This document shows positions 1 to 64,000 of a DNA stretch of 64,000 nt, piece by piece. The translations under genes were made by a program, and so were the position numbers. The stretch is from Planctomycetota bacterium (GTDB lineage Bacteria; Planctomycetota; Planctomycetia; Planctomycetales; Planctomycetaceae). Below the pieces are notes generated by a model that saw only the letters and a program-made list of their open reading frames with translations, was not told the DNA's origin and did no database searches. Location: the NCBI GenBank assembly GCA_027618475.1, contig JAQCEJ010000008.1, positions 1 to 64,000 of the forward strand, read 5' to 3'. Every line of letters begins with the position of its first letter. Within the stretch, counting starts at the first letter, position 1.

Positions 1-194
1 TCGCAGCTATACTCAGGGGCACGCCGTTTGGGTAGATTGTCCGGTGTGTGCCGGGCCTTGAACGGCTACTAGAATTGAAAGACGCCGATTTGTATTCGAT
101 GCAGTTTACGGAGTGAAATCTGGTGACCTGACTCGTTTCTCATCGCCTCGCGTTGGTTTTCGTTCACTGGGCGGGTATCATGAACGAGATGATT

Positions 195-290
195 CACTAC
201 AAGCAGTTACATAACCCTCTGGACGATGGAATTTTCGGGGCCATTGGTACGTTTACTCTGTCGCCAACCGGGTTATGAAACCAGTTCTAG
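195..290 (-). repeat. ~95-bp intergenic palindromic repeat, copy C
   Basis: Read on the minus strand this matches three other intergenic copies (40823-40917, 50908-51000, 57075-57165). Shared blocks are TAGAACTGGTTTCATAACC, TTGGCGACAG and ATCGTCCAGAGGGTTATG, in the same order and at similar spacing. The blocks GTTTCATAACC and GGTTATG form inverted arms around a variable core. It ends about 35 bases before the oxidoreductase start. The rest of 1-324 shows no convincing gene. Confidence 0.75.
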
Positions 291-324
291 TCATTCGCTT
301 CGCGCATTTGAAAGGAACCTCGAC

Positions 325-1650
325 ATGTCACAGCCTACGACTCGCCGACAGTTCTTGAAAACGTCTTCCGAATTCGCCGCGATGTCGGCGGCACTTTCTA
401 CCCTGGGAGGCGTCCACGTGTTTGGTGAAGAAAAACCGGCGAAGTTGCGGTTGGGAATTATCGGCTGCGGCGGGATTATGAATCATCACGTCTCGAACCT
501 CGCGGCGCGAAAGGCTCCGGTGTCGGTTGCCTGGTTCTGCGATATCGACCCGGCTCAGATCGAGCGCATCAGCGGGCATCTCGAAGGGTATCAGACGACG
601 GTTCCAAAGCAGACATACAAATACGAAGACGTAATCGCCGATAAAGACGTTGACGCAGTGATTATCGCCACGCCGCATCATTGGCATGCCCCGATCGCGA
701 TCGCCGCGATGCAGGAAGGGAAAGACGTCTATATCGAGAAACCGATTTCGCACGTCTACAACGAAGGGCACGCGATCATCGAAGCGGCGAATAAGTACAA
801 GCGCGTGGTGCAGCAGGGAAGCCAGATGCGATCGAGCCCGGTCACGGCGAAGGCTGAAAAACTGCTGAAGGAGGGAATCATCGGCGAAGTGAAAGTCGCC
901 CGCGCGTGGACGGCGGAAGTCCGCAACAACGTCGCTTCGGTTGCCGACAGTTCGCCTCCGGAGGGGGTCGATTACGACCGCTGGCTCGGCCCGGCTCCGA
1001 AGCGACCATTTAACAAGTATCGGTTTCATGCGACATGGCGCATGTTTCGCGATTACGGCAACGGGGAAATCGGCGACGACGGCATCCACGACATCGATAT
1101 GGCGTGCTGGGGCCTCGGCGTCACATCGGTTCCGAAGTTAATAACCGCTCGCGGGGGTTACATGCTGTCCGGTGAACGGGCCAGCGAATACCCCGATAAT
1201 ATGACCGTGACGTACGAATATCCCGATGGCCGTATGATCATTTACGAAAACTTGCCATTCACAAAATATGGCATGCACGGATTCGACAACGGCAACGTCT
1301 TTTATGGCACAAAAGGGTATATGGTCTTTTCGCGGCGCGGGGCTTTCAGCGTGTTCGATGAAAACAACAAACCCGGCCCGACCGAAGGACGAGAAATTCG
1401 CGGCAGCCGCGGTTATGACGAGCACATGGACAATTTTTTCGAGTGTATTCGTACGCGAAAACTAACGCGTGCCAACGCCGAGACCGCGCATCGTTCGTGC
1501 TCGCTGGTGCATTTCGGCGAGATTGCCTATCGCACGAAGGGGCAGTTGGAGTTCGACGCCAAGACCGAGCAGTTCGTCGATTGCGACGAAGCGAACGCGA
1601 TGCTGACGAAAGATTACCGCGATCCGTATCTGTTGCCGAATCTGGCGTGA
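325..1650 (+). CDS. Tat-exported Gfo/Idh/MocA family oxidoreductase
   Basis: A 441-residue NAD(P)-dependent oxidoreductase of the Gfo/Idh/MocA family, probably acting on a sugar or sugar derivative outside the cytoplasm. The ATG at 325 is preferred because AAAGGAACC lies just upstream and because it opens a Tat signal (twin Arg at residues 7-8, TRRQFLK) followed by a hydrophobic Ala-rich stretch. The Rossmann motif LGIIGCGG sits near residues 43-50 and the family EKP motif (DVYIEKP) at 138-140. Such secreted members are strongly expanded in Planctomycetes. The substrate cannot be read from sequence. Reading upstream to 226 would add a tail overlapping an intergenic repeat and bury the signal peptide. 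Confidence 0.9.
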   Translation: MSQPTTRRQFLKTSSEFAAMSAALSTLGGVHVFGEEKPAKLRLGIIGCGGIMNHHVSNLAARKAPVSVAWFCDIDPAQIERISGHLEGYQTTVPKQTYKYEDVIADKDVDAVIIATPHHWHAPIAIAAMQEGKDVYIEKPISHVYNEGHAIIEAANKYKRVVQQGSQMRSSPVTAKAEKLLKEGIIGEVKVARAWTAEVRNNVASVADSSPPEGVDYDRWLGPAPKRPFNKYRFHATWRMFRDYGNGEIGDDGIHDIDMACWGLGVTSVPKLITARGGYMLSGERASEYPDNMTVTYEYPDGRMIIYENLPFTKYGMHGFDNGNVFYGTKGYMVFSRRGAFSVFDENNKPGPTEGREIRGSRGYDEHMDNFFECIRTRKLTRANAETAHRSCSLVHFGEIAYRTKGQLEFDAKTEQFVDCDEANAMLTKDYRDPYLLPNLA

Positions 1651-1745
1651 GAATTCTTCTGCCGGAATAACAGGATTTCCAGTTGATGCGATCGTTCCGC
1701 AAATGAGCAGCGGTTAGCGAAAATTTTTCAACTTGCACTTGAACT

Positions 1746-1788
1746 TTGCTTTGCCATTTGTCTGTGCTGTACTATCTACATATTACAG
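1746..1788 (+). promoter_or_regulatory. Putative promoter and GntR operator palindrome
   Basis: An imperfect palindrome at 1767-1788 has arms CTGTA and TACAG and 9 of 11 complementary pairs overall. It ends 12 bases before the GntR start and overlaps a possible promoter: TTGCTT at 1746-1751, then an 18-base spacer, then TACTAT at 1770-1775. A GntR regulator often binds a palindrome in its own promoter, so autoregulation of the ABC operon is a reasonable inference. The exact promoter hexamers are uncertain. Confidence 0.4.
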
Positions 1789-1800
1789 TGGTACGGTAAC

Positions 1801-2196
1801 ATGCTCATCAACATCAACCCCACGAATGGACTGGCCGTTTACGACCAGATTGCCCGGCAGATCAAATTTGCCGTCGCCAATCGTGTGCTCCGGCCCGGCG
1901 ATCTGGTCCCGTCGGTCCGCGAACTCGCCAAAAATCTGGCGATCAATCCCAACACCGTTGCGCGGGCTTACCGCGAACTTCAGGCCGAACAGATCATCCA
2001 GACCGTCCGTGGCACGGGACTGGAAATCACCGTCGCGGCACCGGAAATCTGCCGTAATGCACGCCAAGAACTGATTCGCCTCCGCCTTCGCGAAGTTCTC
2101 GAAGAAGCCGGACGAAGCCAGTTGAGTCGGACGCAGGTCAAACAGCTTTTCGACAAAGAACTTTCGCAATACGACGAAACAGGGAACGCATCATGA
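1801..2196 (+). CDS. GntR family transcriptional regulator (YtrA-like)
   Basis: A 131-residue regulator with the N-terminal GntR winged helix (AVYDQIARQIKFAV, then PSVRELAKNLAINPNTVARAYREL). Only a short C-terminal tail follows, not a large effector domain. This size and arrangement is the YtrA subfamily, which usually controls ABC transporter operons. The stop overlaps the start of the next gene by four bases (ATGA), so it is translationally coupled to the ABC ATPase. A palindrome just upstream is a candidate autoregulatory operator. The inducing signal cannot be told; related regulators often respond to cell-envelope or antibiotic stress. Confidence 0.9.
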   Translation: MLININPTNGLAVYDQIARQIKFAVANRVLRPGDLVPSVRELAKNLAINPNTVARAYRELQAEQIIQTVRGTGLEITVAAPEICRNARQELIRLRLREVLEEAGRSQLSRTQVKQLFDKELSQYDETGNAS

Positions 2197-3143
2197 ACCC
2201 GGTTTTCCATTTCGACAAGGTCACGAAACGATTCGGCGCGCAAGTCGCCCTCGATGAATTCACGCTCGCAGGCGAACCAGGAAGCGTCATCGCGCTGCTC
2301 GGTGAAAACGGAGCCGGCAAGACGACAGCGATTCGCATTCTGCTCGGTCTGCTCGAACCCGATGAAGGCGCGGCTCAGGTCTACGGCCTCGACAGCCGGA
2401 CGATGGGACAGGAGATTCGCCGTCGCGTCGGTTACGTTCCCGATCGACCCGTTCTTTACGACTGGATGACCGTCAGCGAAGCAGGCTGGTTTGTCGCCGG
2501 GTTTTACGATGCGACGTACATCGGCCGCTATATGGATCTCATCGCGCGGTACGACTTGCCGGTTGATAAGAAAATCAAATCGCTTTCGAAGGGGATGCGG
2601 GCGAAAGTTTCGCTCGCTCTGGCGATGGCCCATCATCCCGACTTGCTCGTGCTCGATGAACCGACATCGGGATTGGACCCGATGGTCCGCCGACAGTTTC
2701 TCGAAAGTATGGTCGACGTCGCCGCCGAGGGACGCACGGTGATCCTCTCCAGCCATCAGATCGCCGAAGTCGAGCGTGTCGCCGACGTCGTGGCGATCTT
2801 AAAAAGGGGGAAACTTCAGCTCGTCGCAAAACTCGAAGATCTGAAGCGAGAAGTCGTCGAATTGACGATTTCCCTCGCCGAAGAATCGCACCCCCTCCCC
2901 GATATTCCCGCGACGATTCTCAGCCGTATGAAAGTCGACCGTCAATGGCGACTGCTGGTCCGCAACGCCGACCCCGATTGGATCACGCACTGGCAGACAG
3001 ATAAGTCGCTCCCCGCCGTCGACGTGCGGACGCCGTCATTGGAGGAATTCTTTCTCGGTTACATGCGGAACGGGTCGGAAGAGCGCGTGGGAGAGAGGGG
3101 GAGTGGGAGAGTGGAAGATAAGACGAACAGCCCCGTCAGTTAG
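2193..3143 (+). CDS. ABC transporter ATP-binding protein
   Basis: A 316-residue ATPase subunit of an ABC-2 type exporter. Walker A is GENGAGKTT at residues 37-45, the signature is LSKGM at 131-135, Walker B is LLVLDE at 151-156, and a switch His (SSHQ) follows. It sits between the GntR regulator, which it overlaps, and a large permease, so the three form one operon. The last 20 or so residues, after the FFLGYMRNG region, are encoded by a purine-rich repetitive stretch (GAGAGAGGGGGAGTGGGAGA) and look like a late addition. The exported substrate is unknown. Confidence 0.93.
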   Translation: MNPVFHFDKVTKRFGAQVALDEFTLAGEPGSVIALLGENGAGKTTAIRILLGLLEPDEGAAQVYGLDSRTMGQEIRRRVGYVPDRPVLYDWMTVSEAGWFVAGFYDATYIGRYMDLIARYDLPVDKKIKSLSKGMRAKVSLALAMAHHPDLLVLDEPTSGLDPMVRRQFLESMVDVAAEGRTVILSSHQIAEVERVADVVAILKRGKLQLVAKLEDLKREVVELTISLAEESHPLPDIPATILSRMKVDRQWRLLVRNADPDWITHWQTDKSLPAVDVRTPSLEEFFLGYMRNGSEERVGERGSGRVEDKTNSPVS

Positions 3144-3172
3144 CCGCGACGCATCGCGGAGCGCTAGCCATT
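3131..3172. repeat. REP-like hairpin element at end of the ABC ATPase gene
   Basis: CCGCGA-cgca-TCGCGG (3144-3159) forms a compact hairpin flanked by TTAGC and GCTAGCC. It overlaps the stop codon of the ABC ATPase and lies in the 64-base gap before the permease start. No second copy was seen in this window. It could be a palindromic repeat, a processing site or chance. Confidence 0.35.
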
Positions 3173-3207
3173 CCCAGAAAACGTACCACCATCACGAAGC
3201 AACGATC

Positions 3208-6099
3208 ATGCACAACCAAATCTTCTGGCGATTGATCTGGAAAGAATACCGCGTACAACGCGGGTTATGGATGGGCGTGGTGGTGCTTGCCTTGTTCGTG
3301 CAGGCCGTGATGTTGGCGGTGCTTAATAACGAACGCGAAGTCATTGCGGGCTTGTATAGTGTGGCGTGGTTGTTGCCGATTCTGTATGCGCTGGCATCGA
3401 GTGCCGTGCTGTTTGCCGCTGAGAAAGAAGAGGGGACGTTCGAACTTCTGCGCACACTTCCGGTCACGCCGCTGCGATTGTTTTTCGGGAAAATGTGTTT
3501 CTGTCTGGTGACATGCCTGGCGATGATTTTGTTCTTGAACGTGCTGGCGTTCGTGCTGGCATCTGGTCACACTCCGTCGATCAGCTGGCACGACACGACC
3601 AATCTGGCGGAATTCTTCCCCGCCGTGCTCGTCGTCGGTGTCTTCTTTTCGCTGATGATGAATCGCGTGCTCAATGTGCTCGTCGCCACGGTTATTACCG
3701 TTCTGGTACTCAATTTGAATGATTTGCATCTATTCAAATGCTCCGGGATAGCGGCATTTCTCTTCGCCGATGTCTGGCTGGTGCGGCGGTGGTTTCTCGA
3801 CGAGTCGCTGGTACGCGAAACTGCCGGTTATTTTCTCGAAGGGATCAAGCTCCCTGTTACCGTCAGGAAGACGTCGGGACTGACGCACACAAAAACCGAG
3901 ACCTCTCCCTGGTGGTGGCGCACGTGGAAACGATCGCTCTGGCTCGAATACCGTCACGCCCGGCGGACAATCTTTGTCTGGATTCCGTTATCGTTGTTGC
4001 TGATCGCAATATCGGGGATGACGTATCGATTCATCGGCGTCGATTTCTCTTACATCATCATTCCACTTGCACCGTTTTTTCTGGGGCTTGCCGTGTTTCG
4101 CGGGCATCAGCACGATGGTCGTATTCGGTTTTTGACGGAGCAAGGCATACCGCCACAGTTGGTCTGGTTGAATTGTCAACTGGTGTGGGGAGGGTTGATA
4201 GGCATCATGCTGGTGATCGTATGGGGATTAACTTCCAATTTTCATCTGGCCGGAGGAGGTGTCGTTGAAACCCTTGCGTATCGCGCGACAGGTTTCTCCG
4301 GAACCGATGCGTATTTCCACCTTGCATATCAATACGCCAGTGTCATACGGCAATATGGGTTTTTACTCAACAATGATTTTCACAATTACTGGCGTGATTT
4401 TGGAACGGCCGAATACACGAATTATATGGTTCGCTTCTACGTCTGGTGGGCCGTCGTTGCGTATCTGGCAGGGCAACTCTGTTCGTTCAGGTTCTCACGG
4501 ACGGTCTTAGCCACGGTCGCGGGAATGATTCTCGCGACGATGGGTTGCCTCTGGTTGTCGTTGATGGATGGTTTGCCGGTACCGCTCGGCTTGTCGCTTG
4601 CACCGATTCTGGTTTTCTGGACGGTTTTGTCATTCGTCGGACTTCGCCGCTGGTCGTTGGGGGTCAGCACGGTAAGAACCAAACTGCGCACCGCCGCGAT
4701 TTTTATCGGATTTCATGCGATCGTTATCGTGACAGTGATTGTCTATCGTATTCAGCAAGTCCCCTCTGATCGGATAATCGAGGATTGGGTTGCCGAGGTT
4801 ACCGGTTCCGCCGCTCGGTTACATAAGCCTGGGGAACCCATCACCGCCTCCCAACAGTTATACCTGCAAGTCGACAGCCTCGTGCAAAATCCGCGCGTCG
4901 GCAGCTGGTGGGATGAGGCGAATCGTTACAAAAGCGCAGCGTGGTTTGAAGAGCACGAAGACGCTGTTCCGCCACTGCTTGAAGCGATTCGTGCGAACGA
5001 AGTCCCCAATCCGAATAACCTATCGTCTTTCGCGATCACTCGGTTCAAAGACCTGCTACTGCAATCGGGACTACAATTGACCAACGCAGGCCAACTCGAC
5101 GAAGCCCTCGAACGGTATGGTGAGGTGTTGAAATTCGCCGAACTGGCTGCGTTGTCCGATCAGACATATGAATCAGTTCGCGATGAATACCTGCAAAACT
5201 GGCACATCGGATTTGGCAGGGAAGACATGGTCTACGAGCATCTGCTGAGATGGGCCGCGCATGTCGATCAGACACCGGAACGAATTCGCCGCGCGATATT
5301 GCTCGTAGCGAAGCACGACGCTTCGTATCCTACAATCGATGAGGCGTGGCAAACGGCCTATCACCGATTGCGAGATCGAACCAGCGAAAATGGCGGCAGT
5401 TTCCACAGCGACCCCATGAAGATGTTTCTAACGCTCCCCTGGGAAAAAACGCGATTGCTGCGAATTATGGATGGGGAAGCATTTATGCGGGCTCAAAGCC
5501 TATCGCAACTGGAAAAGCGAGACGTGTTGACCCATCCCCGGTGGCGCATCGCCTGGAGCGAAATTCTCTACGAAATGCGATACGCCAATTTTGGTTGGGG
5601 AAAGTTCCAAATTGGTCTTGCCCGCGACGGTGTCGCTTATAGAAACGTCAGTGATATTCGCGTTGATTTTGAGTCTTTGTTCGAATCGTATATTCGCCAC
5701 ACGACCGTTTACCGTGTCTGCCGACTACGGTTGGAACTTCTGGCATTGCGCCAAGAACAGGGAAAACTGCCCGAACAACTGACGGCTACACTGCCGACGT
5801 TGAAACCAATCGATCTGATCGATCCCTGGAGCGGAAATGAATTCGGTTATTATCCGAACGGCATTCCGCAATCGTTTCGATGTCATAATGACGAATACGT
5901 CGAGGCGGCGACCCCTTTTCTCTGGAGCGTCACGCGCGAAGATCGAGCTCTTATCGCCGAGAAAGGGGATCAGTCTCTTCAGTTCATCGCGGTCAGCGGT
6001 AAGAACGATTATCGATATCGAATGTATTTAAACGAAAACCCCGAAACGTCACCGTTGTATCGACACGACGGGATGTTCCCGATTCCAGAGGCGAAATGA
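3208..6099 (+). CDS. ABC-2 type permease with large C-terminal domain
   Basis: A 963-residue membrane protein. The first roughly 540 residues carry many hydrophobic segments in two blocks, each beginning with a similar amphipathic stretch (FWRLIWKEYRVQRG and SLWLEYRHARR), which suggests duplicated six-helix ABC-2 permease halves. The final ~400 residues, after a last helix around FIGFHAIVIVTVIVY, are soluble and rich in helices. The ATG at 3208 begins MHNQIFW; the frame stays open upstream to 3103 but only as a reading through the ATPase gene tail. It follows the ATPase in the GntR operon. The function of the C-terminal part is not recognised. Confidence 0.8.
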   Translation: MHNQIFWRLIWKEYRVQRGLWMGVVVLALFVQAVMLAVLNNEREVIAGLYSVAWLLPILYALASSAVLFAAEKEEGTFELLRTLPVTPLRLFFGKMCFCLVTCLAMILFLNVLAFVLASGHTPSISWHDTTNLAEFFPAVLVVGVFFSLMMNRVLNVLVATVITVLVLNLNDLHLFKCSGIAAFLFADVWLVRRWFLDESLVRETAGYFLEGIKLPVTVRKTSGLTHTKTETSPWWWRTWKRSLWLEYRHARRTIFVWIPLSLLLIAISGMTYRFIGVDFSYIIIPLAPFFLGLAVFRGHQHDGRIRFLTEQGIPPQLVWLNCQLVWGGLIGIMLVIVWGLTSNFHLAGGGVVETLAYRATGFSGTDAYFHLAYQYASVIRQYGFLLNNDFHNYWRDFGTAEYTNYMVRFYVWWAVVAYLAGQLCSFRFSRTVLATVAGMILATMGCLWLSLMDGLPVPLGLSLAPILVFWTVLSFVGLRRWSLGVSTVRTKLRTAAIFIGFHAIVIVTVIVYRIQQVPSDRIIEDWVAEVTGSAARLHKPGEPITASQQLYLQVDSLVQNPRVGSWWDEANRYKSAAWFEEHEDAVPPLLEAIRANEVPNPNNLSSFAITRFKDLLLQSGLQLTNAGQLDEALERYGEVLKFAELAALSDQTYESVRDEYLQNWHIGFGREDMVYEHLLRWAAHVDQTPERIRRAILLVAKHDASYPTIDEAWQTAYHRLRDRTSENGGSFHSDPMKMFLTLPWEKTRLLRIMDGEAFMRAQSLSQLEKRDVLTHPRWRIAWSEILYEMRYANFGWGKFQIGLARDGVAYRNVSDIRVDFESLFESYIRHTTVYRVCRLRLELLALRQEQGKLPEQLTATLPTLKPIDLIDPWSGNEFGYYPNGIPQSFRCHNDEYVEAATPFLWSVTREDRALIAEKGDQSLQFIAVSGKNDYRYRMYLNENPETSPLYRHDGMFPIPEAK

Positions 6100-6242
6100 G
6101 AACGATCAAGAAATGTGGCTGAATTCCGCCACTTCACAGCCCTCACTTGATGTGATAGATTGAGTAGAAGAAGTATTGATTGACCGTCCGTCGATAACAA
6201 TATTATCTCAATACAATAACATCAGTCGCGGGTATTTCCGTT

Positions 6243-7655
6243 ATGTGGCAACTCAACAGTCAACCGTTTCGGCATCGCGGCACATGGACGCGGCGGGAAA
6301 TGCTGCGTGCCGGGTCGCTGCTGCTCGGCGGACTGTCGCTTGCTGATCTCTTGAAAAATCAGGCGCAGGCTGAAGTCGGTGGACAAGCGAAGCATTGCAT
6401 CTTCGTCTTCCTCAACGGGGGACCGGCTCAGCTCGATACGTTCGATATGAAGCCTGAGGCTCCGGACGGAATTCGCGGGCCGTACAAGCCAATCACCACG
6501 AATGTGCCGGGGATCGAAATCACCGAATTGCTCCCGAAGTTGTCGCGGCTCGCCGACAAGTACGCGATCCTGCGTTCGGCAACGCATCATCTTTCGGCTC
6601 ACAACAGCAGTGCGGCCTATGCGCTCAGCGGCCATTCTCCGGGGACCGATGCGAACATCTTTCCCACGCCGATGGATCATCCGACATACAGTGCAATTGT
6701 CTCGAAGCTGAAACCGTCGGAGAATGCAATGCCGAGTTCGGTGCTCACGCCTCGGCTGTTGTTCGACATGGGCTTCCCCACACCGAGCGCCGGTGGCGGG
6801 TGGCTGGGTCAGTCGTACGATCCGTTTCCCGTGGCGCGAAACCGCATGATGAACCGCGCACCGAAATGGGAGGGGAAACTCCCCCCTCCTGAGGGGCTTA
6901 AACTCCTTGAAGGCTTGAACGCACAGCGTCTGCACAGCCGGAAATCGTTGCTGTCGGATATCGACGCTGCCTTCGAGACCGCCGATCGTAAGGCGGAATT
7001 CACAAGTCTTGAAACCTACCAGGAACAGGCGCTCAATCTCATACTCGCTTCAGAATGTCAGGCGGCATTCGACGTCAGTCTCGAACCCCCTGAGATGCAC
7101 GATCGATACGGACGGTTCGAGATGGGACAAGTCCTGCTTCTCTCGCGGCGATTAATCGAAGCGGGCGTTCGATTCGTGACAGCCAACGCCGTGTCGAATC
7201 CCGAAAACACAGGCCTCTCGCCATTCCAGATATGGGACACGCACTTCGATCACTTCCGTCTATACAACGACAACCTGATGCCAGAACTCGATCAGGCGCT
7301 TTCAGCACTCATCACCGATCTTGACGAGCGCGGCCTGCTTGACGAGACGCTGGTGATCGTCATGGGTGAGATGGGTCGTACGCCGACCATCAACAAAAAC
7401 AAAGACGGTGGCCGCGATCACTGGGGTCAGGCGTATTCAGTATTGTGGGCCGGGGGTGGCATTCGCGGCGGCCAGGTTCATGGTTCAACCGACAAGCATG
7501 CTGCGTCGGTCAAGGATTTTCCCGCCAGACCCGACGACATCGCCGCGACGATTTTCGAGTCGCTCGGCATTTCGCACGAGACGGCGCTTAAAGATGTCGC
7601 CGGACGACCTCATCCCATTACGGACGGCAAGCCGATCGAACAATTGCTCGGTTAG
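6243..7655 (+). CDS. DUF1501 family protein (sulfatase-like fold)
   Basis: A 470-residue protein of the DUF1501 family, abundant in Planctomycetes and structurally related to alkaline phosphatases and sulfatases. The N terminus has a Tat-like start (TRREMLRAGSLLLGGLSLADLL). FVFLNGGPAQLDTFDMKP, HLSAHNSSAAYALSG and the late MGEMGRTPTIN...GGRDHWG are typical of the family. In many planctomycetes such a gene pairs with a DUF1549/DUF1553 cytochrome protein, but no such partner is adjacent here. Probably secreted; the catalytic activity is unproven for the family. Confidence 0.9.
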   Translation: MWQLNSQPFRHRGTWTRREMLRAGSLLLGGLSLADLLKNQAQAEVGGQAKHCIFVFLNGGPAQLDTFDMKPEAPDGIRGPYKPITTNVPGIEITELLPKLSRLADKYAILRSATHHLSAHNSSAAYALSGHSPGTDANIFPTPMDHPTYSAIVSKLKPSENAMPSSVLTPRLLFDMGFPTPSAGGGWLGQSYDPFPVARNRMMNRAPKWEGKLPPPEGLKLLEGLNAQRLHSRKSLLSDIDAAFETADRKAEFTSLETYQEQALNLILASECQAAFDVSLEPPEMHDRYGRFEMGQVLLLSRRLIEAGVRFVTANAVSNPENTGLSPFQIWDTHFDHFRLYNDNLMPELDQALSALITDLDERGLLDETLVIVMGEMGRTPTINKNKDGGRDHWGQAYSVLWAGGGIRGGQVHGSTDKHAASVKDFPARPDDIAATIFESLGISHETALKDVAGRPHPITDGKPIEQLLG

Positions 7656-7749
7656 GCCGCGCCATCCGATTCTCTCGCGATTGAAGTTTCGCGCGCATCA
7701 TGCGAAGATAAACACCCATTGATGCATTGGCCTTCTCGCGGAGATTGTT

Positions 7750-8814
7750 ATGTATTCGCTCATGCTAATTGCAGCGATGATCGGGATCGGACTCGAACGA
7801 CCTGACGTCGAATTCAAAATTTTTCAGTTCCCTGCGGACCAGATTCCGCGTATCGACGGCGAGACCGGCGACTGGAGTATTGTCCCCGATTCGTACGCCA
7901 TCGGCACCGAAGAACTGCGTGAAACGGTGATGGGTATTGACGACAAATTCGACAAGCAAGACCTCGATGTCAACGTTATAGTCGGGTGGGTCAAGGGGCT
8001 CAATCACCTCTATATTCTCTACGAAGCGACCGACGACTACTGGGATTTCTCTCGAGGAGATCTGCACAACGACATCTTCGAGCTCGTCATCGATGGAGAT
8101 CGTTCGGGGGGGCCGTTCATTCGCCAGATGCATCCCGATGAGAAACTCCGCGATAAACTCGAAACGCATTTTCTGTATCATGGCGTGCATGCACAAAACT
8201 ATCACATCTTTACGCCGGCCGAGGGAAAAGACTGGACGATGGTCTGGGGCTCGCAGCCGTGGATCAAGGATCTTCCCTATGCGAATGCCGCGTACAAGTA
8301 CGATTTCAAGCCGGGAGAAAGCGGTAAGCTCGTGCTGGAGTTTTTTGTGACGCCGTTCGACCATGCTCCGCCCGACAAGTCGAAAGCCGTACCGACGCCG
8401 TTGGAAGAGGACAAAGTGATCGGTATGTCTTGGGCGATTCTCGATTATGACGACGTCGAATCGAAGACCTACGACGCCTTCTGGAATCTCTCTCACAAAA
8501 CCGAAATGTACGGCGATGCCGACGATCTCGTCGCCTTTCGCCTGATGCCGCTGGAAGAATCGTTGAGAAAACCGATCAAAGCCGACTGGGCATTTACGGT
8601 CGTCAGCGTAGACGATCGCACGGTTGTGTTTCGCGATCAATCGTTCGGCGAGATTACATCATATCGCTGGGAGTTTGGCGACGGAGAAACGTCGACAGAA
8701 AAAAATCCGACACATCGGTTTGAAAAGCCGGGAGAATTTATTGTCACGCTCTTTATTGAAGGACCGAAGGGAAAGTCCCGCCGTGCGAAAATCTGGGACG
8801 TGACGTTGCCATAA
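7750..8814 (+). CDS. Secreted protein with CBM9-like and PKD domains
   Basis: A 354-residue protein. A short hydrophobic start (MYSLMLIAAMIGIGL) is followed by a region resembling family 9-like carbohydrate-binding domains (RIDGETGDWS, then YILYEATDDYWDFSRGDLHN and FELVIDGDRSGG). From about residue 280 it has a PKD domain (SYRWEFGDGETSTEKNPTHRF). It lies 95 bases after the DUF1501 gene and 34 before the sugar dehydrogenase-cytochrome gene, so it probably belongs to the same extracellular carbohydrate set. No enzyme active site was recognised; a binding or adhesion role is likely. Confidence 0.7.
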   Translation: MYSLMLIAAMIGIGLERPDVEFKIFQFPADQIPRIDGETGDWSIVPDSYAIGTEELRETVMGIDDKFDKQDLDVNVIVGWVKGLNHLYILYEATDDYWDFSRGDLHNDIFELVIDGDRSGGPFIRQMHPDEKLRDKLETHFLYHGVHAQNYHIFTPAEGKDWTMVWGSQPWIKDLPYANAAYKYDFKPGESGKLVLEFFVTPFDHAPPDKSKAVPTPLEEDKVIGMSWAILDYDDVESKTYDAFWNLSHKTEMYGDADDLVAFRLMPLEESLRKPIKADWAFTVVSVDDRTVVFRDQSFGEITSYRWEFGDGETSTEKNPTHRFEKPGEFIVTLFIEGPKGKSRRAKIWDVTLP

Positions 8815-8848
8815 CGTATTTTTCATTCGAAATGAAAGCCGGAATCAC

Positions 8849-11821
8849 ATGACGAAATTCGCCGCTGTTGTTTTGCTGGTTTGTTCCGCTGTGTTGATAT
8901 CGACGAGTGTTGCCGACGAAAAAGAGAAATCGGCGGACGTTAAGAAACGCATTCCCTGGACGACGTCGCGGATCGTGGGATCTCCCTCACCCCCCCTTCC
9001 CTACATTTCAGAACGGGCGTTTCCCAATCTCAAATTTACGAATTGCCTCGATCTCGTCAAAATACCGGGAAGCGACCGTCTGCTGGTTATCGAGCAGGCG
9101 GGAAAAATCGTCTCGTTTCCGAATCGTCCCGACGTCGCCTCTACCGATCTCGTCGCCGACCTCGGCAAAGAGATTGAAGGGGTGCAGCAGGTTTATTCGC
9201 TGGCGTTTCATCCCCATTTCGAACAAAACCGATATTGTTATGTTTGTTACATCAAGGCGGGGGGGCTGGAAGACGGTTCGCACATCGCACGGTTCACTCT
9301 GACGGAAACCGAACCTCCGCAGATCGACATCGCTTCTGAAACGACGATCATCACCTGGCTCTCAGGAGGGCACAACGGGTGTTGCATCAAGTTCGGCCTC
9401 GACGGATATCTTTACATCACCACCGGTGACGGCACCGGGCCGAATCCCCCCGACGGATTGAAATCGGGCCAGGATGTGACCACCTTGATGTCGTCGATTC
9501 TGCGTATCGACGTCGACCACGCCGACGACGGCAGAAATTATCGCATTCCTGCCGACAATCCGTTTGTCGATCTTGAAGGGGCACGGGGAGAAATCTGGGC
9601 GTATGGATTTCGTAATCCGTGGCGAATGAGCATCGACCAGAAGACCGGCGACCTGTGGGTCGGAGACGTCGGTTGGGAATTGTGGGAGATGCTCGACCGC
9701 GTCGAGCGAGGGGGAAATTACGGCTGGGCAGTGATGGAAGGACCACATGCGGCCAACCCCGAATGGCCCCGTGGACCGACGCCGATTCTTCCCCCGACGA
9801 TCGCTCATCCCCATTCCGAATCGTCATCGATCACCGATGGATTGACCTATTACGGCACACGACTTAAGGAACTCAACGGTCACCATATTTACAGCGACTA
9901 CGACACCGGCAAGTTCTGGGCGTTTCGTTTCGAAGAGGGAGTCGTCAAGAACCACCGCGAAATCGCCGACACATCGCATCGCATTGCCGGTTTTGGCGAT
10001 GATCATTCCGGCGAGTTTTATTTCCTTGATCATGCCGAAGGAGCCATCTATACGCTGATTCGTAACCCACAAGAAGACAATTCGGCATCGTTTCCACGCA
10101 AACTGAGCGAGACGGGACTGTTTGCATCTGTCGTCGATCATGTTGTTGCCCCGGGCGTCGAGCCGTATCTCATCAACGCCGAACCGTGGCAGGACTTTGC
10201 AAGTTCGGTACGGTATGTCGCCTTGCCTGACGGCACCGCCATCGACGGGGTTGTGACGAAAAATGCTCCGGTGGGGAGTCTGATCCCCAGTTGGGCGTTT
10301 CCCAAGAATGCAGTGCTCGTCAAGACAATTTTTCTCGACATGCAGCAGGGGAATGTCGATTCCCGCCGTCGGCTTGAGACGCAGATCCTGCACTTCGATG
10401 GCCTCGATTGGCAACCCTACACCTATGTTTGGAATGACGAACAAACCGACGCCGTACTCCTCGATGCGGCGGGGGATGAACGAGTTTTCAAAGTGATCGA
10501 TGCCGATGCCCCGAACGGTGTTCGCGAGCAGACGTGGCGGTTTTCCAGCCGGGCGGAATGCCAGCGATGCCACAATAAATGGTCGGGACCACCGTTGGCG
10601 TTTAATGCATCGCAGTTAAATCTCGCGACGTTCATCGACGACGGGTTATCGCATAATCAATTAGATCATTTCGCCACCTTGGGGTTGCTCGATCCACCGA
10701 TGCCCAAAGAGGATCGGCCGAAGTTGGCGGCTCCTTATGATCCCTCCGCCGATCTCGAAGGCCGGGCGCGAGCTTATCTACAAGTGAATTGTGCCCACTG
10801 TCACCGGATGCATGCCGGTAGTTCGGTCCTTTCCAAGATGCATTACGAATTACCGCTCGCCGAAACGACGATGGTCGGCGTTCGTCCGACGCAAGGGACA
10901 TTCGGCATACCCGACGGGCAGGTGATAGCACCGGGCGATCCGTTTCGTTCGATGTTGTATGTTCGGATTTCGAAAACAGGTGGCGGACGCATGCCGCACA
11001 TCGGTTCGACCGAAGTTGACCTTCAAGCACAGGAACTCTTCTACGACTGGATCAGTCAGATTCCCGTAGAAATGGCGGAAGATAAATCGGGTCTCGAACG
11101 GGCGGCCCGTATTCGAGCAGAGGAAAACCAGAGTCTCGAACAATTGCTCGTGGCGACGGAAGACGCCGAACAGAATGAACGTGTCGATCGTTTGCTCTCT
11201 TCGACGACGGGATCTCTGCTCTTACAGCGGACGATCGATCACAATCTGTTCTCCACGATGCTTGCGACATCGATCGTCGAAAAATCCACCACACACGGAG
11301 ACGTAACCGTTCGCGATCTGTTCGAACGGTATCTTCCCGCCGAACGGAGGGTCAAACGGTTGGGAACGATCGTCAAACCCGAGCAGATTCTCAGCCTCAC
11401 CGGCGATATCGAACAGGGGAAGCGTGTCTTCTTCGAAACCGCCGGTGTGCAATGTAAAAACTGTCATAAGATCGGCAAAGAGGGAAAAGAAGTGGGGCCC
11501 GAGCTGACAACGATCGCCAAAAAAAACGACCCGAGTCAACTGCTCGAAAGCCTGCTCGAACCCTCGAAACGCATCGATCCCAAATTCGTGACCCACCTGG
11601 CTGAAACGACCGAAGGACTGCAATACACGGGATTACTCATCAGCAAAGACGAAAGTGAAGTTGTGATACGCGACGCCCAAAACAAAGACATCCGCATTCC
11701 GGTTGCGCAGATCGAAGAGCTTGTGCCGCAAAAACAATCGCTGATGCCTGATTTGCTGTTCCGCGACATGACCGCTCAGCAGGTTGCCGACTTGCTGGCG
11801 TATCTGAGTTCGCTCAAATAG
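8849..11821 (+). CDS. PQQ-type sugar dehydrogenase fused to multihaem cytochrome c
   Basis: A 990-residue secreted fusion with a signal peptide (FAAVVLLVCSAVLIS). Residues ~50-400 match the glucose/sorbosone dehydrogenase propeller (SGGHNGCCIKFGLDGYLYITTGDG, GEIWAYGFRNPWR, GGNYGW). Residues ~420-750 resemble the SO2930/HNE_0200 dihaem cytochrome family, with CQRCH at 571-575 and CAHCH at 648-652. The C-terminal ~130 residues are a Pirellula/Verrucomicrobium-type haem domain with CKNCH at 869-873. The likely role is periplasmic oxidation of a sugar with direct electron transfer through three c-type haems. The order of domains is clear from the sequence; cofactor and substrate are inferred from the families. 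Confidence 0.88.
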   Translation: MTKFAAVVLLVCSAVLISTSVADEKEKSADVKKRIPWTTSRIVGSPSPPLPYISERAFPNLKFTNCLDLVKIPGSDRLLVIEQAGKIVSFPNRPDVASTDLVADLGKEIEGVQQVYSLAFHPHFEQNRYCYVCYIKAGGLEDGSHIARFTLTETEPPQIDIASETTIITWLSGGHNGCCIKFGLDGYLYITTGDGTGPNPPDGLKSGQDVTTLMSSILRIDVDHADDGRNYRIPADNPFVDLEGARGEIWAYGFRNPWRMSIDQKTGDLWVGDVGWELWEMLDRVERGGNYGWAVMEGPHAANPEWPRGPTPILPPTIAHPHSESSSITDGLTYYGTRLKELNGHHIYSDYDTGKFWAFRFEEGVVKNHREIADTSHRIAGFGDDHSGEFYFLDHAEGAIYTLIRNPQEDNSASFPRKLSETGLFASVVDHVVAPGVEPYLINAEPWQDFASSVRYVALPDGTAIDGVVTKNAPVGSLIPSWAFPKNAVLVKTIFLDMQQGNVDSRRRLETQILHFDGLDWQPYTYVWNDEQTDAVLLDAAGDERVFKVIDADAPNGVREQTWRFSSRAECQRCHNKWSGPPLAFNASQLNLATFIDDGLSHNQLDHFATLGLLDPPMPKEDRPKLAAPYDPSADLEGRARAYLQVNCAHCHRMHAGSSVLSKMHYELPLAETTMVGVRPTQGTFGIPDGQVIAPGDPFRSMLYVRISKTGGGRMPHIGSTEVDLQAQELFYDWISQIPVEMAEDKSGLERAARIRAEENQSLEQLLVATEDAEQNERVDRLLSSTTGSLLLQRTIDHNLFSTMLATSIVEKSTTHGDVTVRDLFERYLPAERRVKRLGTIVKPEQILSLTGDIEQGKRVFFETAGVQCKNCHKIGKEGKEVGPELTTIAKKNDPSQLLESLLEPSKRIDPKFVTHLAETTEGLQYTGLLISKDESEVVIRDAQNKDIRIPVAQIEELVPQKQSLMPDLLFRDMTAQQVADLLAYLSSLK

Positions 11822-11869
11822 GCACGACGGAGTGTAAGACGATGTTGGACGAAAAGGAGAAGACTTCAC

Positions 11870-13153
11870 ATGGATGTCAAATCGTCGCCGATGATCACAC
11901 GTCGCGACTCTCTCAAAATTGCCGCGGGTTCGCTCGTCGCCGGGAATTTGTTCTCGCGCACGACGTGGGCTTGTGAGGATTCGGAAAACAAGAACTCCCT
12001 AAAACCAAAACGCGTTGCTGCGGTGATTACGACGTACGCCAAGGGACTGCATGCCGACGTACTGATCGGTAAGATTCTCGAAGGCTGGGAACACGACGGA
12101 GGCGTGGGGCCGGCTCTTGAGCTCTCTTCGATGTACGTCGATCAGTTCACCGAAAAGGATCTCGCCCGCGGCATGTCGAAAAAGTACGGCGTGCCGATTT
12201 TCGACACCATCGAACAGGCCCTCACGCTTGGCGGCGATGGTCTCGCGGTCGACGGGGTCATCAGTGTGGGTGAGCATGGGAGTTACCCGTGGAACGAAAA
12301 AGAACAACACCTCTATCCCCGCCGTCGGTTCTTCGAAGAAATTACCAACACATTTGTGAAATACGATCGTGTCGTGCCGGTCTTCAGCGATAAACATCTC
12401 GGCCCGCAGTGGGTCGACGCCAAATGGATGTACGACCGCGCTGGCGAGTTAAACGTACCGTTCATGGCGGGTTCGTCGATGCCTCTCAGTTTTCGCGACC
12501 CTGAAATTGAAATCCCGATGGATTGCGATATCGAAGCTGCGGTCGGCATCGGCTACTCGGGACTCGACATTTACGGGGCCCATGCACTTGATAGTTATCA
12601 AAGCATCGTCGAACGACGGCGCGGTGCCGAGACGGGTGTCGAGTGGGTGCAATGCCTCGAGGGGGATGCAATGTGGCGAGCCATCGATGACGGCGTCGTT
12701 CATGCTGATTTGCTATCGGCAGCGCTCGACGTTGTCCCCAAGTACGGTGATAACTGGCGCGAGACAAAAAACGCGACGTTATTCCTGTTCCAATACGCCG
12801 ATGGCCTGAAAGGCCGGTTGATCCAGTTACCGGGGTTTGCCGGAGGAGTCGGTATTGCGGTGAAGCTGAAAGGAAAACCACAGCCACTTGCCACGCGATT
12901 CGAAGAACGAACGACGACCTTTCCGCACTTTGCGTATCTGCTCAAAGCGATCGAGCGGATGATGCATACAGGTGAGCCGAGTTATCCTGTTGAGAGAACG
13001 TTGCTCAGCGGTGGAATTCTCGACCGACTGTTAACGTCGCGATTTCATGACCACGAAAAACTACTGACGCCTGAACTGGCGATTGAATATCAACCGGTGG
13101 ATTACCCGCACGCGCCGCTGCCGGAATTGAATTCGAGTCCCTGTTCGAATTAA
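11870..13153 (+). CDS. Tat-signal secreted protein of unknown function
   Basis: A 427-residue protein with a twin-arginine signal near the start (MITRRDSLKIAAGSLVAGN). The mature part begins with an alternating strand/helix pattern (KRVAAVITTYAKGLHADVLIGKILEGWE) reminiscent of the Gfo/Idh/MocA nucleotide fold, but no clear glycine-rich motif or EKP motif is present. It follows the sugar dehydrogenase fusion by 48 bases on the same strand and may be cotranscribed. The 3' end lies only three bases from the convergent propeller gene. I do not recognise a specific function. Confidence 0.75.
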   Translation: MDVKSSPMITRRDSLKIAAGSLVAGNLFSRTTWACEDSENKNSLKPKRVAAVITTYAKGLHADVLIGKILEGWEHDGGVGPALELSSMYVDQFTEKDLARGMSKKYGVPIFDTIEQALTLGGDGLAVDGVISVGEHGSYPWNEKEQHLYPRRRFFEEITNTFVKYDRVVPVFSDKHLGPQWVDAKWMYDRAGELNVPFMAGSSMPLSFRDPEIEIPMDCDIEAAVGIGYSGLDIYGAHALDSYQSIVERRRGAETGVEWVQCLEGDAMWRAIDDGVVHADLLSAALDVVPKYGDNWRETKNATLFLFQYADGLKGRLIQLPGFAGGVGIAVKLKGKPQPLATRFEERTTTFPHFAYLLKAIERMMHTGEPSYPVERTLLSGGILDRLLTSRFHDHEKLLTPELAIEYQPVDYPHAPLPELNSSPCSN

Positions 13154-13156
13154 GGA

Positions 13157-14134
13157 TTATTTTTTTGCGACCGGTCGACTGGCCGAAAACGTCAATCTCG
13201 TTCCGTCAGGGGAGAAACTCATATCTTCAATCCAGCGATTGGCTGGTTGCAGTGGAAGAATTCTTGGCGGATCGGGAGTGTTGGGGTCGACGAAAAAGAT
13301 TTGCCGTGGATTGTCGCGGTCGAGACTATTCTTGCTGAACAGAATCTGCTTGCCGTCGGGACTCCAGGCGATCGTGGGCAATATCTCGCCGATATATCGC
13401 GTGGTATGGCCGAATTCCGCCCCGCGTGCATCGACAATCGAGAGCGTCGATGTTCCGTCGGCGCGAATCCCTTTAAACGCGATCTGGCTCGAATCGGGCG
13501 ACCAGGCGAAGTTCCATTGAATCTGACGATAGGGGCCGTCCTCCTCGGGAAAAAGGAATTGTCGCGTCTCTTCAATAACGTCATGGATGACCAGATTGGG
13601 AGGTGAAAAATGAGCATAGGCAATGCGTGTTCCGTCGGGCGACCATGCCGTTCCCCAGCCGCGTTCATCAAGTGAAACGGGAGGTTGATTTTCTGGCACA
13701 ATCGTTTGCACCATGACCCCCTTGCCCGCACGTGAATAGGCCACACGGTTTCCCCGCGGCGAAAGCGACGGCATAACACCGTCGGCGATGATGCGAGGTT
13801 CCGTCCCATCGGAATTTACGATGGCGATCTTTCCAAATCGGACCCCCTCTTCACCGTCTTTTCCGCGCCACGTGTCGAAGGCAATCCGTTTGCCGTCTCG
13901 AGACCATTCCGACGATCCTTGAAAGAGGTAATCGGGAATCGTCGCCAGAATGCGCATTTTCGAGCCGTCGGAATCGGCCACGAAAATCTGATGCATGTGG
14001 TCTGCCGGTTCCCCTTCGATGCTGTCCTGGATCTCTTGCCCCATCGAGGACGCCGACGATGCGAGCAAAGGCAATAGCCAGACGGCGACAAACCGGAATG
14101 GCAACCGTGCATCGGAAGTGAATGTGCGATTCAT
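13157..14134 (-). CDS. TolB-like WD40 beta-propeller protein
   Basis: A 325-residue secreted protein with a signal peptide (FRFVAVWLLPLLASSASSMGQ) followed by repeated TolB/PD40 blades. Each is marked by a W-S-x-D-G or S-P-D-G-T motif (SSEWSRDGKRIAFDTW, TAWSPDGTRIAYAHF, FAWSPDSSQIAFKG, IAWSPDGKQILFS, MSFSPDGTRLTFS). Such propellers usually mediate protein binding. A good ribosome site (GGAGTT) precedes the ATG. It may share a transcript with the two sialidase-like genes upstream on this strand. Confidence 0.82.
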   Translation of the reverse strand: MNRTFTSDARLPFRFVAVWLLPLLASSASSMGQEIQDSIEGEPADHMHQIFVADSDGSKMRILATIPDYLFQGSSEWSRDGKRIAFDTWRGKDGEEGVRFGKIAIVNSDGTEPRIIADGVMPSLSPRGNRVAYSRAGKGVMVQTIVPENQPPVSLDERGWGTAWSPDGTRIAYAHFSPPNLVIHDVIEETRQFLFPEEDGPYRQIQWNFAWSPDSSQIAFKGIRADGTSTLSIVDARGAEFGHTTRYIGEILPTIAWSPDGKQILFSKNSLDRDNPRQIFFVDPNTPDPPRILPLQPANRWIEDMSFSPDGTRLTFSASRPVAKK

Positions 14135-14205
14135 GGGAGAACTCCGAGAGGTGTGACTGAATTACCGTTACACTACCGGCGAGATATACAAAATGTCAAC
14201 ATCGT

Positions 14206-15459
14206 TCACTCCGGCGAAAACTTGTTCGGTTTACTCCAATGAATCTTCGCGACGTAGATGCTGTTGTCGGCACCCCGTTTGTTGTCGACGGGAATGATGA
14301 AATGGGGACCGGGAGCCTGCATCCATTCGGTAACCGTAACCCACGTTTCAGATTCGTTCACGGTAGTGACGCCAAAATTTCCTTGCCGGGCTCCCCGTTC
14401 GGGAACCAGAATTCTTTCGGTCTCGCGGATAACGACCATCTCTTCGGGGTCGACCTGCGCAATAAACAGCGGTGCTCGATGCCGAAAAACGTGATCGTTG
14501 TTTGCCCCTTTGCGGGTGTACGTTAAGAACAGACCATCGCTATGGGTGACCCAATGTGCCTGTGTGTTGTAACTCCCCAGCTCCTTCCCGTCATCGAACG
14601 TCCACGGTTTCGGATCTTCGAAATGGAGTCCGTCCCGGCTGCGGGCAACGGCGGCGTAATTATCGTTTCGTAGTGTGAGATAGAACCACTCGCCGAATCG
14701 GGCGAGCGATGGTTCTGCAAACCCGCGTCCTCCGGGAAGTGACATGCCGTTGCCGATTTCTACAAATGTGAGTTCGCTCCCGTCGAATCGGCAACGAATA
14801 ATGGCTGACGTGTGATTCGGTTCGCCGATCGAGTTGAAGTAAATCGGTAGCAGCACATCGCCGTCGGGGAGATCAACGCGCTGCGTACAACCGGCGCGCA
14901 CGAATTCGAACCGCGTTTCATCGGGCATGGCAACGTGTTTCCAGTCGGCCCACATATGGTTTTCCGGGTCGTACACCGAGTAAGCAATTTCGCTGGGGGA
15001 GTGTTCGATAATCGTGTTGTTGCTCGACTGATACCAGAACGTCGCGCCGGTACCAAGCAGCTTGCCGGTTTGGCGATGCCACTTCGGTGTGAAATCACAA
15101 GGAACGATTTCGACTCCTTCTTTCGGACTGCGGCGATCAAGTGCCGAGTGTGCGAACGGGCCTTCCCATGTTTTTCCACTGTCAGCGGTCCGAAATTCAT
15201 TGATACCGTAGAACACGTCGAACCGGTCGAGTTGCAGTTTCTGCGTCGTCATCACCACCATTGGCACATCGCGAGGATTTCCCGGTCCCTGTGCGGGGAT
15301 CGCCCCCGCACGAGCATGTACCCAGCACGTCTTGCCATCGTAACCTTTTCGGGCTTGCGTCACCTCGATGTCGTACTCAAGCGGCGTGATTTCAGCGGCG
15401 TCGATTGCATTGACCATGTAGATGCAGACCAAAGCGATGAACAGACGAGCGTTGCTCAT
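14206..15459 (-). CDS. Sialidase-superfamily (BNR repeat) secreted protein
   Basis: A 417-residue protein with a signal peptide (ARLFIALVCIYMVNAIDA). It has the six-bladed sialidase-type propeller signature: an Asp-box-like TADSGKTWEGP early, and conserved blocks ending in a late VTVNESETWVTVTEW. The start at 15459 is chosen because GAGAGGG lies upstream and the signal peptide begins there; a longer reading would overlap the next gene. It sits 31 bases downstream of a second sialidase on the same strand, so the two are likely cotranscribed. True sialidase activity is unproven; planctomycetes carry many BNR proteins thought to attack sulfated or acidic polysaccharides. Confidence 0.8.
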   Translation of the reverse strand: MSNARLFIALVCIYMVNAIDAAEITPLEYDIEVTQARKGYDGKTCWVHARAGAIPAQGPGNPRDVPMVVMTTQKLQLDRFDVFYGINEFRTADSGKTWEGPFAHSALDRRSPKEGVEIVPCDFTPKWHRQTGKLLGTGATFWYQSSNNTIIEHSPSEIAYSVYDPENHMWADWKHVAMPDETRFEFVRAGCTQRVDLPDGDVLLPIYFNSIGEPNHTSAIIRCRFDGSELTFVEIGNGMSLPGGRGFAEPSLARFGEWFYLTLRNDNYAAVARSRDGLHFEDPKPWTFDDGKELGSYNTQAHWVTHSDGLFLTYTRKGANNDHVFRHRAPLFIAQVDPEEMVVIRETERILVPERGARQGNFGVTTVNESETWVTVTEWMQAPGPHFIIPVDNKRGADNSIYVAKIHWSKPNKFSPE

Positions 15460-15490
15460 GAGAGAGCCCTCTCTAACGAGAAGTTGGCGA

Positions 15491-17077
15491 TTACCGGTGA
15501 ATGAGTTCGTCAATCGTAAACTTTTCGAAGACCAGATGCGACTGGCTTCCCTCGTACACAACGCCGACATGATCGTCATCGATCTGTGTTATGCTTGGAT
15601 ACCCTGCCCCGCGGCCTTCATCGAGCAATAAATGATGTGATTCGGGCCAGGTCATACCGTCGTCAAAGCTCACTTGGATCGTATGATGCGTCCGGCTCTT
15701 CTGTGAATGCGGATTAGCGAACAACAATACCGATTTTTTCTCGCCGCGATCGGAGAAATCGATGCGACGCAGACTCCCATTGCAGTTCGGCTCGATGAGT
15801 GTCTTTTGACTGGTGGAATGAGCCGTCCATGTCTCACCGAGATCTTTAGTCACGACGACTGCGCGGAAGCGTTCGTGATCGTTGCGGACATTGAGCATGA
15901 TCGAGCCGTCAGTGAGTTGAGCCGCCTGGCATTCGTTCCCGCCAGCGTAACCTGTGTTGCCAATTTTCCAGGTCTCGCCGTGATCGGTACTGGTCATGAT
16001 CGTGGCGAACGTTTCCAGCGGCTCTCGGCCGGTCCGGCCTTGCACGGGCATCACGAGTGTTCCGTCAGGTAGATTGATTCCCTGTTGCGGTGACGGAGCG
16101 AACAACCACCACGATTTCTGCTTGAGTGTGCGTGTGAGGTTTTCCGGTTTCGACCACGTTACGCCATCGTCTTCGGACGTGACCATCAAGAACTGAGCCG
16201 CTTTGCCAATTTCAAACCCTGGTTCCGAGCCGTCATCGGTCCACTGGTGTTTTCCGGGCTTGCCATTCATCCAGACGGCAAAGCAGAAAATTTTGCCGGT
16301 TTGGTTGTCGACGATAATGCCGGGATCACTACAACCGTTTTGCTCCTGGCCCAGTCCGCCGTAGGTTCCCATATCCATAATGACCTTTACCGGTTCCCAG
16401 GTCTGTCCACCGTCTGTGCTGCGGGAAAGACCGATATCGATATTTTCTTGCAGATCACGACCCATACTGCGACGCATGTCGTACACCGCAAGGAGAGTCC
16501 CCCTCGGCGACGTTGCCAGCGCCGGTATACGATAGGTATGCACGCCGTCATCGTTATGTCGGCGTAGCGCCATGCCGATGCGATGCGATACACCGATCGA
16601 AAGATCACGCGGGGTGATGTTACCCGCCGATGTCACGATTTTCGTACACGTGGCATCGACACGGTGCGAATAGCTTGCCGATGACTTTAAGCGGCACGAT
16701 AACCAGAACACGTTTTGTCCGGCTTTGAGCGAAAAGGAACTCCGAAACGATACGATTGATGCCGGGGCCGATGATGGGCCGAAGGGTAAATCGACCGATA
16801 ATTCCGGCATCTCACCTGTAGAAAACAGTTCGAGAAATTCGAGATCCGCAAGACTGTCGGTGCCGATAAGTGCAAAGGTGAACTCTTCGGCGACAACTTC
16901 GCGTCCTTCAGGAACATCGATTGTGATCTGTAGCATCGGCCCGTGTTCGTTACGAATCAGCAGCGGATGCACCGGCTGTGATACCGTGGCAGTGACGCCG
17001 GCGGCAACGATCGAAGACCATCCGAAAGCAAAAAACAATGATGAGACAAAAGGAAGGGGACGAACACCGATGGTCAT
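15491..17077 (-). CDS. Exo-alpha-sialidase (GH33-like)
   Basis: A 528-residue secreted protein. The ATG at 17077 follows AGGAGC and opens a signal peptide (FVSSLFFAFGWSSIVAAG). An N-terminal beta-sandwich of about 150 residues precedes a sialidase propeller. The family YRIP motif lies at about residues 182-185 (HTYRIPALA), followed by Asp boxes SRSTDGGQTW, TSEDDGVTW, TSTDHGETW, VTKDLGETW and VSFDDGMTW. Together these support hydrolysis of terminal sialic or related acidic sugars from glycans. It is first in a probable operon with the BNR protein downstream. Confidence 0.9.
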   Translation of the reverse strand: MTIGVRPLPFVSSLFFAFGWSSIVAAGVTATVSQPVHPLLIRNEHGPMLQITIDVPEGREVVAEEFTFALIGTDSLADLEFLELFSTGEMPELSVDLPFGPSSAPASIVSFRSSFSLKAGQNVFWLSCRLKSSASYSHRVDATCTKIVTSAGNITPRDLSIGVSHRIGMALRRHNDDGVHTYRIPALATSPRGTLLAVYDMRRSMGRDLQENIDIGLSRSTDGGQTWEPVKVIMDMGTYGGLGQEQNGCSDPGIIVDNQTGKIFCFAVWMNGKPGKHQWTDDGSEPGFEIGKAAQFLMVTSEDDGVTWSKPENLTRTLKQKSWWLFAPSPQQGINLPDGTLVMPVQGRTGREPLETFATIMTSTDHGETWKIGNTGYAGGNECQAAQLTDGSIMLNVRNDHERFRAVVVTKDLGETWTAHSTSQKTLIEPNCNGSLRRIDFSDRGEKKSVLLFANPHSQKSRTHHTIQVSFDDGMTWPESHHLLLDEGRGAGYPSITQIDDDHVGVVYEGSQSHLVFEKFTIDELIHR

Positions 17078-17253
17078 GATGTCTGCTCCTGGTGCTGGGG
17101 AGTATGGTTTCTGAATGAATGTCTCGTTGGATCTGCGATGCTCTCGATTTCTTACTATCGCAGATATACACTGAATTCGGTATCGAGGGACCAAATGGAT
17201 TTGCAGAATTTACGATGTGTCGACGTCCCCCTATTCGGGAAAGACGGAGCCAG

Positions 17254-18285
17254 ATGATGGGAAAATTCGGTGTTTTTGCGACGGTAACCTGCTTCGTTGT
17301 GTGGATATCGGCAATTCTTGTTGTCGTACCTTCGATCATCGCCGCCGAACCCGTCCGCCCGAAATTTCTTCTCGAATGGGGTCAGAAAGGGGATCAGACG
17401 GGCGAGTTTAATTCACCGATCGGGCTCGCATTTAACGCCGGAGACGAACTCTTCGTGACCGACCTCAATAATGCCCGCGTGCAGATATTCTCCGTCACCG
17501 GAGAATATCTGGCGAGTTTTAATTTGCCACGTGACACGGCCGATCGTAAGAGCACGATCATTGGGGGTATCGTCATTGACGAGGCGGGATCGATTTACCT
17601 GTCGTTCATGAATCAACACAAAATCGGCGTCTATTCGCAATCCGGTGACCAGATTCGTGAATGGGGACAACGGGGAGAGAATGACGGACAATTCCATCAG
17701 CCCGGCGGAATGCTCTTCACGCCTGAAGGAAACCTGCTCGTCGCCGATCAGTGCAATCATCGATTGCAGAAATTTACACGTGACGGAACATTTCTCGCGA
17801 GCTGGGGAGGATACGGAACCGAACCGGGACAGTTCGACGGCGTCGGGACGAAAGGTTCGCGATTCGGCGGTCCGCATTTCGTTGCCCAGGACAGCGAGGG
17901 AAGAATCTACTCGACCGAGGGAATTCAAGGTCGCGTGCAGCAGTTCTCTCCGTCAGGCAAGTTTCTTGCTCAATGGGGAGACAAAGGGGATCAACCTGGC
18001 GGTTTTGGAGCGTATGAATTCGGCGGTTTGCCGCATACATTCGGTCCGATTGGAACCGCAGTCGATCGGTTCGACCGCGTGTACGTCAGCAGTCTCAACG
18101 ATCGTGTGCAATGCTTCACGACCGATGGACGGTTTCTATTTGGTATTGACGGAACCGGATTGGAAAACGGAAACCTGTTACATCCACACGGCATGGCGTT
18201 CGACAGTCACGGCTTTTTTTACATCGCCGACGCGGGAAATCAGCGTATCGTCAAATTCGAAGTCCCTCCCCCCGCCGAAGAATAA
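17254..18285 (+). CDS. NHL-repeat beta-propeller protein
   Basis: A 343-residue secreted propeller. The ATG at 17254 (followed at once by another ATG) has GACGGAG upstream and begins a signal peptide (VFATVTCFVVWISAILVVV). NHL repeats recur as a G-Q-F-N-x-P-x-G-L/M pattern followed by V-x-D-x-x-N-x-R-V/L-Q-x-F (EFNSPIGLAFN, DLNNARVQIF, QFHQPGGMLF, DQCNHRLQKF, NLLHPHGMAF, DAGNQRIVKF). It is divergent from the sialidase pair and 17 bases ahead of the creatininase gene, with which it is probably cotranscribed. It likely binds a partner or ligand. Confidence 0.85.
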   Translation: MMGKFGVFATVTCFVVWISAILVVVPSIIAAEPVRPKFLLEWGQKGDQTGEFNSPIGLAFNAGDELFVTDLNNARVQIFSVTGEYLASFNLPRDTADRKSTIIGGIVIDEAGSIYLSFMNQHKIGVYSQSGDQIREWGQRGENDGQFHQPGGMLFTPEGNLLVADQCNHRLQKFTRDGTFLASWGGYGTEPGQFDGVGTKGSRFGGPHFVAQDSEGRIYSTEGIQGRVQQFSPSGKFLAQWGDKGDQPGGFGAYEFGGLPHTFGPIGTAVDRFDRVYVSSLNDRVQCFTTDGRFLFGIDGTGLENGNLLHPHGMAFDSHGFFYIADAGNQRIVKFEVPPPAEE

Positions 18286-18302
18286 CAAGGACAGGTATCG
18301 CT

Positions 18303-19052
18303 ATGAATCTTACCGATATGACGTGGCCTCAAGTTCGTGCATTAAGTCCCGCTACTCCGGTCGTGATTCCCGTCGCGGCGATCGAACAACATGGACACCA
18401 TCTGCCGTTGTTTACCGACAGCATGCTTCTGGGAGAGGTCATTCGCCGCGTGAGCGAAGCCCTGCCCGGCGATGTTCTCTTTACTCCGCTGATGTGGTTG
18501 GGGAATTCTCATCATCATATGGAGTTTCCCGGTACGCTCTCGGCCGAGCCGCGACTATATCTAGACCTGCTCAACAATCTCGCTGAGAATCTGCTCCAGC
18601 ACGGTTTTCGCCGGCTGGTATTCATCAACGGTCATGGGGGGAACGACAATCCCGGTAAACAGGCGATCTTTGAGTTGAGACAGCGACATCGTCTTCGCGA
18701 TGATCTGCTGCTGTTGTTCACAACGTACTGGGATCATTCTCAACCGCGCGAAGGTCGAGACGATTTCGTGCAGGACTGGATGGGGCACGCCTGCGAATGG
18801 GAAACATCGATGATTATGGCTCTTGCTCCGCACCTCGTCGGTGAAATTGCAAATCTTGAAGATATCCCCTCACAATACGGTTTCGGTAAAGCGTATCGCG
18901 GCTGGATTATGCGAGAACGGACGACTCCCGGTCACATCGGCATGCCCAGGCACGCCACAGCAGAAAAGGGGGAATACCTTTTCAACAGTTTTGCGACCGG
19001 CGTGCAACAATTTTTACAGAAAGTCATCGACTGGCCCGGTAAAGGGTGGTGA
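18303..19052 (+). CDS. Creatininase family amidohydrolase
   Basis: A 249-residue cytoplasmic metal-dependent amidohydrolase of the creatininase/MftE-like family. Family metal ligands are visible: E28-x-H30 in AAIEQHGHHLP, D39 (FTDS), then NGHGGNDN near residue 105 and a late E in CEWETS. No signal peptide. Members hydrolyse creatinine, guanine-type or formamide rings, or process peptides; the actual substrate is not deducible. It is close behind the NHL gene. The 192-base gap after it shows only degenerate AT-rich sequence and no clear terminator. Confidence 0.87.
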   Translation: MNLTDMTWPQVRALSPATPVVIPVAAIEQHGHHLPLFTDSMLLGEVIRRVSEALPGDVLFTPLMWLGNSHHHMEFPGTLSAEPRLYLDLLNNLAENLLQHGFRRLVFINGHGGNDNPGKQAIFELRQRHRLRDDLLLLFTTYWDHSQPREGRDDFVQDWMGHACEWETSMIMALAPHLVGEIANLEDIPSQYGFGKAYRGWIMRERTTPGHIGMPRHATAEKGEYLFNSFATGVQQFLQKVIDWPGKGW

Positions 19053-19244
19053 GGAATGGATAATGGGCAAAGGATTGTGGACAATGAAAGAGAAGTTTGC
19101 TGATGGATGGCAGGGATGTCGTTTATGGATAGCTATCGGTGAATCCGACGAATCGTCCCTTGACGAACGAAATACGTGACGCGACGATGCCAGAGACGGT
19201 CATGTCACATTCAATGAAAATATTATCCCCTTTGCGGGTTTGTT

Positions 19245-20069
19245 ATGTCATTATCGACAACTGAAAATACATCATCGACGCCACAACTCTCACCGAAATT
19301 CACCGACGATGAACTGTCTCAGTTTCATCGCGACGGTTTTGTGATCGTTCGCGGACTGGCCGATCGGTCGCTGGTAGCGCAGATGCGGCAAGTTACCGAT
19401 GAAGGCCTCGAACAGGAGATTCCACCGCTGGAATTCGAAGCCGATCTGCATTATCCCGGTGCACCAGAGTCACGCGATGCGACGGGGGGAAGAACTGTCC
19501 GACGCTTATTGCAGGCTCACAGCCGAAACATCGTGTTCACGCAATGGCTGGGTCGCCCCGCACTGGTGAGCCGACTGGAACAACTCCTGGGGGTGCCGGT
19601 CGTCATGCCGTTGGCACATCACAACTGTATCATGACGAAACATCCCGATTTCAGCAGCCAGACCGGCTGGCATCAGGATATCCGTTACTGGGGTTTCACT
19701 CGCCCCGAACTGGTAAGTGTCTGGCTGGCGCTCGGCGATGAATTTCCCGAGAACGGAAGTTTATATATTATCCCCGGTTCGCATCTCGGCACGCTCGACC
19801 GCTCGCAACTCGACGAGAATTTGTTCTTTCGCACCGATTTGCCAGAAAATCAGCCGTGGCTCGATCGTGCCCGTCCTGTAGAACTACGTGCCGGTGATGC
19901 GCTGTTCTTTCACTGCAAGACAGTGCACGCGGCACAGCAGAATATGACATCTGAGGTGAAGTATTCGGCGGTCTTTACATTTCGCCCGCACGATAATCCC
20001 CCGCGACCGGGGACGCGATCTGCATCGCAACCCGAAATTATCTTGCCCTTGTCTTCACCGATTGAGTGA
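19245..20069 (+). CDS. Phytanoyl-CoA dioxygenase (PhyH) family protein
   Basis: A 274-residue Fe(II)/2-oxoglutarate-dependent dioxygenase. The iron triad is visible as H143-x-D145 (WHQDIRYWG) and H228 (FFHCKTVHAA), with R247 (FTFRPHD) as the likely 2-oxoglutarate contact. An N-terminal DDELSQFHRDGFVIVRG is typical of the family. Substrates range from acyl-CoA to small metabolites and cannot be fixed here. It converges on a glycosyltransferase gene; a 6-bp hairpin (CGTCGT/ACGACG, 20081-20099) lies between the two. Confidence 0.9.
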   Translation: MSLSTTENTSSTPQLSPKFTDDELSQFHRDGFVIVRGLADRSLVAQMRQVTDEGLEQEIPPLEFEADLHYPGAPESRDATGGRTVRRLLQAHSRNIVFTQWLGRPALVSRLEQLLGVPVVMPLAHHNCIMTKHPDFSSQTGWHQDIRYWGFTRPELVSVWLALGDEFPENGSLYIIPGSHLGTLDRSQLDENLFFRTDLPENQPWLDRARPVELRAGDALFFHCKTVHAAQQNMTSEVKYSAVFTFRPHDNPPRPGTRSASQPEIILPLSSPIE

Positions 20070-20103
20070 CAGGCAATCCTCGTCGTTTTTCGTACGACGG
20101 CGG

Positions 20104-20934
20104 TCAGTCCGCCAAACCATAACGCACAATGCACCACAGTGCTTTGAACCCGTCGCGCCAGCCGATTTTCTTCCCTTGGTCGTATGTCCGTCCCGAATAG
20201 CTGATTGACATTTCATACACGCGAAATCGTCTGCGGGCGACTTTAGCGGTGAGCTCGGGTTCGATGCCGAAACGATTCTGTCGTAACGATGGGGCGATGT
20301 CTTGAATCGCTTCGCGCTTGAAGACTTTGTAGCATGTTTCCATGTCGGTCAGGTTCAGGTTGGTAAAACAGTTCGAGAGCGTCGTCAGGAATTTGTTGGC
20401 GAGGTAATGCCAGAAGTACAAAACGCGGTGCGGCTGATCGCCGAGAAAACGACTCCCGAACACCACGTCCGCCTTGTTTTCCACGATTGGCTGAAGCAGT
20501 CGAGGATATTCGGAAGGATCGTACTCCAGATCGGCATCTTGAATCAGGACGATATCCCCTTGAGCCGCCAGAAACCCGGTTCGTACCGCCGCCCCTTTGC
20601 CTTTGTTGACGTCGTGGAAAATGATATTCAACGAGTTATCGGGATCGTCTTGCGGATGTTGCTTGAGGTCGGTGAGAATATCGCGAGTTCCATCCCGACT
20701 TCCGTCATCGACGAGAATGATCTCTTTACGAATGGGAACCGCCTTCACCCGTTCGAGCACATGAAGCAGCGTCTCACGTTCGTTAAAAATCGGAATGACC
20801 ACCGACAGGGTTAACGACGAAGGAATGACATAGAATCCAAGATGCTTGCAGGTCGAATCCCCGAGCATCTGCTGCAAGTGGTTGTACCAATGCTCCGAAA
20901 ACGGACGAATCGGCTCGGCGTCATCGTTCGACAT
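20104..20934 (-). CDS. Family 2 glycosyltransferase (DPM1-like)
   Basis: A 276-residue GT2 enzyme of the dolichol-phosphate-mannose-synthase-like group. It has [22 protein letters not shown] and QDADLEYDP (the DxD nucleotide-sugar site), then FGSRFLG and a conserved [10 protein letters not shown]. There is no C-terminal membrane domain, so it probably works at the inner membrane surface, transferring a sugar to a polyprenyl phosphate. AAGGAAAGAAC precedes the start. A small unrecognised gene lies just upstream on the same strand. Confidence 0.9.
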
Positions 20935-20996
20935 GTTCTTTCCTTCGGTGTTTCCTTGGGCGGCCGTCTCGTCGCGAGATCGGCCGATTCGTCACT

Positions 20997-21191
20997 CTAA
21001 TTTGTCGGTTCGATTGTAAAACTTTTCGAACCATTCGTCAGCCGAACGATCGCGGATCTCGGCAATTCCGACTTTTTCCAGACCTCGAGTACGATGTAAC
21101 CGGTACGATCAACACGTTCTATGACTTCATAAAACATTCGGTTGTCCAGTACACAGACACTCCCTTGACCAGTAATACTCCAAAATGCCAT
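20997..21191 (-). CDS. Small hypothetical protein
   Basis: A 64-residue frame starting at ATG 21191 (MAFWSITGQGSVCV), with GAGAAGG about ten bases upstream; a longer GTG start at 21218 is possible. The composition looks protein-like, with alternating strands and a C-terminal RLTNGSKSFTIEP. It precedes the glycosyltransferase on the same strand by about 60 bases. No family recognised. Confidence 0.5.
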   Translation of the reverse strand: MAFWSITGQGSVCVLDNRMFYEVIERVDRTGYIVLEVWKKSELPRSAIVRLTNGSKSFTIEPTN

Positions 21192-21358
21192 AGAATGTTG
21201 GACCTTCTCGACGGTCACTTACCCCAGTTTATTCGTTCTGCGATTATCGAGGCTCTGGTCGTGACAATCGCCGGGCGATCATCCATAATCTCACGGTATG
21301 AATTGGGGAAGGCGATTTTTCCGAATCAATGAATTTTATAGCCAATTTAAGGATGATC

Positions 21359-22687
21359 ATGCTGCCATCGAATTTCGACCGTTCCCGCTTGTGTCACCCG
21401 GATTTCCGTATCTCCGTCAGAAATGCATTCGTTGCCTCAATTATTCTTGTGAACTCTGTTTTGACAGGACTCTTCTGTACCGATACTTCCCATCGCGTTT
21501 TCGCCCTGAACGACAACCCGATGGCTCTGCTTCCCAACACTCACGATAAGTTGAAGAATCATCAACCGCTTAAAATCGTCTGCCTGGGCGACAGCGTCAC
21601 CGGGATTTACTATCACACCGGCGGGAGGCGGGCTTATCCGGAAATGATTCCGTTCGCACTCAAAGCGGCCGATCCCGAAATTGACGTGACGGTCATCAAC
21701 GCCGGTATCAGCGGTAATACGACGATCAACGGCCTAGATCGCCTCGAACGCGACGTGCTCGATCACAAGCCCGATCTCGTGACCGTGATGTTCACGCTCA
21801 ACGATATGACGCGAGTCCCACTGGCTGATTTTGCAGCGAACCTGGAAGAAATTATCGAACGTTGCCGCGGTATCGGAGCGGAAGTTCTGCTCTGCACGAC
21901 AAACGGCGTGATCGATACGCCCGGGCGACCGATTGTCAAGTTGCTCGAATACGACGCTGCGATTAAGGCCACGGGCAAGAAACATTCCGTACCGGTGTGC
22001 GACATTTACGCCGCGTACGAGAAGGTGAAGGAGAAAGACCCACTTGCATTTCGCCTGCTGATGAGCGACGAGATTCATCCCAATATGGACGGGCATAAAA
22101 TCAATGCGGAGGAAATCAGCAAGACGCTCACCGGCAAGAAAGTCTCGATCGCGGACATCGGACCCGAACAACCCGGGTTGCCGTTTGTGACGTCGCGGAT
22201 TAAAGCCGGCGAGACGGTGCGCGTGTTCGCGATGTCGCCGTATGATCAGGCAATCGCGGCGGCCTTCAAAGCGGTAGTTCCCGATGCCAAAATTGATGTG
22301 AGCACCTGGGAAACCGAAGGCAAAACGCTCGCGCAACTCGAAGGGGATGCGAAGACGGTACGAAATGCGAACCCACCGTACGATTTCGTGTTGATTGGAG
22401 TGCCGCTTGCGATTACGCCCGATGTCGAGAATCCCACGGAGGAGGAGATCCGTTCGTATTTGTGGACATTGAACTGGTCGCTGAGTTTCGGGATTCAGCA
22501 ATGGGATTTCGCAGCCGCGACGCCGGCGATCCTGATGCCGTTAACGGTCGACGACGAGGGCCGCAATCGATTTGCACGCCAACTCATTCACGCTCAGCAC
22601 GTCAATCTGATCGATCGGCCGACCGACGATCAGACGTCGGCCGAAGAGATTTTGACGGGTTGGCTGAAAGCTCAGTTGAAAGAGTAA
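21359..22687 (+). CDS. SGNH/GDSL-type esterase with signal peptide
   Basis: A 442-residue secreted hydrolase. The ATG at 21359 has AAGGA five bases upstream and leads into a hydrophobic signal region (AFVASIILVNSVLTGLF). SGNH blocks are clear: block I CLGDSVTG with nucleophile S79, block II NAGISGNT, block III FTLNDM, and block V DEIHPNMDGH. A further ~170-residue domain follows the hydrolase fold. Likely role: removal of acetyl or other ester groups from extracellular glycans, in keeping with the sialidases nearby. Confidence 0.85.
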   Translation: MLPSNFDRSRLCHPDFRISVRNAFVASIILVNSVLTGLFCTDTSHRVFALNDNPMALLPNTHDKLKNHQPLKIVCLGDSVTGIYYHTGGRRAYPEMIPFALKAADPEIDVTVINAGISGNTTINGLDRLERDVLDHKPDLVTVMFTLNDMTRVPLADFAANLEEIIERCRGIGAEVLLCTTNGVIDTPGRPIVKLLEYDAAIKATGKKHSVPVCDIYAAYEKVKEKDPLAFRLLMSDEIHPNMDGHKINAEEISKTLTGKKVSIADIGPEQPGLPFVTSRIKAGETVRVFAMSPYDQAIAAAFKAVVPDAKIDVSTWETEGKTLAQLEGDAKTVRNANPPYDFVLIGVPLAITPDVENPTEEEIRSYLWTLNWSLSFGIQQWDFAAATPAILMPLTVDDEGRNRFARQLIHAQHVNLIDRPTDDQTSAEEILTGWLKAQLKE

Positions 22688-22735
22688 TATTTAATCGGAG
22701 TTCCAACGGCATTCACGAACTGTGACGGGAAAGAA

Positions 22736-23023
22736 TCAGGCCGATTCGACGTTATTTCGCAGTGGTTGTTTGCCCCGATGGATCGTCGCCATATCTGCTT
22801 GATTGGGCTCTGGTTTTATTTCGCCTGCTGTTAACCTCGATTTTTCACCAAACAACGATTGCCAGCAACGGTTGAGAAAACTTCGGGGCGGGGAAATCGT
22901 CGTAAGATTCTCGTGGACGTCCAGCCACGATTCGCATTCTCGCCATGTTCCCTCGAAAACCTGATTATCTTCGTCATCGACGATGATCCAGCGAAAACCT
23001 TCGAGCGGATGAACCTGAAACAT
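22736..23023 (-). CDS. Small conserved-looking hypothetical protein
   Basis: A 95-residue protein beginning MFQVHPLEGFRWIIVDDED, then FEGTWRECESWLDVHENL, a well-ordered strand-turn-helix start, followed by a low-complexity polar tail. No signal peptide. The shape suggests a small cytoplasmic protein rather than a chance frame. Function unknown. Confidence 0.6.
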   Translation of the reverse strand: MFQVHPLEGFRWIIVDDEDNQVFEGTWRECESWLDVHENLTTISPPRSFLNRCWQSLFGEKSRLTAGEIKPEPNQADMATIHRGKQPLRNNVESA

Positions 23024-23134
23024 AGCGAGCGCTTTTACGAAAGTTTGTCCACCGGGCCCGCACAGTGGGGAATTGTGGCCCGGCTGATAAGGAATTCGAC
23101 TCTCCTCATTGATACGTGCGTACGCGAATATCTG

Positions 23135-23740
23135 CTAATGCGATTTCGCGGGCGACGGGACAAATTCATTTTTCGATTCATCTTCCGGGCAACAATCTAT
23201 TTCCGGAAGTTTTCGCCAGCATGTGCGATAGATGCCGTAATTTTCCACGTGATACGCGGGAAAGTTTTCGTAGTACGACTTTTTAAATAGATTTCGTGAG
23301 TTTTTCAGGCGACGCTCTCGGCTCAACTCTGATTGCTTGTCCCAGAACTGCCGTTGTCGGCACCACCACGAATGATGCCCCGACGAACACCTCGAGGTGC
23401 AGAAGTCGAGTTTTTCATCGGCAGCAGCCGCAGGCGTAATGTCCGGTATCGACGAACCAACTGACGCCGGTGCAGGGACGTTCTCTTCGGGGAGTGATGG
23501 AGCCGCTTCGATCGATACCTCGTTGCCGATCAACTGGAACGAATCGGGTTCAGCCGGCTGATCGTCGGTAAAGAAAGGAAGGAGCTGAACGCGAGTCGGC
23601 GCTGCCGACGGTGGGGACTTTCGCACCGTACCAGATACCGTCTCCCAGATTCCCCCGTACGAATCGGTGACCCCGTTGAGGAGCTGAACTCCTACGATGA
23701 AGGCCAATGAATACACAATCTTATGATGCAAGATCGACAT
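23135..23740 (-). CDS. Secreted Cys-rich hypothetical protein
   Basis: A 201-residue protein. Start at 23740 (MSILHHK), with GAGGTG upstream and a hydrophobic signal segment (IVYSLAFIVGVQLLNGVTD). A Pro/Ala/Glu-rich middle leads to a C-terminal part with several Cys residues (FCTSRCSSGHHSWWCRQRQFW, later RTCWRKL and DCCPED). No known domain recognised. The paired Cys residues suggest disulfides or metal binding outside the cytoplasm. Confidence 0.6.
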   Translation of the reverse strand: MSILHHKIVYSLAFIVGVQLLNGVTDSYGGIWETVSGTVRKSPPSAAPTRVQLLPFFTDDQPAEPDSFQLIGNEVSIEAAPSLPEENVPAPASVGSSIPDITPAAAADEKLDFCTSRCSSGHHSWWCRQRQFWDKQSELSRERRLKNSRNLFKKSYYENFPAYHVENYGIYRTCWRKLPEIDCCPEDESKNEFVPSPAKSH

Positions 23741-23944
23741 GTTAAACACCTCGTGAGTTCCTTCTCGCCGAAAGTGATGGTTCATCATTGGTTCGGCATT
23801 CGTCCACTGCCGAACGTTATCGGTCGCCGAAGTTTTCGGACATTGACCGATCGCAGAATTCTAAAACGGGGAGTTGTTAGTCCGCCGGTTGTTTCGACGC
23901 GCTGTCACTTGAATTGTCGTTAACAGCAGGCAAGCCCGACCCTA

Positions 23945-24319
23945 CTACCGACCACCCAGACGGTAATAATTTCCGTAATTGAAGAATCCGGTTCCATGGC
24001 CGGTCCTCGATGTTCCCTGCGGACCGATCGTGGATCGCGGTGTTGGCAACCGATTCTGATAAAAATCGCGTTCCAACGTATCGAGTTCGTTGTTGTAGCG
24101 CTGGTTCATCTGATTCATTTGCCGTTCCATTCCCAGCGTTCCGAGATAGTTATATTCGAATGAATTGTTGTTATTGAGCAGCAATAAATTACGGCTGATC
24201 GGAGGCGTATTCGGCCTGCCGAAATTACGCGGTCGGGCGGGAACCTGTGCTGAAGCGAGACTTGCGCTTATGGTTAAGGCACCGACCAGTGCCAGACTGC
24301 CGTAGGTTCGAATTGTCAT
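23945..24319 (-). CDS. Small secreted Asn/Arg-rich protein
   Basis: A 124-residue protein with a clean signal peptide (MTIRTYGSLALVGALTISASLASA) and GGGAGAAAA upstream of its start. The mature part is rich in Asn, Gln, Arg and Tyr (LLLLNNNNSFEYNYLG, MERQMNQMNQRYNNELDTLERDF) and ends with a Gly/Tyr-rich tail. It resembles small planctomycetal exported proteins without assigned domains. Possibly a surface or matrix component. Confidence 0.65.
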   Translation of the reverse strand: MTIRTYGSLALVGALTISASLASAQVPARPRNFGRPNTPPISRNLLLLNNNNSFEYNYLGTLGMERQMNQMNQRYNNELDTLERDFYQNRLPTPRSTIGPQGTSRTGHGTGFFNYGNYYRLGGR

Positions 24320-24595
24320 AACAATTTTCTCCCTGCTGCGGTGATGCAAAACCCGTCCTACAATTCATCGACCCGTTTCATGACAAACGGAACGATTTCT
24401 TTTCCAAGACGATTCGGATGTCAAAGGAATTAGCTTATCCCTGATCCTTGCTGAATTATATGTTTCACACTCCAAGTCGACAAATCAATTCTTTGTTCTT
24501 CCGTCGATTAGATGAAATCGTTGTTTCGGCGTTGCCGTTGCAAACAATGTGTGAAATCGTGAATTTAACAGAACGTTGCTGTTTCCAACCGGCGA

Positions 24596-25741
24596 TTAGA
24601 AGTTTCCCCCACCTTGCGACCGGTTAAACTGTGCAGACGACTGTTGCAGTCGTCGCACCACGTTGTAGCCGACGAGCGTAAAGCTGGCGACGCGTTCCCA
24701 CGGAGCAACCGCCTTCGCAATGAAGTTGTCGATGATGATCATACCGTCGGCCTTGATGTAAACGCGATCGCCGGGCATTAACTGGTAATTCGTCGTCGTG
24801 ATACCGTCCTGAGAGATGCCTCGATAATCGACGGGCATTTTCTGAGCGTATGATGTTCCTGCCGGCGCAGGACGCGCGACCCAGACGTTTTTCGACGACG
24901 CGGTCGAGAGTCCGTTGATATTCGCAATGGCGTCGAGCACGGTTTCGTTTCCCGTGTAGGGTAACGTTACGACCTGTTCGCCGATGCCGCCACCGTCTGT
25001 AATCACGTAATATTTTTTGCTGTTATAAGCCAGTACGTCGACGTGAACTTCGGGTTTATCGATATCATTTCCCAGAAAGACTTCGAGTTCATCTTTGATC
25101 TGGTCGAGCGTTTTGCCCGTGACATAAAAACTCCCGTAGACCCCCAGCGAGACAGTTCCATCGGGACGAACGAGATGCTCACCCGCGATCTCCTGCTTGC
25201 CGGAGACATTGGGGAGCGTCATCGAGACCTGAGGATCGGTGAGACCGGCGACATCAGTGAGGTGTGTAGCGATTGCGGCTTTGGCTGCCTCGAACGTCAA
25301 GCCGGCGACTTTTACGGTACCGTAAATCGGACCGAGGTCGACCGTGCCGTTGTTTTCGACCATGATGATGCCGTTGATCACCTTGAATTCGTTCTCGATC
25401 AGGCTTCCTTCGGGATCGATGGGGAGCGTATTACTCACCCGAATCATGATCTGATCGCCCGAGCGCAGATGATCTCCCGCCGGTCGAACGTTGTGCAGCG
25501 CTTCGATGAGCAGGATATCCGGTGGTTCAACCCGATATGGGGGAAGCGTGACCTTGTCCAATTCGCGAGGAACGTCGGTCGACTCGATGACGGGGAGTTC
25601 TTGTTGAAACTCCGGAGCCGCGCATCCTGAAGCGAATACGCCCAGGAGCGACAATCCCCCGAGGAGCAGCGATTGCGTTAATCGAGTAAAATGAGTGAAA
25701 CCCCAACGCCAGGCGAGGTTGCTAACGTGGTTTCGGTGCAT
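24596..25741 (-). CDS. Polysaccharide biosynthesis/export lipoprotein (Wza-like)
   Basis: A 381-residue outer-membrane polysaccharide export protein. A lipobox ends at C40 (GVFASGC). A Poly_export domain begins YRVEPPDILLIEAL and includes RSGDQIMIRVSNT. Two SLBB-like segments follow (VKVAGLTFEAAKAAIATHL, FYVTGKTLDQIKDELEVFL). It would form the periplasmic and outer-membrane channel for an exopolysaccharide. It lies at the downstream end of the leftward TPR genes, in line with a capsule or exopolysaccharide locus. It is shorter at the C terminus than proteobacterial homologues need to be if the transmembrane barrel helix is the final hydrophobic stretch. Confidence 0.9.
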   Translation of the reverse strand: MHRNHVSNLAWRWGFTHFTRLTQSLLLGGLSLLGVFASGCAAPEFQQELPVIESTDVPRELDKVTLPPYRVEPPDILLIEALHNVRPAGDHLRSGDQIMIRVSNTLPIDPEGSLIENEFKVINGIIMVENNGTVDLGPIYGTVKVAGLTFEAAKAAIATHLTDVAGLTDPQVSMTLPNVSGKQEIAGEHLVRPDGTVSLGVYGSFYVTGKTLDQIKDELEVFLGNDIDKPEVHVDVLAYNSKKYYVITDGGGIGEQVVTLPYTGNETVLDAIANINGLSTASSKNVWVARPAPAGTSYAQKMPVDYRGISQDGITTTNYQLMPGDRVYIKADGMIIIDNFIAKAVAPWERVASFTLVGYNVVRRLQQSSAQFNRSQGGGNF

Positions 25742-26078
25742 AAAATCAATCCCCTACCAATGATGCCATCTGCAATTGCCGATCTACGCCACTGCGAGGC
25801 GCGGTTCTCTGATAAAATCGGCAGGGGTCGTTTGATTGATATAACTAAACCATCCGTTGCAATCGAACCGCGTCAGGATTATGCCTGTCGCGTAGAATAG
25901 GAAGACTTTTCGGATTACACAGAATCTCTGGGGGGGGGACAAAAAGTCTTCAAGCCCTCTCCCACAAGCGAAAACAGCATCTTTCGCTCGCAGCACCATG
26001 TTCAGGATTTACGTAAGTGATATATCTGATAATGCTTACGTAATATGAAGCGTTCACATGGAACGTCCTTTTCCGGTA
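25742..26078. promoter_or_regulatory. Regulatory region with paired TTACGTAA palindromes
   Basis: This 337-base gap lies upstream of the export lipoprotein and downstream of the giant TPR gene. It holds TTACGTAAG at 26009-26017 and CTTACGTAA at 26035-26043, each arm itself palindromic, giving a 9-bp inverted pair separated by 17 bases. There is no T tract after the hairpin on the minus strand, so an operator is likelier than a terminator. A run of nine G occurs at 25930-25938. No gene is supported here. Confidence 0.4.
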
Positions 26079-29000
26079 TTAATTTTCCTTCAGCTGTTCC
26101 TGAAGTGCACGGAATAGGAGGGCTTCCTTGTCGTCGAGACTGCTTTCTTTGAGACCCATGCGAATCGCTTCATCCAGATGAAAACGGGCGGCATCCAGCT
26201 TGTCGGTCCCCGCGTACGCCAGGGCGAGATGGAAGCGGCGGGAGGGAGAATCGGATTCTTGTCCCGACTTTTCAAACGAGGAAATCGCCTGCTGATGGTT
26301 TCCCATCATGAGCTGAATGACACCTTTCGTATCAAGCAGATCGGCTATTGGACCGGCGATTTGTATGGCCCGATCGATCAGTTCCTCGGCTTCATCCAAG
26401 TTCGACTTCTCCATCGCGAGGAGCCAGGCGAGGTTGTTCATGGCAATAATGCTTTGCTCATTCTCTGCGAGAAGTTCGCGATACGTCTGAATGGCTTCGA
26501 CATTTTGACCCCGGCCATCTTGCCACAGAGCCAATTGCCATTTCATCGCCGGAGTCAGGTGTGTTGCCAGATGCCCGGAGACGATGTTTTGAATTCGATC
26601 GTGCTGAGACGAAGAGAGGTCGTCGTTTTTCGCAAGAGAAATCAACGCCCCGATCGCCGATGAACTCGACGGGCCTGTCAGAACGTGTTCGTAGAGATCG
26701 ATGGCCGCATCGTACTCCTGGCGACGGATGTGAAGTCCCGCCAGACTCGCTTTGGCATCGGGAGAGGTCGCTTCCGCCAGTTTATAATTCTCCTCGGCAA
26801 AATCGAGTAGTATCTTTTCTTGTTGAGGCAATAGGCCGATCTTCAAACTCGGCGATGCGATGCGACTGGCCATCGCCGCTGCCTGCAACATGCGCGGCAG
26901 ACGTTCGGCATCCGCAGGAGCGTTCGCAATATACTGTCGATAGATCGCAACGGCGTCTTCGACCTTGCCGTTTCGTGCCGCATTTTCGGCTGACAACTCG
27001 AACGCGAAGGCTTCGTTAGGATTCTGCGTCTGCAATTGCTTCAATAGCGGCATCGCCAATTCCGGCTGTCCGCGAGTATGAAAGTGACGAATCGCGGCGA
27101 TCAATGCACTCGGCTGATTCGCGTTTCGAGAGGCGAGTTTCTGCCAGCGCTGGTCTGCTTCATTCTGCTGATTGGGTTCAACCAGCAACTGAGCCAGACG
27201 CATTTCGTCTTCCCATACGAGCGGAGCGTCGGCTTCGAGTTCCTTGAACAGACGGATCGCTTCGCGACGATTGTCGATTCGCGGATACTGAGCCAATAAC
27301 CGTGCTCGCAGCAGCAGATCCTGTCGAGGAGGTTTTCCATCCTTGAGATTCTCATCAAGTAAGGCCAACCCACGCTGTAAACCGGAATAATCCGTTCTTG
27401 CCCAGATTGTCGCCAACCGGCGCCGTGTTTCGAACGCGATCGACGGTTCGACTTTCAATTCGCCGGATAACAACTGGTCGAGAAGCGGTTCTGCTTTATC
27501 GAGTTCACCCGTGCGAATGTAGAATTCGGCAACCATCGACAGAATCATCGGATTGTCGCTCTGTAGCGATACCGCGGCGAGATAATGCTCCTCGGCCTGA
27601 CGGGGTTGTTTGAGAAGTTCGTAACCCCCTGCCAGAAAAATCGAAAGTTCTTTTTCGTTGACAAATTCGGAGGCATCGTTCAATACTTCTTCTGCTTCCG
27701 AAAGCCGATCCGCCGCAGCCAGATGCTGGATCAATCGGAGCCAGGGGGACGGCTTGGTGCGATCGGCATCGATCGCTTTTCGAAGCGTCGACTCGATTTC
27801 TGCCGTAGCGTTTTCATCGCCGCCGAGCATTTGGACCAACCACATTTGCGAGCGTGTATCATCCGGTTGCAATTCGGCGCTTTTGCGGGCGTATTCGAGT
27901 CCCCGCTTGTGGTCTTTCATGCTGACGGCGATTTCGGACGCCAATTGATAGAATGAACCGGAGCGTGGCCATTCGGCATGATCGAGATAGGTGCGGACGA
28001 GCGAATCGGCTTCGGAGAATTCTTTACGTGATGCGAGTAATCCGATCAATCGCAACATCGTCGTCGGTTGCGAGTGACCGCGGTCGATCGCGCCACGATA
28101 CGCAGCAATCGCAGTCGGAATGTTACCGGCCTGTTCTTCAGTTCGTGCCAACAGCACCCAGATTTGTGACCAGGTGGGGCGAGCTTTTTTCAGCGATTCC
28201 AATTCCTTGCGAATGTTATCCAGTTGTTCCGCAGGGAGCTGATTTTTTGCAACTTGAAGTAAAGTGATCGCCGCATGTCCCAGACGCCAGTGCGGTCCGT
28301 TTTCTCCTTCGACCGTTTTCAGTCGTTCGAGTTCCCGTTGAGCGGCGGCGATGTCCTGAGCGTGAGTGGCCAATTCGAGAAACGCGAGATGGGCATCGAG
28401 ATTCTTTGGATTTCGCTTGACGATTTCTTCCCACGTAACAAGGGCAGCCTCTTCGTTACCTAATAGCTGTTGAATCGCGGCTATTCGGTTGAGCAGCAAA
28501 TTCTGGTCGTTCTCAGAGTAATTCGGTAAATCCTGCTGCAATCGATCGAGTTCCACAGGAACGGCGTCGCGCTCGGTGGCCACCAGCAATGAAAGTTCTG
28601 CCAGGCGGAACAGGGGACGGTCACCCAATCGCTTTTTCCCATCGGAGATCGCCTGTCGCGTGGCGTCCCAATTTTGCCGCCGCGCTTCGAATTCGATGCG
28701 TCCGGCCCAGAAGCGTTCGTTGTCGGCGTGTTTCGACTCAGCCTCTTGTAATATCTGGGCGGCTTGTTTTTCGTCCCCTTTGGCTTCATAGAATTGCGCC
28801 AGGATAATGGGGACATCCACACGGTCGGGGAGTTTTTTTACTGCATCAAGCAGCGTTTTTTCGACGTCGTTCCAATTTCGCTTTTCCGGCGGACGTCGCA
28901 GCATATCCCGAATCATGACTTGTGCCATCACGAGAGGCTTTTCGTCGGCATCGAGTTCCGCCTCGTAGAGGTTCATGGCTTCTTCGCGTTTGCCTGAGGC

Positions 29001-30017
29001 AGCCAGTGCTTGCGCCAACAGAATTTGAACGTCATCGGCGTCAGGATGATGGGCGAGAACATTTCGATAAGCGATTACTTCGGCATCGGGATCGCGAAGG
29101 GCCTTCGCGCAGCGACCAAGTCCCAAATGGATCTGCATGGCGATTGGCGATTCGGGATGAACCCTCTTGAGCAGGTCGGTCAGTGCGTTACGTGCCTCGA
29201 CCCATTCTTTCTGTTGCAAAAGAATCTCGGCTTCGAGATACGCGCCGATGGTTTCGGTTTGCTGTTCTTTCTTAAGCAGAGCGATCTGTTTTTTTGCTTC
29301 GTCGATCTTCCCCAGTTGAACCCACTTTGAAGCCAGTAATACCGAAATATCGGAGTTGTCGGGAATAGCCTTGATGCCTTCAGTCAACCATTTGACCGCG
29401 TCGTCTTGACGTTTTTCGCTCTCGGCCAGTTGTGCCAGCATGAGATACAGTCGCGGTTCCGTCGGCGATTCTTTGACCAGTCGGGCGAGCTGTGAACTAA
29501 TTTCTTTCGAATCGAGTCCCGGCAACGAAATCTGTTTCTCGATGAGTTGCAGCGCCAGAGCGATGACATCAAGATCTTTTGGTGAAATTTTATGAGCTGT
29601 CGCCACATCGGCAGCGGCCTCTTCGTACTTTTTCAAACCGAACAGGTACCGGGCGCGACCGGCAAACGCGCCGGACAAATGACTGTTGCTCGTCACCATA
29701 CGGTCGATCAACTTGTCGGCTTCGTCTGCCTGTTGGAACTGGTCGCGCAGAATTCCGGCAAGATTCTGATACGCTTCGAGCTGGGCGGAATCGTGCACAA
29801 TCGCACTGCGATAAGAGATCGATGCCTTCTGATACTTTTGCAGAGCTTGATGGCATAATCCTGTTTTGTATTCGAGTTCCCCCTCATCGGCGAATTGGGA
29901 ACGCAATGTTTCCAAATGCACTAAGGCGTCGTTGTAACGGCCGAACTGCATCAGAAGATCGACAAGCGACCGACGAATCGACGTTCGTCCGGGATCCATC
30001 CGGATGACTTTTTCCAT
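26079..30017 (-). CDS. Giant TPR protein, C-terminal main part (frame-split gene)
   Basis: A 1312-residue frame made almost wholly of tetratricopeptide repeats (for example AMNNLAWLLAMEKSNLDEAEELIDRAI near the end). It lacks an N terminus of its own. The natural N terminus (membrane anchor plus linker) is encoded in another frame at 30795-30091, and one extra 10-bp repeat unit at 30091-30116 separates them. With one unit removed, the joined protein is about 1568 residues and parallels the 1537-residue protein at 35981-40594. Translation could restart at the internal ATG 30017 (MEKVIRM), but no clear ribosome site was noted. Likely role: periplasmic scaffold for exopolysaccharide or PEP-CTERM protein handling (inferred from context). 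Confidence 0.8.
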   Translation of the reverse strand: MEKVIRMDPGRTSIRRSLVDLLMQFGRYNDALVHLETLRSQFADEGELEYKTGLCHQALQKYQKASISYRSAIVHDSAQLEAYQNLAGILRDQFQQADEADKLIDRMVTSNSHLSGAFAGRARYLFGLKKYEEAAADVATAHKISPKDLDVIALALQLIEKQISLPGLDSKEISSQLARLVKESPTEPRLYLMLAQLAESEKRQDDAVKWLTEGIKAIPDNSDISVLLASKWVQLGKIDEAKKQIALLKKEQQTETIGAYLEAEILLQQKEWVEARNALTDLLKRVHPESPIAMQIHLGLGRCAKALRDPDAEVIAYRNVLAHHPDADDVQILLAQALAASGKREEAMNLYEAELDADEKPLVMAQVMIRDMLRRPPEKRNWNDVEKTLLDAVKKLPDRVDVPIILAQFYEAKGDEKQAAQILQEAESKHADNERFWAGRIEFEARRQNWDATRQAISDGKKRLGDRPLFRLAELSLLVATERDAVPVELDRLQQDLPNYSENDQNLLLNRIAAIQQLLGNEEAALVTWEEIVKRNPKNLDAHLAFLELATHAQDIAAAQRELERLKTVEGENGPHWRLGHAAITLLQVAKNQLPAEQLDNIRKELESLKKARPTWSQIWVLLARTEEQAGNIPTAIAAYRGAIDRGHSQPTTMLRLIGLLASRKEFSEADSLVRTYLDHAEWPRSGSFYQLASEIAVSMKDHKRGLEYARKSAELQPDDTRSQMWLVQMLGGDENATAEIESTLRKAIDADRTKPSPWLRLIQHLAAADRLSEAEEVLNDASEFVNEKELSIFLAGGYELLKQPRQAEEHYLAAVSLQSDNPMILSMVAEFYIRTGELDKAEPLLDQLLSGELKVEPSIAFETRRRLATIWARTDYSGLQRGLALLDENLKDGKPPRQDLLLRARLLAQYPRIDNRREAIRLFKELEADAPLVWEDEMRLAQLLVEPNQQNEADQRWQKLASRNANQPSALIAAIRHFHTRGQPELAMPLLKQLQTQNPNEAFAFELSAENAARNGKVEDAVAIYRQYIANAPADAERLPRMLQAAAMASRIASPSLKIGLLPQQEKILLDFAEENYKLAEATSPDAKASLAGLHIRRQEYDAAIDLYEHVLTGPSSSSAIGALISLAKNDDLSSSQHDRIQNIVSGHLATHLTPAMKWQLALWQDGRGQNVEAIQTYRELLAENEQSIIAMNNLAWLLAMEKSNLDEAEELIDRAIQIAGPIADLLDTKGVIQLMMGNHQQAISSFEKSGQESDSPSRRFHLALAYAGTDKLDAARFHLDEAIRMGLKESSLDDKEALLFRALQEQLKEN

Positions 30018-30795
30018 ATACAGAAGAGCGCGATATTTCGCGCGAGGGTTTTCTGCCGTCTTTTGCAGGAGTTCCGCCAGTTCGGCGTGCCGTTCGATAT
30101 CGTTCGATATCGTTCGTGTTGTATCCCAGGTATTGACTCAGATAGCGGGCCGCAAGTTTATCGTCGCCGGTTCGTTCCGCACGGCGTTTCTGATCCAGCA
30201 GGCTGACTGCCAGACGCTTGACCTGCAGGGTGTGCAGCCCCATCGTCGTGCCGACACACACCACGAACACGACCATCAATCCCAGTAAAAACCGCAGATT
30301 GACGTTTCTGAATCGAGACTTAGACGCTTTCTTATGCTCAATCGAGGTCATTGCGCGCGAAGCGTCGGTACGGTCGATCGTCGGCTGCAGCGCCAAGGGA
30401 GAGATAACGGTCCTTTTGTTTTTTTCGACAGGCATGCCACCTGCTGAGCGCTTCACCACGGCGTTCTTACGTTTGGTACCATCACTTGAAAAGTTCTTTC
30501 CACCCCCAAACGGCGAAGTGGAGTGTACGGTCTCCTGATCGGATGGGTTCGCGTCCGTCTGGTCGTCCGAGTTCTGTGGTGATGGCTGTTCCGATTCCAC
30601 CGCTGCTTTACCGGTACTTTGCCCTTGCGTGCCGTGTGATTCGGTGTCCCCTTCCAGCGTAGGAAGGTCGCTCGCGGTATCGTTTGAAGCAGCGGAGAGA
30701 TCAGCACCCCCCTCAGCAGGATCGACCGGCTTAGCGGATGCTTCTGTTGAGTTGGAAGAAGGCGGATCGGTCTGTTTTTTCAATGGGTCCGACAT
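29884..30795 (-). CDS. Giant TPR protein, N-terminal anchor part (frame-split gene)
   Basis: A 303-residue frame. Residues 1-160 are a Ser/Pro/Asp-rich cytoplasmic region, 168-190 form a membrane helix (FLLGLMVVFVVCVGTTMGL), and then VKRLAVSLLDQKRRAERTG opens the TPR part. After about residue 230 the frame is shifted by the 10-bp repeat and reads out-of-frame Arg-rich sequence to its stop at 29884. The paralogue at 35981 has the same order (short cytoplasmic start, one helix, DDAEQAGKENLALTYLGQY) and no break. As it stands this would make a truncated membrane-anchored peptide. Confidence 0.75.
   Translation of the reverse strand: MSDPLKKQTDPPSSNSTEASAKPVDPAEGGADLSAASNDTASDLPTLEGDTESHGTQGQSTGKAAVESEQPSPQNSDDQTDANPSDQETVHSTSPFGGGKNFSSDGTKRKNAVVKRSAGGMPVEKNKRTVISPLALQPTIDRTDASRAMTSIEHKKASKSRFRNVNLRFLLGLMVVFVVCVGTTMGLHTLQVKRLAVSLLDQKRRAERTGDDKLAARYLSQYLGYNTNDIERYRTARRTGGTPAKDGRKPSREISRSSVYGKSHPDGSRTNVDSSVACRSSDAVRPLQRRLSAFGNIAFPIRR
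30091..30116. repeat. 10-bp tandem repeat causing a frameshift
   Basis: CGTTCGATAT is present 2.6 times in perfect tandem (30091-30116) inside the leftward giant TPR gene. Deleting one unit restores a continuous reading frame through ...NTNDIERHAELAELLQKTAE into the downstream TPR frame. Ten is not a multiple of three, so each unit gained or lost shifts the frame; loss of one or gain of two restores it. Confidence 0.9.
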
Positions 30796-30958
30796 GACGT
30801 GCTGGCTGCTTCACAGAAAAAGAGGACGGGAGGGGGCTCATGTTTCGCTTCGATTCCGTTCGCGAGCGGCATTTGATTGAACTGATTATCTATTGAATTG
30901 ATCCGGGATGGCGTTCATGCAACAGACTTTTGACGATACTATTGTTTTACCACAGCGG

Positions 30959-32398
30959 CTATTGCAGAGTCGACAATAAATTTTCTACTTCCTGACGGCG
31001 AGGAAACTTTTCGTCAAGAATCAAACATCCTTCCAACTGCTCACGAGCGTCGTCGTGAAGTTGTTGTTGATGAAGCAGCTTGCCATAGGCGTAACGAATC
31101 CACGGATCCCCCGGCAATTGACGAATTAGCGTCGGCAGGGCCTTAGCGGCTTCGTCGGACTTCCCTGCGTCGATTAAGGCGCAAACGTACGTCCCCTGAA
31201 TCCCCGGATTTTGGGCTGCACCTTTCATGGCGATTTCAGCCAGTTTCAAGGTTTCTTCATTCTGTGGCTTCGACGACAGCAGAATCATGGCAAGGTTGTT
31301 GTTCAATACGATGTGATCAGGTTCATTCTTCAGGCCTCGCCTGTAAAGCGCTTCGGCACGATCGTAATTTGCATCGTGCCGTTCCAGTTCTGCCAACGTG
31401 ATGATCGCCTTGAGATTGTCATCGTGTTCGAGGACGGATTCGAGGTGTTCTTTGGCTTCTTGAGGAAGATTCAACCGAATGAGGATATCTGCCAATGCCA
31501 GACGGGAAAACATCTCGTCCGGCTTGCGCTGTACCGCTTCGAGAAGGTATTTTCGTGCTCCCAGCAAATCGTTGGCCGAGAGATAAAAGTTTGCCATCCG
31601 GAGTTCGGCCGTCTGCTGTTCGGCATCGTGCATTTCGGCATTCTGAAGAGAACGCAAGGTGGCATCGATTTCACCGGTCTGGAAGTGAATGGAAGCGAGC
31701 AGAATCCATGATTCGGCTCGATCAGGAGCGACTTCGGTTGCGATCGTAAAATGCTTTTTCGCGTCGTCGATATTCTTCCGCAGCTGATGATACCGTCCCA
31801 GCCAGATGTGAGTGACTAGCAAGTTGGGGTTCAACTCCAGAGCCTTTTTGAATTCGGCTTCTGCGTTGTCGAAATTCTGCTTACGGAAGAAGAGGTCGCC
31901 TCGAGCCAGGTAAAGATGCGGATTTTTGTCGTTCTTCTTCTGGGCATTGTTCAAAGCCTGTATCGTTGCTTTGATGTCCCCCTTTGATAATAACTCGAGT
32001 GCAATGCTGACATCGGCATCAGCAACGTTTTCATCGCGGTTGGCCGCCTGATCCCATAGTTTGCGAGCTTCGAGAACGTTACCCTGACGGTAAAGTACCG
32101 AACCGAGTTTGTGAAGAACGAACGGATCGTTATTCGTTTGTTTCAGCTTTTCTCGCAGTTGCTTTTCCATAGCCTTGAGGTTGACAAGCTGATTCGCTGA
32201 CGTTTGGACATCCTGAGGATTGACGGATCCGGACGAATCCGTCGGCTGCTCTTGAGCAACGGCGACTTCCTTCATGAGCAATGCCTGAGAGCAGATTCCC
32301 ACCGTCAGGAGAATCATCAGAAATTGACGTATGGCACTCAAACGAACGCTGCTGAACAAGGAGCACCCCGTCGATGGCGTGAATCGAAATATTGTCAT
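30959..32398 (-). CDS. Secreted TPR-repeat protein
   Basis: A 479-residue protein with a hydrophobic export segment (QFLMILLTVGICSQALLM) and ten or so tetratricopeptide repeats (for example LGSVLYRQGNVLEARKLWDQA, LNPNLLVTHIWLGRYHQL, NNLAMILLSSKPQNEETLKLAEIAM). The start at 32398 is preferred for its GGAA upstream; 32410 is also possible. It heads the leftward TPR/export gene series. It resembles PEP-CTERM-system TPR proteins, though without a lipobox. Likely a periplasmic protein-interaction scaffold. Confidence 0.82.
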   Translation of the reverse strand: MTIFRFTPSTGCSLFSSVRLSAIRQFLMILLTVGICSQALLMKEVAVAQEQPTDSSGSVNPQDVQTSANQLVNLKAMEKQLREKLKQTNNDPFVLHKLGSVLYRQGNVLEARKLWDQAANRDENVADADVSIALELLSKGDIKATIQALNNAQKKNDKNPHLYLARGDLFFRKQNFDNAEAEFKKALELNPNLLVTHIWLGRYHQLRKNIDDAKKHFTIATEVAPDRAESWILLASIHFQTGEIDATLRSLQNAEMHDAEQQTAELRMANFYLSANDLLGARKYLLEAVQRKPDEMFSRLALADILIRLNLPQEAKEHLESVLEHDDNLKAIITLAELERHDANYDRAEALYRRGLKNEPDHIVLNNNLAMILLSSKPQNEETLKLAEIAMKGAAQNPGIQGTYVCALIDAGKSDEAAKALPTLIRQLPGDPWIRYAYGKLLHQQQLHDDAREQLEGCLILDEKFPRRQEVENLLSTLQ

Positions 32399-33054
32399 GA
32401 CTATTTCCATCTGTTTAGCTCGTGAGTGGGAACCAGTACGTGCCAGATTTTCCGTTCGTTGCAATTCTTCGGTACACCGATCCCCGGTTCGCCGTGTGAC
32501 ACCCTTCAGTTTTCCAATATGTAATGATTGATATCGCCGGTAGTCGGGTGGCAGCCAAACGAGTCCCGTTCGGCTAACAATGCAAATACAAACTCGAAAT
32601 TCACGTTACGCTGGCTGAAATCAGAATTCATCATAAGCACGCCAGTCGGTCATGGGCAAGGACGAACAGCCGAACCCCCAGCTTCTATCAATAAGGGGGG
32701 AAGGGGCACAGGCGAATTTGCCGGCAACCGGAAATACCGAATATTACTGTTTACGTTGTGATCGGCGCTGGTATGAATTCACGTTCCCTTTGCCGATTCA
32801 GTGAGGCACCGGACTCAATTGAACGAATCGGAGAAAAGACGACCTTCAAATGGCTGGTTCGTTCTACGAGAATGAACCGCCGTCCGTACCGATCCGCCTA
32901 ATTAATCCAACACGGTCGAATGCGAAGATTAGGGGAATTTGCGGAGTTAGCAATTTTTTTCTAATTTTTTGCTTGACTTTCGCCGTTCAATCGAGCAAGT
33001 GTCGGTTACGGGTGACAATTTTTCTTTGAAATTAACATTTGAGGACGCACAGTG
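32399..33054. promoter_or_regulatory. 656-bp divergent intergenic region of the TPR/PEP-CTERM locus
   Basis: A long gap between divergent genes, with no convincing reading frame. It probably carries the promoters for both arms. An AT-rich block (AATTTTTTTCTAATTTTTTGC followed by TTGACT, about 32949-32980) lies some 80-100 bases before the PEP-CTERM gene and could hold its promoter; no good -10 box was identified. The long leader suggests regulation. Confidence 0.35.
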
Positions 33055-34176
33055 ATGAAAAAGTTTCTCTGGTCTTTCCTCTCGTTTGCAACACTGTTTG
33101 TGATGAGTGCAGGGGCGGCCCAGGCTGAACCACTTGCTTTTATTCGAGCATTTCGACCGTTAGGGCAGGGGTCATCATTTGACTCAATCGCGTTCGACCA
33201 CTTGAATGGTGACATATTAGTTAAAGCATCGGGGCCAAATGGTTCAGTAACGACTCCCGGCAATGAGATCAAGATTTACCGTTACGACCACTTTGGTGGC
33301 CTTAAGAGCGTATCCACGCTTAACGCCGCAGCGCTAGGTTTCAATGGTGAAGAATTCGACCTCGACGTGTATGCGGCACCCTCGGCTAATTTATCCGCAA
33401 ATGGTACCAGCAACGGTGGTACGACCGCATTTAACGGAAGTACTATTGTCGATGGAACGATCCTTCTGTTTAACGGTTCGAATTCTCCGGATACAGTGAC
33501 AGCCCTGACGAATACTACCACATTGACGAATGCGAGTATTATTTCGACCCTCACTACTGGTGGTTCGGGAGGTAAAATTGCAGGTGCGGTCAACTCGACA
33601 AGTGGCCTTATGTATACATTGAATCGTGTCGCGACAGACAAGGTTGTTTCTTACAATATGAACACCGGGGCTGTTGCCGCCGGGGCAAATTTCTCGACGC
33701 AATCTCCGCTTGTTGGGTCGGGTGCGACCGATCCCAGCGACATTAATCCTGATTACTCGTTTAATGTCTTGATCGAAGGGGATATTGCCGTACATCAGAA
33801 TACGGGAAACCTCTATGTGGTCTCCGGGCAGACCAATCATCACGTCATCCGCGTGTTCAGTTCAACTGGGACATTCATTAAGGATATTAATCTCGATGCG
33901 ATTCTGCAGGCCGCTGGTCAACCCACGACGATTCTTGATAGCATCACTGGTATTGCAGTCGAACCTCAGGACTGGGGTCACTATCCTTATCAGAATACTC
34001 CTTGGACGACCGACGAGAACATCTGGTTGGCCACAAAGAACGGCTGGATTATCCACATCACGACCGATAACAATTATCCGGGCGAAATTCCTGAACCGGG
34101 AAGCTTGGCCTTGTTGGGTATTGGATCCGTTGTTCTTCTGGTGTATCGCCGACGTCAGAAACTTGCGAATGTTTGA
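33055..34176 (+). CDS. PEP-CTERM sorting domain surface protein
   Basis: A 373-residue exported protein. A signal peptide (FLWSFLSFATLFVMSAGAAQA) is followed by a mature part rich in Asn, Thr, Ser and Gly. The C terminus is a textbook PEP-CTERM signal: IPEPGSLALLGIGSVVLL followed by the basic cluster YRRRQK. Such proteins are cut and sorted by an exosortase and are tied to exopolysaccharide production. A strong terminator follows at 34231-34260. The nearby Wza-like lipoprotein and giant TPR proteins support a shared system; the exosortase itself is not in this window. Confidence 0.92.
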   Translation: MKKFLWSFLSFATLFVMSAGAAQAEPLAFIRAFRPLGQGSSFDSIAFDHLNGDILVKASGPNGSVTTPGNEIKIYRYDHFGGLKSVSTLNAAALGFNGEEFDLDVYAAPSANLSANGTSNGGTTAFNGSTIVDGTILLFNGSNSPDTVTALTNTTTLTNASIISTLTTGGSGGKIAGAVNSTSGLMYTLNRVATDKVVSYNMNTGAVAAGANFSTQSPLVGSGATDPSDINPDYSFNVLIEGDIAVHQNTGNLYVVSGQTNHHVIRVFSSTGTFIKDINLDAILQAAGQPTTILDSITGIAVEPQDWGHYPYQNTPWTTDENIWLATKNGWIIHITTDNNYPGEIPEPGSLALLGIGSVVLLVYRRRQKLANV

Positions 34177-34230
34177 TTTAGAATCTCGACGGCTTGCCCC
34201 CAAAGATATCGTTTGAAATGAATTCAGAAG

Positions 34231-34260
34231 CCGGGAGTCATTATGACTCTCGGTTTTTTT
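34231..34260 (+). terminator. Rho-independent terminator after the PEP-CTERM gene
   Basis: CCGGGAGTCA-tta-TGACTCTCGG forms a 10-bp stem with one G-T pair and is followed by seven T. It ends the PEP-CTERM transcript 55 bases after the stop. The remaining 34261-34607 contains no supported gene. Confidence 0.9.
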
Positions 34261-34607
34261 CGTTACGAAATAGTTCACGAGACAATGGGCATTATATTAC
34301 TTCCATTGCAAACACCCCATGGGCGATTCTTCTTATCTGCCCATGTTGATTTTTATCAGCGCCTTCATGCAACCGGATTAGCTCCGTTATTCTCTATCAC
34401 CACAATAAGTCGTACTATCGTTTGAAATCGTTGCTACAAGGTCTTAAGCGATACGCGACCATGTTTTGGTCATCTACGATAAGTCGAGTGTATTTTTGTG
34501 AAATCGGCAGTATTGGATTTTCTTTCGTATCATGGATGTTATGATAAATATGGCCCCTGTTTACGGTAACGACTTGTTCGTTCGATTGTATTTCGCGGTT
34601 GAATTCC

Positions 34608-35621
34608 ATGCCCGGACAGAACTCCAGAAAACTTCGACAGCGTCGACGTGTTGTTTTGATGCTGCATCAAAATTCGCACCCGAGTCCGACTGAGATCGGT
34701 CTCGATACGTCGTTGTTTTCGTCAGTCGAATCCACGAGCAGCGACTCACCCGACGTCAGTTGTCCCGAAACAGTGATAAGCGAGAACTCAGTCGATTGCC
34801 ATTGGAACGATCGTGCCGTTTGCGGCCGTATCGTGGCAAGGCTTGGCAGCCAGTCGAAACAACTGCTGCATCGGGTCACGCGATATCCTGTTGTGGTCTT
34901 AGGTTCCCGATCAGACTGCGATTGGCCGTTACCCGGTTCGGGATTAGCTGAGTTGCAGGCCTGTTTCCTGTTCATCGACAAGAGGATTTATTGCGTTGAT
35001 CTCACTGGCACATATGCCCTGAAGGTTAGAGGAGGGCGATTTCAGCAGATCTGGGTGCATGACGGAAGTGTTGTTGAAATCGGGAATCTGCGCCTTCGTT
35101 TGTATACCGGTGAAAATACTCACGAAAGCGGTGCGATTTCCTCAGGTACAGAATCAAGACGACCGTTGAATGACAGAATCGACCCGATCGCTGACGAAGC
35201 CCAACTCGAAACCGATGCCGAGGAGTTTGCGTGCAGTCGGTTTCTCGAGTTGACTAAGAACGGCAGTATTTCACCACGTCGTTACGAGATGACGCGAAAT
35301 ATTACGTTAATCGGGCGAGATTCGCCGAGCACAATTCGACTTAAGGATCCTTCACTATCTGTTGTCTCGTCGGCGCTCGTGCAGACGCGAAATGGTGTCT
35401 GGCATGTTAACATTCAATCGTCTGGCAATTCCGACAAAGTTCCGAGCGACGGGAGCGGCCGATCGAATCATGACGACAACCGGCCGAATCGATGCCATGT
35501 ATGGCAGGCGGGGCAATCCATTCAAATGGGACGATTTCATATTCAACTGTTCGAAGACACCAACGGGAATGGCAAACGATCTGAAGAAAGTCCTGAATTG
35601 AACATGGCCCAACGTCATTGA
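34608..35621 (+). CDS. Protein with two FHA-like domains
   Basis: A 337-residue cytoplasmic protein. It appears to hold two forkhead-associated folds. The first, around residues 90-165, reads PVVVLGSRSDCDWPLPGSGLAE and ends in VVEIGNLRLRLY. The second, around 230-325, reads NITLIGRDSPSTIRLKDPSLSVVSS and ends in QSIQMGRFHIQLFE. Both lack the canonical SxxH and NGT residues in full, so phosphothreonine binding may be lost or altered. Start at 34608 (MPGQNS). It lies between the PEP-CTERM and giant TPR genes. Reading as FHA is by pattern only. Confidence 0.6.
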   Translation: MPGQNSRKLRQRRRVVLMLHQNSHPSPTEIGLDTSLFSSVESTSSDSPDVSCPETVISENSVDCHWNDRAVCGRIVARLGSQSKQLLHRVTRYPVVVLGSRSDCDWPLPGSGLAELQACFLFIDKRIYCVDLTGTYALKVRGGRFQQIWVHDGSVVEIGNLRLRLYTGENTHESGAISSGTESRRPLNDRIDPIADEAQLETDAEEFACSRFLELTKNGSISPRRYEMTRNITLIGRDSPSTIRLKDPSLSVVSSALVQTRNGVWHVNIQSSGNSDKVPSDGSGRSNHDDNRPNRCHVWQAGQSIQMGRFHIQLFEDTNGNGKRSEESPELNMAQRH

Positions 35622-35980
35622 TTCCCAGGACGATGCGCATCGATGTGCTCGCGATTGCCCCGACAGATAATACCTGCCCGAGGGGGCATCTCCGATTTCG
35701 CCGTAATCGGTGTCTCACGAACGTTCATCGAGAAAGTATTTACGCAGGTGTTTACCCGATCGTTGTATGGAGAGCATAACGAAATCGAGCACTAATTTTC
35801 TTCCTTTGTTGGCGATGGAACAAGGCATCCGAACGGCCGAATGAGAGTTGCAGTTCATGTGATTAAAAACAGGTTGCCAAGTATCTTCAGAATTCGGGTT
35901 TAAAGTTCATCAGAAGTCCCTTTGTCGCCCTTATCAGCGATATCTATTTGCATTGAGATTGGTTCAGGGAATTCAGCAAC
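35622..35980. other. 359-bp intergenic region before the giant TPR gene
   Basis: No reading frame of note. The last part carries AGGGAA about ten bases before the TPR start and is otherwise AT-rich, consistent with a promoter region that I cannot place exactly. Confidence 0.3.
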
Positions 35981-38900
35981 ATGGTGGAAAACAAGAAACG
36001 CGTTTATCGGTTAAACGTTCCGTTCCTCAAGAAAATGATTTACCTGGGTGTCGGATCGATTTTTCTTATCGGAGGCGTTCACGTCCTGCACTCGCGGCAG
36101 GTGCATCGGAATGCGGAACTTCTGTTTCGGCTTGCGGATGATGCCGAACAGGCCGGTAAAGAAAACCTCGCGCTCACCTATCTGGGACAGTATACGCGAC
36201 TGCGCAAGGACGATCTGGAGGGACTAAAGCGGTACGCCCGTCTGATTTCCAAAGACACCGAATCATTTCGCTCGCAGCAGGCGGCCTTTATGGCCTCGGA
36301 ACAGATCTTGAGAATGGATCCGACGGACGATGAATTCCGACGAAAAGCGGCCGACATCGCCATTAAAATGCAACGGTTTCAAGACGCGATTATACACATC
36401 GAAGAATTGATCAAACTGCATAAAGGTGACGCCGAAGTCGAACATATGCAGGGTCGGTGTTACAACGGAATGGGAGACTATCGAAAATCGTCCGAGGCGC
36501 TGCTTCGCGCGATCGAACAGGACAATACCAAAATCGATTACTACATGGGTCTGATCAATCTCGTTTTGACGCGATCGACCAGTCTGAAACTCACAGAAAT
36601 TGACCCGATACATGAGGAAGACGTATCGAACACAACTGTGGCTGAACGCCTCGTCTCGCAGATGGTGGAAAATGGATTACCAAAATACGAAGCCTACTTG
36701 GCGAGGGCTAAATACCAGATTCGTTCGCAGAAGCTGGCCGAGGCGCAGGATGACATCGATCAGGCTCTCAAACTCGCGGGGCACGAACCAGACGTTTTAA
36801 TTGCCGGGATCGAGCTGGCCATTCTGCGAGCCGACGAAGAGCGCAGCATGGCCAAGAAGGAAGAGTCTGACGCGATCTTGGAACAGGCGCGCGAACTCGC
36901 CCGAACAGGACTTGGTCTGTCCGAACAGAATATGCGGTTCTACGTTCTTCTGGCTGAAATCGAACGTGGTGAAGGTCGGATCGACGAATCGTTAAAAATC
37001 GTCATGCAAGGCATTGCTGAACTTCAGAACCAGCAAGCGCTCAGCGGCGTCGACAGGCTGAATAAGCTTGGCGAAGCTGAACGGCAGCTGTTATTCGCTC
37101 AGGCCGATTTGATCATCTCACAGGCCAAGGCGGACGACGGAACAATCGACGAATCAAAATTAAGCGTCGCACAGGAAATCATCGGACAACTGCGCGAAAC
37201 GCTGATTATGGAAGCCCTGATTGATTTTCTCGAAGGTCGCATTCTTGTCGAACGCGAATTATGGAACGATGCCAGTTTGCTGTTGGAGCGAACCCGCGGA
37301 AAACTCACGCGGTTTCCGAGCGTTATGCAACGCATCGATCTGATGCTGTCGCAATGTTATATTCAACTCGATAATCCCGACGCGAATCTGAACGTCTTCA
37401 AACGGGCGCAGAATTCCTATCCGTTATGGGTGCCGGCCCGGCTTGGTTATGCGTCGGCCCTCGCCCGAGTAAACCGAATTGACGAATCGATCGGTGCGTA
37501 TGTCGGTCTGATGGGATACCCAGGCGTGAGTGAAACCGTTGCTCAGCTGCTCATCGCACGGCAGGCCTCGCTTCCCAGTTCCCGCCGCGACTGGTCGGCT
37601 GTGGGGAAATTTCTGGACGCCATCGAAACGCGGGCCGATTCGGACAAGGAATCGGCCGAGATCGCCGTCATCAAGTCTCAATACCGGTATTATCAGGACG
37701 AATTTGACGACGCCTTGAAAACGCTGGAAGAGGCCCAGAAGCAATACCCTGACGAACTCGTCATCTGGACGAATCTGATTGAATTCCAGGCGCATCGGAC
37801 CGATCTCGAACCGAACGAACGAACGGAGAGAGCGAAAACACTGCTGAAAGAGGCGTTGGACAAGTTCGGTGACACTTACGAACTGCGACTCGTACAGATC
37901 GGACTGATTGCGCGTTCTACTGGGGAGGACGTGATCGAGAAATTGAAGACGATGGAAGAGGGGCTGGATGCTTACTCTGATGACGAACGATTGCAAGTTC
38001 TCGACGCCTTGATTTCTGCCTATCAACGATACGGAACACGCGACCGCATCGCACCGTTGATTCAGTCTATGATCGACATTCGACCGAAAGATATCGAATA
38101 TCGCCTAAAGATGATCGAATTCGCCGGTCGCCAGGGGGATGACAATGCCGTTGCAGAACATATTCGGGTAATACGCGAGGTCGAAGGGCCGGGTGGACCG
38201 TGTGGAAACTATGTGGAAGCGTCCCAATTGATTTATCAGGCGACGCGCGAACGAAAACTGGGGGACAACATCAAGAGGGCGCGAGAACTGTTGATGGAAA
38301 CGGCAAAAAAACGCCCCGCCTGGTACGATATCCCTCGAACACAGGGAATTCTCGAAGAACTGGTCGGAAACTTCGACGAGGCCTTCGATTACTACAATCG
38401 TGCGATTGCCCTCGGAGATCGATCGCACGAGTCTATTTTGAGGATGATTCAGTACCTCTACGAAAAGCAGCGATACGGCGAAGCCGATCGCGAACTGCGG
38501 CGTCTGATCGAAGAAGACCCGTCGCTTATGACGGGGCAACTCGCACGGCTGGGTTGGCGAATTGCGTGGGAACGCGAGCAGTTTGAACAGGCGCTCGGTA
38601 TGGCGGTCAACGTAGCCGAGGACTCTGAGGACTACCGTGATCAACTTTGGGTCAGTCAATTGCGCCAGGTTCGCGGACTCGACAGTGCTGAAGTGGAAGC
38701 GCCATTACGAAAAGCGATTTCAATGGCTCCTGATGCTCCCGATGTGTGGCTGAGCCTGATCGGCTTTCTTGTGCGTGAACAACGCATCGAAGAAGCGGAA
38801 GTGGCAATCGGTCAGGCCGAATCGGCATTGCCGAAGGAGGTCTTACGAGAAGCGTTGGGACGCTGTTTCGAGTTAGTCGGTGACACCGACAAGGCGGAAG

Positions 38901-40594
38901 AACAATATCGCAAGGACGTGGATGACGAACCGACTAACGTGGCCCGGCTGATTCGACTTTCTGATTTCTATATACGTTACGGTCGTTTGAAGGACGCGGA
39001 ACTGTTTCTCAATCGCATTGTCGATCCAAAAACAAAAGCTCAGGACTTTGCCGTCGCTTGGGCACGCCGTCGGCAGGCACTACAGATTGCCAGTTCCCGC
39101 CGATTTGATGATACGGCGCGAGCGCTCGAACTTTTGGAAAGCAATATTCGTGACCGCAAGTACGAAACGGTTGCTGACTTACGCGCCGAAGCGGCAATTC
39201 GTGCCAACGGTATCACGCATCACGACCATCTGGCGGCGATCGAAACGTATGAACAAATTGCCGCGTATTCCCCATTATCGCAAGCGGAAATGTTCCGGCT
39301 CGCACATCTCTATAAACTGACAGCAAACTGGCCGAAATGCCGTGATCTCTTGCAACTCCTGATTGCTGACAAGAGCGACGATATGATACTTCTGTCGTTC
39401 TACATTTCAAGCTTGATCGAACTGGACGATTCGCTCGAGGCCGAAGTCTGGTTGCGGCAGATGGAACAGAAATTTCCCAATGGCATTATGACAAAGAAGC
39501 TTCGTGCCCGCTTACTTGCGGCGAACGGGCGACCCAAAGAGGCGGCAGATTTGTTATTGAAATATTTCGCCGATTCCTCCGCTGATTCCTCCGAAGAGAC
39601 ACTGACAGGCCTGATCGAACAAGGAAACGCAAAGGGAGCCATTGAGATTCTGCAGAAATTTGTCAGCGATACCAACCCGGCGCTATCACAGGAGGTTCTC
39701 GATGAAGGCGAAAAACTGCTCAACGAAGGCCAAACCGACGATGCTCTTGAACGACTGAGGGGATTTCTGCAAATGGCCGACGTGTCGTCCGATCTGAGGA
39801 TCGCCGGTCTTCGTTCGACGGCCGATCTACTGGTGAGTATGGAACAGTATGAAGCAGCAGAGCAGATGTATCGAGATTACATCAGCCAATCGGGCTCGTT
39901 CGATGCGCACCTTCAGTTGGCCGTGTTTCTGGCGCAGCTTGGCCGCATTCCGGAAGCGCTCGCAATTTGTGACGACCAGTGGGCCAAAGCACCTGGCGAT
40001 GCCGTGGCACGAGCCAGTCTGGCCATAGTCGAATGCGTAGGCGATCAGCCGAAGGTCCAACAAGTCGTCGAACAGCATCTCCTCGATTCGATTCGTCAGC
40101 ACCCGCGCATGGCATGGCAGAAGTTATCGTTGGCTCGCCTGCGAGAACTTCAGAACCGTTATCCCGATGCTATTGCCCAATACCGGGACGTTCTGAATAT
40201 CGAGCCGCACAACCTGTGGGCCATGAACAATCTGGCTTACGATCTGTCGCTGGTGCAGCAGGATCTCGACCAGGCGTTGTCGCTCATCAATCAGGGAATT
40301 CAGATTACCGGTCCACTTCCCGAATTACTCGATACGCGGGCCGAGGTCTATCTCGCCCGAAACGAATTGCCGAAAGCGATCGACGATCTCACGCGCCTTA
40401 TCGAATCGGCTCCTTCACCGATGTATTATTATCATCTGGCAGAAGCGTACTGGAAGAGCAACGACCTGAAGAACGCGCGCAAGTTATTCGAGCAGGCGAA
40501 GTCGTCGGGGTTCTCGTCCGACAGACTCGGACCACTCGAAAAACAGCGATATCAGAAATTCGAATCGGCTTTGCTGCGGGAATCACAAACCTAG
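35981..40594 (+). CDS. Giant membrane-anchored TPR protein (intact paralogue)
   Basis: A 1537-residue protein. Residues 1-16 are cytoplasmic, ~17-36 form one membrane helix (KMIYLGVGSIFLIGGVHVL), and the remainder is about 35-40 tetratricopeptide-like repeats, presumably on the outer face of the membrane. It ends AMNNLAYDLSLVQQDLDQALSLINQGI, closely matching the end of the frame-split paralogue at 26079-30795. AGGGAA precedes the ATG. It likely acts as a large scaffold for exopolysaccharide assembly or surface protein sorting. The function is inferred from location and repeats only. Confidence 0.88.
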   Translation: MVENKKRVYRLNVPFLKKMIYLGVGSIFLIGGVHVLHSRQVHRNAELLFRLADDAEQAGKENLALTYLGQYTRLRKDDLEGLKRYARLISKDTESFRSQQAAFMASEQILRMDPTDDEFRRKAADIAIKMQRFQDAIIHIEELIKLHKGDAEVEHMQGRCYNGMGDYRKSSEALLRAIEQDNTKIDYYMGLINLVLTRSTSLKLTEIDPIHEEDVSNTTVAERLVSQMVENGLPKYEAYLARAKYQIRSQKLAEAQDDIDQALKLAGHEPDVLIAGIELAILRADEERSMAKKEESDAILEQARELARTGLGLSEQNMRFYVLLAEIERGEGRIDESLKIVMQGIAELQNQQALSGVDRLNKLGEAERQLLFAQADLIISQAKADDGTIDESKLSVAQEIIGQLRETLIMEALIDFLEGRILVERELWNDASLLLERTRGKLTRFPSVMQRIDLMLSQCYIQLDNPDANLNVFKRAQNSYPLWVPARLGYASALARVNRIDESIGAYVGLMGYPGVSETVAQLLIARQASLPSSRRDWSAVGKFLDAIETRADSDKESAEIAVIKSQYRYYQDEFDDALKTLEEAQKQYPDELVIWTNLIEFQAHRTDLEPNERTERAKTLLKEALDKFGDTYELRLVQIGLIARSTGEDVIEKLKTMEEGLDAYSDDERLQVLDALISAYQRYGTRDRIAPLIQSMIDIRPKDIEYRLKMIEFAGRQGDDNAVAEHIRVIREVEGPGGPCGNYVEASQLIYQATRERKLGDNIKRARELLMETAKKRPAWYDIPRTQGILEELVGNFDEAFDYYNRAIALGDRSHESILRMIQYLYEKQRYGEADRELRRLIEEDPSLMTGQLARLGWRIAWEREQFEQALGMAVNVAEDSEDYRDQLWVSQLRQVRGLDSAEVEAPLRKAISMAPDAPDVWLSLIGFLVREQRIEEAEVAIGQAESALPKEVLREALGRCFELVGDTDKAEEQYRKDVDDEPTNVARLIRLSDFYIRYGRLKDAELFLNRIVDPKTKAQDFAVAWARRRQALQIASSRRFDDTARALELLESNIRDRKYETVADLRAEAAIRANGITHHDHLAAIETYEQIAAYSPLSQAEMFRLAHLYKLTANWPKCRDLLQLLIADKSDDMILLSFYISSLIELDDSLEAEVWLRQMEQKFPNGIMTKKLRARLLAANGRPKEAADLLLKYFADSSADSSEETLTGLIEQGNAKGAIEILQKFVSDTNPALSQEVLDEGEKLLNEGQTDDALERLRGFLQMADVSSDLRIAGLRSTADLLVSMEQYEAAEQMYRDYISQSGSFDAHLQLAVFLAQLGRIPEALAICDDQWAKAPGDAVARASLAIVECVGDQPKVQQVVEQHLLDSIRQHPRMAWQKLSLARLRELQNRYPDAIAQYRDVLNIEPHNLWAMNNLAYDLSLVQQDLDQALSLINQGIQITGPLPELLDTRAEVYLARNELPKAIDDLTRLIESAPSPMYYYHLAEAYWKSNDLKNARKLFEQAKSSGFSSDRLGPLEKQRYQKFESALLRESQT

Positions 40595-40637
40595 CTGCCA
40601 CATTTTTACCGTTGGCGTATCCCGCTTGGAATTAAAA

Positions 40638-40665
40638 CGAGCCACAGGCCGAAACCTGTGGCTCG
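40638..40665 (-). terminator. Hairpin between convergent genes, likely terminator on the minus strand
   Basis: CGAGCCACAGG-ccgaaa-CCTGTGGCTCG is a perfect 11-bp stem. On the minus strand it is followed by TTTTAAT, the right form for a terminator of the peptidase gene ending at 40937. On the plus strand there is no T tract, though it may still help end the TPR transcript. Confidence 0.7.
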
Positions 40666-40822
40666 CTCGTCAAAACAGGAACGTACTTCCGGAAGGGATA
40701 TGTTCGGACGATGTAACCAGTTGCGGGGCGACAGTCCGTCATGTTCCCGTTGTTAAAAGCCGGCTGGTGCGGGAGGTCAAACCGGCCTGAAACCGAAAAT
40801 TCCTGTTTCGTCGCATTTTATA

Positions 40823-40917
40823 GAGAACGGTTTTCATAACCTGATTGGCGACAGAATATGCGTTCAAGCTGTCCTAAAAAACCTATCGTCCAGAGGGTTA
40901 TGAAACGGCTTGTCGTC
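40823..40917 (+). repeat. ~95-bp intergenic palindromic repeat, copy A
   Basis: The best-formed copy: GAACGGTTTTCATAACC at the left, TTGGCGACAG next, then ATCGTCCAGAGGGTTATG and AAACGGCTTGT at the right. The arms TTTCATAACC and GGTTATGAAA are exact inverse complements around a ~50-base core. It lies in the 342-base gap between two convergent genes. Matching copies lie at 195-290 (minus), 50908-51000 and 57075-57165. Confidence 0.8.
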
Positions 40918-40936
40918 AACATGCCTTGCCCGGGTA

Positions 40937-42106
40937 TCATAGTTGTGGTGATCGGGGGAGTTCGGTCGTCAATCGTTCGCGCGACAAACGATTCTGCTGC
41001 ACACTTAACCTGTCGAGATCCGGTCGGGCCACCGTTGTTGATGGAGGGGAAACCGGTCGATTGATCAGCGGATACATGAGTTTCCCCTTGGATCGCCGCC
41101 GACTGTTATTGTTTGCGACGAGATTTCGGTCTGAAGAATCGACCGACACGATCGCCCGCTGTTTGCGAGGTGCCGGGGGCTCCAAGTTCTCGGAGGTCTC
41201 TTGATCGGTCACGGAATTCTCAAGCGAGCGGGCATCACCCTCCGCTTCATCCGGCGTTTGCGAACGAATCAGCAGTTTCTTTTCATCGGTTCGCGCGTTG
41301 TTCGTGGCGAGCGTTCCGGCATCAATCGTCGCCGAACTCGGTTCACCCGCCATGACCCACGATTGCCATTCCTTTTCGAGGGACGTCACGCTGGCGTAAT
41401 CGTAGTTTCGTTTCAGTGCGCTGTCCCAGCCCGACTGATGCGCCTCATCCAGAAACCTGATAAACGCCGCTTTCCCCCCCCGGTCGACCAGAAAGTGGGC
41501 CAGCGTGTAGCCTTCTGCGTACAGCATCAGCACCTTCTGCATTTCCTGTGGATATTCTTTGATCGCGAGCAGCGTCTTGAGGGGAATTTTCGTCTGGTCG
41601 TTGATCAGCTGTTGAGCCAGCAGACTCTGACGCCGTCTTTCCGATTCGTGTTCCACCAGCGTGGCTGCCCCTTCATCGGCCCAGCGCGGCAGAGGGCGGC
41701 GAAAGTGCGTGGCGAATATCGTATGACTGATTTCGTGCGGCAGAACCGAATCGAGAATTCGTTCGAGCGAACCCTGAATCCGCATATTCCAGTTGAAAAC
41801 TTCACCTCGATCGAATGTAAACGTGGTTGCTCCTCCGGCACCCATCGTTCCGACGGTCACCGTGATGGGGCACGGCTGACCCCATGGTTTGAATTCCATC
41901 CCCAACCATTCGAGCGCTAATTCTCGGCGATAAATCTCGGCCGCTTCGCCAACCTGATGGGCAATCTCGGTAGTCGGTGCATGGACAACAAAATTCTTCG
42001 TACGCTCGGTTGCTGCCTGTAAACTTGCAGATGCCAGAGCCGAGATAATCAGCACCCAGCAGTAAAGCGTCCGTCCTATTCGATGAGGACAATGATTCAT
42101 GTTCAT
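40937..42106 (-). CDS. Secreted gluzincin (peptidase MA-like) protein
   Basis: A 389-residue protein with a signal peptide (LYCWVLIISALASASLQA). The zinc motif is HEISH at about residues 124-128, with the third ligand E145 in WADEGAATLVE, which is the peptidase MA-like/M1-type gluzincin layout. The C-terminal 120 residues are polar and low in structure. The start at 42106 gives AAGGA seven bases upstream; 42115 is a less well placed alternative. Likely an extracytoplasmic peptidase of unknown substrate. Confidence 0.8.
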   Translation of the reverse strand: MNMNHCPHRIGRTLYCWVLIISALASASLQAATERTKNFVVHAPTTEIAHQVGEAAEIYRRELALEWLGMEFKPWGQPCPITVTVGTMGAGGATTFTFDRGEVFNWNMRIQGSLERILDSVLPHEISHTIFATHFRRPLPRWADEGAATLVEHESERRRQSLLAQQLINDQTKIPLKTLLAIKEYPQEMQKVLMLYAEGYTLAHFLVDRGGKAAFIRFLDEAHQSGWDSALKRNYDYASVTSLEKEWQSWVMAGEPSSATIDAGTLATNNARTDEKKLLIRSQTPDEAEGDARSLENSVTDQETSENLEPPAPRKQRAIVSVDSSDRNLVANNNSRRRSKGKLMYPLINRPVSPPSTTVARPDLDRLSVQQNRLSRERLTTELPRSPQL

Positions 42107-42534
42107 TTCAGTCATCCTTGACGAAATTCTGTATCACGAACTCTTGCTGTTCATGGTTGAAGGCAAGATTGTCATACGCCCTTTAGTCGTTTCAGGCCTG
42201 GCTCGCTGGAAGAACTTGAGGGTCGATCACTCCAGGGGAATACAGACGTTGCCGGAGATACCCGACGGAAGAATATTCAAACAGAGGGGTGAAATGCGTT
42301 TGATTTACCAGAGAGCAATATTCGATCCAATGTCCAGGAAATCGAACAATACAGCCGCCTGCTGAGTTGCAACTTACTAAATATCAGGATGTTGCGATTT
42401 TTGATTTATGTCAACGTATTGTCGAGGTCGCTGCCGACAGCCCGTACTCATGTAATTGTTACAAGGGAAAAGGTCGATTCTGATCGACCACCATTGAAAA
42501 CGGTTACGCTCTATTCGTACGTAAGCCGTTGCGC
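42107..42534. other. Intergenic stretch without a supported gene
   Basis: About 430 bases upstream of the gluzincin gene and downstream of the next terminator. It contains a 7-bp inverted repeat, GGTCGAT-tctg-ATCGACC, near 42472-42490. Short open frames here look random. It probably contains the gluzincin promoter. Confidence 0.3.
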
Positions 42535-42579
42535 AAAAAAAGAGGGACCGAAGGGGCTGAACAGCCTCTTCGGTCCCTC
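42535..42579 (-). terminator. Strong rho-independent terminator
   Basis: GAGGGACCGAAG (42542-42553) pairs with CTTCGGTCCCTC (42568-42579), with an inner GGCT-gaac-AGCC. On the minus strand the stem is followed by a run of T (TTTTTTGCGC). It ends the transcript of the small secreted protein at 42743-43045. Confidence 0.92.
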
Positions 42580-42742
42580 AAACGTATTTCCGTGGGAGAG
42601 CCGACACGATTCAATGAGATTATGAAACGTTCATCGACTGTCACACTCAATCCATGCTAGCCCGATTCATCCCGTACGCGGGCGATAATTCGCCGAAGGG
42701 ATCGCTCCGGAGAAGTACCGCGCTGGGGATCAAGAGATCGAC

Positions 42743-43045
42743 CTATGCGTTCGCGTCAGCGGCCGGTTCCGGTGCCGCTTCTTCAGCGGGAGGAGCCGGA
42801 GGTGCGTCCCCCTCTGCAGGAGTAGGCGCAGGTGCCATTTCGTCATCGGTTGTCGCATCGGTTTCAATCGCGCTGTCGCAGCAGGTGTCCTTCTTCCAGC
42901 GATCCATAAACCCACGTGACCGCTCTTTCATCCGCTGAAATCGACAACGGAAGTCGGTATTTCCGAATATTCCCGCCTCACCCGAGGTCGGAAAAATCAG
43001 GCTGGCACACGCGAGCAAACAGGCAAACAGGAGTGTCCGTTTCAT
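42743..43045 (-). CDS. Small secreted protein with Ala/Pro/Glu tail
   Basis: A 100-residue protein with a signal peptide (LLFACLLACASLIFPTSGEA). A short basic aromatic middle (FRCRFQRMKERSRGFMDRWKKDTCCDS) is followed by a 40-residue tail of almost only Ala, Pro, Glu and Asp (PAEGDAPPAPPAEEAAPEPA). It stands as a single transcript with its own strong terminator. No known domain; possibly a surface or matrix-bound peptide. Confidence 0.7.
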   Translation of the reverse strand: MKRTLLFACLLACASLIFPTSGEAGIFGNTDFRCRFQRMKERSRGFMDRWKKDTCCDSAIETDATTDDEMAPAPTPAEGDAPPAPPAEEAAPEPAADANA

Positions 43046-43495
43046 GTCATTCTTTCTGCAGCCATCAGGGCTGAGTTTTGAGTTAAGCATTGACTCCAGG
43101 TAACATTCGTGAGTTCGAACTTCGGCAACACGCGGAATTCGCGTCGGATGATTTCCGCGTGACAGTCGAAATAAAGGTCGTTCGAGATGCGAACTGAAGA
43201 GCAGAGTCTGGGGTTGTTCGGGCATTGATGCCGGTAGGTACGAGGCGGATGACGCAGGATTGCCATTCCCATGAACGACGTTGTGTCACACAATTGATAT
43301 CGTCATTCGGCGGCACTCGATTCCGGGAAACGTACCGACAGAGAAGCGATGAATGCGAATTGACGCCGCTTCCGTCTCACAAGCCTTTTCTCAACGCGTA
43401 CAAGCAATTTCGCTAGACATTCACCAGCAGCAAAGCTTCGCCTGAATCGTACGAGACGCAAATCCGGTACGGTTTCACTGAAACCGAGGTTCGGG
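43046..43495. other. 450-bp intergenic region without a supported gene
   Basis: Lies between the M28 peptidase stop and the small secreted gene start. Several short frames exist on both strands but none shows protein-like composition or a ribosome site. It presumably holds the promoter of the small secreted gene. Confidence 0.35.
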
Positions 43496-45091
43496 TCATG
43501 ATTTCGGTGAGTTTGCGGCTTCTGACAGTTTCTCAGCCGGGTCGTCATCGAAAATAACGGTAACGACTTGCAGTCGACCCTTCCTTTCGCGGAGCATCTC
43601 CACCGATCCCGAGGAAGCAGCGACCAGTTCGGCAAAATGCCGGCTGTCGCGAATGCTCACGCCGGCAATCTGACTGATGCGGTCGCCGGCGCTCAAACCT
43701 GCGTCATCAGCCGGAGAACCGGCATCGATACGCACCAGGGAAATCACTCCGGGTTCGGCCGGATCGATGCGCCATCCCACGCCCAGTCGAACGGGGGGAC
43801 CATCGAGTTCAGCGGTGACCGTTTGTGGTTCCGCTTCGCCGGGACGCTTGAGGACAAATTCCACGGGATTATTTGCCCGTGACACAAGCCGTAAGAATGA
43901 CGTCGTCGCCGGGAGTTCGGTGCCGTTGATCTGTTGGATACGGTCACCGGCACGCATGCCCGATCGTTCGGCGGGCGAATCACGGCGAACCTGTTCGATT
44001 TCGATAATCCCCTGCTCTTCCAGTTCGCGGTTCCACGAAATCCCCAGTCGCGGCGGTGCCGGCGGTGCGGGTTGACTCATCTGCATTTGAACCGTCGTAT
44101 TTTCCGACTTCGATTCGCTTCGAAATTGGGGGAGACTCTCCGCATCGGCTGCTGCGACTATCATCTGAAAGAACAGCCGGGAAATCTGCTCCATTCCGTT
44201 CCAGTTCAGTTTTTCAGGGTCGTCGCTCGGTCGATGATAATCGTCATGCAGTCCGGTGTGGGGCATGAGAAAGGGAATTTTATTCTCATAAAACGGGTGA
44301 TGATCGCTGTCGCGTTTAATCGTCCAGTCGAACAGAATGTCGATGTCGGTCACCCGATTCTGCTCGGCGATAAATTGTCGAAAGCCAGGGGCCGTTCTCA
44401 CGCCGTACATGGTCAATCCCTGTTTCGGCAATCGACCGATCATGTCCAGATTCAGGTACAGGCCGACGGACGTGAGCGGAATCGTAGGGGTATCGATCCA
44501 ATATTCAGACCCGAGCAATCCCTTTTCTTCCGCATCCCAGAAGGCAATAAGAATCGGCCGTTTCAATTTCAACGGTTGTCGGGTGAGAGCCTTAATGACC
44601 TCAACCACTGCGGCCACACCGCTGGCGTTGTCGTCGGCCCCATTATGAATCTGGCCGATCGGTCCAAAACTATTCTGCGAGTTGCCGTATCCGACGTGGT
44701 CGTAATGGGCACCCACGACGATGAATTCATCAGCCAGTTGCGGCACATCCCCTGGCAGGTAGGCCAGCAGGTTGCGATAGTCGTCGCCGAATTCCTGAGT
44801 GAAATAACCGCTGTCACCTCGGGCCTTGAGTCCCGATTTTTTCATAATGTCGAGCAGATACGCCCCGGCGGCGTGCCCCCCCTTCGAACCCGCTTCGCGC
44901 CCTTCCAGCGTATCGCTGGCAAGAAAGAGCGTATGTTTTTTCAAACCGTCGGCTTGAATTGAATTCATCGCCGCGTTGATTAGTTCGAGTTCACCGGCCC
45001 GAAGGAACGTGGGGGCTCCACAACAGATCACAGCCTGCAAGATCAGGCCTATCAAGAGGTAGACGCGACGGCGGAGTTCTCTCTCTGACAT
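43496..45091 (-). CDS. M28 family zinc peptidase with two PDZ domains
   Basis: A 531-residue exported aminopeptidase-like protein. After a signal segment (YLLIGLILQAVICCGAP) the M28 core shows GAHYDHVGYG (H129, D131), GADDNASG (~D154), FWDAEEKG (E188-E189), LDMIGR and a late His in IPFLMPHTGLH. Two PDZ domains follow (RLGISW...SPAERSGMRAGDRIQQING and RLGVGW...SPADDAGLSAGDRISQIAG). The start at 45091 has AGGAAAA upstream. Planctomycetal M28-PDZ proteins probably trim or regulate extracellular proteins. The two near-identical PDZ units look like a tandem duplication. Confidence 0.9.
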   Translation of the reverse strand: MSERELRRRVYLLIGLILQAVICCGAPTFLRAGELELINAAMNSIQADGLKKHTLFLASDTLEGREAGSKGGHAAGAYLLDIMKKSGLKARGDSGYFTQEFGDDYRNLLAYLPGDVPQLADEFIVVGAHYDHVGYGNSQNSFGPIGQIHNGADDNASGVAAVVEVIKALTRQPLKLKRPILIAFWDAEEKGLLGSEYWIDTPTIPLTSVGLYLNLDMIGRLPKQGLTMYGVRTAPGFRQFIAEQNRVTDIDILFDWTIKRDSDHHPFYENKIPFLMPHTGLHDDYHRPSDDPEKLNWNGMEQISRLFFQMIVAAADAESLPQFRSESKSENTTVQMQMSQPAPPAPPRLGISWNRELEEQGIIEIEQVRRDSPAERSGMRAGDRIQQINGTELPATTSFLRLVSRANNPVEFVLKRPGEAEPQTVTAELDGPPVRLGVGWRIDPAEPGVISLVRIDAGSPADDAGLSAGDRISQIAGVSIRDSRHFAELVAASSGSVEMLRERKGRLQVVTVIFDDDPAEKLSEAANSPKS

Positions 45092-45366
45092 GCGATGACG
45101 TTTTCCTGAAAAAAACCAATTCGAAATCTTTGACGGCAACTGCTTGAAATTCGTTGTATTTGGTATAATGAACCTCAGGTAAGATAATCATTGCTCAGAT
45201 TGACGTATAGCCGTAGTTGAAAAAAGGAGATCGTGAGACGAGTTCCCCGATTCGATGGGTAACCATTTCAGCCGGTGTGTTACCTGGGGGGAACTTTGCT
45301 GTTCAGAGAATTCTAAAACAGCAGAGAAAATGCGATCGCGCCGCTGAAAGCCTGAAGGCACGAGTT

Positions 45367-45507
45367 ATGAACCGAAGTTGCCAAGCGATGGCCTGTTTTT
45401 TCCTGCTGTCGATGGTCATTCAATGGATGGGATGCACCGAGGATGAGTCTGCGGTTGCGCCGGTCGCCGCTTACAGCGATCTTCCCGATGATGGTCGTCT
45501 TCAATGA
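45367..45507 (+). CDS. Lipoprotein signal peptide fragment (frame-split redoxin?)
   Basis: A 46-residue frame starting at ATG 45367 with AAGG upstream. It reads as a lipoprotein signal: MNRSCQAMACFFLLSMV, then IQWMGC with the lipobox Cys, then a short Ser/Ala/Asp linker ending at TGA 45507. It overlaps the redoxin frame by about 60 bases, offset by one base. Most likely it is the true N terminus of that redoxin, separated by one extra base. Confidence 0.5.
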   Translation: MNRSCQAMACFFLLSMVIQWMGCTEDESAVAPVAAYSDLPDDGRLQ

Positions 45508-46138
45508 TCAGGTCGTATCCAACGTCGATTTCGACTCGAACCTGAGCGACCTCGAATTCTTGACACGCGACGGATCTTCGCAAGCCTTGCGCGATTTTCT
45601 GAAAGAGAAACCGGTGATCCTCGTGATCACTCGTGGTTATGCTGGTTCAATCTGTCCGTTCTGCTCATCACAAACGTCGCGTTTGATCAATAATTATCAG
45701 AAATTCGTAGATCGAGGTGCGGAAGTCGTCGTTGTTTATCCGCTCGAAAAACCGGATGACACGCCACGCCTCGACGAGTTTCTCAAGTCGATCGAGATTC
45801 GAACGAATACGCCGGCTCAAAATCCACCGTTTCCGTTACTGCTCGATGTCGAACTCAAAGTGGTCGACCAGCTCGGAATTCGCGCATCATTGTCGCGACC
45901 GGCGACATATATTCTCGATCGGCGCGGACAAGTTCGGTTTGCCTATGTCGGCCGATCGATTGCCGACCGACCTTCCGTTCAGGCGTTGCTCGATCAACTC
46001 GACCAGTTGAAGTTGGAAGAACAACCAACGACATCGTCCGCTGTCGATAAAGCACAACCTTTCACTTTGCCAAAAAACCGCGCTACCTCCCGCAAAACAA
46101 TGCCGTCGTATGTTCCCATGCGGAGAAAGGATACCTGA
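45443..46138 (+). CDS. Redoxin (peroxiredoxin/AhpC-like) domain protein
   Basis: A 231-residue frame whose thioredoxin-fold part begins around residue 30. It carries SICPFCSSQTSR with C71-x-x-C74, then EVVVVYPLEK and a late PATYILDRRGQVRFAYVG, all typical of AhpC/TSA-like redoxins. The first 25 residues (MSLRLRRSPLTAIFPMM) look non-native and lie over a lipoprotein signal frame. If joined, the protein would be a lipid-anchored periplasmic thiol reductase or peroxidase. It ends two bases before the kinase start. Confidence 0.8.
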   Translation: MSLRLRRSPLTAIFPMMVVFNDQVVSNVDFDSNLSDLEFLTRDGSSQALRDFLKEKPVILVITRGYAGSICPFCSSQTSRLINNYQKFVDRGAEVVVVYPLEKPDDTPRLDEFLKSIEIRTNTPAQNPPFPLLLDVELKVVDQLGIRASLSRPATYILDRRGQVRFAYVGRSIADRPSVQALLDQLDQLKLEEQPTTSSAVDKAQPFTLPKNRATSRKTMPSYVPMRRKDT

Positions 46139-46140
46139 GA

Positions 46141-48093
46141 ATGACGGTATCGCCGGATCCGCATTGGTCAAATTTTTTGCAGATTGCCGAGCGAATAAAC
46201 CTGCTGAGCGGGGACGTTATCGAGCAGTTAAAAAATGATTCGAAAATGCGTCAGCGATCTCCCGCCGAACTCGCCGTGCAACACGGATGGATGAACTCGG
46301 TTCAAGTCGACATCGTCACGACGTTGATGCATCCGCGAACGACGATTCCGGGGTATGAAATTCTGGACGTCATCGGTCAAGGAGGGATGGGAGTCGTCTT
46401 TCGGGCGAAACAGTTGAATCTCGACCGCGTTGTAGCCCTTAAAACCGTGCTGTTCAGTCAGGTGGGAGACCCCAGCATTCTCGAACGGTTTCGGCAGGAA
46501 GCGATCACCGTCGCCAAGTTGCGTCATCCCAATATCGTCACGGCTTACGACTTCGGCCAGCACGAAGGCCGACTCTATTTTGCGATGGAGATGATCGAAG
46601 GAAATGATCTCGATGGGCTCATTCGTCAGAACGGCACATTAGACCCGGGGACGGCCTTGGGACTCTTGCGTCAGACCATTGCCGGTCTCGCACACGCCTC
46701 ACAACTGGGGGTTGTCCATCGCGACATCAAACCGGCGAATTTGCTGCTGGTCGAAGCACCCGAAGGTTACGGACTGCCGAACGGTTTGCCGATGGTCAAA
46801 ATTGCGGACTTCGGTTTGGCATTTCTCACAGCGACGTCGGAGTCGAGTACACGGTTAACGATGAACAACGCTGTCGTCGGAAGTCCGAATTATCTGGCTC
46901 CCGAACAGTTGAGCGGACACCGCGTTGACCATCGGGCCGATATCTATGCTCTAGGGGCGACCTTTTATCACATGTTATCGGGAAGCCCCCCATATGTCGG
47001 CGACAACGTAACGCAAATCATTACCCAGAAATTATCGGGGCAGTTTCGGCCGATTGCCCGGCAACCCGAGTCGATCAATCTATTTGTGCAGTCGCTGATG
47101 AAGCTCGATCCCGCCGATCGGCCGTCCGATTACGGGCTGATCCGTCAGGAGATCGACCTCCTCGCGACAACGCTCGTCCCCGAAACGATTTTCATATCGG
47201 GAAATAATCGGCCGTCGACCATTACGGCGGAAACGTCCGACGACGATCGACAAAACAAACTTGTCGCAAACCCGCTGGCGAACGAACCGCAAGCGACAAG
47301 CGTTAATCTGCTGGCGACGCAGCCGGTCGATCCTCGAAACAGGCACCACGATGCCGAGGCGACGCTTATTCTTCAGCGTCCGTCACTGCGACGTCGATGG
47401 TTCATCAGTCTGCTGGTCGGAGCATTGGCAGTGGTAGCGGTTGTTTACGGTCTGCGGGATCGGGGGAAGCCAGACAAACCCCGACCGACAAGAACCCTGG
47501 CTCGCGGAGAATGGTTCGATCATTTGTTTGACGGACGGACACTTTCCGGCTGGAGCACCATGTCCGGAGGTTGGTCGATCAATAATCATCCCGATCACGG
47601 AGCCGTCCTGTCGGGCGAACGGGGCACAATCCGCAGGCAGTTGATGCGTGAACACGACGAGAAGGAAACATCGATCGACGGACTCGAACATTATGTCGTC
47701 ACCTTACTGGTCATGTTGAATAACGCCGATCGAATCTCGATTGAATTTGGACTGAAGAACGAAGCTCAGACCGGATATCCGCGATTCGCACTGGTGGTCA
47801 CGAAGCAAGGACTGCAACTCGGTCGCCGGTCAGATCAACCCAACTCGTTCGAGCCGATGCAAGGTGAAATCGCGATTGATCTCGCCCCGATGACGCTGGC
47901 TGAAGTTCGCATCGAACGCCAGCAATCGGATTGGTGGGTGACATTAAATGACAAATTACTGGGAATTCTTCCCATCGAACCGGGAGGGGAATTACCAGAA
48001 TTTCGTCTGACGGTCGACGGAGGCCCGGCTTTTTTTTCAGATATGATGATTCAGGAACTGCTCAGCGATCCGAACCCGGCCGACCCCCTTTAG
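46141..48093 (+). CDS. Ser/Thr protein kinase with C-terminal DUF1080-like domain
   Basis: A 650-residue transmembrane kinase. After a ~70-residue N-terminal helical region the kinase core shows the P-loop GQGGMGVV, K101, HRDIKPAN (193-200), DFG (223-225) and SPNYLAPEQ. One helix (WFISLLVGALAVVAVVYGL, ~residue 418-436) leads to an outer domain with the LFDGRTLSGW motif of the DUF1080/3-keto-disaccharide hydrolase concanavalin fold. This suggests a sensor that binds a sugar or related ligand outside and signals by phosphorylation inside. It is two bases behind the redoxin, likely cotranscribed. Confidence 0.92.
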   Translation: MTVSPDPHWSNFLQIAERINLLSGDVIEQLKNDSKMRQRSPAELAVQHGWMNSVQVDIVTTLMHPRTTIPGYEILDVIGQGGMGVVFRAKQLNLDRVVALKTVLFSQVGDPSILERFRQEAITVAKLRHPNIVTAYDFGQHEGRLYFAMEMIEGNDLDGLIRQNGTLDPGTALGLLRQTIAGLAHASQLGVVHRDIKPANLLLVEAPEGYGLPNGLPMVKIADFGLAFLTATSESSTRLTMNNAVVGSPNYLAPEQLSGHRVDHRADIYALGATFYHMLSGSPPYVGDNVTQIITQKLSGQFRPIARQPESINLFVQSLMKLDPADRPSDYGLIRQEIDLLATTLVPETIFISGNNRPSTITAETSDDDRQNKLVANPLANEPQATSVNLLATQPVDPRNRHHDAEATLILQRPSLRRRWFISLLVGALAVVAVVYGLRDRGKPDKPRPTRTLARGEWFDHLFDGRTLSGWSTMSGGWSINNHPDHGAVLSGERGTIRRQLMREHDEKETSIDGLEHYVVTLLVMLNNADRISIEFGLKNEAQTGYPRFALVVTKQGLQLGRRSDQPNSFEPMQGEIAIDLAPMTLAEVRIERQQSDWWVTLNDKLLGILPIEPGGELPEFRLTVDGGPAFFSDMMIQELLSDPNPADPL

Positions 48094-48227
48094 CAGCCTG
48101 TTGAAAATGTGGGATGATCAAATTATGTGTACCACGGGGTAGCTTGTCCCCTGTGTTTTTCCGATGCCTCACAACAAGACTGCCGGACAAGCCGGCAGTG
48201 CCAACCATTTTTTCAACGGACTGTTAG
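48091..48227. repeat. 137-bp palindromic (MITE-like) element
   Basis: The ends AGCAGCCTGTTGAAAA and TTTTTTCAACGGACTGTT are imperfect inverse complements of about 20 bases. Inside are two smaller hairpins, GGGGTAGCTTGTCCCC (~48136-48151) and ACTGCCGG-acaag-CCGGCAGT (~48179-48199). It begins inside the last codons and stop of the kinase gene and ends about 85 bases before NfeD. No coding capacity. It may be a nonautonomous mobile element, a structured RNA region or a terminator. Confidence 0.55.
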
Positions 48228-48311
48228 CGGCATCGCATTCGAGACGTCCGCGAACTTCCCGGGCGGTCTTCATTGAATCCCCTGTCGGGCGACCGTTAGA
48301 ATATACAGTGT

Positions 48312-48950
48312 ATGGACTATTCGATTCTTGCCATCACGCTCTTGTTATTGGGACTGGCCCTGCTCGTCGCCGAGGTTTTTCTTCCTTCCGGAGGGATCAT
48401 TTCGGCGTTGGTGGCGATTTGCATTATCGGTTCGCTCTGGTGCGGCTGGTCAGCCTGGTGGGAAACAGGCCGCGTGTACTTCTGGATCTATCTCGCAGCA
48501 ACGTTGATATTGCTTCCGGCGGTGCTGATCGGTGCGTTGGTGGTGCTGCCCCAGACCAGCATCGGCAAAAAAGTGCTGTTGGAGGCTCCCCATCTCGATG
48601 ACATTACGCCACACGCCGCCGAAATCCGTCGATTGTCGCAATACATCGGAAAAATCGGAGAGGCGGTAACGTTGCACAGTCCCGGTGGAATGGTCATGGT
48701 GGAAGGGGAACGAATGCATTCCGAAAGTGAGGGAATGCTGATCGAACCGGGAACAGCGGTGGAAGTTCTACGGCTGAACGCCACGCGACTGGTGGTTCGA
48801 TCCGTTTCCTCGAAGGAAATAAAGGAAACCGGGCACGACGTCGACCGTACGGCGATAGCGGCAGCGGATGAACCTGCCGTGCCGAACAGGCTCCCGATGA
48901 CGCCGAAACAGGAACTCGTAGATTTTGATGTACCGGTCGATGACGCTTAG
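48312..48950 (+). CDS. NfeD-like membrane protein
   Basis: A 212-residue protein. The first 85 residues hold three or more membrane helices (ILAITLLLLGLALLVAEVFL, IISALVAICIIGSLW, WIYLAATLILLPAVLIGALVV). The soluble end includes the NfeD OB-fold (IGKIGEAVTLHSPGGMVMVEGERMHS, then VEVLRLNATRLVVRSV). It is the short NfeD form, without the ClpP-like protease domain. It precedes floA by about 145 bases on the same strand, the pairing seen for NfeD and flotillins in many bacteria. Confidence 0.88.
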   Translation: MDYSILAITLLLLGLALLVAEVFLPSGGIISALVAICIIGSLWCGWSAWWETGRVYFWIYLAATLILLPAVLIGALVVLPQTSIGKKVLLEAPHLDDITPHAAEIRRLSQYIGKIGEAVTLHSPGGMVMVEGERMHSESEGMLIEPGTAVEVLRLNATRLVVRSVSSKEIKETGHDVDRTAIAAADEPAVPNRLPMTPKQELVDFDVPVDDA

Positions 48951-49095
48951 TTTTCATAAGAACGCCTGACAACCGAATAGCCGAATTGACCCTGCTGGTT
49001 TTGAATTCGGCGCGCCAGTTCCTATAATCATTCCAACGGCTGTCAGACGCCGATCCGACGACTTCCGCATCATCCGCTATTGGGAATGAGAGACA

Positions 49096-50124
49096 ATGGA
49101 TAATTCCGTTTTATTTTTCGTGTTTATCTTCGTCTTTCTCGCCGTGCTGTTTCTCTTTGTGATATCCGCCCAGTATTTCAGTTTGTGGATCCAGTCGATC
49201 ATGACGAAGGCGGGGATTTCGCTCCCCGCGTTGATTTTCATGCGCATCCGAAATGTGAATCCCTCAGTGATCGTCCGCAGCAAAATCATGGCGGTTCAAG
49301 GGGGTCTGACGCGCGTTTATCCGATCTCGACAAAGGCGCTCGAAGCCCATTATCTTGCCGGGGGAAATGTTCCAAACGTCATTCGTGCGCTTATTGCCGC
49401 CCATAAAGCCAAGCTCGATCTCGACTGGCAGACCGCCCAGGCCATCGATCTGGCGGGACGCGACATTCTCGAAGCGGTGCGAACGAGCGTTTATCCGAAA
49501 GTGATCGAATGCCCCGACCCGCGTAAGTCCTCAGGAACGCTCGACGCCGTTGCCGGTGACGGTATTCAGTTGAAAGCTCGTGCTCGTGTGACCGTGCGGA
49601 CGAACATCCGACAGTTGATCGGCGGAGCGACGGAAGAAACCGTGATCGCCCGCGTCGGTCAGGGGATCGTGCAGGCGATCGGTTCGACCGGATCGTACAA
49701 GACGGTGCTGGAAAATCCCGATAATATCTCCCGCACCGTGTTGAATCAGGGTTTGGAAGCGCAGACGGCGTACGAAATCGTTTCGATCGACATCGCCGAT
49801 ATCGATGTGGGAGAAAACATCGGTGCGCGGTTGCAGGCCGACCAGGCCGAGGCCGACATGCGCGTCGCCCAAGCCAAGGCGGAGCAGCGTCGTGCGGCGG
49901 CAAAAGCCCGCGAACAAGAAATGATCGCCCAAACGCAGGCCAATCGTGCCGAGGTCGTACTCTCCGAGGCGGAAATCCCGCAGGCAATTTCTGCCTCGCT
50001 TCGCAGCGGACAATTGGGACTGCTCGATTATTACGAGTTGAGGAACGTACAAGCCGATACCAAGATGCGAGCGGCGATCGCCGGTGAAGGCCGCGACGGT
50101 TCGCTCGCCTCGGCGTCTAAATAA
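49096..50124 (+). CDS. floA: Flotillin-like protein FloA
   Basis: A 342-residue protein of the FloA/YqfA family. A short membrane-inserted N terminus ([19 protein letters not shown]) is followed by a band-7/SPFH domain and a coiled-coil region rich in Ala, Glu and Arg ([20 protein letters not shown]). It organises membrane microdomains that gather signalling and transport proteins. GAGAGAC lies upstream of the start. It sits between NfeD and a third small membrane protein, so the three probably form one operon. Confidence 0.93.
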
Positions 50125-50152
50125 GAGAGCTTTGAATTCAAAAGGCGATTGT

Positions 50153-50911
50153 ATGACCGGCTTATCGAACCCGATGTGGCTGTTGGCCGACGCCGGTACC
50201 GTCGTTACGATTCTGGTGTTGTTTCTGTACTTCATCAACTGGGTGCTGCAGAAAGCCGGCGAAGCGAAGAACGCTGCGCCGCAGCGAGGACGTCCCGCAC
50301 GCCAGCTTCCCGCACCACAAGCAAAGGAACTGGACGATTTTCTCAAGCGGGCCCGTGCCGGAGCAAACCTTCAGCAGGCCGGTCGTCGCGACGCGAAAGG
50401 CGTGTTTGATGGAAACGATCTGCTGGAAGTCGTTGAAGAGGCACCACCGCGCCGATCTCGACCCGCACAACGCCAGACGCCTCGGGAACCGAAACGGCAA
50501 AAGCCCAAGCCTCGTCCGCAACCGCTCGCTTCTTCGACAGATTCTCAACACGGATCGAACGAGTCGAAGCTCACGCGGCAACCATTGAACCGGCCTGTGC
50601 ATCAGGAATTTCAATCGACGGTTGGTCATAGCCAATTGAGTCAGCTTCAGCAGCACCTGACCGCCTATATGGAATCGGGACGCGTCGACAAGTCGGTGGC
50701 CGAACATTTGCCGTCGCTGGTCAGAGAACTCAATTTGAAAATGGCACGAGAGAAAGAATCGACATCGTCTGAGGTGTCCGGCGCGTTGATCGAAGATGCG
50801 AATACCGCGCGGAATGCGATTATCGAAATGTTTCATAATCCTCAAGAGATTCGCCGGGCCGTGATCGTTAACGAAATCCTGCAAAGACCCCGATCGTTGC
50901 GACATGACTAG
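50153..50911 (+). CDS. Single-helix membrane protein with Pro/Arg-rich linker
   Basis: A 252-residue protein. The start at 50153 has AAAGGCG upstream. One helix (MWLLADAGTVVTILVLFLYFI) is followed by a long Pro/Arg/Gln-rich stretch and a helical C-terminal part containing VGHSQLSQLQQHLTAYMESG and TARNAIIEMFHNPQEIRRAVIVNEIL. It is directly behind floA and likely cotranscribed. It has no recognised family; a partner of the flotillin system is suggested by position only. Confidence 0.65.
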   Translation: MTGLSNPMWLLADAGTVVTILVLFLYFINWVLQKAGEAKNAAPQRGRPARQLPAPQAKELDDFLKRARAGANLQQAGRRDAKGVFDGNDLLEVVEEAPPRRSRPAQRQTPREPKRQKPKPRPQPLASSTDSQHGSNESKLTRQPLNRPVHQEFQSTVGHSQLSQLQQHLTAYMESGRVDKSVAEHLPSLVRELNLKMAREKESTSSEVSGALIEDANTARNAIIEMFHNPQEIRRAVIVNEILQRPRSLRHD

Positions 50912-51000
50912 AACGGTTATTATAACCCGGTTGGCGACGGATATATTGTCAGATCGTCCTGCTGAATGCAGCGTCCCGAGAGTCATGAAACGACTTGTAA
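50908..51000 (+). repeat. ~95-bp intergenic palindromic repeat, copy B
   Basis: The copy runs from CTAGAACGG to GACTTGTAA, with the shared blocks TATAACCCGGTTGGCGAC and CGTCCCGAGAGTCATGAAAC in the family order. It overlaps the stop codon of the previous gene and ends ten bases before the glycosyltransferase start. Confidence 0.75.
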
Positions 51001-51009
51001 GCCCTTACC

Positions 51010-52140
51010 ATGTCTGATGCCACTGTTAATGTCTTGCTGATCGCAGGACGCTACGAACTTCGTGGTGCGTGGACTTACACCATGGGACTGGCCGAACAAC
51101 TCGGCAAGCACGGTTTCGATACCACCATCCTCTGTCCCGAAGCGCAGCTTCTCGATTCCGTCGAGCGCTCGCGGCTGCATATTACCGAATGTCGGCACTT
51201 GAGATACCCGATTTGGGGAAAGTTTGTCACTCGGCTTCTGGGACGGGAATTAGCGAGCCAGCCTCCCCGCTTGATTCATATTCAGTCGCGACGATTACTG
51301 GCAACCGGAGTGCAACTCGCCCGGCAATGGAACCGCCCCTGTCTACTGACGATTCACGACTATTTGGGGTCTCGCGAAAAACTGGTGGTCGATCCGACGA
51401 TTTGTCGGCGGATGATCGCCGTCAGCGAATCGGTCCGTAAGGAGCTGTTATCACATGCGTATTATCCGCCGGAACAGATCGTCGAAATTCCTGTCGGAGT
51501 CGATCTTCCCGCGGCGAGCGATGTGCATCCGATTCTCGATCCGTCGCGCGTCCCGGTTGTCGGTATGGTAGGCCCGCTCGAAGAGTTGAAGGGGATTCCC
51601 TATTTTCTCGGAGCTGCCCGCAAGGTGTTGCAGATGTATGGCGACGTCGAATTTCTTATCGCGGGTTCCGGCCCCGAAGAGGAAAATCTCCGTCGACTCG
51701 CTCAATCGCTCGAGATCGCCGATCACGTCACGTTTGCACCAAATCTTAGCGATGTTGCTCCTTCTCTCGATGCGATCGACGTCTTCTGTCTGCCGTCGCT
51801 GATGCAAGGTGTGGGAACGATCATGCTTGAAGCGATGGCGCTCGGTAAGGCGGTTATTGCGGCCAACGTCGGTGGAGTTCACGCCGCCGTGAAACATCAG
51901 GAAACCGGTCTGCTCGTCTCCCCCGGCGAGAGCGGCGAACTGGCAACCCAGATCGTCGAGTTGCTCAGACACCCCGAACGGGCGCGAGAACTCGGGCAGC
52001 GCGCCCGACAACTCGTCGAAACTCGTTTTGCGACCGAACACATGGTTAAACAGACGGCGAGCCTCTACCGCACGATTTTAGAGGAAACCGAACGCGACGC
52101 TGGTTCTCGCCAAGAGTCGAAAGCCGTCCCTTCCCATTGA
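51010..52140 (+). CDS. Family 4 glycosyltransferase (GT-B)
   Basis: A 376-residue GT4 enzyme. The N-terminal half has the open Rossmann fold (VNVLLIAGRYELRGAWTYTMGLAEQL). The C-terminal half carries the nucleotide-sugar site with the E-x7-E pattern (IMLEAMALGKAVIAANVGGV). No membrane helices. It probably adds a sugar to a lipid-linked or cell-surface glycan at the inner membrane. It stands alone between a repeat element and CinA. Confidence 0.9.
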   Translation: MSDATVNVLLIAGRYELRGAWTYTMGLAEQLGKHGFDTTILCPEAQLLDSVERSRLHITECRHLRYPIWGKFVTRLLGRELASQPPRLIHIQSRRLLATGVQLARQWNRPCLLTIHDYLGSREKLVVDPTICRRMIAVSESVRKELLSHAYYPPEQIVEIPVGVDLPAASDVHPILDPSRVPVVGMVGPLEELKGIPYFLGAARKVLQMYGDVEFLIAGSGPEEENLRRLAQSLEIADHVTFAPNLSDVAPSLDAIDVFCLPSLMQGVGTIMLEAMALGKAVIAANVGGVHAAVKHQETGLLVSPGESGELATQIVELLRHPERARELGQRARQLVETRFATEHMVKQTASLYRTILEETERDAGSRQESKAVPSH

Positions 52141-52200
52141 TTCGGCTTTTTTTCAAACAACGCAAATTCAACACTCCATCCCCGCTATCGCACTCGAATT

Positions 52201-53469
52201 ATGAATGCAGAAATCATCGCGGTCGGCACCGAGTTGACGACCGGTGCAAAACTCGACACCAACAGTCAATGGCTCAGTCTTAAACTGGCTGAGATTGGCA
52301 TTCCGGTCATTTTTCACACGACGGTCGCCGACGATATGAATGCGATGCTCGACGTGCTGACGGCTGCTCGGCGTCGTTCCGACGTCGTCATCGTCAGCGG
52401 CGGACTCGGCCCGACGTACGACGACCTCACGCGCGAGGCTTTTGCCAAACTTGCCGGCGTCGAACTCGAACTGCATCAGCCGTCGCTCGATTTCATTCGC
52501 AGTTTTTTCGCGTCTCGCAAACGGGAAATGCCCGAACGAAATGCGGTACAGGCCCATTTCCCGTCAGGAAGCCGGCCGATCGCCAATCCACGGGGAACTG
52601 CTCCGGGCATCTGGATGGAACTCATTCGCGAAAACGCGCCGACACCCTGTCTGTTTATTGCGGTTCCCGGTGTCCCCAGCGAGATGAAGCGGATGTACGA
52701 TCACGAGATCTTACCCCGTTTGCCTCACGGAGAGCTGGTTATCCGCCGCCGGTTGATCAACATGTTCGGCGTCGGCGAATCTCACGCCGAAGAACTCCTG
52801 GGAGATATCACCAGGCGACAGCGCGACCCCGAAGTCGGCATTACCGCGCACGAAGGAACAATCTCGCTACGGATCGTTTCACAGGGATCCTCTGCTACCG
52901 AGTGCGATGCCAAGATCGAAAAAACGGAACAGGAAATCCGTCGTCTGATGGGCCATTACATCTTCGGCGTCGAAAACGAAGAACTCGAAGATATCGTCCT
53001 CCCGCGTTTAGTCGAACGTGGTCAAACATTATCGACGGTCGAAATCGGCACGGGAGGATTGCTGGCGCACCGTTTGACATCGTTGAATTCTGTTTTCACG
53101 AAAGGCCCCCCCTCACCGGTTCGGGGCGGCACGATTCTTATCGATACAAAGTTACCCGGCAAATCTATCTCTGCGGTGCAGACCGTATGGAATCATCACC
53201 ACGACGACGCCCTCGCTATCGACGATCTGACGAAGAAACTGGCAGAAGCCTGTCGCGCCGATTTCGAAACCGATTTCGCCCTTGCCGTTGCTCCCTTTCC
53301 GCAGCACGACCCCGACCGTGACCCGCTCGCAACGCCGATTACGTACGTCGCCCTGGCGTCTAACGCGCAGGTCCAGCTTCAAGAAATCGTACTGCTCGGC
53401 GACCCCGCTATTCATAAAAGTCGCGTGGCGAAGACAGCGCTAAATATATTGCGATTGGTGTTGAGGTAG
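52201..53469 (+). CDS. cinA: CinA-like protein with degenerate deamidase domain
   Basis: A 422-residue CinA family protein. The N-terminal molybdopterin-binding-like domain is intact (AEIIAVGTELTTGAKLDTNS, VIVSGGLGPTYDDLTREA, AVPGVPSEMKRMY) and in the family acts as an ADP-ribose-type pyrophosphatase. The C-terminal domain, usually the nicotinamide-mononucleotide deamidase, reads LSTVEIGTGGLLAHRL where active members have ESCTGG, so the catalytic Ser is absent. The later SGIAGPGG block is also missing. It is probably inactive as a deamidase. Its 3' end converges on the ATPase gene. Confidence 0.85.
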   Translation: MNAEIIAVGTELTTGAKLDTNSQWLSLKLAEIGIPVIFHTTVADDMNAMLDVLTAARRRSDVVIVSGGLGPTYDDLTREAFAKLAGVELELHQPSLDFIRSFFASRKREMPERNAVQAHFPSGSRPIANPRGTAPGIWMELIRENAPTPCLFIAVPGVPSEMKRMYDHEILPRLPHGELVIRRRLINMFGVGESHAEELLGDITRRQRDPEVGITAHEGTISLRIVSQGSSATECDAKIEKTEQEIRRLMGHYIFGVENEELEDIVLPRLVERGQTLSTVEIGTGGLLAHRLTSLNSVFTKGPPSPVRGGTILIDTKLPGKSISAVQTVWNHHHDDALAIDDLTKKLAEACRADFETDFALAVAPFPQHDPDRDPLATPITYVALASNAQVQLQEIVLLGDPAIHKSRVAKTALNILRLVLR

Positions 53470-53485
53470 CCGCGGGCGATGTGAT

Positions 53486-54985
53486 TCAAATCGACAGTCG
53501 CCGTTCAAGATCTCTTTCAGCTTGGGCACCCGCGGCGAGCAAGAGCAAATCGATCGGGATGCGGCCGATTCCGTCGTCCGTTTCGCTGGGTAACTTGGCG
53601 TGAGAGTTCTCGGAAACGAGGTAGCAGTTTTTTTCGAATCGCGAAAATCGTTCCCGAAATGTGGTGACGCCACGTAAATGATGCGAGGTCTTGATTGTGA
53701 TCTCAAATCCAAGAGGAAACTGCGGGTGATCGTAAATGAGATCGATGTCGTCATTCTTGTCTTTCCAATGGTACAATCGGACGTTGCTTTGCAGACTGAG
53801 TGCATGGAGATGCGATGCGATGAGATTTTCCGTCAACAGCCCTACTTCGTCCGAATGCTCCAAGAACGCCAATCCCCGTTGTAGCGAAGCATTGCGAATA
53901 GCACCGTCGACGAAATACAGCTTTCTCCCGCGTTTTTGAACCGAGATCTCGCTGCCCGAATAATTGGGCAGAGTGAACACCAGATAGGATCGTTCCAAGT
54001 AAGACAGGTATCGATCGAACGTCGGTTGTGAAAGTCCGTCGAGATTATGGCTGATGTTTGCCGGCGATAACAATCCCGTGATCTGACCGGCTAACGTGTA
54101 AAGCAGACGTTCGAGCAACATCGGCTGCTCGACTCCCACGGCTTGTGGAATGTCTTTATAAATCGCTCGTTCAACAGCGTCGGTTCGCAGGATCAGTTGC
54201 GATCGAAGGAATACCGACGTCTCATCCTGTTGGGCATTGCTCGTGTTGAGTAGGAGTTCCGGAAAGCCACCGGTCAGAAGGTATGTCCGCCGCGCCGACG
54301 AGAGTTCGCTTGTGTCGATTTTGGCCTTGATGCAGTTTTCCAAAGTCTCGTGAAGATGTTCGCCGACGGGCACGCTGACCGGCTTTCCAATCAAGTCAAG
54401 GTATTCGGGAAAGAGATACGGCGTCAGGTACTGTTCTTCCCAGCGGCCGACGCCGCTTTCCAGTTTGCGGCTGCGAAGCGCGGCCGTCGAACTGGATGAG
54501 CCCACGATACGGACGGGGTATGCTTCGTCGTAGAAGGTCTTCAGCCAGAGATCCCACTTTGGGGCGTACGTCAGCTCGTCGAGAAAGAGAAAAAGCGGTG
54601 CTTTAGTGGTTGGCTTATGGCCGTACCTGGTACTGATATCTCGCAAGAACTCGACGAGTTGACCGAGCGTCATCGTCATGAGTAAGGGATGATCTAGTCT
54701 TAACCAATAAATCCGTTTTGCCGGGATCCCCTCATTCAGCAAGTGCCGAACAGATTGATACATGGTTGTTGTTTTCCCCACACGACGGGGGCCGAGGATT
54801 AGCTGAAAGCGACGGGGCACGTCTTGAAACATCAGCCGCCACAGGCATTTGGCCAAAGGTCGCTCAACATCTTGAGCCAGCGTATTGGGAACCTGATCAG
54901 TGGCAATCCACGGATTTTGGTCGTGAACAGTTCGACTGAAGTCTTTTGCGACTGGCGACCACGTACTTTTCTTCTTTTTACCCAC
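53486..54985 (-). CDS. AAA_14/DUF4143 family ATPase
   Basis: A 499-residue ATPase. Walker A lies in GPRRVGKTTTMYQ, with a Walker B-like LFLDELTYAPKWD, and a C-terminal DUF4143 domain (LSPANISHNLDGLSQPTFDRYLSYLERSYLVF, LGFEITIKTSHHL). It uses a GTG start with GGGAG upstream. Such genes are widespread, patchily spread between bacteria, and of unclear role. The perfect inverted repeat 17 bases upstream (55002-55054) probably controls it. The C-terminal domain is nuclease-like in some relatives. Confidence 0.87.
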   Translation of the reverse strand: MGKKKKSTWSPVAKDFSRTVHDQNPWIATDQVPNTLAQDVERPLAKCLWRLMFQDVPRRFQLILGPRRVGKTTTMYQSVRHLLNEGIPAKRIYWLRLDHPLLMTMTLGQLVEFLRDISTRYGHKPTTKAPLFLFLDELTYAPKWDLWLKTFYDEAYPVRIVGSSSSTAALRSRKLESGVGRWEEQYLTPYLFPEYLDLIGKPVSVPVGEHLHETLENCIKAKIDTSELSSARRTYLLTGGFPELLLNTSNAQQDETSVFLRSQLILRTDAVERAIYKDIPQAVGVEQPMLLERLLYTLAGQITGLLSPANISHNLDGLSQPTFDRYLSYLERSYLVFTLPNYSGSEISVQKRGRKLYFVDGAIRNASLQRGLAFLEHSDEVGLLTENLIASHLHALSLQSNVRLYHWKDKNDDIDLIYDHPQFPLGFEITIKTSHHLRGVTTFRERFSRFEKNCYLVSENSHAKLPSETDDGIGRIPIDLLLLAAGAQAERDLERRLSI

Positions 54986-55001
54986 GTCATCGACTCCCTA
55001 T

Positions 55002-55054
55002 TTATGCTAATTAAAATAGCATATTTATAGTGAATGTTATTTTAATTAGCATAA
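55002..55054. promoter_or_regulatory. 16-bp perfect inverted repeat upstream of the ATPase gene
   Basis: TTATGCTAATTAAAAT (55002-55017) and ATTTTAATTAGCATAA (55039-55054) are exact inverse complements separated by 21 bases. Within the left half, TATGCTA-attaaaa-TAGCATA (55003-55023) is itself a palindrome, and the right half holds an imperfect one (ATGTTA/TAGCAT). This gives two operator-like sites, very AT-rich compared with the surroundings, between the ATPase start and the divergent sialidase-like gene. Confidence 0.75.
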
Positions 55055-55179
55055 TACACGTGCTTGATGCATTGTCAATGGCAATTCTGTTCGATACAGA
55101 GTATGAAATTTCGTCCAGTCACAAAGCACCTGCCGGAGCGATAGAATGACCGTTTCATTAAACAGCCCTGGAGAGCCAC

Positions 55180-56385
55180 ATGTTGAATTTCCACTTTCTA
55201 AAAGCAGCAAAAGCAAAAATCCTTGCGCCATCCCTCGTCGTGTTGACCGTACTGTTCGTTCCGCTCTCTTCAACGTCACGCGCCGACGACAAACCCGCTT
55301 GGAAACCCGGCCACTCGCATCCCTACGGAGACGGCGAAATCACGTTGTCACAACCCGTGCTTGTGGCAAGAAGTAAGACATTTTTGTGGTTCCCGTCGCT
55401 CTCTCGTCTCTCGGATGGCCGGCTGTTGGCGATTATGTCCGACTACGCCGACGAACATGTAAAAGTCTCGACTGCGAATCTCGCCTGGTCAGACAATGGT
55501 GGATTAACGTGGTCGAAACCCGTCAAAGGACGCTATGGCGACCCGACGTTGACACTCAAAAACGGCGACGAGCTGATGCTGCCGTATTACCTCCACCCCC
55601 TCGGCGAGAACGTGATGGGGGAGCAATATCAAATTGGCAAAGTGGGGAAATCGTCGGCGAAACTGATGAAAGAGAGAGTGACTGTCCGCGGCTGGTCGCG
55701 ACCCGATCAAATCAACCCGACGACTGGCATGGCGGGCTTCGTGTTCAACGGCGATACGCTGATCGATAATGACGGAAAATACCTCGCCAAGTTATACGGC
55801 CACTACAAAGATACGCCCCGTTACGCACTCGTGCTCGCAGAATCGGAAGACGGCGTCGCCTGGACCATCCGCTCAACAATCGCCGGTGAAGATTGCCCAC
55901 TCGAAGGTGCCGAAGGACCATGCGAAGCGGCATTATGCCGACTCGCCGATGGGCGATTGATGTGCGTATTTCGACTCGCTTCCAATGTATCTTACGGCCA
56001 GTCCTTCAGTGATGACGAAGGAAAAACGTGGTCGGCAGCGCAAGCAATGCCGGGTGTGTTTTCGGTCCAACCGAGTCTGGATGTCCTGCCGAACGGTTCG
56101 CTCGCATTAAGCGGCGGACGGCCTGGCATTTATCTCTGGATGAATCGCGATGGCAAAGGACTGACATGGGACAAATTCGACGTCGTCGCCAATCACAACG
56201 AATTCGTGCCGGACGAGAAAATCACCGACGCCGGCAAGTCGAGTTCGTATACCGAAGTTGTCCTGCTTGATGAAAATCACTTGCTCTTGATTTACGATCG
56301 TATCCCGCACAGTTGGGCCGCCATTCCCGACGATTCGAAAGAGACGAACAGCATCTGGGTGGTTCGCGCAACGATCAACGAATAG
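55180..56385 (+). CDS. Sialidase-superfamily secreted protein
   Basis: A 401-residue protein with a signal peptide (ILAPSLVVLTVLFVPLSSTSRA) and a BNR propeller: SDNGGLTWSKP and FSDDEGKTWSA are Asp boxes, and WFPSLSRLSDGRLLAIMSD opens the propeller. No clear YRIP motif was seen, so it is likely a BNR-fold glycosidase or lectin of unknown specificity. It is divergent from the ATPase gene and converges on the aldolase gene. Confidence 0.82.
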   Translation: MLNFHFLKAAKAKILAPSLVVLTVLFVPLSSTSRADDKPAWKPGHSHPYGDGEITLSQPVLVARSKTFLWFPSLSRLSDGRLLAIMSDYADEHVKVSTANLAWSDNGGLTWSKPVKGRYGDPTLTLKNGDELMLPYYLHPLGENVMGEQYQIGKVGKSSAKLMKERVTVRGWSRPDQINPTTGMAGFVFNGDTLIDNDGKYLAKLYGHYKDTPRYALVLAESEDGVAWTIRSTIAGEDCPLEGAEGPCEAALCRLADGRLMCVFRLASNVSYGQSFSDDEGKTWSAAQAMPGVFSVQPSLDVLPNGSLALSGGRPGIYLWMNRDGKGLTWDKFDVVANHNEFVPDEKITDAGKSSSYTEVVLLDENHLLLIYDRIPHSWAAIPDDSKETNSIWVVRATINE

Positions 56386-56399
56386 CCTCGTTTGACCGG

Positions 56400-57062
56400 T
56401 CATTTTGCGTTCATCTCGCTGCGCGCCTGCTTGATCAAGTCGACATACTGCGCTGCCAGCGTGCGGATGCGATCGAAATCTCCCTCTTTCACGGCTTTGG
56501 CTTCAACGAGCGACGAACCAAGGCCGACAGCGCACGCCCCGGCTTTGACAAAACTCTTGACGGTTTCAAGATTGACCCCGCCGGTCGGAAGCAACCGCAC
56601 GTGCGGCAGCGGGCCGTGTATCGCCTTCAGATACGACGGTCCGCCGACGTCTGCCGGAAAGACTTTGACGATGTCGGCCCCGGCCTCCCACGCCGTCAGC
56701 ACTTCGGTCGGCGTGAAGGCTCCCGGCAGAATCATCTTGCTATACCGTTTACACAACTTGATGACGTCGGTGTTGACCGTCGGTGAGACGATGAACTCGG
56801 CCCCTGCGAGCAACGCCGCCCGGGCCGATTCAGTATCGAGCACCGTCCCCGCTCCGAGCAAAATTTTGTCGCCGAGGTCTTTCCTCACGGCTGAGATAAT
56901 ATCGAGCACACCGGGAACGGTGAACGTCACTTCGATCACATCGATCCCCCCGTCATACAGCGCGCGGGCGACATTGACGAGTTGCTCGCCAGAGGGAGCA
57001 CGAATGATGGCGACGGCACCGCAGTCAAGGACGCGCTGAAGGGGATCGGAAGACGAAGGCAT
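56400..57062 (-). CDS. eda: KDPG/KHG aldolase
   Basis: A 220-residue class I aldolase that cleaves 2-keto-3-deoxy-6-phosphogluconate (and 4-hydroxy-2-oxoglutarate) to pyruvate and an aldehyde. The Schiff-base Lys is K133 in ADIVKVFPAD, with E44 in VIEVTFT and phosphate contacts in LGAGTV, PGAFTPTE and PTGGV. The length is usual for the family. AGGATTTG lies upstream. It stands alone rather than with edd. In planctomycetes it probably serves breakdown of uronic or aldonic acids. Confidence 0.93.
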   Translation of the reverse strand: MPSSSDPLQRVLDCGAVAIIRAPSGEQLVNVARALYDGGIDVIEVTFTVPGVLDIISAVRKDLGDKILLGAGTVLDTESARAALLAGAEFIVSPTVNTDVIKLCKRYSKMILPGAFTPTEVLTAWEAGADIVKVFPADVGGPSYLKAIHGPLPHVRLLPTGGVNLETVKSFVKAGACAVGLGSSLVEAKAVKEGDFDRIRTLAAQYVDLIKQARSEMNAK

Positions 57063-57074
57063 TTCAACAAATCC

Positions 57075-57165
57075 TTAGAACTGGTTTTATATCCGTGCGG
57101 GCGATGGAAAACGTCCCATTTACCATGAACCGCTCCCACCCAGAGTTATGAAAATATTGTCGATG
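57075..57165 (+). repeat. ~95-bp intergenic palindromic repeat, copy D (diverged)
   Basis: TTAGAACTGGTTTTATATCC at the left and CAGAGTTATGAAAATATTGT at the right match the other copies in order and spacing, but the inner blocks have drifted. It sits immediately upstream of the eda ribosome site, in the 127-base gap before the next gene. Confidence 0.65.
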
Positions 57166-57189
57166 TCGAGCCGGAACGATAGACACGAT

Positions 57190-57657
57190 TCACGCCGTGG
57201 CTGAGTAGAGTTCGGCGAATTCGAGCACCCATTGGTCGATCAACGCTTTGAACGATTCGAGGTTGACGTCGGTTAGTGGCTGAAAGTGATTGCGGTGGAA
57301 GATTTCTTTGTTGCGAATCGTTCCCTTGGCGGCCAATTCGACGATGTGTATCGGACTGTACGGACGCACGACCATTTCGAGCAGACTGAAAAGCGTTTCC
57401 GTACGGCTGAACTCGTCACGTGTGATCTTCGCCCCCCAACCGTCGCGAACGGCAGTCTGTACTTGAAAACCGGGGAAATGATCGCTGACTTGCCGGAGGC
57501 AGGCCTCGATGTGTTCGGAGAGTTCGAGTCGAAACCGGGTATGCAGGTTTTTCAGGTCTTCTTCGCTCATCGCCTGCGCGGCGGCTTCCTGACCTTTTTT
57601 CTCGCGGGTCTGTGATCCCCGATCGATGGCTCGTTGCAAACGTTGTTCGAATTCCAT
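57190..57657 (-). CDS. Hypothetical cytoplasmic protein
   Basis: A 155-residue helical protein (MEFEQRLQRAIDRGSQTREKKG..., then LHTRFRLELSEHIEACLRQVSDHFPGF, VELAAKGTIRNKEIFHRNHF). The composition is normal and the frame is clean. It looks like a conserved planctomycetal protein but no function is recognised. Confidence 0.65.
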   Translation of the reverse strand: MEFEQRLQRAIDRGSQTREKKGQEAAAQAMSEEDLKNLHTRFRLELSEHIEACLRQVSDHFPGFQVQTAVRDGWGAKITRDEFSRTETLFSLLEMVVRPYSPIHIVELAAKGTIRNKEIFHRNHFQPLTDVNLESFKALIDQWVLEFAELYSATA

Positions 57658-58031
57658 ATTACGTCCGTCATCTGGTAGAAATGTCCGTCAAAAATGGGCG
57701 AGAGGCTTGTGACATGAATTTTAAGGCCCGCTCGATATCGGATGCAACGCGAACGGTCGATTTTCCTGACACGCCATTCACGGCAGAGGTGTCGTGTGCA
57801 AGGTTGCAGGGGGCAGATTTGTCCCCTCATTTCAGCGGCACTTTTTGCCGTTGGAACAAGGGAGATCATCCTCGTCGGGCGTATTCGGCAAAAAGTCGCG
57901 CTTGACGCGAAACCGAATCTCGCAGACACTATTGTAAATGTGACAAGCAATACGTACCAAAATCGGCACGTCCGACTCTTGCGGTGTCGACCGTTCGAGT
58001 CAGGAAAGTTGAAAATGGGACGAGAAACACG
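57658..58031. other. 374-bp divergent intergenic region with an 11-bp inverted repeat
   Basis: ACTTTTTGCCG (57840-57850) and CGGCAAAAAGT (57886-57896) are exact inverse complements with 35 bases between. The region separates divergent genes and shows no convincing reading frame. The repeat could be an operator or form a hairpin in the transcript. Confidence 0.45.
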
Positions 58032-58349
58032 ATGGAAATGTTCGACTGGGATCTCTGGCATCGATCGCAATGGAATTGGGCTCTCCTGATTTTAATCATA
58101 ACTGCTGGTGTGGCCGCAATTTTAAAAATTCGTACGTGGATGACGGAGAGTGAGGATCCTGCGGCCTCGGCGCAGCAAATGCTCTTGCAAATGAAAGATT
58201 TGAACCAGGAAGGTGTCCTGACGGATGCCGAATTCCGAAAAATCAATAGTCGGTTCAACAGACGATCCGATGACGCTCCCATTCTGATATCACCTCCCTT
58301 GCCTTCGGAAGGGAACTCATCTCGCGAGGGACCGTCCATATCCAGGTGA
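58032..58349 (+). CDS. Small membrane protein with SHOCT-like tail
   Basis: A 105-residue protein. One helix (ALLILIITAGVAAILKI) is followed by a short C-terminal segment, MLLQMKDLNQEGVLTDAEFRKINSRF, with the SHOCT pattern (L-x-x-L-x-x-x-G-x-L-T-x-x-E-F). GAGAAAC lies before the ATG at 58032. It is 75 bases ahead of clpX on the same strand, so may be cotranscribed. The role of SHOCT tails is unclear, often oligomerisation. Confidence 0.7.
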   Translation: MEMFDWDLWHRSQWNWALLILIITAGVAAILKIRTWMTESEDPAASAQQMLLQMKDLNQEGVLTDAEFRKINSRFNRRSDDAPILISPPLPSEGNSSREGPSISR

Positions 58350-58424
58350 ATCTAGCGGCATAGATGTACGTTTTTGACACTGAAATATACGACGGTCTTG
58401 ACCGGCAGCATTGAAGGAAACCTG

Positions 58425-59699
58425 ATGCCCTCGGGGACGGATTTCAACTCAGGCAAACGTGGCTCCACCGGCAAGAAGAACGCCAACTGCTCCTTTTGCC
58501 GAAAAAGTTATCGTGAGGTCGGACCTTTAGTGGAAGGTCCGGAAGACGTTTATATCTGTGGTGAGTGTATAGAACTCTGTCAGACGATCCTCGATCAGGA
58601 ACGTCGGCGGAGAGGAACCCCTCGAAAACTCTTCAACAAGGTTCCCACACCCAGAGAAATCGTCACCCATCTCGATCAATACGTGATCGGACAGGACGAC
58701 ACCAAGCGAACCCTCGCCGTCGCTGTTCACAATCATTACAAGCGGCTCATGCTCCACGAAGATGCGGAGAATGACGTCGAAATCGAAAAATCGAACATCA
58801 TGTTGATCGGCCCTACGGGGTCGGGCAAAACGCTGATGGCTCGAACGCTCGCCAAGTTTCTGCAAGTTCCGTTCGCGATCGGCGACGCCACCACGCTTAC
58901 CGAAGCGGGCTACGTCGGCGAAGACGTCGAAAACCTGCTGCTCAAACTGCTGCATTCCGCCGATTTCGACATCGAAGCGGCACAGCGCGGCATCGTGTTC
59001 ATCGACGAAATCGACAAGATCGGCAAGACGAGCCATAACGTCTCGATCACACGCGACGTTTCGGGCGAAGGGGTTCAGCAAGCGCTGCTCAAGATGCTTG
59101 AAGGAACCGTGGCCAACGTTCCGCCTCAGGGGGGACGAAAACATCCCGAACAACAATACATTCAAGTCGACACGACGAATATTCTTTTCATCTGTGGAGG
59201 AACATTCGTCGGACTGGAAAACCTCATCTCGAAGCGATTGGGAAAAAAGAAGATCGGCTTCGGAGCGATGGCGGGGGACAAGGAAGAGCGAAATCAGAGC
59301 CCCCTTCCTCACGTCTGTGTCGACGATATTATCGAATACGGCATGATTCCCGAACTTGTCGGCCGCTTGCCGGTGCTGACAACGCTCTCTTCGCTCAGCG
59401 AAGCGGATCTTGTACGGGTGCTCGTCGAGCCGAAGAATTCGCTGGTCAAACAATACCAGAAAATCTTTTCGCTCGAAGATTCACAGCTTGAATTCACCGA
59501 CGAATCGTTACGGGAAATTGCCCACATCGCCAAGATGAAAGAAACCGGTGCGCGAGGTCTGCGGAGCGTGGTCGAGCAGTCGATGTTCGACATTCTCTTC
59601 GAACTTCCCGAACGGCCGGGCCACAAGTACATTCTCACTCCCGAGGTCGTACGTGGCGAAAAACCCCTCTTTCCCGAAGGCGAAACCGCCGCCGCGTAA
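58425..59699 (+). CDS. clpX: ClpX ATPase subunit of the Clp protease
   Basis: A 424-residue AAA+ unfoldase that feeds proteins to ClpP. The start at 58425 has AAGGAAACC upstream. The N-terminal zinc-binding domain shows Cys pairs at 22/25 and 45/48 (CSFC, CGEC), Walker A is GPTGSGKT at 129-136, and the pore loop, sensor and C-terminal regions are intact ([34 protein letters not shown]). clpP is not adjacent. A long-stem terminator follows. Confidence 0.95.
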
Positions 59700-59751
59700 G
59701 TCGTGCCACGACCGCTCTCTTGAGCGATGACCGAATACCGACATTCATGCG

Positions 59752-59794
59752 ATCACTGCCGTGTTCCCTGGGAACACGGCAGTGATTTGCTTTT
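59752..59794 (+). terminator. clpX terminator
   Basis: ATCACTGCCGTGTTCCC (59752-59768) pairs with GGGAACACGGCAGTGAT (59770-59786), a stem of about 16-17 bp, followed by TTGCTTTT. It is 53 bases after the clpX stop. The rest of the 330-base gap to 60029 holds no supported gene. Confidence 0.85.
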
Positions 59795-60029
59795 GGCTCC
59801 CTGCGACGCACCTCCGTGCTTTTGATGGCCTTGCAGCTGGCCTCTGTGACGACGGGCCGGACATGCTGGTCTGGGCGACTGTCAGGCCCCTGCTGTCGAG
59901 CAGATGCCCCGATTCTGTCGTTTTTCCCATTTTTCTGGATGTGCCACACGCAATCGAACCGTTAGAATAAGGGGTTGAGAGATTGATTGTTTCACCGTCT
60001 ATTCCGTGGTTTTCAATCTGCAAGATATC

Positions 60030-60908
60030 ATGAATGTGTTTCTCGAATTGACAAGCAAGAGTTCCGGACCGAAACGCGTCCGGCTGAAATCGATGACCGT
60101 TATCGGTCGCAGTAAGCAATGTCAGCTGCGCATTCCCTCTACCGAAGTGAGCCGCGAACATTGTCAGATCGCGATTACTTACGATGGTGCCTTTCTTGTC
60201 GATTTGGGAAGTTCCAACGGTACCGAAGTTGATGGCAACACGATCAAGCCGGGGGCTCCCGTTAAACTTTCGTCCGGCATGCGTCTTTCGATCGGGCCGG
60301 CGGACTTTATCGTGCATTGCGAACAGGCGACCGGATCTCGAACGCCCGATCAAGACGATTCTGTTAATGAACGTGGAGAACCTCTCGCCGATACCGCGCT
60401 CATCACTCCCGGGTCGATTCCGACACGTCTCGATACAACTCGAAAAGAGAGGGATGAAAACCAGAATTGGCCGCATGTCATCGAAACGCTCGGTCAATTG
60501 CCGAATACAAATACCGACGGCGAATCGTCCGACGCAGAGCCCGATTTTGCCGAATGGGATGCGAATGCAACGAACCAGACCGATGCTGATGCATCCGATG
60601 CGAGTCAACAGCCTGACGAAACCACCGCGGACGTTAAACCCCGAAAACCGTTTTCGTTGTTCTCGCTGTTAAGACGAAACCAGACGTCGCCGTCCAAGGC
60701 GAAGAAAGAAGAATCTTCCGGCGCGGCAGACAAATCGGATGACGGACTGCATTTTATGCCGATGGAAAACGACGGCATCGATGTGGCCTCGATCGGCGAT
60801 GACGAATCCTCCGATAAGGACGAGGGGGAAGAAACCCTCGTGGTCGACCCGACGGAGGGACACCCAGATAACGATGATCTCGACGATTTTCTGAAACATC
60901 TCTCCTGA
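60030..60908 (+). CDS. FHA domain protein
   Basis: A 292-residue protein. Residues ~1-95 are a canonical FHA domain: VIGRSKQCQLRIPSTEVSREH, then VDLGSSNGTEVDGN, with the conserved Arg, Ser, His and NG residues, so it should bind phosphothreonine peptides. The remaining ~200 residues are acidic and low-complexity. Start at 60030 (MNVFLEL). It precedes a CaMKII-association-domain protein and a receiver-like protein on the same strand. Confidence 0.88.
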   Translation: MNVFLELTSKSSGPKRVRLKSMTVIGRSKQCQLRIPSTEVSREHCQIAITYDGAFLVDLGSSNGTEVDGNTIKPGAPVKLSSGMRLSIGPADFIVHCEQATGSRTPDQDDSVNERGEPLADTALITPGSIPTRLDTTRKERDENQNWPHVIETLGQLPNTNTDGESSDAEPDFAEWDANATNQTDADASDASQQPDETTADVKPRKPFSLFSLLRRNQTSPSKAKKEESSGAADKSDDGLHFMPMENDGIDVASIGDDESSDKDEGEETLVVDPTEGHPDNDDLDDFLKHLS

Positions 60909-61034
60909 CGACGAAAATATCATCACAAAATCGAGCTGTCGGCATCGGAACCTTGGCGCATAACATCGTTCCGGTGAGAAATGTAACGGCTTGTATGACG
61001 TCCCTCAACCAACGGAAAGGTTGTCACTGCTGAA

Positions 61035-61415
61035 ATGAGCGAACAATCAACGGAATTACTCGACCTGAGCCGGCAGTTGCTCAAAGCCATCGAGACCCAG
61101 AATTGGGAACAATACACGCTGCTGTGCGACGCCGATTTGACGGCGTTCGAACCCGAAGCCCGCGGGCATCTGGTGCAGGGACTCGATTTTCATCATTTCT
61201 ATTTCAAATTGTCGGGTTCGGGAAAACCGCGGCAGTCGACGATGATCGACCCCCGCGTACAGGTTTTCGGAGAGACGGCCCTCGTCACCTACGTTCGACT
61301 CACTCAATCGCTCGACGACAACGGCACGCCGCAAACGTCGGCCTGTGAAGAAACTCGAATCTGGCATCGCAAGAACGGCCAATGGAAACACGTTCATTTT
61401 CATCGGTCGGTCTGA
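61035..61415 (+). CDS. CaMKII association domain (SnoaL-like) protein
   Basis: A 126-residue NTF2-fold protein matching the bacterial version of the calcium/calmodulin kinase II association domain: LSRQLLKAIETQNWEQYTLLCDADLTAFEPEARGH, FHHFYF and ETRIWHRKNGQWKHVHFHRS are typical. Such proteins form oligomers with a deep pocket. It lies between the FHA protein and the receiver-like protein and about 30 bases before the latter. The role is unknown. Confidence 0.82.
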   Translation: MSEQSTELLDLSRQLLKAIETQNWEQYTLLCDADLTAFEPEARGHLVQGLDFHHFYFKLSGSGKPRQSTMIDPRVQVFGETALVTYVRLTQSLDDNGTPQTSACEETRIWHRKNGQWKHVHFHRSV

Positions 61416-61445
61416 ATCGAGAATAGTAAGAGCGGGGATTACGAC

Positions 61446-61841
61446 ATGTCGGCCTCTACAACCGAACGCGCGGTGGGAATACTGTGCACGCACGATTTGA
61501 TGTTCTACAGCCAGGTGACCGGGACCGCCCGGTTGAGGGGCAAAAACATGATCGGTGTGAGCAGCCTCGACGATCTGCTGGTCCGCATGGCGGAAGCCCC
61601 GGTGACATGCCTGTTTCTCGATCTGATGCTACCGACGCTCGACATCGAACGCGACATCCCGCGCATTCGAGACGCGGGATCGGCGGAAACGATCATCGTG
61701 GCCTACGGGCCCCATGTACAAGTCGATCGATTGGAACGAGCCCAGACTGCAGGATGTGACCAAGTGATGCCGCGCAGCCGGTTTTCATCGACGCTGAACG
61801 AACTGATCGATAACCACGTTCCCGATCGTGTTGAATCGTGA
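61446..61841 (+). CDS. Degenerate response-regulator receiver protein
   Basis: A 131-residue protein with the alpha/beta order of a CheY receiver. D59 in LFLDLMLP is at the phosphorylation position. The usual acidic pair is reduced to THD, the beta4 Thr/Ser is replaced (IVAYG) and the beta5 Lys is replaced (VMPRSRF). It may act as a phosphorylation-independent pseudo-receiver. GGGG lies upstream. The pairing with FHA and CaMKII-association proteins suggests a small signalling set. Confidence 0.55.
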   Translation: MSASTTERAVGILCTHDLMFYSQVTGTARLRGKNMIGVSSLDDLLVRMAEAPVTCLFLDLMLPTLDIERDIPRIRDAGSAETIIVAYGPHVQVDRLERAQTAGCDQVMPRSRFSSTLNELIDNHVPDRVES

Positions 61842-62088
61842 ATGTCTCGAAATGTGAATGTCCGACCGGTCCGTCTGTATCGAATTGAGCGAGGTATGCC
61901 GGATTTAACGACGAACGGTATGGGGTCAGGTAACCGATTACAGCGGTCAGGCAACTTCCATGTTCACTTTTTGCGACGAACTTTACAGTTCCACCTTGAC
62001 ACGTCTTATCTGACCTATACACTTTAACAATGAGAGTTTGCGAAAGTCTTTCTATCCCGACAGGTTTGAAATGTGGTCAATCATCACC

Positions 62089-62272
62089 CTGAACCGCGAA
62101 CCCCACTGGTTTCCAGAATGCGGCCATTTTAATAGGAACGGGTTTTGTGATGATGACCGCAGTAGCATACTCATTTTATAAAGATGCACAAGAAGCGACG
62201 GCAATACTTCAACAAACCGAAGCCGAACTCAAATTGGCCGTCGAACGCATAGAACAACTCGAAAACAATTAA
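62089..62272 (+). pseudogene. Decayed N-terminal copy of the following membrane protein
   Basis: In one frame the sequence reads TANPTGFQNAAILIGTG, then FVMMTAVAYSFYKDAQE and a short coiled coil, stopping at TAA 62270-62272. The next gene reads ANKPVGMQIGAILCGLG, then MLIATAIAYSFNKDLSE, clearly homologous. The copy has no proper start in frame: CTG at 62089 is one base out of phase. The only in-frame ATG is at 62150, giving at most a 40-residue peptide. It ends 85 bases before the real gene. Confidence 0.65.
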
Positions 62273-62357
62273 CACGAGCGCGGTGATTCGCACTCCGACC
62301 GGTTAGCGTCGGTGACGGTTCGAATCCTAACATCGTTTCGAAGCGAGGAATGTAAAC

Positions 62358-63881
62358 ATGGCAGCCAACAAACCGGTTGGAATGCAGATTGGCGCGATCC
62401 TCTGTGGCCTGGGCATGTTGATTGCCACGGCCATCGCGTATTCGTTCAATAAAGACTTGTCTGAAAACATGGCGAAGTTCGAGAAATCGGACGCCGACCT
62501 GCGAGCCGCGAACGATACTATCACGCGACTCGATCAGGATATTCAAGCGCTGAAGCAGAAGATCGGTTCGATTCTCGAACAGGTCGGAGTGGGTGACGAC
62601 AAGAACCCCACGACCGTGCTCGGCGATATGGAAAACCAGATTGCCACATACGGTGGAAACCTCGCTCAGCCGACGATGGTACAGACGATTATCAAGCTGC
62701 GTCAGGAACTGGATAACGCCGTTAAAGAACGCGACGCCGCTGCCGCCGACAAGAAGACAGCGGAAAGTACGGTTCTCGCATTGCGTGGGCAATACCAGGG
62801 CCAGGTGGACGAATTCAGCAAAGCGAAGACCGATATTGAAGGCCAGTTGTCCGACCTAATCGACGAGAAAGAAGAAAAGATCACGTCCAAGAATTCCGAA
62901 ATCGACGAACTGCGCGACGATCTGGCTCAGATCAAGATCGCACTCGAACGCGAACGCGAAGAACATAGTCAGGACGTCAAACGTATGTCGAGCGACAACA
63001 GCCGCTTGATTTCGACGAACGATCTGTTGCGTGAAAAACTGAACGAATTGACCGCCGATAATTTCGAAATGGAAGATGGCGAGATTCGCTGGATCGACAG
63101 TATCGATCAGACCGTCTGGATCAATCTCGGTTCGGCCGATAGATTGCCGGTGCAGACAACATTCAGCGTTTATTCCAAATCGGGTCGCGGCGTCGGTCGC
63201 GGTAAAGAAGATCTGATTGGTGCTATCGAAGTCATTCGTATCACAGGCCCGCATCTGGCGCAGGCAAGAATTCTTCCGGGGTCTGAAGACATCTCGCGTC
63301 CGATTACGCCCGGAGATGCCATCTACACTCCTCTCTGGAGCATCGGACGGCAGCCGAAATTCTCTTTCGTCGGTTTCATCGACCTCGATAAAGACGGTCG
63401 GAGCGATCGCGAAATTCTGCACGACATCATTGCCGCCACGGGATCAGAAATTGATAACGAAGTCGACGATCTCGGCAACCGCACCGGAGACGGCATCTCC
63501 ATCGAGACGAAGTTCCTGGTGATGGCCCAGCTTCCCGATCCGTCACAGAGTCCTGATCCCAAAGAACAACAGACCGGTCTTCGCGTTCTAAAAGAAGCCG
63601 ATAAAATGGTTAAAGAAGCCCGCGAAAGTGGCGTTCGTCGTGTCAGCCTGAACGACTTCCTCGATTATGTCGGCTACAAACCGCAGCAGCGATCATGGGT
63701 GCCGGGCGAGAAGGTGCCCTGGACACTGAATAACGGTTCTCAAAGCGTCACGACCGATCAGGTTGGCGGAATGAATCGCTTATCGACCGGGAACGTGTCC
63801 GGAGCTTTCACCCGCAGCAAACGCTTGAAGTCTGATACCGGAACAGGAAATACCAGCAAACTCTTCGGTGGCGGATACTAA
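62358..63881 (+). CDS. Membrane-anchored coiled-coil protein
   Basis: A 507-residue protein. One helix at ~7-28 (VGMQIGAILCGLGMLIATAI) is followed by a ~200-residue coiled coil (heptads rich in Glu, Lys, Asp) and a C-terminal globular part with a beta-rich middle (DGEIRWIDSIDQTVWINLGSADRLPVQTTFSVYSK). GAGGAATG precedes the ATG. A decayed copy of its N terminus lies just upstream. It ends with a terminator. Known widely only as a planctomycetal hypothetical protein; a cell-envelope role is inferred. Confidence 0.75.
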   Translation: MAANKPVGMQIGAILCGLGMLIATAIAYSFNKDLSENMAKFEKSDADLRAANDTITRLDQDIQALKQKIGSILEQVGVGDDKNPTTVLGDMENQIATYGGNLAQPTMVQTIIKLRQELDNAVKERDAAAADKKTAESTVLALRGQYQGQVDEFSKAKTDIEGQLSDLIDEKEEKITSKNSEIDELRDDLAQIKIALEREREEHSQDVKRMSSDNSRLISTNDLLREKLNELTADNFEMEDGEIRWIDSIDQTVWINLGSADRLPVQTTFSVYSKSGRGVGRGKEDLIGAIEVIRITGPHLAQARILPGSEDISRPITPGDAIYTPLWSIGRQPKFSFVGFIDLDKDGRSDREILHDIIAATGSEIDNEVDDLGNRTGDGISIETKFLVMAQLPDPSQSPDPKEQQTGLRVLKEADKMVKEARESGVRRVSLNDFLDYVGYKPQQRSWVPGEKVPWTLNNGSQSVTTDQVGGMNRLSTGNVSGAFTRSKRLKSDTGTGNTSKLFGGGY

Positions 63882-63906
63882 GCCATTGCCCAGCAATCAG
63901 CGATAA

Positions 63907-63942
63907 TAAAAAGCCACCGGCATCAAACCCGGTGGCTTTTTT
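63907..63942 (+). terminator. Rho-independent terminator
   Basis: AAAAGCCACCGG-catcaaac-CCGGTGGCTTTT with a following T run. It ends the coiled-coil protein gene 25 bases after its stop. Confidence 0.9.
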
Positions 63943-64000
63943 CGTGGTTAATCACAGATGGTGTGTAACTCCAGGCGAAGTTCACACAAAGACACCGAAG

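Follow-up and report, generated by a model that had tools for sequence, protein, structure and literature searches.

Across the 64,000-nucleotide window analysed here (positions 1 to 64,000 of contig JAQCEJ010000008.1 from a Planctomycetota bacterium), a palindromic intergenic repeat of about 95 bp recurs, and the question it raises is whether such a sequence represents a mobile nonautonomous element, a regulatory RNA element or a structured leader, the three possibilities offered in the preliminary description. The repeat is best explained as a family of miniature inverted-repeat transposable elements (MITEs) of about 88 bp, inserting at TA and mobilised in trans by a DDE transposase of the IS5 family (IS427-like), a reading to which a probability of roughly 0.85 is assigned. 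It is thus the mobile nonautonomous element that finds support, from well over 100 dispersed copies, a duplicated TA target, an interrupted gene and, in a relative, an IS that shares its ends.

Copies in the Window

The copies were located with a covariance model trained on 24 genome copies, with which the window was scanned with filters off (Table 1). All four copies first described were recovered at essentially the same positions, each with an E value below 1e-4, the model matches spanning 199-289, 40823-40913, 50909-50998 and 57076-57160. The statement that three lie directly upstream of genes holds for those at 199, 50909 and 57076; convergent gene ends enclose the one at 40823. A weaker match had also been mentioned near 60.9 kb; a match does occur there, but its score marks it as a possible decayed copy and not as an established member.

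Table 1. Location of the MITE copies in the window and of the candidate mobiliser in a related genome. Copies A, B and C belong to the 24-sequence training set, and their scores are therefore partly by construction; copy D lies outside it.
Feature	Location	Strand	Model match	Context
Copy B	window, 198..289	-	107 bits	TA both sides; ATG at 325 lies 35 bp downstream
Copy A	window, 40823..40914	+	98 bits	flanking dinucleotides GA and TC instead of TA; gap between convergent gene ends (sequence, ORFs)
Copy C	window, 50909..50999	+	75 bits	TA both sides; ATG at 51010, 10 bp beyond the copy end (sequence, ORFs, translation)
Copy D	window, 57076..57160	+	29 bits, E 7e-5	diverged, shortened; 13 bp upstream of minus-strand ORF 56400-57062
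Possible fifth, decayed copy	window, 60891..60994	+	17 bits, E 0.06	borderline
IS of 874 bp	genome G024, L177:1947-2820			bracketed by two inverted ends; TA both sides
Two overlapping ORFs of this IS	genome G024, L177 2030-2512 and 2413-2811

At 50909-50911, the TAG stop codon of the ORF at 50084-50911 joins the left TA target to the opening base of copy C; before insertion, when there was a single TA, the site would have read TAA, which is also a stop. Another palindromic repeat with dispersed copies (CCACGGGG...GCCGGACAAGCCGGC) occupies positions 48113-48210 of the window and is also present in L019, L026, L037, L080 and L214; because GTGCCACGG repeats similar to it surround a RAYT gene in L103, it may constitute a REP family.

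Structure, Copy Number and Age

With the flanking TA counted as target, the MITE measures about 88 bp (copies in the genome being nearly always about 91 bp), which is too short for a transposase gene, and its layout is GAACTG-GTTTCATAACCC-(52 bp core)-GGGTTATGAAAC-TGCTTG. Its inner arms, 12 bp long and complementary, form a terminal inverted repeat; the outer six bases differ between the two ends, giving asymmetric tips, and the ends of aligned copies read TAGAAC and CTTGTA.

Allowing up to three mismatches, the right-end motif occurs 295 times genome-wide, compared with 27 occurrences of its reversed control, and the difference gives an estimate of about 270 copies in the window's genome. The genome-wide covariance-model search that had been proposed at the outset returned at least 149 matches from the 150 candidates that were scored, placing the family far above chance; restriction to four copies with no conserved pairing, which would have pointed to chance or ancient duplication, was not what emerged. 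Among the matches listed, 122 of 149 are exactly 91 positions long, and the flanks of separate aligned copies appear unrelated. Seven of the 103 full-length copies are identical to the consensus and the rest carry up to 25 differences, evidence of recent activity over older layers.

The pairing is kept across genera. Of the stem cells in 47 copies drawn from four genera, 95% are paired. One end base pair is T-A in the window's genome and A-T in the other genera, a switch that may be a single evolutionary event, and three inner-stem pairs are changed on both sides in a 16-copy alignment from these other genera, so that compensatory changes of the kind the preliminary description had suggested looking for do exist between genera.

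Insertion Sites and Target Duplication

TA is found on both sides of 100 of 140 copies, indicating target-site duplication. Base preference in the flanks is palindromic, TGNY-TA / TA-RNCA, corresponding to TGNYTARNCA targets, and symmetric (T at -4, p 6e-9; A at +4, p 9e-20); flanks other than TA, such as TC, account for about 12% on the right side.

In the window's genome (G000), a consensus-identical copy at L035:1416-1507 on contig C21 interrupts a RAYT (Y1 transposase) gene. When this copy is excised with one TA kept, a 192-codon frame is obtained that aligns to an intact homologue (L097), whereas the frame is broken if both TAs or none are kept. Comparisons of filled and empty dispersed repeats (L124 vs L057, L268 vs L266) likewise agree with a single TA; when the flanks of L019 and L026 were joined and compared, gaps fell at the junction, and these two were left out of this evidence. 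Comparison within genus g24 revealed no empty site in the sample, and a search with a window protein found no named close relative offering orthologous empty sites. At L266, L268, L013 and L002 of the window's genome there are intergenic, degenerate tandem repeats of the AATGACGAATGACGAA type, some of which carry MITE insertions.

Candidate Mobiliser

The IS listed in Table 1 for the related genome G024 encodes an IS5-family DDE transposase, its ORFs matching DUF4096 (PF13340) and DDE_Tnp_1 (PF01609), and with the NCBIfam model NF033580 (IS5 family) the first ORF scores over the cut-off and the second just under it. Its ends agree with the right ends of the G024 MITE at 15-17 of 17 bases and more weakly with the left end (12-13 of 17), and because these ends are shared, the likely mobiliser is a transposase of the IS5/IS427 type. 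In a published table that includes Paracoccus elements, the IS427 group comprises IS of about 850 bp (832-865 bp) with two overlapping ORFs, an IS5-family transposase and a 2-bp duplication (PMC3281130); the G024 IS is of similar size and has the same organization, its duplication being TA, and its probable placement in this group is based on size, overlapping ORFs and the 2-bp duplication. The MITE differs from the group in carrying no transposase itself, while its ends are common to it and the G024 IS. Related transposases with similar ends nearby were also found in genomes G018 and G250. Several G250 contigs (L205-L211) break off a short way into an IS whose ends are identical to those of the IS in G024, yet this genome gave only one match to the MITE inner motif, which the model did not confirm.

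In the window's genome, the search turned up three IS5-type transposases, with ends that differ from those of the MITE or with none found, and no IS bearing the MITE ends; we therefore infer the direct partner in this genome, an IS5/IS427-class transposase that would have moved its copies. A multicopy IS may be missing from the 218-contig assembly. Two IS5-type elements of this genome, L190 (contig C190) and L195 (contig C84), have inverted ends of their own, TGAGCCGCCGTCAAAACC and CTAGAGCCTGTTATGCACTT. In the proposed mechanism, an IS5-family (IS427-like) DDE transposase would recognise the MITE ends and move the element in trans into a TA dinucleotide, duplicating the TA, and the partner IS of the window's genome would be expected to have ends like TAGAAC/TACAAG...GTTTCATAACC.

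Distribution among Relatives

Relatives of the MITE occur in 11 of 120 genomes, representing 7 of 58 genera, sampled from the same taxonomic family as the window's genome. A scan of 392 genomes of the phylum for the exact inner motif gave matches in four, of which three belong to the same family; the fourth, outside it, had a single match, unconfirmed by the model. Plasmid and phage collections contained no match, and none of 18 motif matches in viral contigs was confirmed by the model. In genus g24, two copies are common to species at orthologous sites. No earlier description of the family was found in the literature searched, the coverage of which lay outside subscription journals and ISfinder.

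Gene Context and Alternative Explanations

With genes called by a simple codon-usage caller trained on the window, so that the calls are approximate, 97% of copies are intergenic (3 of 116 inside genes, compared with 77% of control positions), a bias that presumably reflects selection against hits in genes. The possibility that the repeat is a structured regulatory RNA, a leader or a terminator, repeated by chance, draws on the stability of the hairpins in fresh copies, well beyond that of shuffled sequence (z about -5), and on the compensatory changes in the inner stem; however, the copies in the window fold no better than many shuffles, and the covariation needs no RNA, since the same enzyme reads both transposon ends and the pairing is explained by transposon inverted repeats. 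No Rfam match above the gathering score was obtained in the window, no T-run follows the stem, and the two copies shared between g24 species have diverged about as much as their flanks. A genome-wide check of gene positions revealed no clear excess upstream of genes: the split of copies among tandem/divergent/convergent gaps is 66/22/11, where gap length in the window divides as 57/30/13%, and there is no orientation bias (38 vs 28, p = 0.27), which, within the approximation of the gene calls, argues against conservation as a leader or terminator. When neighbouring ORFs were compared all against all, many clusters consisting of one locus twice, no gene family was singled out as recurring beside copies across genera. 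The RNA and leader proposals are accordingly left without support and seem extremely improbable.

Two other kinds of mobile element were weighed against the IS5-type MITE. A REPIN-like element, in which two inverted REPs make up a fixed total length and a RAYT (Y1 tyrosine transposase) provides mobility, would share with the repeat its many intergenic copies, their near-constant length and their palindromic hairpin (PMC2817692, PMC3733652), and the window's genome contains 14 Y1_Tnp genes. In one published description, RAYTs invariably lie between a pair of inverted REPs (PMC2817692), but when Y1_Tnp was searched in four genomes and the neighbourhoods were scanned, none of the 33 Y1 loci had such an inverted pair of copies around it; one adjoins a copy solely because that copy interrupts the gene, and at two others a copy lies several hundred bases away. 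The GTAG or CGTC tag of REPINs is moreover absent at the hairpin foot, and a duplicated TA in a palindromic target is unexpected for Y1 enzymes, making this origin very unlikely. A MITE of the IS630/Tc1-mariner type, the commonest of the TA-inserting MITEs, would account for the target and its duplication, but the single DDE_3 gene of the window's genome has different ends, with none similar to those of the MITE around it, and the IS that does share the MITE ends belongs to the IS5 family; this affiliation likewise seems highly doubtful.

Discussion

The IS5-type MITE reading draws together, from sequence comparison, the copy number, near-fixed size, unrelated flanks, TA-restored frame, palindromic target and G024 IS with matching ends. 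Several points stand against it: the genome concerned yielded no IS with matching ends, the tips of the MITE differ, the left-end match in G024 is poorer, and some flanks are not TA. Additionally, the conservation of length and hairpin across genera is stricter than a simple deletion derivative needs. There is another, rather unlikely reading, in which a length-locked hairpin MITE lineage of about 91 bp with a compensated stem has been long-lived in several genera of one planctomycete family, its ends following the local IS5 transposase. Were that so, the hairpin itself would be required for mobilisation or would be retained because it serves the host, as has been suggested for REPINs.

In comparison with prokaryotic MITEs in general, which are short, non-coding, hairpin-forming, high-copy and intergenic, with inverted repeats and target duplication (PMC10969869), the present family is alike in all these respects and differs in its planctomycete IS5/IS427-like ends and in the conservation of length and hairpin across several genera, an oddity worth following. 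The repeat is probably a new family of a known kind of genomic parasite, an ordinary MITE of probable IS5/IS427 type. Its recognition explains one of the commonest intergenic repeats in the genome, warns against annotation as regulatory RNA, and offers a MITE family together with a candidate mobiliser within one bacterial family, where the end pair (T-A to A-T) and the inner stem pairs that differ between genera provide a small system for how MITE ends track their transposase.
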